Positions 1-25,395 of a stretch of 25,395 bases of DNA are shown in pieces. The stretch comes from a virus. Both the position numbers and the translations under genes were made by a program. The stretch spans positions 1-25,395 of IMG/VR virus record IMGVR_UViG_3300007276_000271; one strand, given 5' to 3'. Every line of letters begins with the position of its first letter. The first letter of the stretch is position 1. The notes under the pieces are model-generated. The model was not told where the DNA came from and did not search any database. It was given only the letters and a program-made list of their open reading frames with translations.

Positions 1-1053
1 ACCTTGAGTAACTAATGTTGTTTTTACAACTGGAATACCATCAAAAGAAAGTGTTCCTGCAATCATTTGTAACCTTTCAACATAACGCTTATCTGTACTA
101 GACATTTTAGTCAATAGTAAAGAAGTAACGTCACTAGGGTGCATTAAAATTGCTGTAGCCATATCTTGGTCAGCTATCTCAATTTGATTAGATGCTACTT
201 GTAAAACATCAACCTCATTTGCATTGTCAACCGTTGCAGCGAATACACCAGCAGCGAATACAGGGGAAACAGTTTCAATACCGTTTAAGATTGGACTAAC
301 TCCTGAACCATCATAAACACCTTGCTCTAAAGCTTTGTTTAATTCGATTGCTAATTTGCTGTTAATCAATGTAGACATTTGAGCTTCATCGTCCAACATT
401 TCATCAGTAACAGTAACGAACGCTGTAATTTTCTCAACTTTTTGAGAACCTACAACAATATCGAAATCAATTTGATTCTTTAAAATTCCCTCAGCGGTTG
501 CTCCTGCTGTACCGTCGTTATTCGCGACATACATCCACTCCTTTAAATTTGAACCAATAGAACCGATAGTAACTAAGTCCATCAATTTAATTGATCTAGA
601 TTTAGTGTCTCCGATAATTGGGTTTCTGTCAGCTTGTGGAACTTGTCCAGTAGTGTTACCACCTAAAGACATATCACCAACAACTTTCAATGTCATCTTA
701 ACATTGTCAGCGCTGTTAGTTGAACCTTGCAACTTTTTCAATGCTTCTTTATTGTCAGCTAAAACTTTATCTAAAGAGATTTCTTTTACAGCGTCAGACT
801 TTGCAATCTTTTTCATATACATTCCTTGCTCCTTAAGAACAGTTTGCAATGCTACGAATTGCTTCGTCATTGTTTCGCTTAGTTCAGCTTTTAAACTTGC
901 TACATCTTCACTAGATGCTTTAGAAGCAATTGCTGCTTCAATTTCTACTTTTGACGCTTCGTTATACTCATTGTATAATTCAGCTTGTCTTTCTGCATCT
1001 AAGCCAGCGATGTCGCTAACTTCTTTAGATACTAAAAATTCTGAAAACTTCAT
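1..1053 (-). CDS. HK97-fold major capsid protein (C-terminus off the left edge)
   Basis: This is the main shell protein of the phage head. I read 351 residues from the ATG at 1053 to the window edge, so the C-terminal P-domain end is missing. Residues 1-110 are charged and helical (for example EASKVEIEAAIASKASSED, then a Lys-rich stretch), which fits a delta/scaffold domain fused to the capsid protein and later removed by the protease. From about 115 the sequence has the beta-rich HK97 pattern: GDMSLGG near 127, a GATAEG loop, and VEKITAFVTVTDEMLDDE followed by LALEQGVYDGSG-like features. The late segment ILMHPSDVTSLLLTK followed by DGIPVVKT is very typical of HK97 capsid proteins. It lies just downstream of protease and portal genes, which is the classic order. 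No separate scaffold gene is visible upstream, consistent with the fused delta domain. Family assignment is from sequence pattern, and I am confident of it. Confidence 0.93.
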   Translation of the reverse strand, partial: MKFSEFLVSKEVSDIAGLDAERQAELYNEYNEASKVEIEAAIASKASSEDVASLKAELSETMTKQFVALQTVLKEQGMYMKKIAKSDAVKEISLDKVLADNKEALKKLQGSTNSADNVKMTLKVVGDMSLGGNTTGQVPQADRNPIIGDTKSRSIKLMDLVTIGSIGSNLKEWMYVANNDGTAGATAEGILKNQIDFDIVVGSQKVEKITAFVTVTDEMLDDEAQMSTLINSKLAIELNKALEQGVYDGSGVSPILNGIETVSPVFAAGVFAATVDNANEVDVLQVASNQIEIADQDMATAILMHPSDVTSLLLTKMSSTDKRYVERLQMIAGTLSFDGIPVVKTTLVTQG

Positions 1054-1088
1054 TTTGTTTTTGCCCCTTTCAAGGTCTTTGTTTGTTA

Positions 1089-1979
1089 TTAAAATTTACT
1101 CATTGTTGTGTAAAATGACGGCTTAATAACAGTTTGAGTGTCCAAAGACGGCTCGATTTGCTTGAAAGTGTCAACATACTGCTTACAAATATTATTAAAA
1201 ATTTCCTTATTCTCTATATTTTTACCTAAATAATCGAACATTTTTTGCGCTTCGTCTATTGTTTTGATGCTTTTATTGTTATCAAATATACCTGTTAAGT
1301 CGTTTGAACCCATTAATACCGCGCTTGTTTCTTTCAATTTAGCCTCCTGAACTGCAAAGAAGTACCCTTGTTGCTCTACCTTATCAGCATTACCTATTTG
1401 CGGCAAGTACTTTCTATAAAGTGCATAAGCTTCTTTGTCATCTTGGTTGTCTATTGCTAGATCAATCTTTACATAGTACATACCAACTGAGTGCTGATTG
1501 ATGTTGTGATTCTTATACTCATTAAATACCAATTCATTCTTAGCACGTTCTATTTCAACATCAAGTAGCAAGGCTTGTGTATCTAATGGAGAATTAAGCC
1601 CGTAATAAATGAAGCGTCCGTCTTGCTCGTATGCTTTTAGGATGTTACCAGTCTGTGCTGTCACCTCAAATTTATGGTCGTGCAATAAGAAAAGCTTTTT
1701 AGTTTCTTCTAAGGACTTTTTGAATACATTGTTTAAATGTACGTCATCATGTGAATCCATGTAGTTGTATGTATTCGCTATGATAGTACGATAAACGGCT
1801 TCCTCTGTATCCAATGGTAAGTTACGCTCTAATAGCATTTTGTTTGGCTCGTCATCCTTTACCTTTCCAAGTACTGGACTTAATACGGGTGAATCTGTAA
1901 ACTTTACAGCCCCTCTTTTTAACAATAAAGCTTCCTCTTTATCTCTTGTTACTTGCTTAACTACTGTATTTCTATTCAT
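1089..1979 (-). CDS. Prohead maturation protease (HK97/U35-like)
   Basis: A 296-residue protein that probably cleaves the capsid delta domain during head maturation. Visible features fit the caudoviral prohead protease fold: an early segment with D75-SH-DD and a helix ending in VFKKSLEE. This leads to a hydrophobic strand LFLLHDH (His100/His102, candidate catalytic His). About 60 residues later is the strand HSVGMYYVKIDLAI, with Ser164 in the SVG position that holds the nucleophile in this family. It is longer than HK97 gp4 (about 225 aa), and residues beyond about 200 form a helical extension. Its start ATG overlaps the stop of the 32-residue gene upstream (ATGA), so translation is probably coupled. 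The position between portal and capsid genes is the strongest support. Sequence divergence means the catalytic assignment is inference. Confidence 0.8.
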   Translation of the reverse strand: MNRNTVVKQVTRDKEEALLLKRGAVKFTDSPVLSPVLGKVKDDEPNKMLLERNLPLDTEEAVYRTIIANTYNYMDSHDDVHLNNVFKKSLEETKKLFLLHDHKFEVTAQTGNILKAYEQDGRFIYYGLNSPLDTQALLLDVEIERAKNELVFNEYKNHNINQHSVGMYYVKIDLAIDNQDDKEAYALYRKYLPQIGNADKVEQQGYFFAVQEAKLKETSAVLMGSNDLTGIFDNNKSIKTIDEAQKMFDYLGKNIENKEIFNNICKQYVDTFKQIEPSLDTQTVIKPSFYTTMSKF

Positions 1980-2074
1980 TTCTTAATTAGTTTTTTATCG
2001 TTTACCTTCTGCTTCTTTGCTTCTAACAGCTTTTTAATATCTGCTAATGTATTTCCCTTAATTGTTTTACTCAT
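1976..2074 (-). CDS. 32-residue Lys-rich peptide between portal and protease
   Basis: A very short ORF starting MSKTIKGNTLADIKKLLE and ending in a Lys-rich tail (DKKLIKK). Its ATG at 2074 overlaps the end of the portal gene, and its TGA overlaps the ATG of the protease gene (ATGA). It exactly fills the otherwise empty gap between two structural genes with overlaps at both ends, which is good evidence that it is translated. The sequence predicts one amphipathic basic helix. The role is unknown. It could be a translation-coupling peptide, or a small internal or scaffold-like factor; nothing in the sequence decides this. Confidence 0.6.
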   Translation of the reverse strand: MSKTIKGNTLADIKKLLEAKKQKVNDKKLIKK

Positions 2075-3176
2075 TGTCCATGTCGTTAGTGTCTAGTACT
2101 ACAATTTCCTCTTCTTTAATCTCTAAAGAATAGATTGCACCTGTTGAGTTATTAACTCTTTCAATCATCCCCCTGCTATACTGGTCAATGAATAAGTTAG
2201 TTTGTGGAATAATAAAGTCTGTATACATTGACTTCTTAGCTTCCTCATAGTTTGCGTGAGTTCGGCTATTAGGGTCATTAAACAACATTGAAGATACACC
2301 ACCGTAAGCGTTACAAATATCTCTTAGATGTGGCATTCTACCCTCAATTAATTTCATGTCAGAAGGATTTGAGCCTATTGGGGTATATTTAACAGGTTGT
2401 TCGATTACCTCAACCGTTCCAGCTTTGTCAGCACCTCCCATTAGTTTCTTAGCTACAGCCCTTGCAGCTTCCGCAGCTTTACCAATTAAACCGTAACTTT
2501 CTTTTGAATGTTCAGGACTTAAAAACCCAGCAATACCTTTATTTTTTAACATTGAAGCTTCTGCGGTTCCTCTTTCGTTTTCAGCTATAACAGTATTCCA
2601 AACTGATTGTAATGGGCTTAATCCGTCCTTAGAACTATCTATATTTGTAGGGTCGTAGTATCTAATTATAACTAATTCCTCTGGTAATATGTTCTTTTGT
2701 TTGTTGTTTACATCGTAAAACGTATAGCTTACAGGCTTTTCAAAGAATGAACCGCCATCTTTACCAACTACAGGCGTTACTCTTTGCGTAGGAAGTACCC
2801 ATTGCTCCAATGGTAAGAACCCAATTGCATCAGTCGGTGTATAATCATAAGCTAAACCGAACAGGAAAAGATTAGTATACAAAGCGTTTAAACCTTGCTT
2901 ACTACCCGAATCACCATTCCACCTGTTATAGAAGAAGTTTGCAAACTCATCGTTTTGGGCTGTTACCTCTATTCCATTACGTTTAACTATTATCGGCATA
3001 TCAGCGCAAATACTAGCCAGCTTTGAAATTACAGCATAACCGTCTTGGTTTGAAACATAGCCTTCGTTTACTATTGTAGTTTGATCTACCCGTTTAAAAC
3101 CGAAGCTATCAGTCAAGGGGAAGAAGTCTACTACTGATTTTATTTTTAAATTATCAAAGAAATTATAGTCACTCAT
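2067..3176 (-). CDS. Portal protein (HK97/PF04860-like)
   Basis: A 369-residue protein forming the dodecameric ring through which DNA enters the head. Recognisable portal features include the N-terminal GYAVISKLASICADMPI helix, the LFLFGLAYDY segment, and ELVIIRYYDP followed by DGLSPLQSVWNTVIAENE, the family's hallmark region. There is also a ML(K)NKGIAGFLS strand-loop and a MKLIEGRMPHLRDICNAYGG stem/clip segment with FNDPNSRTHANYEEAKKS. The length is slightly short for HK97-type portals (about 400). It follows the large terminase by a 24-base gap and precedes the protease. A perfect TATATTTG box sits four bases before the ATG, suggesting either an internal promoter with a leaderless message or a chance AT-rich initiation region. 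Confidence 0.92.
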   Translation of the reverse strand: MSDYNFFDNLKIKSVVDFFPLTDSFGFKRVDQTTIVNEGYVSNQDGYAVISKLASICADMPIIVKRNGIEVTAQNDEFANFFYNRWNGDSGSKQGLNALYTNLFLFGLAYDYTPTDAIGFLPLEQWVLPTQRVTPVVGKDGGSFFEKPVSYTFYDVNNKQKNILPEELVIIRYYDPTNIDSSKDGLSPLQSVWNTVIAENERGTAEASMLKNKGIAGFLSPEHSKESYGLIGKAAEAARAVAKKLMGGADKAGTVEVIEQPVKYTPIGSNPSDMKLIEGRMPHLRDICNAYGGVSSMLFNDPNSRTHANYEEAKKSMYTDFIIPQTNLFIDQYSRGMIERVNNSTGAIYSLEIKEEEIVVLDTNDMDNE

Positions 3177-3180
3177 GCTC

Positions 3181-3188
3181 CAAATATA
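3181..3188 (-). promoter_or_regulatory. Possible Bacteroidetes -7 box in front of the portal gene
   Basis: On the minus strand the gap between the large terminase and portal genes reads TATATTTG, a perfect match to the Bacteroidetes TAnnTTTG -7 element, followed by GAGC and the portal ATG. Twenty bases upstream is TTTA, one mismatch from the -33 TTTG. If used, the transcript would start at or next to the ATG. The box could be chance in such an AT-rich sequence. Confidence 0.35.
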
Positions 3189-3200
3189 AAGAATATCTAT

Positions 3201-4364
3201 TTAACTTATAAAGTTATAGAATTTTTCGTAATATCTTATAGGGTCGATTGAATGATTATAATCATCAATTGGAACTTCACCACGTTTATCAAGCCAAATG
3301 TACCCCCTTAGCTCCCTTATAATAGCATCGCTATCCTCTGTTACAATCATTTCATAATCTTGTAACGCGTTGATTCCACTAATAATACTACCAGCTCCTT
3401 TTTTAGCTGGCACTATGTTAAACCCAGCCTCAACCAATGTATTTCCCCAACCTTTATCCGCACAATCCACAACTATGTAAGCGTCTTTGCTTATGTTGTT
3501 TCCTTCCATTGCTTGTACGCTAGTGTTAGGTGTTAGCCCTGTTTTGTAAATGATTTGCTCTAGGTAAATCTTCATTTCCTTCTTATTGATAGCTATTTTA
3601 GTACAGGTAAACGGGTCTTTTGTACCGAAATCAATGCAATAGCCAAAGGGTAAAGAGTCGTCGAACGTTCCTGTAGTCCAATTATTGAATATAGCCCCCT
3701 CTAATATTCCTTCTAAGCCCATTCCGTAGACGCGCCAATAGTTATACCAGTACCCTTGTAGCCCTCTTCTTACTTCGTCATCGTGTTTATCCCTAGCTTT
3801 TAATAAGTCATTGATTTGACTTTCTGTAATGTTATCGTGATTGTCTAAGAATGTACTGTGTAATACCTTAGCATTAGGGTCGTTGTATATTCCTTGTGTA
3901 TTTATCCAATACTCTGACGACGGGTTATAATCAATAAAGATTGTTTCTTTGGTCCTCATGAATAGCTGGTGAACAACGGCCCATTTCATTTCATTCGCTT
4001 CATTCACAAATAGAATATCCCTAGCAGCACCTAAAGCTTTACCAGCCTTATCAAAGCCTATAAATTTAATTATACTGTTGCCTATTGTGTAAGTGTTTGG
4101 GTTCTGTACTCTTATACTGTCAACGTCTACATTATTACCCTTTAGAATGTTCTCAAAATCACTTATAGCACCATCTTTTAAGTGAGGTGTTGAGTGAGAT
4201 ACAACGTGGATAACTAAAGGTTTTTTAGACCATGTAGCAATAAAGTAAAGTAATTGAAGTATACTGTAAGTTTTTGAGCTACGTGTCCCACCTTTGTTTA
4301 TGATGTACCTAGCTTTGGCCCTATAAGCGTCTAAATTCTTCTCAAATGTTCCTGATAATTTCAA
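3201..4364 (-). CDS. terL: Terminase large subunit (ATPase/nuclease)
   Basis: The packaging motor, 387 residues. It shows a phage-type Walker A at 25-32 (GGTRSSKT), Walker B at about 116-123 (DILFVNEA), and coupling motif FIDYNPSS at 143-150. The RNase H-like nuclease domain carries acidic residues D245 (GYCIDFG), D300 (IVVDCAD) and D374 (HSIDPIRYY). The length is about right for the compact terminases of this group. The only in-frame start near the N-terminus is TTG at 4364. No ATG or GTG exists in this frame back to the stop at 4455-4457, although that 30-codon upstream stretch is open. The start is therefore TTG, or expression involves the overlapping small ORF. It follows the small terminase and the 58-residue gene and precedes the portal gene. 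Confidence 0.93.
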   Translation of the reverse strand: MKLSGTFEKNLDAYRAKARYIINKGGTRSSKTYSILQLLYFIATWSKKPLVIHVVSHSTPHLKDGAISDFENILKGNNVDVDSIRVQNPNTYTIGNSIIKFIGFDKAGKALGAARDILFVNEANEMKWAVVHQLFMRTKETIFIDYNPSSEYWINTQGIYNDPNAKVLHSTFLDNHDNITESQINDLLKARDKHDDEVRRGLQGYWYNYWRVYGMGLEGILEGAIFNNWTTGTFDDSLPFGYCIDFGTKDPFTCTKIAINKKEMKIYLEQIIYKTGLTPNTSVQAMEGNNISKDAYIVVDCADKGWGNTLVEAGFNIVPAKKGAGSIISGINALQDYEMIVTEDSDAIIRELRGYIWLDKRGEVPIDDYNHSIDPIRYYEKFYNFIS

Positions 4365-4369
4365 TTGTT

Positions 4370-4546
4370 TTAGTTTTCCCCGTATGTAAACACTTGGTTT
4401 CTCATTGCAAACAATATCAATAGGTCGTTTAATACTATCTCTTGACCGTCCTTCTCAAAGATTAACCTTTCATAACCTTCTTCTAATATACCTTCTTCAA
4501 TTAGGAACTGTATTGCGTCAAGGTCTAAGTAGTTTTGTCTACTCAT
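4370..4546 (-). CDS. 58-residue acidic protein between terminase subunits
   Basis: A small ORF whose ATG at 4546 overlaps the stop of the small terminase gene and whose stop lies five bases before the large terminase start. The sequence begins MSRQNYLDLDAIQFLIEEG and ends AMRNQVFTYGEN. It is acidic and predicted helical, with no recognisable domain. The precise fit into the gap, overlapping its upstream neighbour, supports it as a real gene. Its last 85 bases overlap an open stretch in the large terminase frame. The role is unknown; a terminase accessory factor would be a guess from position. Confidence 0.6.
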   Translation of the reverse strand: MSRQNYLDLDAIQFLIEEGILEEGYERLIFEKDGQEIVLNDLLILFAMRNQVFTYGEN

Positions 4547-4967
4547 TGCTTAGATCGTCTTGTAAACCTTTAAGCTTATCAGGTAGTTCAGCACTGTTGA
4601 CAATTATCTGAGGTGTCTCAAACTTAGCACCGTTATTAGTTAAGTCTGTTTTTTGTGTTGCTTTCCCTAATGCCCTGTCTAATAATTTTTCAAGCATTTC
4701 AGAACCCTTCCTACCTATCAACTCCTTAGCTACTAATTTATAAAAAAAAGGGTATTTTGTTTTATCGTTAGGGCTGGCAATTGATTTTATTTCGTTATAA
4801 GGTAGCTGTATCAATGTGAGATAAGCGTCTAATATATTGCTTTTACTAACTGCTTTATAGCCTTCTTTGTTTAGTTCATCAGTAATATGATTGACTAATT
4901 TTTTAGGTCTACCTTTCGGGTTTCCTGACTGTCCTTTTTTGAATGGTATTAAATCTTCTTTTGACAT
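4539..4967 (-). CDS. terS: Terminase small subunit, putative (DUF5681-like N-terminus)
   Basis: A 142-residue protein, probably recognising phage DNA for packaging. The N-terminus carries PFKKGQSGNPKGRPKK (8-23), the basic motif found at the start of many phage and mobile-element DUF5681 proteins annotated as small terminases. This is followed by helical segments (ITDELNKEGY, KLVAKELIGRKGSEMLEKLLDRALGK) and an acidic C-terminal tail. It lies directly upstream of the large terminase region, with only the 58-residue gene between. No classical HTH is obvious to me, so the assignment rests on the motif, size and position. Confidence 0.72.
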   Translation of the reverse strand: MSKEDLIPFKKGQSGNPKGRPKKLVNHITDELNKEGYKAVSKSNILDAYLTLIQLPYNEIKSIASPNDKTKYPFFYKLVAKELIGRKGSEMLEKLLDRALGKATQKTDLTNNGAKFETPQIIVNSAELPDKLKGLQDDLSNE

Positions 4968-4979
4968 AGCTACGTTCTG

Positions 4980-6188
4980 TTAATGTTCTGTTTTTGGTTC
5001 GTACTTGTTCCCATTCAATTTAACCTCCAATGTAGGATCAAGTTTTAACATACGGTTGACTATTACTTGGCAGTATCTAGGGTCTAATTCCATGCCGTAA
5101 CATCTCCTTTTCATTTCGTGAGAAGCTATCATTGTTGTTCCTGAACCTAAGAAAGCGTCACACACTAAATCTCCTTTTTTAGAACTGTTTCCTATTTGGT
5201 AAGAAATAAGAGGAATTGGTTTCATTGTTGGATGTTCTGCATTTCTTGAAGGTCTGTCAAACTCTAAAACTGTTGTTTGTTTTCTGTCTGTGTACCAATT
5301 ATGTGCAGCACCTTCTTTCCAGCCGTATAAGCATGGCTCATGTTTCCAATGATAATCTTGCCTTCCCATCACCATTGTTTGCTTTACCCAAATAAGGCAT
5401 TGCTTTACCATTATTCCAGCGTCAGCCATTGCTTTTCTAAAATTAGCGCCTTCGGAGTCAGCATGCCAAACATACCAAGAACCACCTGCTTTTGTGAAAC
5501 TCCCTAAAGCAGTGTAAAAGTCGTAAAGGAATTGATAAAAGTCACCATCTCCCATTGCGTCGTTCTTAATAGTTAGCGCTTCTTTTGTTTTTCCTTGATA
5601 CGCTACGTTGTATGGAGGGTCAGTTACTACTAAGTCACAAAGCTCACCATTCATTACCTTTTCCCATGTATCGTTTTCAGTAGAGCTTCCACACAGCAGT
5701 CTATGTTCCCCAATTTCAAACAAGTCTCCTAAAACAATATCAGTTTCAAGACCTCCTAACGGCACATCAAATTCATCTTCTTCTGCTTCAAGTACTTCGT
5801 CAACTTCAAAATCAGGCAAATCTAACCCCCATTCCTCCACTTGATCTGTGTCCCACTCATTGCTTATCATGTCCCAGTCCCATTCACCAAAGCCTACATT
5901 GTCCTTTATAATAAACTCCTTTTGTTGTTCTTCTGTAAGGTTGTCCGCTTTAATTATCGTTACTTCTTTCAGTCCAGCTTTCTTACAAGCTTCTAGCCTC
6001 ATGTTACCTCCTAGAACAATCATTTCAGCATTAACTACAATCGGTCTAATTTGTAGCATTTGCGGAAATTCCTTTACTGACTTAACTAGCTTTTTAAATT
6101 TATCGTCTTTTAATATTCTTGGATTATCTTTATTTGTGAATACGGTATTAATATCAACCGTTTCAATCATTTCTTTAATGTTTTTCAT
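4980..6188 (-). CDS. ParB-like / beta-class DNA methyltransferase fusion
   Basis: A 402-residue two-domain protein. Residues about 8-125 are a ParB/sulfiredoxin-like domain, with NPRILKD, then RPIVVNAEMIVLGGNMRLEACKKAG matching the family's G-G-x-R-x-x-A motif. From about 150 an adenine-N6 or cytosine-N4 methyltransferase follows, with DPPY at 190-193 (motif IV) and DAFLGSGTT at 344-352 (motif I). The IV-before-I order defines the beta class. It would methylate phage DNA using S-adenosylmethionine, perhaps to evade host restriction. Such ParB-methylase fusions are known in phages and integrated elements. Placed 12 bases upstream of the small terminase, it might act on DNA just before packaging (inference). 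The stretch between the domains (128-150) is acidic, probably a linker. A near-perfect -7 box lies four bases before the ATG. Confidence 0.9.
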   Translation of the reverse strand: MKNIKEMIETVDINTVFTNKDNPRILKDDKFKKLVKSVKEFPQMLQIRPIVVNAEMIVLGGNMRLEACKKAGLKEVTIIKADNLTEEQQKEFIIKDNVGFGEWDWDMISNEWDTDQVEEWGLDLPDFEVDEVLEAEEDEFDVPLGGLETDIVLGDLFEIGEHRLLCGSSTENDTWEKVMNGELCDLVVTDPPYNVAYQGKTKEALTIKNDAMGDGDFYQFLYDFYTALGSFTKAGGSWYVWHADSEGANFRKAMADAGIMVKQCLIWVKQTMVMGRQDYHWKHEPCLYGWKEGAAHNWYTDRKQTTVLEFDRPSRNAEHPTMKPIPLISYQIGNSSKKGDLVCDAFLGSGTTMIASHEMKRRCYGMELDPRYCQVIVNRMLKLDPTLEVKLNGNKYEPKTEH

Positions 6189-6192
6189 AGCA

Positions 6193-6200
6193 CGAATATA
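6193..6200 (-). promoter_or_regulatory. Possible -7 box before the ParB-methyltransferase gene
   Basis: The minus strand reads TATATTCG, one mismatch from the TATATTTG box seen elsewhere in this window, followed by TGCT and the ATG at 6188. The box-to-ATG spacing (four bases) is the same as before the portal gene and the small regulator gene. No convincing -33 TTTG is found 20 bases upstream. It could be chance. Confidence 0.28.
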
Positions 6201-6212
6201 CTAAAAAACAAA

Positions 6213-6410
6213 TTAATTAAAATCAGCTAAATCAGTACAGGCGAAAAAACTCCCAAAATCAACTACTAAATCATTATCCTCTAATGCGTAAAGTAGCTTT
6301 GTAGCTTGTAAAATGTTAATATCTAAGTCGTATGCTAATTCGTTTACTGTGATAGCGTTAACGTTTTTAACTATTCCTATTGCGTGGGCAATTAGTTCTT
6401 TGTTTTGCAT
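6213..6410 (-). CDS. Small winged-helix-like protein, function unknown
   Basis: A 65-residue protein. The stretch AITVNELAYDLDINILQATKLLYALEDNDLV (20-50) has the helix-turn-helix spacing of a small winged helix: a helix beginning TVNELA, a turn LDIN, a recognition helix QATKLLYALE, then a beta strand. It may bind DNA. It is the last of six small genes lying between the replication and packaging modules. The family is not recognised, and the HTH reading is by eye. Confidence 0.55.
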   Translation of the reverse strand: MQNKELIAHAIGIVKNVNAITVNELAYDLDINILQATKLLYALEDNDLVVDFGSFFACTDLADFN

Positions 6411-6425
6411 GGTGTTAAAATACTG

Positions 6426-6938
6426 TTATTTAATTAATACCCTTCCAGCTTCGCCTATTTTATAAAACGTTTGGATCATTTTACCAAAAGAAACTGCGCC
6501 ACCTAAAGAGAAAACAAAAACACCAAAATTAACGCCTTTTTGTCGTCCTTTCGCAGTTGCTAGTGCAATAGAACCAACAGCAGTACAAGACGCTGACCAT
6601 ATTACCGATTCAATACGGTGCTTTCTAGCTTCAATTAATAGCTTTCCTGATTGTTTTTGTTTGTATTTGATACTTCTTAACTCTTTTTGAATATCTAAAA
6701 TTACAATAGGTTTAACTTGTTCTGGTTGTTTCTCTACTACTTTAACAGTGTCGGCTTTTGTCACCTTGACTACTTCAATAGGCTTTGAACGTTTTTTGTA
6801 CTTATAGCTTCCTGTGGTATCATTAAAGGCTTTCCTTCCTTCATCTCTATTAAGGTTAAATTTTTTTGATACTTTATTATTCTGTGCTATTGCGTTAATT
6901 GATAAGCACATTAATACTGTTATTGTTAAATTTTTCAT
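6426..6938 (-). CDS. Exported/membrane protein with signal peptide, unknown function
   Basis: A 170-residue protein starting MKNLTITVLMCLSINAIAQN, a clear Sec signal peptide with a probable cleavage after INAIA (AIA-Q). The middle is basic and charged (KKRSKPIEVVKVTKADTVK). The C-terminal part has two hydrophobic stretches, roughly 113-128 (VIWSASCTAVGSIALA) and 137-153 (NFGVFVFSLGGAVSFGK), that could be membrane segments or hydrophobic helices. A phage-encoded envelope protein expressed away from the tail and lysis genes suggests a role at the cell surface or membrane during infection, such as superinfection exclusion. That is inference from topology only. Confidence 0.7.
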   Translation of the reverse strand: MKNLTITVLMCLSINAIAQNNKVSKKFNLNRDEGRKAFNDTTGSYKYKKRSKPIEVVKVTKADTVKVVEKQPEQVKPIVILDIQKELRSIKYKQKQSGKLLIEARKHRIESVIWSASCTAVGSIALATAKGRQKGVNFGVFVFSLGGAVSFGKMIQTFYKIGEAGRVLIK

Positions 6939-6950
6939 TGTTTTGTGGTT

Positions 6951-7166
6951 TTAGTTTGTTTGTAATTCCTTTTGAATAACCTCAGTTAATAAATCAGCAG
7001 CCCCTTTTCCGATGTTATGGAACTGCATAATGCTTTCATGGTCGTAAGTATCGTTAAACTCTTTAACGCTTATTAGGTCAATGCTGCGTCGTTCTATTGC
7101 CATACCTATACGAATCCTCATGTTTCTATCGGGTATGTGTTTTCTTATTGCTTGTTGGATTGTCAT
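6951..7166 (-). CDS. Helix-hairpin-helix-like small protein
   Basis: A 71-residue protein. The C-terminal half contains IMQFHNIGKGAADLLTEVI, which matches the helix-hairpin-helix pattern (hxxhxGIGxxxAxxLhxxh) seen in RNA polymerase alpha C-terminal domains and in DNA-repair proteins. It may contact DNA or host RNA polymerase. The ATG overlaps the stop of the upstream 60-residue gene as ATGA. Resemblance to an alpha-CTD is suggestive for a transcription modulator but unproven. Confidence 0.58.
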   Translation of the reverse strand: MTIQQAIRKHIPDRNMRIRIGMAIERRSIDLISVKEFNDTYDHESIMQFHNIGKGAADLLTEVIQKELQTN

Positions 7167-7345
7167 TTTTCAATATGTATTTTAATATTTTCCCATCCTT
7201 TTCCGTAATTAACTTGGATTGATGAACCCATTGAACCTTTTCTTTGATGAAGTCTGATGTCTATTACTGTTTTTTTTACTTGGTTAATTGACTCTCTTAA
7301 TATCTCTCCATTTTTACCTTGACTTAAATATTCTGTTTCGTTCAT
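7163..7345 (-). CDS. 60-residue hypothetical protein
   Basis: I place the start at ATG 7345 (MNETEYLSQGKNGEI); an in-frame GTG 18 bases upstream at 7363 is possible but less likely. The second half is beta-like and basic (TVIDIRLHQRKGSMG, then IQVNYGKGWENIKIHI), suggesting a small beta sheet. No family is recognised. The stop overlaps the next ATG (ATGA). About 120 bases upstream (7346-7466) hold no gene and no promoter that I recognise. Confidence 0.5.
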   Translation of the reverse strand: MNETEYLSQGKNGEILRESINQVKKTVIDIRLHQRKGSMGSSIQVNYGKGWENIKIHIEK

Positions 7346-7466
7346 TTTATTGTTTTTAAACACCTTAAAACCTGTTTTTTAACAATGTTTTTTAAAGGCT
7401 TATTAATTAAATTTACTTCATGATTGAAGATTTCCCTTGTTTAGATATTGCATTAGGCCACGAGTG

Positions 7467-7721
7467 TTAACTTGTAGGTGTTATTTTCTTACGTATTTCA
7501 TCAACTGTGTCGTGTAAAACGTCGCTTATTGATTCAATATGCTCATCAACTGTTACATCTTTGCCCTCCCATTCTTGCATAAGTCTATTGCCCTGAGCTT
7601 CCCACTGGTTAAAAAGCATTTTAAACTTTTTGCTTAATGTACCCTTTAACATCGTCTTTTGTTCAACGGTGGTTTTGAATAATGCTATTAATATGTCAGC
7701 TTCTACTATTTTGTTTTCCAT
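7467..7721 (-). CDS. 84-residue helical hypothetical protein
   Basis: An all-helical, charged protein: MENKIVEADILIALFKTTVE, then a basic segment TLSKKFKMLF, then an acidic C-terminal half (DVTVDEHIESISDVLHDTVDEIRKK). No domain, signal peptide or membrane segment is visible. It lies 11 bases after the 89-residue gene. The role is unknown. Confidence 0.5.
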   Translation of the reverse strand: MENKIVEADILIALFKTTVEQKTMLKGTLSKKFKMLFNQWEAQGNRLMQEWEGKDVTVDEHIESISDVLHDTVDEIRKKITPTS

Positions 7722-7732
7722 GTTGTTTGTTT

Positions 7733-8002
7733 TTATTCTGAAAAATCAAATTCAGTTTCATTAAAATCTTCAAGACTTATCATGTTTTCCAATGCGCTTA
7801 TTATCCTGCGCTTTGTTACTACCTTATCATTTTGATCGTATACCGTTATAATCTCAACGCCTACCAATTCAATACTAGAAAGGTATTCCGTTCCAAATTC
7901 ATGGTCAAAGGATTCATCAACTAAGTTACCTTCTACCTCCACTTCACATAGGTAAGTGATGCCGTTCAATTCAATTTCTTTTTCTTCGTAAGCTGTTGCC
8001 AT
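7733..8002 (-). CDS. 89-residue beta-rich hypothetical protein
   Basis: I choose the ATG at 8002 (MATAYEEKEIELNG) over an in-frame ATG at 8059. The extra 19 residues would be encoded by a regulatory region containing an inverted repeat and the stop codon of the preceding methyltransferase gene. The protein is acidic and alternates short beta strands (GITYLCEVEVEG, IELVGVEIITVYD). This resembles small phage hypothetical proteins of the replication region; the family is not known to me. It is the first gene behind the operator-like site at 8034-8051 and so probably starts a small accessory operon reaching 6213. Confidence 0.55.
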   Translation of the reverse strand: MATAYEEKEIELNGITYLCEVEVEGNLVDESFDHEFGTEYLSSIELVGVEIITVYDQNDKVVTKRRIISALENMISLEDFNETEFDFSE

Positions 8003-8033
8003 TTTGTTTAGTTTAATTGGTTTATGATGTAAA

Positions 8034-8051
8034 TATACACAAAATTGTATA
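8034..8051 (-). promoter_or_regulatory. Operator-like inverted repeat with possible -7 box
   Basis: The minus strand reads TATACAATTTTGTGTATA, an inverted repeat of TATACA and TGTATA separated by six bases. It runs into TTTA, so TATATTTA would be a one-mismatch -7 box overlapping the right half-site. It begins directly after the stop codon of the methyltransferase gene and lies about 30 bases before the ATG at 8002. The same 18-mer with one change occurs at 15483-15500. Confidence 0.5.
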
Positions 8052-8687
8052 CTACACAACTATTTCAGATGCTTTTATTATTTCAATACATAATTCTTCA
8101 GGAATTTTAGACCTGTTATAATTTCCTTTTACCCCTTGTGTTCCTGTTCTGCTTCCTCTTGGGGCAGCTTCATGGTGGCATTTACGATTACCATTAAAGC
8201 ACATCGGTCTTGGCTGCCATCCTTCAAGGTTAAAAAGAGAATGTATATTGTTGCTCCAAATATCAGTTGGTTTCATTCTTGTATCTCCATAACTACAATA
8301 AGTAACGGTTGTTCTTGGTATATTCATCATAAAATTCATCTTCCTAAGCATCCCTACAGGGTTCTCCATGTAGTAAATACAATCAAAATGCTTGATTATC
8401 TTCAAAGTGTTAGCTATTAATCTATCGCTTTTCTCTGCAAAGTCTGTTTTAGGAATTTGTCCATTTCTGTGGTGGCTTATCGCTGCTATTGAATAAGTGG
8501 TACAAGGTGGTGAAGCCCAAATCACATCAGGTTTAAACGGTATCATTTCAGGCGTTAAGTCTTCAATATCAATTGCTAAATCAATATTTTGAAAGGGCTT
8601 TAAGTCAACGCTAAAAACTTCATGTCCTAATGCTTCGGCTGCTTTTCCTACTGATCTACTGCCAGCAAACAATTCTAATATTTTCAT
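8052..8687 (-). CDS. C5-cytosine methyltransferase-like protein
   Basis: A 211-residue protein that probably transfers a methyl group from S-adenosylmethionine to cytosine C5. It has motif I LELFAGSRSVGKA (4-16), a motif II-like VFSVDLKP acidic strand end, motif IV WASPPCTTYS with the likely nucleophile Cys62, and motif VI-like MENPVG (107-112; ENP in place of the more common ENV). It is shorter than typical Dcm enzymes (300-400 residues) and lacks a large recognition domain, a feature of compact phage methylases. The C-terminal part contains CFNGNRKCHHEAAPRGS, with Cys/His residues that could bind metal. The ATG overlaps the VRR-NUC stop (ATGA). It ends the replication operon. Confidence 0.8.
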   Translation of the reverse strand: MKILELFAGSRSVGKAAEALGHEVFSVDLKPFQNIDLAIDIEDLTPEMIPFKPDVIWASPPCTTYSIAAISHHRNGQIPKTDFAEKSDRLIANTLKIIKHFDCIYYMENPVGMLRKMNFMMNIPRTTVTYCSYGDTRMKPTDIWSNNIHSLFNLEGWQPRPMCFNGNRKCHHEAAPRGSRTGTQGVKGNYNRSKIPEELCIEIIKASEIVV

Positions 8688-9016
8688 TTAACTATTTTCT
8701 TAAATTCTTCTAAACTTCTGACGACATAATACTCAAAACCTAAGTTGTTAACCTTGTTTTGGAAGTCAATTTGTGATTTTGATTGTCGCCCCTTTTCAAG
8801 TTTCAACTCAACAAAGATTATTCTGTTAGGTTGTATCACTATCAAATCAGAAACACCAGCCAGTAAACCAGTAGCTTTAAACTTTGCAGCTTCACTTTTT
8901 GACCGTAGGCCACCGTTAGGAACTGAAAAAATACAGTGTTGCGGGTCGCTTAATTTGTTGCAATAGCTATTGTGATACCATTTATAGAGTTTTGCTTGTA
9001 ATATGTCCTCAGTCAT
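8684..9016 (-). CDS. VRR-NUC domain nuclease
   Basis: A 110-residue protein, essentially a single VRR-NUC (PF08774) domain of the PD-(D/E)XK superfamily. Key features are E3 near the N-terminus, SVPNGGLRSKSEAAKFKATG leading to GVSDLIVI (the catalytic Asp), then IIFVELKLEKGRQSKSQIDFQ with the E-x-K pair and the family's conserved Ser-x-x-Q. It would cut branched or flapped DNA with a metal cofactor. It is encoded directly behind an SF2 helicase (overlapping by eight bases), a pairing common in phage replication modules, and the two may work together on replication intermediates. Confidence 0.88.
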   Translation of the reverse strand: MTEDILQAKLYKWYHNSYCNKLSDPQHCIFSVPNGGLRSKSEAAKFKATGLLAGVSDLIVIQPNRIIFVELKLEKGRQSKSQIDFQNKVNNLGFEYYVVRSLEEFKKIVK

Positions 9017-10601
9017 TTTGATAAGTTTTTGAAATTGCTTTTATAGTTTGGTTAGTAAAATCTTCAATAGTTCTCCTTCTGTTGCCTTCTAAATTACTGT
9101 CATTTATTGCGAAATAGTAAGGTAGAATAAAGTCTTTTGTTTTCTTAAATAGTACTCCTGTAGCCTTATTATGCTTAAACACCTGAATAGGTACGTTTTC
9201 AAACATTCCAGCAACATAGCTGTAAACTATCTTTCTTGCTGTTAGGCAATCTTTTTTCGCCTTTTGACAGTGTTCAATGATTTGTTTAGGTTTTGGAATA
9301 ACAGGCTTTCCTTCTCTTGTTGGTAGTCCAGTAACACCACCCCCGAACTTCCTTTCTTCATTGCAAACCTCACATTTTAAAGAGTTAGCTGCTATAATAC
9401 TTTCACAATTGTGACAAGTTCTTACTGCTGCTGGTTGTGCTGCTCCTACCTCTTTAGTTTCTTTGTCGTTAAATAAACTTTTCCACTCTCTAGGATCGCT
9501 CCAATTGCCAAAATCTTCTTTATTGTTACCCATATCAATCACTCTAAAGCTAGGTTTAAATATTTTGTCCGTTATTCTACCACCCCTTCCAACCATTTGA
9601 AGGTATAAATTAACAGATTTTGTTTTTTTATTCAAAAATATCGCTTCTACGTCTGTACAATCGAATCCAGTTGTGAACACGTGAACATTCAATAAAACAG
9701 CGTCAGGCGTATCTTTAAACCACTGTATCAAGTCTTTTCTGTTCTCGCTTTGGTTATTACTGTCATACATCTTAACATTTGCACCTATTTTTAGCATTGC
9801 TTCATAAAGCTTTTTATTCACTAAGGTGTTAGGGTTAAATATTATCGTCTTTTTATTTGATGCTAATTGCTGATAAGTTTGTACTGTGTTTGCAATTGCT
9901 TCAGGTGAGCCAAAAACCAAACCTATACTTTCCTCTGTGTATTCTCCGTTCGATGGATTGTAAACTAATTGGCTAGTGTCAATCTTTAATACAAAAGGGT
10001 CGTCTTTTACTAAATATTCTTTTTTAATTAGTTCGTTAATACCGATACCCTCAATTAATGTATGATAATAATCAGCTAAAGGCACGTTTTCTCTGTACTT
10101 TTTTAGCTTTCTATTGCAACACTTACCGCTTTTATCTTCCTCAATACCGCACTTTAAGCACTTGTAAAAGTATTTGCTCTTTTCATAGTTTGGTGTAGCT
10201 GTCAAACCTATTACTTTACCTTTGAATAAGTCTAGTATCTTCATAAATTCGCCCCTATGAGCTTCGTCAATAATGATATTATCAAAGCTATTCACATCAA
10301 TAAGCCCTTTCTTTACTCTATTATGAAGGGTTTGAACCATTGCAACACAAATATCTTTGCTCAGGTGCTTAACTTTTGGAAGTAGTAAGTCGTGTTCTTC
10401 TTTCAATGTAGCTGACGTCTGATGCACTAACTCTTCTCTGTGGACGCATACTAAGGTTTTACCATTTAAGAGCGTTACAAGCTCTGAAAATATCACTGTC
10501 TTACCTCCACCTGTCGCTAATGAAACACAGCAACGTTGATTTGTTTCAAGATGAGTAAGAACTTTGCTTACTACATCTTTTTGATAGTCTCTTAAAATCA
10601 T
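9009..10601 (-). CDS. SF2 DEAH-box helicase with zinc motifs
   Basis: A 530-residue SF2 helicase/translocase of the SSL2/UvsW-like type. It shows a Q-like motif RDYQKD (4-9), Walker A ATGGGKT (29-35), DEAH at 112-115, GLTATP at 132-137, a helicase-C domain with TTGFDCTDVEA, and motif VI QMVGRGGR (335-342). A Cys cluster is inserted directly after motif III (C148-x2-C151, C161-C162), and a second CxxC...CxxC set is at 396-413, probably zinc ribbons. It may remodel replication forks or recombination intermediates. It sits between the primase-helicase and the VRR-NUC nuclease in one operon. Confidence 0.9.
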   Translation of the reverse strand: MILRDYQKDVVSKVLTHLETNQRCCVSLATGGGKTVIFSELVTLLNGKTLVCVHREELVHQTSATLKEEHDLLLPKVKHLSKDICVAMVQTLHNRVKKGLIDVNSFDNIIIDEAHRGEFMKILDLFKGKVIGLTATPNYEKSKYFYKCLKCGIEEDKSGKCCNRKLKKYRENVPLADYYHTLIEGIGINELIKKEYLVKDDPFVLKIDTSQLVYNPSNGEYTEESIGLVFGSPEAIANTVQTYQQLASNKKTIIFNPNTLVNKKLYEAMLKIGANVKMYDSNNQSENRKDLIQWFKDTPDAVLLNVHVFTTGFDCTDVEAIFLNKKTKSVNLYLQMVGRGGRITDKIFKPSFRVIDMGNNKEDFGNWSDPREWKSLFNDKETKEVGAAQPAAVRTCHNCESIIAANSLKCEVCNEERKFGGGVTGLPTREGKPVIPKPKQIIEHCQKAKKDCLTARKIVYSYVAGMFENVPIQVFKHNKATGVLFKKTKDFILPYYFAINDSNLEGNRRRTIEDFTNQTIKAISKTYQND

Positions 10602-10603
10602 GA

Positions 10604-12961
10604 TTAAAATGGTAGTTTTTCAATTGGTTCTTCTTCACCAATATAAAAGTTAATTACTCCGTTAAATTTTCCCTCTCTGAATGAAATTTCGTTAAACTCA
10701 CAATATCCTTTTACTTTTTTATTGAAATTTTGCGCTGTGTTAAACTTAGCAAGTGTTGGGTATTGTCTATTAAAGTCGTCTCTAAACTCTTTTCTATTGA
10801 TTGGGTTACCATCAAACATTTTAGAGTCCATAAATTCTAGCAACTCGGCACCGCTTTCATTTTTAAACTTCCTGAATTTTAGATTTACCTTATCACTTTG
10901 TTTTAACCCATTCTTTAAAAAGAACTGCACCGCTCTAATCATGAAGTTGTCGAAGCTTGCCCACTCTGTAGCATCCCATTCAGAAAAGAATAACTGATTG
11001 AACTCCATTTCAGGCGTCCAGCTATCGTTAAAATGGTTAGCTATCTCAACCTCAAACACTCTTCGCTCGTGACTTGCACCGCTACCATTAACAGTGTAGT
11101 TAGTTGTAATTGATATTTTCGGGCTTTCTTCAAATGGTATTTGATACGAATCCTTACCTTTCTTTTCAACTGTCATACCCTCCGTAATGATTGAAAATAA
11201 GCTTTCAAAGTTAAAGCGTTTCGGTACGTCATCCATTAAGAAAATTTGAGTGTCTTTGTTTACCTTCTGATAAGCGAATTGGTTTTTTGAATCAAACTTT
11301 TTACCATCCTCAATAACTATATTTTTAATGTGTCCTATTGCCTTGTGTATTAATCCTTTACCTGAACCACCGTTCGGTATGTCCTCGCTTATCATTTCGT
11401 CATTGAATATAATTGCTTTGGGCTTTGCTTCATTTTGATAAGAGTGCATTAAATACCCTATTACAGATTTTAAAGTATAGTACCTGTCTATGTTCTCACC
11501 AGCTAACTTCCAAATAAAGGTCTTAAATACGCCGTCGCTCTCTTCTTTTATTTGTATGTCTCTTTTTATTACTTGGTTCTTCCATATTAAGTCTGTAATA
11601 TCTGAGTAGTTAAGTATCTCAATATTGTCTCTTGTTGTCTTGACTGCTGCATTTTGATAATATACATAAGACTCTTTTGCTGTGTCTCTATTGAATTTAA
11701 CGTCTATTGTTTTAATCATTGACAAAAATCGCGAATCAAAGTAAGATGTAATATTTGCCATTAATTCAAAAGCATCAATCAAACCTCTTTTCCTTAAATC
11801 AGCTAAAACAAAATCTTTTATTTTTGACTCTTCAAATACTGAAATAAAATTCTTATCATTTTTAACGAATATGTAAGCTCCACTATTAGCGTCAGGGTAG
11901 AATTTAAATATATTATTATGTTCTAGGTATTGCAAAAACCTGAATGAAGCCAGTTTAATTTGGTCGTTGTCTGTGTAGTACCAAAACTCATCAAGTTGTA
12001 AATCCTTTTTGTGGCTTTCAAACTCTTCTTTCACCTTCTCAAAATCAAGGTCTTTCGCCTTGTGTTTTAATCTTTCAATACTTTCGCCAGCTATTGCAAG
12101 ATGCTTTATTTCTTTAACCATCTTAGTGTCTTCAAAGCTCTTTGTGTTGTGCTCCTTTGTGTACTTATAAGCTGAATCAATTAGCTTTTGTATTTCAACT
12201 TCTTTACCTCCTGAGTTGTATCTCATTAAATACCCTTCACAAGTACCTTTGTCAATACCAAAAGCATTCATTTGTCTAGCATAAGAATGTAGGTTGTTGT
12301 TCCTGTTGGTTGTTGTCCAGCGTTTTTTAAACCACTTTTCAAGTCTTTCGGCAACTTCATTCTTATCAGTAATTGGAATATTAACAACCTTTGTTTCTAC
12401 TGGTAATGGTCTATTGAATTTATCAGTAAAGATTTCACTTTCATTATTTAAATAAAGCTCTTCGTCATAGCTAAAATAACAAGCTCTTGCAATGTCTTTT
12501 GTTGATTCATCTAGTTCATAATACTTTTTATAATGGTTAGTTAATTCATGGTAATAGTCTTGATAATCGTTGTTGTTATCTACACTTGGAATTTTAACAA
12601 GCACTTTCAATCCATCACCTGAAGGTGAAACAAAAGAGGAAAATGTATAAGGGTCTTGATTTATTTGCGTCCTTAACTCTTCAAGGCTGCTAACATCGTC
12701 AAAGTCTAAACAAGCAAGTCCTGAATGAGCTTTCAAGTTTGAGTTTGATCTACTGGTAAACGTTCCACAAAAAGTCGTATAAGGTAACAGGCTTTTAAGT
12801 TTGTTACGTTCACTCTTTTCTTTTTCTATTCTGATTGCAGCTATCTTACTTTTGTAAGCTCCACTTTTAATTAAATCAAGCACTTTCAGAACTGAGGTGT
12901 CTTTGATTGGTGCTATCGCTTTGATAGATTTGTAAATTGATACTTTCATAAAGTTTTGCAT
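10604..12961 (-). CDS. Primase-helicase (VirE/BT4734-type N-domain plus SF3 helicase)
   Basis: A 785-residue replication protein. Residues 1-185 look like the BT4734/VirE N-terminal domain, related to archaeo-eukaryotic primases: ACLDFDDV (83-90, acidic DxD pair) and SFVSPSGDGLKVLVKI (109-124). The C-terminal part is a superfamily 3 helicase, with Walker A NGGSGKG (530-536), Walker B IFLMDD (573-578), motif C ISITTN (616-621) and an arginine finger near HERR (631-634). It probably primes and unwinds phage DNA. I start at ATG 12961, preceded by AAAGAGG eight bases upstream. The frame is open further upstream to 13054, but that stretch overlaps the promoter and leader. An alternative ATG at 12949 is possible. 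Confidence 0.87.
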   Translation of the reverse strand: MQNFMKVSIYKSIKAIAPIKDTSVLKVLDLIKSGAYKSKIAAIRIEKEKSERNKLKSLLPYTTFCGTFTSRSNSNLKAHSGLACLDFDDVSSLEELRTQINQDPYTFSSFVSPSGDGLKVLVKIPSVDNNNDYQDYYHELTNHYKKYYELDESTKDIARACYFSYDEELYLNNESEIFTDKFNRPLPVETKVVNIPITDKNEVAERLEKWFKKRWTTTNRNNNLHSYARQMNAFGIDKGTCEGYLMRYNSGGKEVEIQKLIDSAYKYTKEHNTKSFEDTKMVKEIKHLAIAGESIERLKHKAKDLDFEKVKEEFESHKKDLQLDEFWYYTDNDQIKLASFRFLQYLEHNNIFKFYPDANSGAYIFVKNDKNFISVFEESKIKDFVLADLRKRGLIDAFELMANITSYFDSRFLSMIKTIDVKFNRDTAKESYVYYQNAAVKTTRDNIEILNYSDITDLIWKNQVIKRDIQIKEESDGVFKTFIWKLAGENIDRYYTLKSVIGYLMHSYQNEAKPKAIIFNDEMISEDIPNGGSGKGLIHKAIGHIKNIVIEDGKKFDSKNQFAYQKVNKDTQIFLMDDVPKRFNFESLFSIITEGMTVEKKGKDSYQIPFEESPKISITTNYTVNGSGASHERRVFEVEIANHFNDSWTPEMEFNQLFFSEWDATEWASFDNFMIRAVQFFLKNGLKQSDKVNLKFRKFKNESGAELLEFMDSKMFDGNPINRKEFRDDFNRQYPTLAKFNTAQNFNKKVKGYCEFNEISFREGKFNGVINFYIGEEEPIEKLPF

Positions 12962-12985
12962 AAAAAAAACCTCTTTAAAGTAGGT

Positions 12986-13041
12986 GCTGGGAGAACCTAA
13001 ATTAAAGAAGTTTAAAATAAATATTGTTTGAAGTTCCCAGC
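12986..13041 (-). promoter_or_regulatory. Structured 5' leader of the replication operon
   Basis: In the leader between the promoter and the primase ATG, GCTGGGA (13035-13041 read on minus) pairs with TCCCAGC (12986-12992), closing a long AT-rich loop of about 42 bases. Two further A-T/C-G pairs are possible past a small bulge. The predicted mRNA 5' end is only a few bases from the stem, so it could protect the message or expose the AAAGAGG ribosome site behind it. Confidence 0.4.
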
Positions 13042-13051
13042 TTCGATGACA

Positions 13052-13083
13052 CAAATATAAAAATAATATTCTGATTAAACAAA
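13052..13083 (-). promoter_or_regulatory. Bacteroidetes-type promoter of the replication operon
   Basis: The minus strand has TTTG (13080-13083), a 20-base spacer, and TATATTTG (13052-13059). This is a full match to the Bacteroidetes primary sigma factor consensus TTTG-N(17-23)-TAnnTTTG, and the only site in the window where both elements match. It drives the primase-helicase operon, with a leader of about 85 bases. Confidence 0.75.
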
Positions 13084-13307
13084 CACTGGTAAAAAGGTAA
13101 AAAAAAAGAGCTTGTTTACCCCCTATAGGGAATATACTTTTTTTTATAAAAAACGTAAATAAAATAATCGTTTTTTACATTAAAAACAGTGTTGCTATCT
13201 TATATTAAGTATAGGGTTAATTTTTGCTTTTTTGCCTTTCCTTTACTGTTGTTGAGCTGTAGCCGTTTTAAGTTTTGCCAGTTTTCCAAAACTTTTTGCC
13301 CTAAACC
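13084..13307. other. AT-rich intergenic region, candidate replication origin
   Basis: No gene is visible here on either strand. Notable elements are two tandem copies of GGTAAAAA (from 13090), a palindrome CCCTATAGGG near 13122, and an inverted repeat AAAAAACG/CGTTTTTT around 13148-13177. There is also an inverted pair AACACTG (13082) and CAGTGTT (about 13188). The region lies between the DnaA-domain-IV gene and the primase-helicase operon, where a phage origin would be expected. I saw no canonical bacterial DnaA box (TTATnCACA). The origin call is inference. Confidence 0.35.
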
Positions 13308-13336
13308 AAAAAAAAGCCACCCCGAAGAGTAGCTTT
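13308..13336 (-). terminator. Rho-independent terminator with UUCG loop
   Basis: On the minus strand a 10-bp stem, AAAGCTACTC paired with GGGTGGCTTT (two G-U pairs), encloses the stable tetraloop TTCG and runs into eight T residues. It lies 19 bases after the stop of the DnaA-like gene and separates the recombination operon from the replication operon. Confidence 0.88.
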
Positions 13337-13354
13337 TCAAAAAGTCTGATATTA

Positions 13355-13822
13355 TTAAACCCTACTTACACAATCATTTTCTTTGCTCCACTGCTTTAAG
13401 ATTACCATTTTTTCAGGTGTATCATAAAAACCTACACTGTTACTTGTAAGCTCTTTACTTCCAAAATGCTCAGGGTTATAAGCTCCAATGATTGATTTAA
13501 TTTGCTTTACGTGGGCCGCTACGTCATCGTACAAGTCGAATTGTGTCTGAATTTTTAACTTTCCATGTATTACACTTGCATGATCTCGGTTTATGAATTT
13601 GCCTATTTCTTTTAACGTCTTGTTAAAGGTTGTATTGTAAGCCAAATAGCAAAAGATGTGCCTGGCATAAACTATTTTCGCCAGTCTGTTACTGCTTCTC
13701 ACTTCGTCTTTTGATACCCCTAAGACGCTACAAGTCGTTTCAAGTACATTATTTAAGCTAACACCTTTGCAGACGTTTAAGCCAACAAAGATTTCTGATT
13801 TGATCCGTTGTTCTTTTGTCAT
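13355..13822 (-). CDS. DnaA domain IV-like DNA-binding protein
   Basis: A 155-residue protein whose core (about 30-92) matches the DnaA C-terminal domain: VSKDEVRSSNRLAKIVYARHI..., IGKFINRDHASVIHGKLKI. The latter is the signature segment that binds DnaA boxes (RDHTTV-H in bacterial DnaA; here RDHASVIHG at 79-87). The AAA+ ATPase domain is absent. It probably binds specific sites, perhaps to mark the phage origin and recruit the primase-helicase, or to act as a regulator. It is the last gene of the recombination operon and faces the AT-rich intergenic region. The start ATG overlaps the upstream stop as ATGA. Confidence 0.85.
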   Translation of the reverse strand: MTKEQRIKSEIFVGLNVCKGVSLNNVLETTCSVLGVSKDEVRSSNRLAKIVYARHIFCYLAYNTTFNKTLKEIGKFINRDHASVIHGKLKIQTQFDLYDDVAAHVKQIKSIIGAYNPEHFGSKELTSNSVGFYDTPEKMVILKQWSKENDCVSRV

Positions 13823-14001
13823 TTTTTTATAAATTTTAAAGTTTTTAAAGAAAATATTATTTTTTCGATTTCAACGTGTAGCGCCCTAGTTTGTCCACTC
13901 GTTAAGTTTTCATTTTGTAGTTCAATTCTTACATTTCTTAAATCCATTTCATGCTTGATAATTGTAAGTTCAAGACGGTCTATTATGTTTGGTTCGCTCA
14001 T
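13819..14001 (-). CDS. 60-residue coiled-coil hypothetical protein
   Basis: A small, charged, all-helical protein with heptad-like spacing (IIDRLELTIIKHEMDLRNVRI, then LHVEIEKIIFSLKTLKF). It may dimerise. No family is recognised. Its TGA overlaps the DnaA-like ATG, so the two are probably co-translated; a partner role is conceivable but not shown. Confidence 0.55.
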   Translation of the reverse strand: MSEPNIIDRLELTIIKHEMDLRNVRIELQNENLTSGQTRALHVEIEKIIFSLKTLKFIKK

Positions 14002-14003
14002 TG

Positions 14004-14645
14004 TTATTTATTTAAAAGTTCACTTAAATACTGCTGATAATACTTGTTTGCTACCTCGTAACGCTCTAGCATCTTTGTTTCAAGTGCTTCGTCACGTTCG
14101 ATGTTTACCGTTGAAATTCTACTAGCAGGATCAATATGGTCAACCTTATGAATCTTTTTATTATCCCAGTCTTTTAAAAGGCTATCAGGTGTACTAATCA
14201 TGCAGTAACGTATTGATGCCTTTGGTTTGTTCCATAACATCATGTAGCCCCTTAATTGCCAATCGTAACCGCTTTTCTTAACTGCTGCGGCTGCATCTTC
14301 TTGAAAGGCTGGGAAAGTTTCTAAACTCCAAGAGCTTTTGACATCAAGTATTTCGTCATCAGTTACAATATCAGCTTCACCCGTTAACCAGTCGTTAGTC
14401 TTGCGCTCTTCATTCTTCACGTACTTGTTAAAAGTAGCATCGTTAAGAAGATTAATTGAAAGGTTTTCGTAATCAATACCTTTGTTAATTGCTGGCGTAT
14501 CTAGTTGTTTTCTGTATTTAAACACTTCCTCTTTTACCATTTCTTTAAGCCATGTTTTAGTCGTTGCGCTTAATTCTTCTGTTTTTCCTCTTGGGTTAGT
14601 CATCATTTTAGATAAACTTGAACACCTTACTATTAAATTTTTCAT
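14004..14645 (-). CDS. Recombination exonuclease (YqaJ/lambda-exo-like, PD-(D/E)XK)
   Basis: A 213-residue nuclease that would chew dsDNA ends to feed the annealing protein. Visible motifs are E60 in NKGIDYE, D92 in LTGEADIV, D101-x-K103 in ILDVKSS, and the Q130-containing helix WQLRGYMML typical of the YqaJ/lambda exonuclease group. The N-terminal segment RCSSLSKMMTNPR resembles the start of this family. Its ATG overlaps the stop of the ERF gene (ATGA), the expected exonuclease-annealase pair of a phage homologous recombination system. Confidence 0.86.
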   Translation of the reverse strand: MKNLIVRCSSLSKMMTNPRGKTEELSATTKTWLKEMVKEEVFKYRKQLDTPAINKGIDYENLSINLLNDATFNKYVKNEERKTNDWLTGEADIVTDDEILDVKSSWSLETFPAFQEDAAAAVKKSGYDWQLRGYMMLWNKPKASIRYCMISTPDSLLKDWDNKKIHKVDHIDPASRISTVNIERDEALETKMLERYEVANKYYQQYLSELLNK

Positions 14646-15166
14646 GCTTCTAATTGTTTTAAGTCGTTATTTTGTTCTGCTGTTAATGCGTATTTCGCTT
14701 GCAAACCTTCCACTGTAAAATCACCCGTTTTGATAGCGTCTATAGCTTTTAAGAACCTTTCTTTGTTTAGTGCTCCCTTTGTCGGTGGTGCTGGTTTTTC
14801 TTCTCCTTTTGCGTCGCTATCTACATCAGTAACTAATCCAAGTGCAGAGCTTAAAGAGTACCTTCTGTAATAAGTTATTCCTGAGCCGTTAACTTGAAAG
14901 GTGTTCATCCCTTTAAGAGTCATTCCTTGCGGAATCTCTGAAATACTTTCGATACTTTCACCGCTTTCAGTGTGGAATATTACCGTTTTAATGTTAGTAC
15001 CGTCAAGCAATTGAGTAAAGCCTAGATCATGCTTTTTTAATATTGGATTGATTACTCTAAAGATTGTCTTTAAATCGCTGTAAGTGTACCCGTAACCCTT
15101 AGTTCCTTGATGTATTGCTGGAACTTCTTGTTGAAACGCTGCTAATGCTTTGTATAAGTTTTTCAT
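14642..15166 (-). CDS. erf: ERF-family single-strand annealing protein
   Basis: A 174-residue protein of the ERF superfamily, which pairs complementary single strands during phage recombination. It shows the family's N-terminal ALAAFQQEVPAI helix, the Y-x-Y-x-D-L motif in YGYTYSDLKTIFRVINPILKKHDL, and the diagnostic GSGITYYRRYSLSSALGL with a following D-x-D-x-D-like acidic segment. Residues after about 132 are low-complexity then helical, a typical variable tail. It is partnered with the exonuclease gene immediately downstream. Confidence 0.9.
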   Translation of the reverse strand: MKNLYKALAAFQQEVPAIHQGTKGYGYTYSDLKTIFRVINPILKKHDLGFTQLLDGTNIKTVIFHTESGESIESISEIPQGMTLKGMNTFQVNGSGITYYRRYSLSSALGLVTDVDSDAKGEEKPAPPTKGALNKERFLKAIDAIKTGDFTVEGLQAKYALTAEQNNDLKQLEA

Positions 15167-15168
15167 AA

Positions 15169-15384
15169 TTATATTTCTTTTTTTAGATCAGTTAATACTT
15201 CAATTTTGCCTTTGTAAAAATCGCAATGTTCTTTTTTTAATTCTACCATTTCATCCATTCCTAGCTTTTGGTAATTAATTAAGCTATCTTGTGATTCAAT
15301 TAAGATGTCTTTGTACGCTTTTAAAAATGTATCAATTCTGATAATCATTAAATGGTAGTTTTCTGCTTTTTGTTCTGTTGTCAT
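15169..15384 (-). CDS. 71-residue helical hypothetical protein
   Basis: An all-helical charged protein (MTTEQKAENYHLMIIRIDTF; MVELKKEHCDFYKGKIEVL). It lies two bases before the ERF gene in the same operon. It has no recognisable domain; a coiled-coil is likely. It is the first sizeable gene behind the early promoter, which is common for small phage proteins that act on the host. Its function is unknown. Confidence 0.55.
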   Translation of the reverse strand: MTTEQKAENYHLMIIRIDTFLKAYKDILIESQDSLINYQKLGMDEMVELKKEHCDFYKGKIEVLTDLKKEI

Positions 15385-15389
15385 TTGGT

Positions 15390-15446
15390 TTAATTTAATT
15401 GAGTTAGTAAAAAAATTCCTGCTGTAATCGTAAATGCTGTAATCAT
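15390..15446 (-). CDS. Possible 18-residue hydrophobic leader peptide
   Basis: In the leader of the early operon, ATG 15446 opens an ORF reading MITAFTITAGIFLLTQLN, ending at TAA six bases before the next ATG. It is almost entirely hydrophobic, like one short membrane helix. It could be a translated micropeptide, a leader that couples translation to the next gene, or chance. No other evidence is available. Confidence 0.3.
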   Translation of the reverse strand: MITAFTITAGIFLLTQLN

Positions 15447-15478
15447 GTTGTTATTTTTAAGTGGTTAATAATCTTACA

Positions 15479-15500
15479 CAAATATACACATAATTGTATA
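15479..15500 (-). promoter_or_regulatory. Early operon promoter overlapping an operator-like inverted repeat
   Basis: The minus strand has TATACAATTATGTGTATA (15483-15500), an inverted repeat TATACA-N6-TGTATA that overlaps a perfect -7 box TATATTTG (15479-15486). The -33 position carries only TTTT. A protein bound here would block the promoter. It differs from the site at 8034-8051 by one base. The leader is about 90 bases long to the ATG at 15384. Confidence 0.6.
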
Positions 15501-15521
15501 AAGAAAAAAACTTTTCAACAT

Positions 15522-15540
15522 TATTTTACAAAATAGTATA
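15522..15540 (-). promoter_or_regulatory. Degenerate second operator-like site
   Basis: The minus strand reads TATACTATTTTGTAAAATA, resembling the repeat at 15483-15500 in its left half and centre. The centres are about 40 bases apart, roughly four helical turns, so paired binding is imaginable. The right half-site is poor, and the site abuts the terminator T-tract; weak evidence. Confidence 0.25.
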
Positions 15541-15571
15541 AAAAAAAGGGTCAATCAATTAAGATTAACCC
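15540..15571 (-). terminator. Rho-independent terminator of the regulator gene
   Basis: On the minus strand a 9-bp stem, GGGTTAATC paired with GATTGACCC (one G-U pair), has loop TTAATT and is followed by eight T residues. It lies about 30 bases after the stop of the small regulator gene and isolates it from the early operon. Confidence 0.85.
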
Positions 15572-15601
15572 CTTTCACGTTTAAACCACTAAACAACCTA
15601 A

Positions 15602-15814
15602 CTAACTAATATTGTATTTTTGCCCTTTGTAAATTATTATAAATGGTTCGTCTGTTGATTCAATTACTTTCTTTAAATCTTCAGCGTGAATTTTGCCAGT
15701 ATTAACAGTACGCCAAAAAGAAGAGCTTTCACCCCTTCCAATTTTAACGCCTAAGCCTTTAACGTTTGTAGCGTTTTGCTTTGCCACTAATTTTATGAAG
15801 TCTTTTATAGTCAT
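15602..15814 (-). CDS. Small HTH regulator-like protein, candidate repressor
   Basis: A 70-residue protein. Residues about 1-48 suggest a compact helix-turn-helix: TIKDFIKLVAKQNATNVKGLGVKIGRGESSSFWRTV, followed by GKIHAEDLKKVIES. This is the arrangement seen in very small phage Cro/CI-like proteins and Bacteroidetes HTH proteins (short helix, LGVKIGRG turn, then a recognition helix). The end (PFIIIYKGQKYNI) forms a beta hairpin, as in Cro dimers. It stands alone with its own promoter-like box and terminator, next to the early promoter that carries an inverted repeat, so it is the natural candidate to bind there. The HTH assignment is by eye and the target is inferred from position. Confidence 0.6.
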   Translation of the reverse strand: MTIKDFIKLVAKQNATNVKGLGVKIGRGESSSFWRTVNTGKIHAEDLKKVIESTDEPFIIIYKGQKYNIS

Positions 15815-15818
15815 AAAT

Positions 15819-15838
15819 CAAATATACAAAAATGTAAA
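15819..15838 (-). promoter_or_regulatory. Regulator gene promoter box with related half-sites
   Basis: The minus strand has TTTACATTTTTGTATATTTG: a perfect -7 box TATATTTG (15819-15826) four bases before the ATG at 15814. It overlaps TTTACA-N4-TGTATA, a shorter-spaced relative of the operator-like repeat. No -33 TTTG lies at the right distance. It would give a leaderless message and possible autoregulation; both are inference. Confidence 0.45.
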
Positions 15839-15850
15839 CAAGTGAATTAC

Positions 15851-16366
15851 CTACTTATTAACATTTCTATTAATCCAAATATAGAATAAGCCAAGTAAGA
15901 AAGCTACCACAATCAACCACCACCATTGAAAGTTAGAACCATCTTTAGTGTTGTCTGTTAAGTCGTCACAATCAGGGCAAATAATTTGAGGGCATGGAAT
16001 AGATACAACCGTTGTATCATGTATGTAAATCATTCTAGGTTTTACGGTCATTTTTAGCTTACCTGTGAGCTTGTTTACTAAAACTGTTAAGCTATCACTT
16101 GTATGTGTCCAAAACCCGTTAGAATCGTTTAAAAGTACTGTCGTATCAATTTGTGGCACTATTATACTATCAACTCTTATTAAGGTATCATGTATTACAG
16201 TGTCTTTGCTTTTAAAGTACTCAGGGTATTTAGCAATAACAAAGCCTATACTCTCCTTTATACCATGCCTTTCTACCCTTCTTTGTAGTTGTTTCTCACT
16301 GTTGCAAGAGGTTAAAAATAAGGTTATCAATAATGCAACTACGAATGCAGTGAATAAGTTTTTCAT
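15851..16366 (-). CDS. u-spanin-like lysis lipoprotein
   Basis: A 171-residue protein with an N-terminal lipoprotein signal peptide (hydrophobic AFVVALLITLFLTSC, lipobox LTSC with Cys21). It has a periplasmic domain of about 125 residues that is beta/coil with DT-rich strands (KDTVIHDTLIRVDSIIV; HDTTVVSIPCP), and a C-terminal membrane segment WWWLIVVAFLLGLFYIWI (148-165) with a basic end. A lipid-anchored N-terminus plus a C-terminal inner-membrane helix is the architecture of unimolecular spanins such as phage T1 gp11, which fuse inner and outer membranes at lysis. Cysteines at 125, 130 and 133 may form disulfides. It lies directly behind the endolysin gene with an ATGA overlap. The function is inferred from topology and context. 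Confidence 0.78.
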   Translation of the reverse strand: MKNLFTAFVVALLITLFLTSCNSEKQLQRRVERHGIKESIGFVIAKYPEYFKSKDTVIHDTLIRVDSIIVPQIDTTVLLNDSNGFWTHTSDSLTVLVNKLTGKLKMTVKPRMIYIHDTTVVSIPCPQIICPDCDDLTDNTKDGSNFQWWWLIVVAFLLGLFYIWINRNVNK

Positions 16367-16812
16367 ACGTCAAATAAATATACTTTAGGTTTTGTTTCTT
16401 CGCTCATTGTGTCCAAGTGTACCCAGCTAATAGGCTCTCCTTTCATATTCCTTTCAAGTCTAATCTTACAAGGGAATAAATCAGCATTATCTACAATCCA
16501 CTTTCTAACCTCTACCGCTGTCATCCCAGCTACATCAAAATCAAACCCTTTGCCGAAAATGTGAGCTGATAAGTATAGCCTTGTTTTGTTTTTTACTAGG
16601 TTAGACATATTGTGTCTTAAACCACGTTGTGAAAACTTACCGCCATACTTCCAGTTATTAACTGACATTGGTTTACCTAAGCCCTCACGAACTATAAGTA
16701 AACATTGTAGTGCTTCTTTATCTAAGAACTTCCAAGCGCTTTGACCGTACTTATTAAATACAGTTTTATCTACTAATTCTTCAATACAAAAATAGTCTTT
16801 AATCGTTTTCAT
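16363..16812 (-). CDS. Endolysin, M15-type peptidoglycan peptidase
   Basis: A 149-residue zinc peptidase (peptidase M15, D-Ala-D-Ala carboxypeptidase/L-Ala-D-Glu endopeptidase type). The zinc-site pattern is clear: SAHIFGKGFDFDVAG gives His84 and Asp91, and SWVHLDT gives His132. The N-terminal part (EELVDKTVFNKYGQSAWKFLDKEALQCL, then RGLRHN) matches the family's substrate-facing region. No signal peptide is present, so release through a holin is expected. The gene overlaps the holin candidate upstream by 14 bases and the spanin-like gene downstream (ATGA), forming the lysis cassette. Confidence 0.87.
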   Translation of the reverse strand: MKTIKDYFCIEELVDKTVFNKYGQSAWKFLDKEALQCLLIVREGLGKPMSVNNWKYGGKFSQRGLRHNMSNLVKNKTRLYLSAHIFGKGFDFDVAGMTAVEVRKWIVDNADLFPCKIRLERNMKGEPISWVHLDTMSEETKPKVYLFDV

Positions 16813-17086
16813 TTTTTGATCCGTTTTTTAATTTGCTGATTTGTTCAATCGTTACAATTCCAAGCAACAAAAGTACAAATAAAGAATCAATAGTTAATAT
16901 CTCAATGATGTATTCATAATCTTCACGAAGAAAGGCGTGTTTAAGCCATGAGGCATGAATAAACACCACGCAAACCATAACCACTAAGACGGTTATTTTA
17001 CGCGCTGAAAAACCGCTGTTCTTATTGTTATCTAAAGAGCCTATAATACCCTTGTAGATTTCTGTTATTTTAGCCTTTATTTTCAT
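16799..17086 (-). CDS. Two-TM membrane protein, holin candidate
   Basis: A 95-residue protein. I use ATG 17086, which overlaps the PAS gene stop as ATGA, rather than a start 21 bases upstream. It has two membrane helices, about 31-47 (ITVLVVMVCVVFIHASW) and 62-80 (EILTIDSLFVLLLLGIVTI), with a basic N-terminus and a charged C-terminal tail (KLKNGSKNEND). Size, two helices and position right before the endolysin fit a class II holin. No family is recognised, so the call is from topology and context. Confidence 0.66.
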   Translation of the reverse strand: MKIKAKITEIYKGIIGSLDNNKNSGFSARKITVLVVMVCVVFIHASWLKHAFLREDYEYIIEILTIDSLFVLLLLGIVTIEQISKLKNGSKNEND

Positions 17087-17475
17087 TCGTCTATTATACA
17101 AGTACAAACTAACCCACCATCAGGTAAAGCAGTTAAGTAAATCATTTCTTTTACTAATGTACCATCTTTACAAATTGCTACATCTTTACCTTTCCAGCTA
17201 CCTATTTCAGAAACTACAGGAAAAACATTTTTCACAAAGTATTCAATTTGCTTTTCAGTGTATAAAATAGTCCAGCTTTTACCCAACATTTCACCATCAC
17301 TATATTTAAACATTTCTTGATGTGCTGTATTTAAAAATACATAGTTACCGTCTTTGTCTAATATTGCTAATCCTTCTTTAGATGTGTCTATAGCTGCTAT
17401 AAGTTTATCGACAAACTCAATTTGATTTGTTAATTTTTCGCCTAGCTCTTTAATTTTATTGATTTTGTCACACAT
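17083..17475 (-). CDS. Stand-alone PAS-domain protein
   Basis: A 130-residue protein. After a short helix (residues 1-27) comes a full PAS fold: IDTSKEGLAILDKDGNYVFLN (29-49) with the typical GLAILDKDGNYVFLN strand-turn-strand, then a helical segment HQEMFKYSDGEMLGKSW. The SWKGKDVAICKDGTLVKEMIYLTALPDGGLVCTCIIDE end matches the closing three strands (usual ending: DG-x-x-V-x-x-x-x-D-I-T-E). No kinase, cyclase, HTH or other effector follows. PAS domains sense ligands, redox or light, or mediate dimerisation. Here the gene lies between a coiled-coil/TM protein and the holin candidate, overlapping the latter, so a link to lysis timing is possible. Which ligand it senses, if any, cannot be read. 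Cys124 and Cys126 are in the last strand. Confidence 0.83.
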   Translation of the reverse strand: MCDKINKIKELGEKLTNQIEFVDKLIAAIDTSKEGLAILDKDGNYVFLNTAHQEMFKYSDGEMLGKSWTILYTEKQIEYFVKNVFPVVSEIGSWKGKDVAICKDGTLVKEMIYLTALPDGGLVCTCIIDE

Positions 17476-17808
17476 TTATTTAAGTTTTAAATATGCTATG
17501 ATAACACCCCAAATGACCTGTAAAGCTATTATAACACCCCAAACAGTAGACCATTTACCTTTTTGAATATAAATTTCCCGATGTGCTGAGTCCATATTCT
17601 TAGGGCTCCAAATATCTGAAACCTCCCTTTTCCAATCACGTAAGCTGTTAACCTCTTCTTTATTTATTTCAAGCTTAACAATAGCGAGTTTAATTTCTGC
17701 TATGTCTTTTTGCGTTTGCTTATTGTCTTTGTGCAGCTCTTCAATTTTACTTAAAATCGTATGAGCATATTCAGACCAGCCATTTTGTATTTTAGGTGTT
17801 TCAGGCAT
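17476..17808 (-). CDS. Coiled-coil protein with C-terminal membrane anchor
   Basis: A 110-residue protein. Residues 14-60 form a charged coiled coil (SKIEELHKDNKQTQKDIAEI, then LAIVKLEINKEEVNSLRDWK). Residues about 86-106 are a membrane helix (WSTVWGVIIALQVIWGVIIAY) with a short basic end. The layout resembles XhlA/hemolysin-type and other phage lysis accessory proteins: cytoplasmic coil plus one C-terminal TM. It heads the lysis block, and its stop abuts the PAS gene start. Alternatives are a second holin or an antiholin. Confidence 0.6.
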   Translation of the reverse strand: MPETPKIQNGWSEYAHTILSKIEELHKDNKQTQKDIAEIKLAIVKLEINKEEVNSLRDWKREVSDIWSPKNMDSAHREIYIQKGKWSTVWGVIIALQVIWGVIIAYLKLK

Positions 17809-17831
17809 AACTTTTTTTAAAGTTAATCTAT

Positions 17832-18515
17832 TTATTCAAATCTATGTTTACTCGCTTCGTAGTTTTGTGATATTTCTGCGGCTGTTAAAACCCTATTCCA
17901 AACATTAATTCCTTTCATTTGCCCGTTAAGGTGATAAGAATAGCCTGTTGATGGTGCGTCATTTTTTCTCGCCCCTAAAACAAACGGTTCTGTAAGTACA
18001 TTTTGGAAAGCTCTTGCACTTGTATTTGTGTCCTCTAAAACGCCATTATAATAAATACTTTTAGTTACTGGGAAATTCACCGTACAAACTACATTATACC
18101 AAGTATCAACGGAAGGATAAGAAGTTGATTTAACACTAGTTGTTCCCCCCGAAAAACCAAAGTCTACGAAATTACCGCCCGAAGAAACTAAACCGCAAGC
18201 AAAATCAGCGTTAGACGTATCTCTTTTGTAAAATAAAAATTGCAATATAGGCGCTAAAGTGTTGTGTTTAACCCAAAATGAAAGCGTCATTGTGTCGCTG
18301 TGATTATTAAAAAATAACCCTAAATCAAGGTAATCATCTACCCCATCAAAATCAAATTCACCATCAACAACCGTTAAGCCATTTACAAACGTTCCTAAGT
18401 CAGTAGGGTTAACAATGTTATTAGTATCGGTAATATTACCGCCTAATTTATTAGCTGCATCAATTTGCAACTCTAACCCATCTGTTACTATATTTAATCC
18501 TGCTTGAGTACTCAT
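17832..18515 (-). CDS. LamG/concanavalin-fold protein, paralogue B (adhesion)
   Basis: A 227-residue protein with a LamG-like lectin fold: GLTVVDGEFDFDGVDDYLDLG (about 48-68), TMTLSFWVKHNTL, VDTWYNVVCTVN, SIYYNGVLEDTN, and the closing GQMKGINVWNRVLTAAEISQNYEASK. This is the typical order of LamG domains used to bind glycans. Its first about 70 and last about 20 residues closely match the 241-residue protein at 18768-19493, while the middle differs. No signal peptide is present, so it is probably a virion tail or appendage protein. It starts with a TAATG overlap. Confidence 0.82.
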   Translation of the reverse strand: MSTQAGLNIVTDGLELQIDAANKLGGNITDTNNIVNPTDLGTFVNGLTVVDGEFDFDGVDDYLDLGLFFNNHSDTMTLSFWVKHNTLAPILQFLFYKRDTSNADFACGLVSSGGNFVDFGFSGGTTSVKSTSYPSVDTWYNVVCTVNFPVTKSIYYNGVLEDTNTSARAFQNVLTEPFVLGARKNDAPSTGYSYHLNGQMKGINVWNRVLTAAEISQNYEASKHRFE

Positions 18516-18766
18516 TATATTAAAATATTTGGGTCAGACCATGTTAATTTTGCCATTTCAACTAATATAGCTTCATGTGTGTATTCAATTGGTGCAGGGT
18601 CTATTACTGCTATACTTGTAGGTGTTGCCCCATCCCATTTTAATACAAACTCCGTATCTGCTAAATTCTTTCTTACTGAGTCTGCGCTGTTTTGTTCAAC
18701 TTCACTGTAATTGATGTTATTCAATTCAGATATTGCGACAATTGCGTATGTTTTGTTATTTTCCAT
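18515..18766 (-). CDS. 83-residue hypothetical protein between LamG genes
   Basis: I start at ATG 18766, one base after the stop of the upstream LamG gene; a TTG nine bases earlier is possible but would overlap that gene. The sequence is mostly helix-loop with an acidic character (YAIVAISELNNINYSEVEQN; VRKNLADTEFVLKWDGATPT), ending in WSDPNILI. No family is recognised. Its place between two adhesion genes suggests a small tail component or fibre chaperone, unproven. Confidence 0.55.
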   Translation of the reverse strand: MENNKTYAIVAISELNNINYSEVEQNSADSVRKNLADTEFVLKWDGATPTSIAVIDPAPIEYTHEAILVEMAKLTWSDPNILI

Positions 18767-18767
18767 G

Positions 18768-19493
18768 TTATTCAAAGTTATGTTTTTGTGCTTCGTAGTT
18801 TTGTGTTATTTCTGCTTGAGTTAATGTCCTATCGTAAATCTTGCAATTAGCTATTTGACCGTAAAAAAAACCATCATTACTATCTACATTGCCTACGTTA
18901 AAATCTCCTATAATTGAAGGATTTATAGCTGTATTAGTTGATGTTCCGTAAAAACTCACCACCGTTTCTTCAATACCATTAACAAAAATCCTTCTTGCCC
19001 CTGTTGCAAAGGTTAAATTATTGTCAATAATGTATGTAACACTATAAACCTCCCCTACTGCGAATGTGTTAGCTGTACGCCAACCTTGAGCGTTTGAGCC
19101 ATCTGTTGAGCTTTCTATTTGAAAGTATCCTGAACTCCTCCCGTAACTACAAGCTATCCCTCTACTTGTAAGCCCCCATTTTGAAAAAACGTAATAACCT
19201 CCAGTTGCTCCGCTTGCCGTTGGTCGCACTTGCGACGTTGCTGTAAAATTTGCGTTACCTCCCGAATCACTAATTAAATTGTTATAAACATTTCCGAAGT
19301 TTACACTATCATCAACCCCATCAAAATCAAACTCATCACTTACAACCGTTAAACCATTAACAAACGTTCCAACTTCCGTAGGTGCTGCAATGTTTTTAGT
19401 ATTCGTTACATTACCACCCAAGCCGTTAGCCGCATCAACTTGAAAAACAAGTCCATCGGTAACAATCGGTAATTTATGATGATGTACGCTCAT
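18768..19493 (-). CDS. LamG/concanavalin-fold protein, paralogue A (adhesion)
   Basis: A 241-residue relative of the 17832-18515 protein. Shared parts are N-terminal (PIVTDGLVFQVDAANGLGGN; VGTFVNGLTVV; FDFDGVDDSVNFG) and C-terminal (FFYGQIANCKIYDRTLTQAEITQNYEAQKHNFE in pieces). The centre (YYVFSKWGLTSRGIACSYG, then SSTDGSNAQGWRTANTFAVG) differs. The fold is LamG-like, probably a receptor-binding or decorative appendage. It starts inside the stop of the fibre gene (TAATG), so translation is coupled to it. Confidence 0.82.
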   Translation of the reverse strand: MSVHHHKLPIVTDGLVFQVDAANGLGGNVTNTKNIAAPTEVGTFVNGLTVVSDEFDFDGVDDSVNFGNVYNNLISDSGGNANFTATSQVRPTASGATGGYYVFSKWGLTSRGIACSYGRSSGYFQIESSTDGSNAQGWRTANTFAVGEVYSVTYIIDNNLTFATGARRIFVNGIEETVVSFYGTSTNTAINPSIIGDFNVGNVDSNDGFFYGQIANCKIYDRTLTQAEITQNYEAQKHNFE

Positions 19494-20695
19494 TATGGTT
19501 TAATTGATATTGTTCTGTTTACTGCGCTTGTTGTATAGCTTTCACCACTTAATAAAGCTGGGTCTGCGTCTGCTGCTGCGTCATTTGCGTAATCTGGAAA
19601 GTTTTGCTTTGTATAGCTTACACCTGTTGCGCTATCGTACCTTATTGAGAAAGGTCTGTTGAAAGGGTTTCCCAATCTCACATTCCAATCGGCATCAATG
19701 TACCCAATAGGGTTTCCGCTAATGTCTGAAACTGTCCAAAGCTCATTGTCTTTGTCGTCTATGATGGAAAACAAACCGCCCGTTGTACCTTCCCAAGTTA
19801 ATCTACCAATTCCACTTAACAACTCTTGATGTAATCTTAAAGATACTGCTGGTGTTGCTCCAGTTGCTAAATAAATATTACTATTTATCCAGTCTGTACC
19901 ATCCCATACTAAAACGTCACCTGTTACGGGCGCAGTTGTACTTGTGTCAACATCTGAATGTGTATCAATACTTCCATCTGCTGAAACTTTAGCGTTGTTA
20001 GCTACAACCTCGTTAAACTTAGCCGCTGTCATAACTCCCGAGAAAGTTGCGTCTGCTGCTGTTAATGTTACATTAGTTCCATCACTTGAGTTAACATCCA
20101 TTGAAGTAGCTGATATTGGCCCAAGTGATAAATCAGTGTCTACGTTTGAAACTTTAGCGTTGTTTAATACAACCTCATCAAACTTTGCTTTACTCATTAC
20201 ACCAGCTCTTATAGTTGATGCTGGTTGTAATGTTGCGTTTGTTCCTGTGTCGCTGTCTACATCAACCGTTGTATTTGTAACTGTTCCTTCGCTTAGGTTA
20301 GTTACACCACCACCACCACCACCAAAAGCCGCCCAAACCGAACCGTCAAACTCCATCCAAGTACTAGCAGTGTCATCATAGCAAAGCATTCCTTTTACTG
20401 GAGCAAGTCCTACTGGAATCAAATTTCTATACCTTACCCAATTACCAAAAGCATTACCGCCCCAATTAGGATGCAAAACTCCACTACCTATAAGCACAAA
20501 TACGTCTCCGTCTGTTGTGCTTGGTGGTGCTAAAGTACCATCTACAAAGTTAATGGCTCTTGGTAGTTCGTTGTTTTCCGTAAAGGTTTGTTCGTTGTTT
20601 TCGTCCTTCCAAGGTCTTGTGTTATTACCTACTAGATCAAACCCCTTTGCAGTGTGCTTGTTTGCTTCGTCTTGATTTGCGTGTAAATTGCTCAT
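19493..20695 (-). CDS. Tail fibre protein with internal repeats
   Basis: A 400-residue protein. The N-terminal part (60-125) resembles the head of many phage fibres (TTDGDVFVLIGSG, GMLCYDDTASTWMEFDGSVW). A glycine run of six (125-130) follows, then a region with two repeats of about 40 residues: VDSDTGTNATLQ...GVMSKAKFDEVVLNNAKVS (about 145-183) and VNSSDGTNVTLT...GVMTAAKFNEVVANNAKVS (about 201-238). It then has DVLVWDGTDWINSNIYLATGA (260-280), a beta-rich segment, and a threonine/serine-rich C-terminus. It probably mediates host contact. Its start overlaps the upstream stop as ATGA. Confidence 0.8.
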   Translation of the reverse strand: MSNLHANQDEANKHTAKGFDLVGNNTRPWKDENNEQTFTENNELPRAINFVDGTLAPPSTTDGDVFVLIGSGVLHPNWGGNAFGNWVRYRNLIPVGLAPVKGMLCYDDTASTWMEFDGSVWAAFGGGGGGVTNLSEGTVTNTTVDVDSDTGTNATLQPASTIRAGVMSKAKFDEVVLNNAKVSNVDTDLSLGPISATSMDVNSSDGTNVTLTAADATFSGVMTAAKFNEVVANNAKVSADGSIDTHSDVDTSTTAPVTGDVLVWDGTDWINSNIYLATGATPAVSLRLHQELLSGIGRLTWEGTTGGLFSIIDDKDNELWTVSDISGNPIGYIDADWNVRLGNPFNRPFSIRYDSATGVSYTKQNFPDYANDAAADADPALLSGESYTTSAVNRTISIKP

Positions 20696-21186
20696 AATGG
20701 AAAGAATCCTCTTAATTCAGGTTTATAATAAGCTAAATCAGTATCAAATAAAGGGTAATCAGGAATGGTTTTTTCTGAATCTTCAATTAAAAACGTACAT
20801 AAAGCTTCACAGTAAAATACCTCCCTACTCTTTATTACTCCTATTGATTTTTTAGCACTTGATTTACTTGCGCTTTTTGACCATTGGGTATGGTTGTCCA
20901 TTACCCCCTGATTAGCTATTTTGTTTTCTAAGTCTTTTTCATATGCTTCAAATGCTACAGCGTAAGACTCAGCCGTTACGACTTTATCATAAAGCGTTTG
21001 ATAGGCTGCGCTTAATGGTGGTGTAGCTAATTGAAGTAATAAATCAGTATACAAAGGAAGTGTAAGAATCCCACAAATTAAAGAATCCTCAATCCATTGT
21101 ATGGATGTATCAAAATAAGACTTGTCAAAGGCGCTAACCGCAGTAACTACGGTTTTAACCTGTGTGCTAGTTACTAGATTAGACAT
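20692..21186 (-). CDS. Structural protein, possible head-tail connector
   Basis: A 164-residue helical protein: AFDKSYFDTSIQWIEDSLIC with LPLYTDLLLQLA, a middle helix (SAAYQTLYDKVVTAESYAVAF), IANQGVMDNHTQWSKSASKSS, then helix CEALCTFLIEDSEKTIPDYP and a final GFFPL. The helix pattern with a central I-A-N-x-G-V loop resembles the small adaptor-type proteins (DUF6712-like) of Bacteroidetes phages. That match is from memory of pattern and not proven. A fibre-chaperone or tail protein is the alternative given its neighbours. Confidence 0.45.
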   Translation of the reverse strand: MSNLVTSTQVKTVVTAVSAFDKSYFDTSIQWIEDSLICGILTLPLYTDLLLQLATPPLSAAYQTLYDKVVTAESYAVAFEAYEKDLENKIANQGVMDNHTQWSKSASKSSAKKSIGVIKSREVFYCEALCTFLIEDSEKTIPDYPLFDTDLAYYKPELRGFFPL

Positions 21187-21365
21187 TATTTTTTAGCTTT
21201 TAAAATTGCTTTAAATCCAAAAGTAAACATAGCTTTTAGTGTTGATTGTGGTAGTCCGTTGTTCAAAAGAACTTTTTTACCTTTCCAAACTAAAGCAGTA
21301 CCAATACTTTTCCTATTGACAGTGTACTCTTTTACCTCTTTTTCTTTCTTTTCTTTATCAGCCAT
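21186..21365 (-). CDS. 59-residue basic hypothetical protein
   Basis: A small gene from ATG 21365 to a TAA that overlaps the next ATG (TAATG). The protein starts MADKEKKEKEVKEYTVNRKS, with a Lys/Glu-rich head, then a beta-type section TALVWKGKKVLLNNGLPQ and a basic C-terminal helix ending AILKAKK. The overlap with the next gene and the coding character support it. Its role is unknown; it sits just behind the terminator of the major-tail-like gene and so depends on read-through or an unseen promoter. Confidence 0.62.
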   Translation of the reverse strand: MADKEKKEKEVKEYTVNRKSIGTALVWKGKKVLLNNGLPQSTLKAMFTFGFKAILKAKK

Positions 21366-21380
21366 AATAATTATAGTTAT

Positions 21381-21414
21381 AAAAAAAGCCCCACAATTGT
21401 CATGTAGGGCTTTT
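21381..21414 (-). terminator. Strong Rho-independent terminator after the major-tail-like gene
   Basis: On the minus strand a 12-bp stem, AAAAGCCCTACA paired with TGTGGGGCTTTT (one G-U), has a seven-base loop and is followed by seven T residues. It lies 24 bases after the stop of the 196-residue gene. Confidence 0.9.
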
Positions 21415-21438
21415 AAGTTTATATTTAAAACCTAAGTA

Positions 21439-22029
21439 TTACCCTAAGCTTACAGTTGTTCCTGTTGCACCATCTTGAACTAGAATATCACCTTTCATGA
21501 ATCTAGTTGATTCGCCTTGAGTTGCTGTTATAACAGTGTTGTAACCGTTTAAACCTCCTTGCTCTGCTTCTGATGTGTTGTTGAATGCTAAAGTCGCACC
21601 AGCGTCTTGCTTCATTTTGTTGTCTAAACCGATAATTACAGCTTTTCTGTTTCCACTAACTGCGTCAAGTTCGTACAATTCAGCAATAACTACTAATTTT
21701 TGATTTCCGTAAGACTCTAAAAGGAAAGACTTAACTGTGTCTAGATTAGGAATTACAGCGTTTGCAGTAATGTTGAAAACATTTCCACCACCATCTTTAG
21801 CGTTTTCAGTTGCTAAATCTTTAGTTGAAACTCTTCCTTCAATTTGAACGAATAATTCACCTGTCAACAATGCTATTGCTGTTACATCGTGAGTCGCTGC
21901 ATCAAATACGGTTGCAGTCATATCTACCGATCTAATAGGTGCTAAATAAATGTTTCCTAATCCAGCTAATGGAAAGTCATCTCCGCAGTTGTTTAGTATG
22001 TTATCTGTTAACGGGCAAAATACTGGCAT
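21439..22029 (-). CDS. Probable major tail protein
   Basis: A 196-residue, beta-rich, cysteine-poor protein with no signal peptide. Segments such as LAGLGNIYLAPI, FVQIEGRVSTKDLATENAKD, GNQKLVVIAELYELDAVSGN and LAFNNTSEAEQGGLNGYNTV, then TATQGESTRF, alternate strands and loops like tail-tube or other abundant virion subunits. It has its own promoter-like box and a strong terminator, as expected for a highly expressed structural subunit. It follows the tape-measure gene, whereas tail-tube genes usually precede it, so another virion protein is possible. Confidence 0.5.
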   Translation of the reverse strand: MPVFCPLTDNILNNCGDDFPLAGLGNIYLAPIRSVDMTATVFDAATHDVTAIALLTGELFVQIEGRVSTKDLATENAKDGGGNVFNITANAVIPNLDTVKSFLLESYGNQKLVVIAELYELDAVSGNRKAVIIGLDNKMKQDAGATLAFNNTSEAEQGGLNGYNTVITATQGESTRFMKGDILVQDGATGTTVSLG

Positions 22030-22058
22030 TTTCTAATGTTTTAAAAATTAATGTTAAT

Positions 22059-22066
22059 CAAATATA
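22059..22066 (-). promoter_or_regulatory. -7 box upstream of the major-tail-like gene
   Basis: The minus strand has TATATTTG ending 29 bases before the ATG at 22029, a good leader distance. A -33 TTTG at 20 bases is not found; the AT-rich stretch there reads ATAA. The 80-base gap between the tape-measure and this gene is otherwise empty, which supports a promoter here. Confidence 0.5.
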
Positions 22067-22110
22067 GCAAATTTATCTATGTTATTTTATATTTCATAAA
22101 AATAATCTAT

Positions 22111-24810
22111 TTAGAAACTTGCTGAGTCTTGGATTTGTTCCACTCTGTTTGATACTCCTGTTGTTTCAGAAGCTACATTTTGCACTTTGATAGTGCTCAT
22201 AGTTTCGCTAAATGCGGCCCTTAAATCGTTTAAGTCTATTTGTGATCCACCGCTAAAGTTACCCACCCCACCATTTGCGTATTTAGTTGCAACCGTTGAA
22301 AAGTTAGGCGTTGAATTAGTAAGAGAAACACCTCCACCATCTTGGTTAATAGCTGATAACAAACCGATGTGCTTACGTGTGCTCCTTTTGTTTATAATCG
22401 CTTCACCTCCTTCGCCCTCTTGATTGTTTCCTAAGTCTATACCACCTTGTGCGTGACTTGCTCCACTTAATACACCACCTTGTGCAAACTTCTGAGAAGC
22501 TACTACAGCCGCTTGAACTCCACTCCTAGCAATTGCAACCGCACTTAATACTGCAGCTTGTGAAACCCCAGCCGCTCCAAATGTAACCGCATTAGCTGGA
22601 TTAGCAGCCGCAGCCGCACTAATAGCAGACAACTCTTTTACTAAGTCAATAGCAATAACCGCTAAATCTAGTTTCTTCTTTTTTGCAAACGCTGCTTTTT
22701 CAATCTCAATCTTTTTCTTTTCAAAGTCTGCTTGACTAATTAAACCGCCTTCTAGTTTTGCGTTTAGGTTAGCTAGTTCGATGTCCTTTTCTCGTTCTGC
22801 CCTTGTGTTAGCCGCGTTAATTAAAGCTTTACCACCTTGTACCGCTAAGTCTACCGTTTCACTTCTTACTTGCTGTTTAAACGCTTCTTGTTCTTCTAGT
22901 CTTACGTTTTCCTCTTCGTCTAATACGTCTTGTACTTCCTTTTCCTTTTCTGCTTTAGCTATTTTATTCTCTAGCTCAACCTCTGCAACGTCCTCACCGT
23001 TTAACTTAGCTTTTTCAACTCGTAACGCTCCGATTGTGTCCAGTAAATCCTTTTCTTTTTGAATCTTCTGTTCATTGGTTTCGTCTATTGTAGCTAGTTC
23101 AAGTTGGCGCTCTAGGTTAAGTAATTCAATCTTTTTATCGATTGCTGTACTTTCTGCTTTTATCTTATCTTCTCCTACTTTCTTTTCTAATTTTGCTTGA
23201 TCTTCTACAGCTTTCTTTCTTTTATCTTCTGCTGATTTTGCAATAGAGTTTAATTTGTTTCTAATCTCTATACTTTTTTCTGTTGCTGCTGCTTCAATAC
23301 CTTCACGCTCGGCAATTAAGTCTTGTATTTCTTTTTGACCTTCTATGTCAGTGTCATTTGCTTGTGCTTTTAATTGAGCAAGTGCAATCTGTCTGTTTTT
23401 TTGGTCAACCTCTAACTTAGTAACATCTTTCAAAGCTTGTTGTGCTTTAGCTGCCGCTACTAATTGTTCTTGAGCTGACTTAGTTGTATCTTCTGCAATC
23501 TTTTTTTGTTGAGCAAATAATAAAAGCCCTTTTTGTTTTTGCCTTTCAAGGTTAACACTTGCCCTCTCTATTTGTTTTGTAAGTATGTCAATCTCTGTAC
23601 CTCTGTCTAATGCGTCACCTATTGCACCCTTAGCTTTATTTACTACATCTTTAACTTTTTCAGCGTCAACACCTAACCCTAATTCAATACTAGCGTCTTT
23701 TAAATCAGCAAAAGAATTAGTTACGTCTTGTTTAGCTATTTCTAAATCTTTTGTTAGTTGCTTTTTATCTATAAGCTTACCAATTAAAGGAACATCAGCA
23801 AGTACTTTTTTAATGCCTAAGCCGATAAGTTTAAATGAATTAATATAAGCACCAGCCGCCGCCTTTATAAGCTTTGGTACTGCTAAAACTCTAGTAATTA
23901 AGTTATCTTTAATTGCATTACCTAAATCTATTACAGCTTGTTTAGGGTCGCTAAAAGCTTTCTTTAATCTGTCTAAACCTCCCGTTGCTAAGTCCTGAAC
24001 AAATCCAATAATAGACTGGAATACCTCTTGTAATGGTCTCATAACACTTGTTAAAGCATCTACACCCCTTTGAGTACTAGCAAAAGCAGCTATTAATGTA
24101 CCTAATACAACTACTATTGCGCCTATTCCAGTACTAATAAGGGCAATTCTAAACGCTTTTAAACCTCCACTTGTCGCCTTTGTGCTGGCATTCATACCCT
24201 TTTGAGCAATACTATATTTACCTATTGCCTCTTTTATCTGTCCTAAGTTGCTAATTACGCCCTGTATTTGTTGTCCAAAACCGCCTAATAAAGGCAATAC
24301 TGATTCTGTAGCTTTTCCGTAATCACCTACCGAACGGGAAGTAGTACCGTAACTAGCTTCTAACGCTTTAAGTTCTTCACTTTGTTCTAAAACCTTTTTA
24401 TTTAATGCCCTTCCTGCTTCTGTGTTCTCTCTCTCTGCTTTGCTCAAATTCCTTAAAGCGTCCTTGTCTTTTGTGTGCTGTGCTGCAAGTTGAGCAACAG
24501 ACCCAGCAGCTAACTTGTTTATCTGTGCGCTTTTATTTACTATTTTTTCATTAGCTGCGTACTCTTGCTTATTTTCTTTTAAAATAAGGTTGTTTTGTAC
24601 TTGTTGCTCTGCTAAGTCTTTTAACTCTGCTGTTTGCTTGTCTGTTGCTACACCGTTTTCACCAATAGCTTTAGTTAAAGCTTTCTCTTGTGCTGCTAAT
24701 TCTTTTTTCTTATTAGCTAAAGCATTTATAGCCTCTTGTGCTAAGTTTAAATTCTTCGTTGCTTGTGAGCTGGTTACTTCTAATTCAACTACTATCTTAT
24801 TTTCAGCCAT
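22111..24810 (-). CDS. Tape-measure protein
   Basis: An 899-residue protein that sets tail length and is ejected with the DNA. It has a long coiled-coil head (residues 10-160, Lys/Glu/Gln/Ala-rich, e.g. NALANKKKELAAQEKALTKA), a SYGTTSRSVGDYGKATESVL segment, and a hydrophobic membrane-like stretch (about 226-246, ALISTGIGAIVVVLGTLIAA). A further amphipathic region is followed by a second very long coiled coil (about 400-690), then an Ala-rich hydrophobic block, and a Gly/Ser-rich end (GGVLSGASHAQGGIDLGNNQ). This pattern is characteristic of Bacteroidetes phage tape-measure proteins. At about 1.5 Å per residue it would give a tail of about 130 nm (family rule of thumb). Confidence 0.9.
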   Translation of the reverse strand: MAENKIVVELEVTSSQATKNLNLAQEAINALANKKKELAAQEKALTKAIGENGVATDKQTAELKDLAEQQVQNNLILKENKQEYAANEKIVNKSAQINKLAAGSVAQLAAQHTKDKDALRNLSKAERENTEAGRALNKKVLEQSEELKALEASYGTTSRSVGDYGKATESVLPLLGGFGQQIQGVISNLGQIKEAIGKYSIAQKGMNASTKATSGGLKAFRIALISTGIGAIVVVLGTLIAAFASTQRGVDALTSVMRPLQEVFQSIIGFVQDLATGGLDRLKKAFSDPKQAVIDLGNAIKDNLITRVLAVPKLIKAAAGAYINSFKLIGLGIKKVLADVPLIGKLIDKKQLTKDLEIAKQDVTNSFADLKDASIELGLGVDAEKVKDVVNKAKGAIGDALDRGTEIDILTKQIERASVNLERQKQKGLLLFAQQKKIAEDTTKSAQEQLVAAAKAQQALKDVTKLEVDQKNRQIALAQLKAQANDTDIEGQKEIQDLIAEREGIEAAATEKSIEIRNKLNSIAKSAEDKRKKAVEDQAKLEKKVGEDKIKAESTAIDKKIELLNLERQLELATIDETNEQKIQKEKDLLDTIGALRVEKAKLNGEDVAEVELENKIAKAEKEKEVQDVLDEEENVRLEEQEAFKQQVRSETVDLAVQGGKALINAANTRAEREKDIELANLNAKLEGGLISQADFEKKKIEIEKAAFAKKKKLDLAVIAIDLVKELSAISAAAAANPANAVTFGAAGVSQAAVLSAVAIARSGVQAAVVASQKFAQGGVLSGASHAQGGIDLGNNQEGEGGEAIINKRSTRKHIGLLSAINQDGGGVSLTNSTPNFSTVATKYANGGVGNFSGGSQIDLNDLRAAFSETMSTIKVQNVASETTGVSNRVEQIQDSASF

Positions 24811-24813
24811 GTC

Positions 24814-25395
24814 TTAAATCTTATAAATTGGTTGGTAAGTATTACTTAAACAAGGTACAATTATACCGTTAACAATGCACATTATTTGTTGAGGTTGTGT
24901 GTTTGTCTGTGTTATTACGCTCACATTACCTACACCGCCCTGAGTTGTAACAGGTGTGAAGTCTTTAAACTTCACAAGCGAAACTGTAGTCGGTGTTTCT
25001 TTGGTTACGTTAAAGTTTGTGATACTGTCAGTAATGTAATGCCCTGCAATTTCAGCAGGTTCAGTTATTACGTAAGTCTTTTTTAAATCCCATTCATTAT
25101 AGGCGTACAAACTAAGGTTAAGCTTTAGTGTTAGTACTGCTGTATCTTCAATATTCGCTAATGTCTTTGCATAATAATCTTCTACAAGTCCACGAGTACC
25201 AATAAAGGTTAACTTTCTATCAAAGTATGTAGGTGTGTTTGCATAGTTCTCCATTATAGCAGTTAAAACTATTGAGGTGCTTGGCGTTCTTGCAACACCA
25301 GCCGTATCATATTGTCGCCCCCTAACTAATAAAGAAGCCCTAGCCTTATAGTTCTTGTTTACTGGTTTGTTTGCGTTGTCAGCGTCTAAATATTC
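24814..25395 (-). CDS. Tail protein, N-terminus off the right edge
   Basis: The reading frame is open to the window edge: 193 codons plus stop are visible, and the internal ATG at 25254 is within a continuous frame (upstream residues include YKARASLLVRGRQYDTAG and STSIVLTAIMENYANTPTY), so the gene is longer than a start at that ATG would suggest. The visible part is beta-rich: FDRKLTFIGTRGLVEDYYAK, LTLKLNLSLYAYNEWDLKKT, YVITEPAEIAGHYITDSI, VSLVKFKDF. The C-terminus has a Thr/Gln-rich linker, CIVNGIIVPCLSNTYQP with two cysteines, and ends PIYKI. It lies three bases before the tape-measure gene, so a tail-associated role is likely; the exact function is unknown. Confidence 0.65.
   Translation of the reverse strand, partial: EYLDADNANKPVNKNYKARASLLVRGRQYDTAGVARTPSTSIVLTAIMENYANTPTYFDRKLTFIGTRGLVEDYYAKTLANIEDTAVLTLKLNLSLYAYNEWDLKKTYVITEPAEIAGHYITDSITNFNVTKETPTTVSLVKFKDFTPVTTQGGVGNVSVITQTNTQPQQIMCIVNGIIVPCLSNTYQPIYKI

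Follow-up and report, generated by a model that had tools for sequence, protein, structure and literature searches.

The 25,395-base stretch analysed here (hereafter the window), a whole virus record from IMG/VR, belongs to a phage of flavobacteria-like bacteria and encodes a 70-residue orphan protein that we propose, with a probability of about 0.75, to be an autoregulated Cro-like repressor that shuts down the early promoters of the phage. Its predicted target is a 16-bp dyad, TAYAC-N6-GTATA, present in all four of the relatives that carry the gene (L004, L047, L011 and L048) at the same three promoters as in the window: that of the 70-residue gene itself, that of the early (ERF/exonuclease/primase) operon, and that of the operon after the VRR-nuclease gene. 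Judged from sequence, these sites are almost certainly real operators; that the 70-residue protein is what binds them is a strong likelihood, and rests on co-conservation of gene and sites and on the site at the gene's own promoter.

All genes concerned are encoded on the minus strand, in the transcription order lysis-side genes, 70-residue gene, terminator, early operon, second operon. Within the early operon the order is 71-residue gene, ERF, exonuclease, DnaA-C-type, primase-type, helicase, VRR nuclease and methylase. The window features are as follows, in the direction of transcription.

15823–15838, minus strand: putative operator O1 (TTTAC-ATTTTT-GTATA), in the promoter of the regulator gene itself, overlying its −7 box
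15819–15826, minus strand: −7 box of the regulator gene (TATATTTG), 4 nt before the ATG
15602–15814, minus strand: 70-residue orphan protein, predicted Cro/C1-type helix-turn-helix (HTH) regulator (homologues, profile–profile match)
15543–15576, minus strand: intrinsic terminator (hairpin plus U-run) between the regulator gene and the early operon
15525–15540, minus strand: putative operator O2 (TATAC-TATTTT-GTAAA), upstream of the early promoter, directly behind the terminator and 40 bp from O3
15483–15500, minus strand: putative operator O3 of the early-operon promoter (16-bp core 15485–15500, TATAC-AATTAT-GTGTA), with orthologous dyads in L004, L047, L011 and L048
15479–15486, minus strand: −7 box of the early operon (TATATTTG)
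15169–15384, minus strand: first gene of the early operon, 71 residues
14642–15166, minus strand: ERF-type single-strand annealing protein (PF04404, 3e-21)
14004–14645, minus strand: phage exonuclease (phrog_5715, 1.3e-69)
13355–13822, minus strand: protein with a DnaA C-terminal type DNA-binding domain (PF08299, 1.1e-17)
10604–12961, minus strand: BT4734-like/primase-type protein (PF08800, 6e-27)
9009–10601, minus strand: DEAD/ResIII helicase (PF04851, 2e-22)
8684–9016, minus strand: VRR nuclease (PF08774)
8034–8051, minus strand: putative operator of the second ("mid") promoter (core 8036–8051, TATAC-AATTTT-GTGTA), with orthologous dyads in all four relatives
8030–8037, minus strand: −7 box of the second operon (TATATTTA)
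7733–8002, minus strand: first gene of the second operon, 89 residues, with homologues following this site in L004, L047 and L048
6213–6410: winged-helix-like 65-residue protein (weak winged-helix-type matches), conserved in relatives
6195–6214, minus strand: degenerate relative of the sites at the next promoter (AATTTGTTTTTTAGTATATT), right half retained and left half gone

A hairpin plus U-run is found at the same place as the window terminator in L004, L047 and L048.

The initial annotation had described an 18-bp inverted repeat shared by two promoters, and the 18-mer TATACAATT(A/T)TGTGTATA is indeed present at 15483–15500 and 8034–8051; on the minus strand the two copies read TATACAATTATGTGTATA (15500–15483) and TATACAATTTTGTGTATA (8051–8034), one base apart and each followed by TTT. 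Allowing up to three mismatches, the window contains only two matches to this 18-mer (shuffle mean 0.21, with two matches reached in 1 of 100 shuffles). The repeats had been placed over −7 boxes, which holds (TATATTTG at 15486–15479, TATATTTA at 8037–8030) but leaves out that they also fill the −33/−7 spacer: O3 occupies this spacer of the early promoter while overlapping its −7 box, and the second operator is placed between a TTG at 8057–8059 and the TATATTTA box at 8030–8037. The 18-bp form is not the conserved unit, which across the phages measures 16 bp and has a 6-bp spacer; nor did a scan for TATACA-N6-TGTATA, the form of the motif first suggested, rise far above background (37 occurrences in the window at three mismatches against 27), and that reading is superseded by the 16-bp unit taken from the relatives. 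Because this looser dyad is so close to background, the window by itself gave no means of assessing the weaker copies, and it was the relatives that settled the matter.

These relatives are what IMG/VR scans returned. Searching with the ERF protein turned up 42 loci, among which L004 and L011 have the 70-residue gene directly upstream of the early operon; L047 and L048 were added by a scan with the aligned 70-residue protein. Identity to the window protein is 67% in L004, 66% in L047, 63% in L048 and 53% in L011, and pairwise identities among the regulator proteins of the five phages span about 47–81%. The regulator gene has the site TTTACTTTTTTGTATA in L004 and L048, GTTACATTTTTGTATA in L047 and TGTACTTTTGTGTATA in L011; the early leader has TATATAAAATTGTATA in L004 and L047, TTTATAATATTGTATA in L048 and TATACTTTTACGTATA in L011; and the second promoter has TATATAATATTGTATA (L004), TATACATTTATGTAGA (L047), TATACTTTAGTGTATA (L011) and TATATAATATTGTACA (L048). 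We regard the second promoter as orthologous because of its shared neighbours, following the VRR-nuclease gene directly in L047, L011 and L048 and preceding homologues of the 89-residue gene in L004, L047 and L048 (28–44% identity). Phylogenetic footprinting of the leaders, as first suggested for this DNA, thus recovers dyads at orthologous promoters in all four relatives, and this conservation across five phages lends strong support to the regulon then pictured, which comprises the early operon, the second operon and the 70-residue gene.

O1 and O2 of the window have the 6-bp spacer. The early and second sites of the window can be read either with a 6-bp spacer and one altered base (GTGTA) or, equally well, with an 8-bp spacer as TATAC-N8-GTATA, an equal fit that sets them apart from every relative; the 6-bp reading is tentatively preferred. 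Four of the five phages have an O2-type copy 40–53 bp ahead of the early-promoter site (40 bp in the window, 43 in L004, 53 in L047 and 44 in L048), and it is missing from L011; these distances are near 4, 4, 5 and 4 helical turns, a phasing that is suggestive only. One further copy of the dyad is found in L004, at 19094. The near-identical relative L003, whose proteins are 99–100% identical to those of the window, has the 8034 site as well, but being almost the same phage it says nothing about conservation and was dropped as a footprint; the perfect 18-bp dyad is specific to this pair. A further 36 records, mostly fragments, were found via the gene at 1089–1979; none matched the 70-residue gene, and one contains the exact pattern.

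Sites were scored with leave-one-phage-out matrices, each trained on the other phages' sites and run over both strands of the genome left out. Among the roughly 50,000 positions of the window, O1 (15823–15838) ranked first, O2 (15525–15540) second, the second-promoter site (8036–8051) third and the early site (15485–15500) sixth, with respective scores of 20.5, 18.9, 15.5 and 13.2, where shuffled sequences gave a best score of 12.9 on average; the two weaker copies noticed in the initial annotation are therefore real, and score highest. In every phage the sites ranked among the first 8 of all positions, with the regulator-promoter site first or joint third. Since mean best scores over 200 dinucleotide shuffles ran from 10.7 to 13.5, single L011 sites would not stand out alone, and the statistical weight lies in the recovery of orthologous places in every phage.

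The promoters at the window sites are of the Bacteroidota sigma-A type. Bacteroidota promoters have a TTG element at −33, which is 19 bp ahead of the −7 box at the second promoter and weak at the early promoter of the window. The Bacteroidota sigma-A −7 box, TAnnTTTG, occupies positions −12 to −5 with respect to the start site (PMC9723704). Each of the five phages has an ATG 3–4 nt after the end of the −7 box of its regulator gene (15814–15826 in the window, and homologous places elsewhere); because the box adjoins the ATG and would itself lie at −12 to −5, the regulator mRNA is predicted to be leaderless or nearly so, a class that makes up only 5.5% of mRNAs in F. psychrophilum (PMC9723704). 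In L011, use of the ATG near the −7 box would extend the regulator N-terminus by about 20 residues.

The 70-residue protein matches nothing in Pfam, PHROGs or NCBIfam; a PF01381 search of the records gave no match, no related solved structure was found, and viral contigs, genome contigs, phages and plasmids yielded no relatives past the four described above. Two AlphaFold2 runs from a shallow alignment (pLDDT 62 and 59) returned a strand-rich, non-HTH topology, and a fold search with these low-confidence models found no meaningful match. By eye the sequence follows a Cro/C1 pattern, for which reason the family profile was compared with Cro/C1-type HTH proteins, the template set being eight small phage proteins confirmed as such by Pfam (seven of them members of PF13443). 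This hhalign comparison gave a probability of 86% and a score of 31.9, the alignment running collinearly through 58 columns and broken by one gap of a single residue. The result is somewhat weakened in that the template family was picked for its resemblance; the score exceeds those of all 200 column shuffles (at most 22.0), and the reversed alignment scores 17.2. We therefore predict a Cro/C1-type HTH protein, so that the HTH assignment of the initial annotation gains a profile–profile comparison, although not a match to any curated HTH family.

Two further DNA-binding proteins are encoded by these phages, the winged-helix-like protein (6213–6410) and the DnaA-C-type protein (13355–13822), and it is conceivable, if unlikely, that one of them binds what are real operators while the 70-residue protein does something else. 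Both are conserved in the relatives that have the sites, the 65-residue protein has its weak winged-helix-type matches, and the AlphaFold models of the 70-residue protein, at low confidence, contain no HTH. Yet the genes for these two candidates lack a conserved full site of their own in most phages, whereas the 70-residue gene has the best or joint third-best site at its promoter in every one; and in the same hhalign test the 65-residue family reached 26.7% (score 21.9) and the DnaA-C family 0.75% (score 14.7). DnaA-C domains, moreover, read DnaA boxes rather than TAYAC-N6-GTATA, which counts against the second candidate.

With the 70-residue protein as the favoured binder, the question becomes what kind of switch it would operate, described at first as either an early/late or a lysogeny-type one. 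If the protein instead maintained lysogeny or superinfection immunity in a temperate or plasmid-like phage, its sites on the early promoters and its own would fit, being features of lambda CI as well; the leaderless regulator mRNA would also fit, but cannot by itself separate lysogeny from early shut-off, as the lambda cI mRNA made from PRM is leaderless too. We consider this reading quite improbable, and the lysogeny switch was rejected, on three counts. First, neither the window nor the relatives tested contain a tyrosine integrase (PF00589), a serine recombinase or resolvase (PF00239) or an S24 protein (PF00717); the relatives examined for integration genes measure 31.8–32.5 kb and include one apparently complete genome of 31.9 kb, that of L004, whose record has a 123-bp terminal repeat. 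Second, regulator gene and early operon are read in the same direction, and a divergent CI/Cro pair is lacking. Third, the scan of bacterial genome contigs found no relative of the 70-residue protein. The absence of integrase, recombinase and S24 leads us to favour an early shut-off repressor, a role that is plausible.

In the early shut-off scheme, a predicted repressor dimer would bind TAYAC-N6-GTATA. On entry, when no repressor is present, host sigma-A RNA polymerase would transcribe both operons together with the leaderless regulator gene. Accumulating protein would then occupy the sites in the −33/−7 spacers, block polymerase at the promoters of the two operons and, via the site on its own promoter, curb its own synthesis. 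The terminator would stop late or regulator transcripts from entering the early operon, and O2, 40–53 bp upstream of the early site, may assist through cooperative binding. We infer binding, dimerisation, timing, and repression rather than activation.

Two alternatives would do away with a phage regulator, and both appear very improbable. Under the first, the sites belong to a host regulator and the phage taps host control such as the SOS response, as might be imagined for promoters of host sigma-A type from which a host repressor could be exploited. The characterised Bacteroidetes SOS repressors, which are LexA-type proteins with an S24 peptidase domain (a domain not found in these phages), share with the present case palindromic operators in Bacteroidetes promoters but bind GGA-N5-TCC or CTAA-N5-TTAG (PMC8565304). 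These published motifs differ from TAYAC-N6-GTATA, and host LexA was rejected as the binder; furthermore, ERF relatives that do not have the 70-residue gene have different leaders (e.g. ATTAATWATTAAT). The second alternative, a mere shared extended promoter element (GTATATTTG plus an A/T-rich spacer) with no regulator, can draw on the occurrence of GTATATT without a left half at other promoters (L011 capsid, terminase-side) but has against it the conservation of O2, which has no −7 box, and the distribution of the left half. When all GTATATT occurrences in the five phages were listed, TAY at 6-bp spacing was found almost solely at the regulator, early and second promoters (one exception, on the other strand of the L047 genome), and capsid and terminase-side promoters with GTATATT had no left half; this near-confinement makes the operator distinct from a mere extended −7 element.

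The proposed circuit is of an already known kind, while this instance, the protein family and the operator are, as far as we found, undescribed; the literature yielded no description of gene timing or operators in small Bacteroidota phages. The 434 Cro and repressor operators have the form ACAA-N6-TTGT. With lambdoid Cro/CI circuits the present arrangement has in common a small phage HTH protein (predicted here), several similar dyad operators, placed both at early promoters and at the promoter of the regulator, operators that overlap promoter elements, and a 6-bp spacer as in 434. It differs from them in that no divergent CI/Cro pair, integrase or CI was found; that regulator and early operon lie on one strand, the regulator upstream and a terminator between; that the promoters are of the Bacteroidota −33/−7 type; and that the protein falls outside the Pfam, PHROG and NCBIfam families. 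The closest comparison at the protein level is with small XRE proteins of Firmicutes phages (PF13443, HTH_26), such as those of Streptococcus phage Javan630 and Psychrobacillus phage Spoks, annotated as helix-turn-helix or XRE regulators: they have the same length and are collinear over 58 of 70 columns, but identity is only about 22%, and no single-sequence or profile-to-sequence match was obtained.

A similar design with another dyad is seen in an unrelated group of ERF phages (L014–L029), where ATTAATWATTAAT, a 13-bp perfect dyad, lies in the −33/−7 spacer of the ERF promoter, as here, in 15 of 17 loci (e.g. L014:9580–9592, L021:9743–9755), and recurs in L014 and L021 at the promoter of another operon 7–8 kb upstream (e.g. 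L021:2796–2808); the operator sequence is different and no relative of the 70-residue protein is present. We tentatively raise the possibility that operators embedded in the −33/−7 spacer represent a general, so far undescribed style of control. In apparently lytic Bacteroidota phages the early programme would then be under a single autoregulated protein from an orphan family, made from a leaderless mRNA, and unrelated phage groups would share the design with other dyads. For the phages described here, a predicted regulator and four located operators, conserved in five phages, make gene timing directly testable; the operator motif offers a handle for finding the regulon in other metagenomic phages, and an orphan protein family gains a likely function.

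Several observations lie beside this argument. At the promoter after the 65-residue gene (6195–6214 in the window), GTATATT is retained across the phages and the degenerate form of the site is also seen in L004, L047 and L011; a full dyad occurs there only in L113 (TATATTATTTCGTATA, L113:1501–1520), with L004 near one. In the window a cytosine-methylase-like gene (8052–8687) separates the VRR-nuclease gene from the second promoter, whereas L047, L011 and L048 have no such gene there. The 3′ end of this methylase-like gene (GAAATAGTTGTGTAG) is similar to the end of the VRR-nuclease gene in those three phages and provides the −33 element. In L048 about 45 bp of the early (484–530) and second (7543–7590) promoters, untranslated leader included, resemble each other, with 30 of 40 bases the same downstream of the site, as if a promoter–operator cassette had recently been copied. 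L011 has 15-bp tandem repeats in or after its ERF gene near the contig end (L011:10540–10989), either natural or an assembly artefact. Window positions 4980–6188 encode a ParB-N domain fused to an N6/N4 DNA methylase (PF02195 and PF01555), which is 71% conserved in L011.
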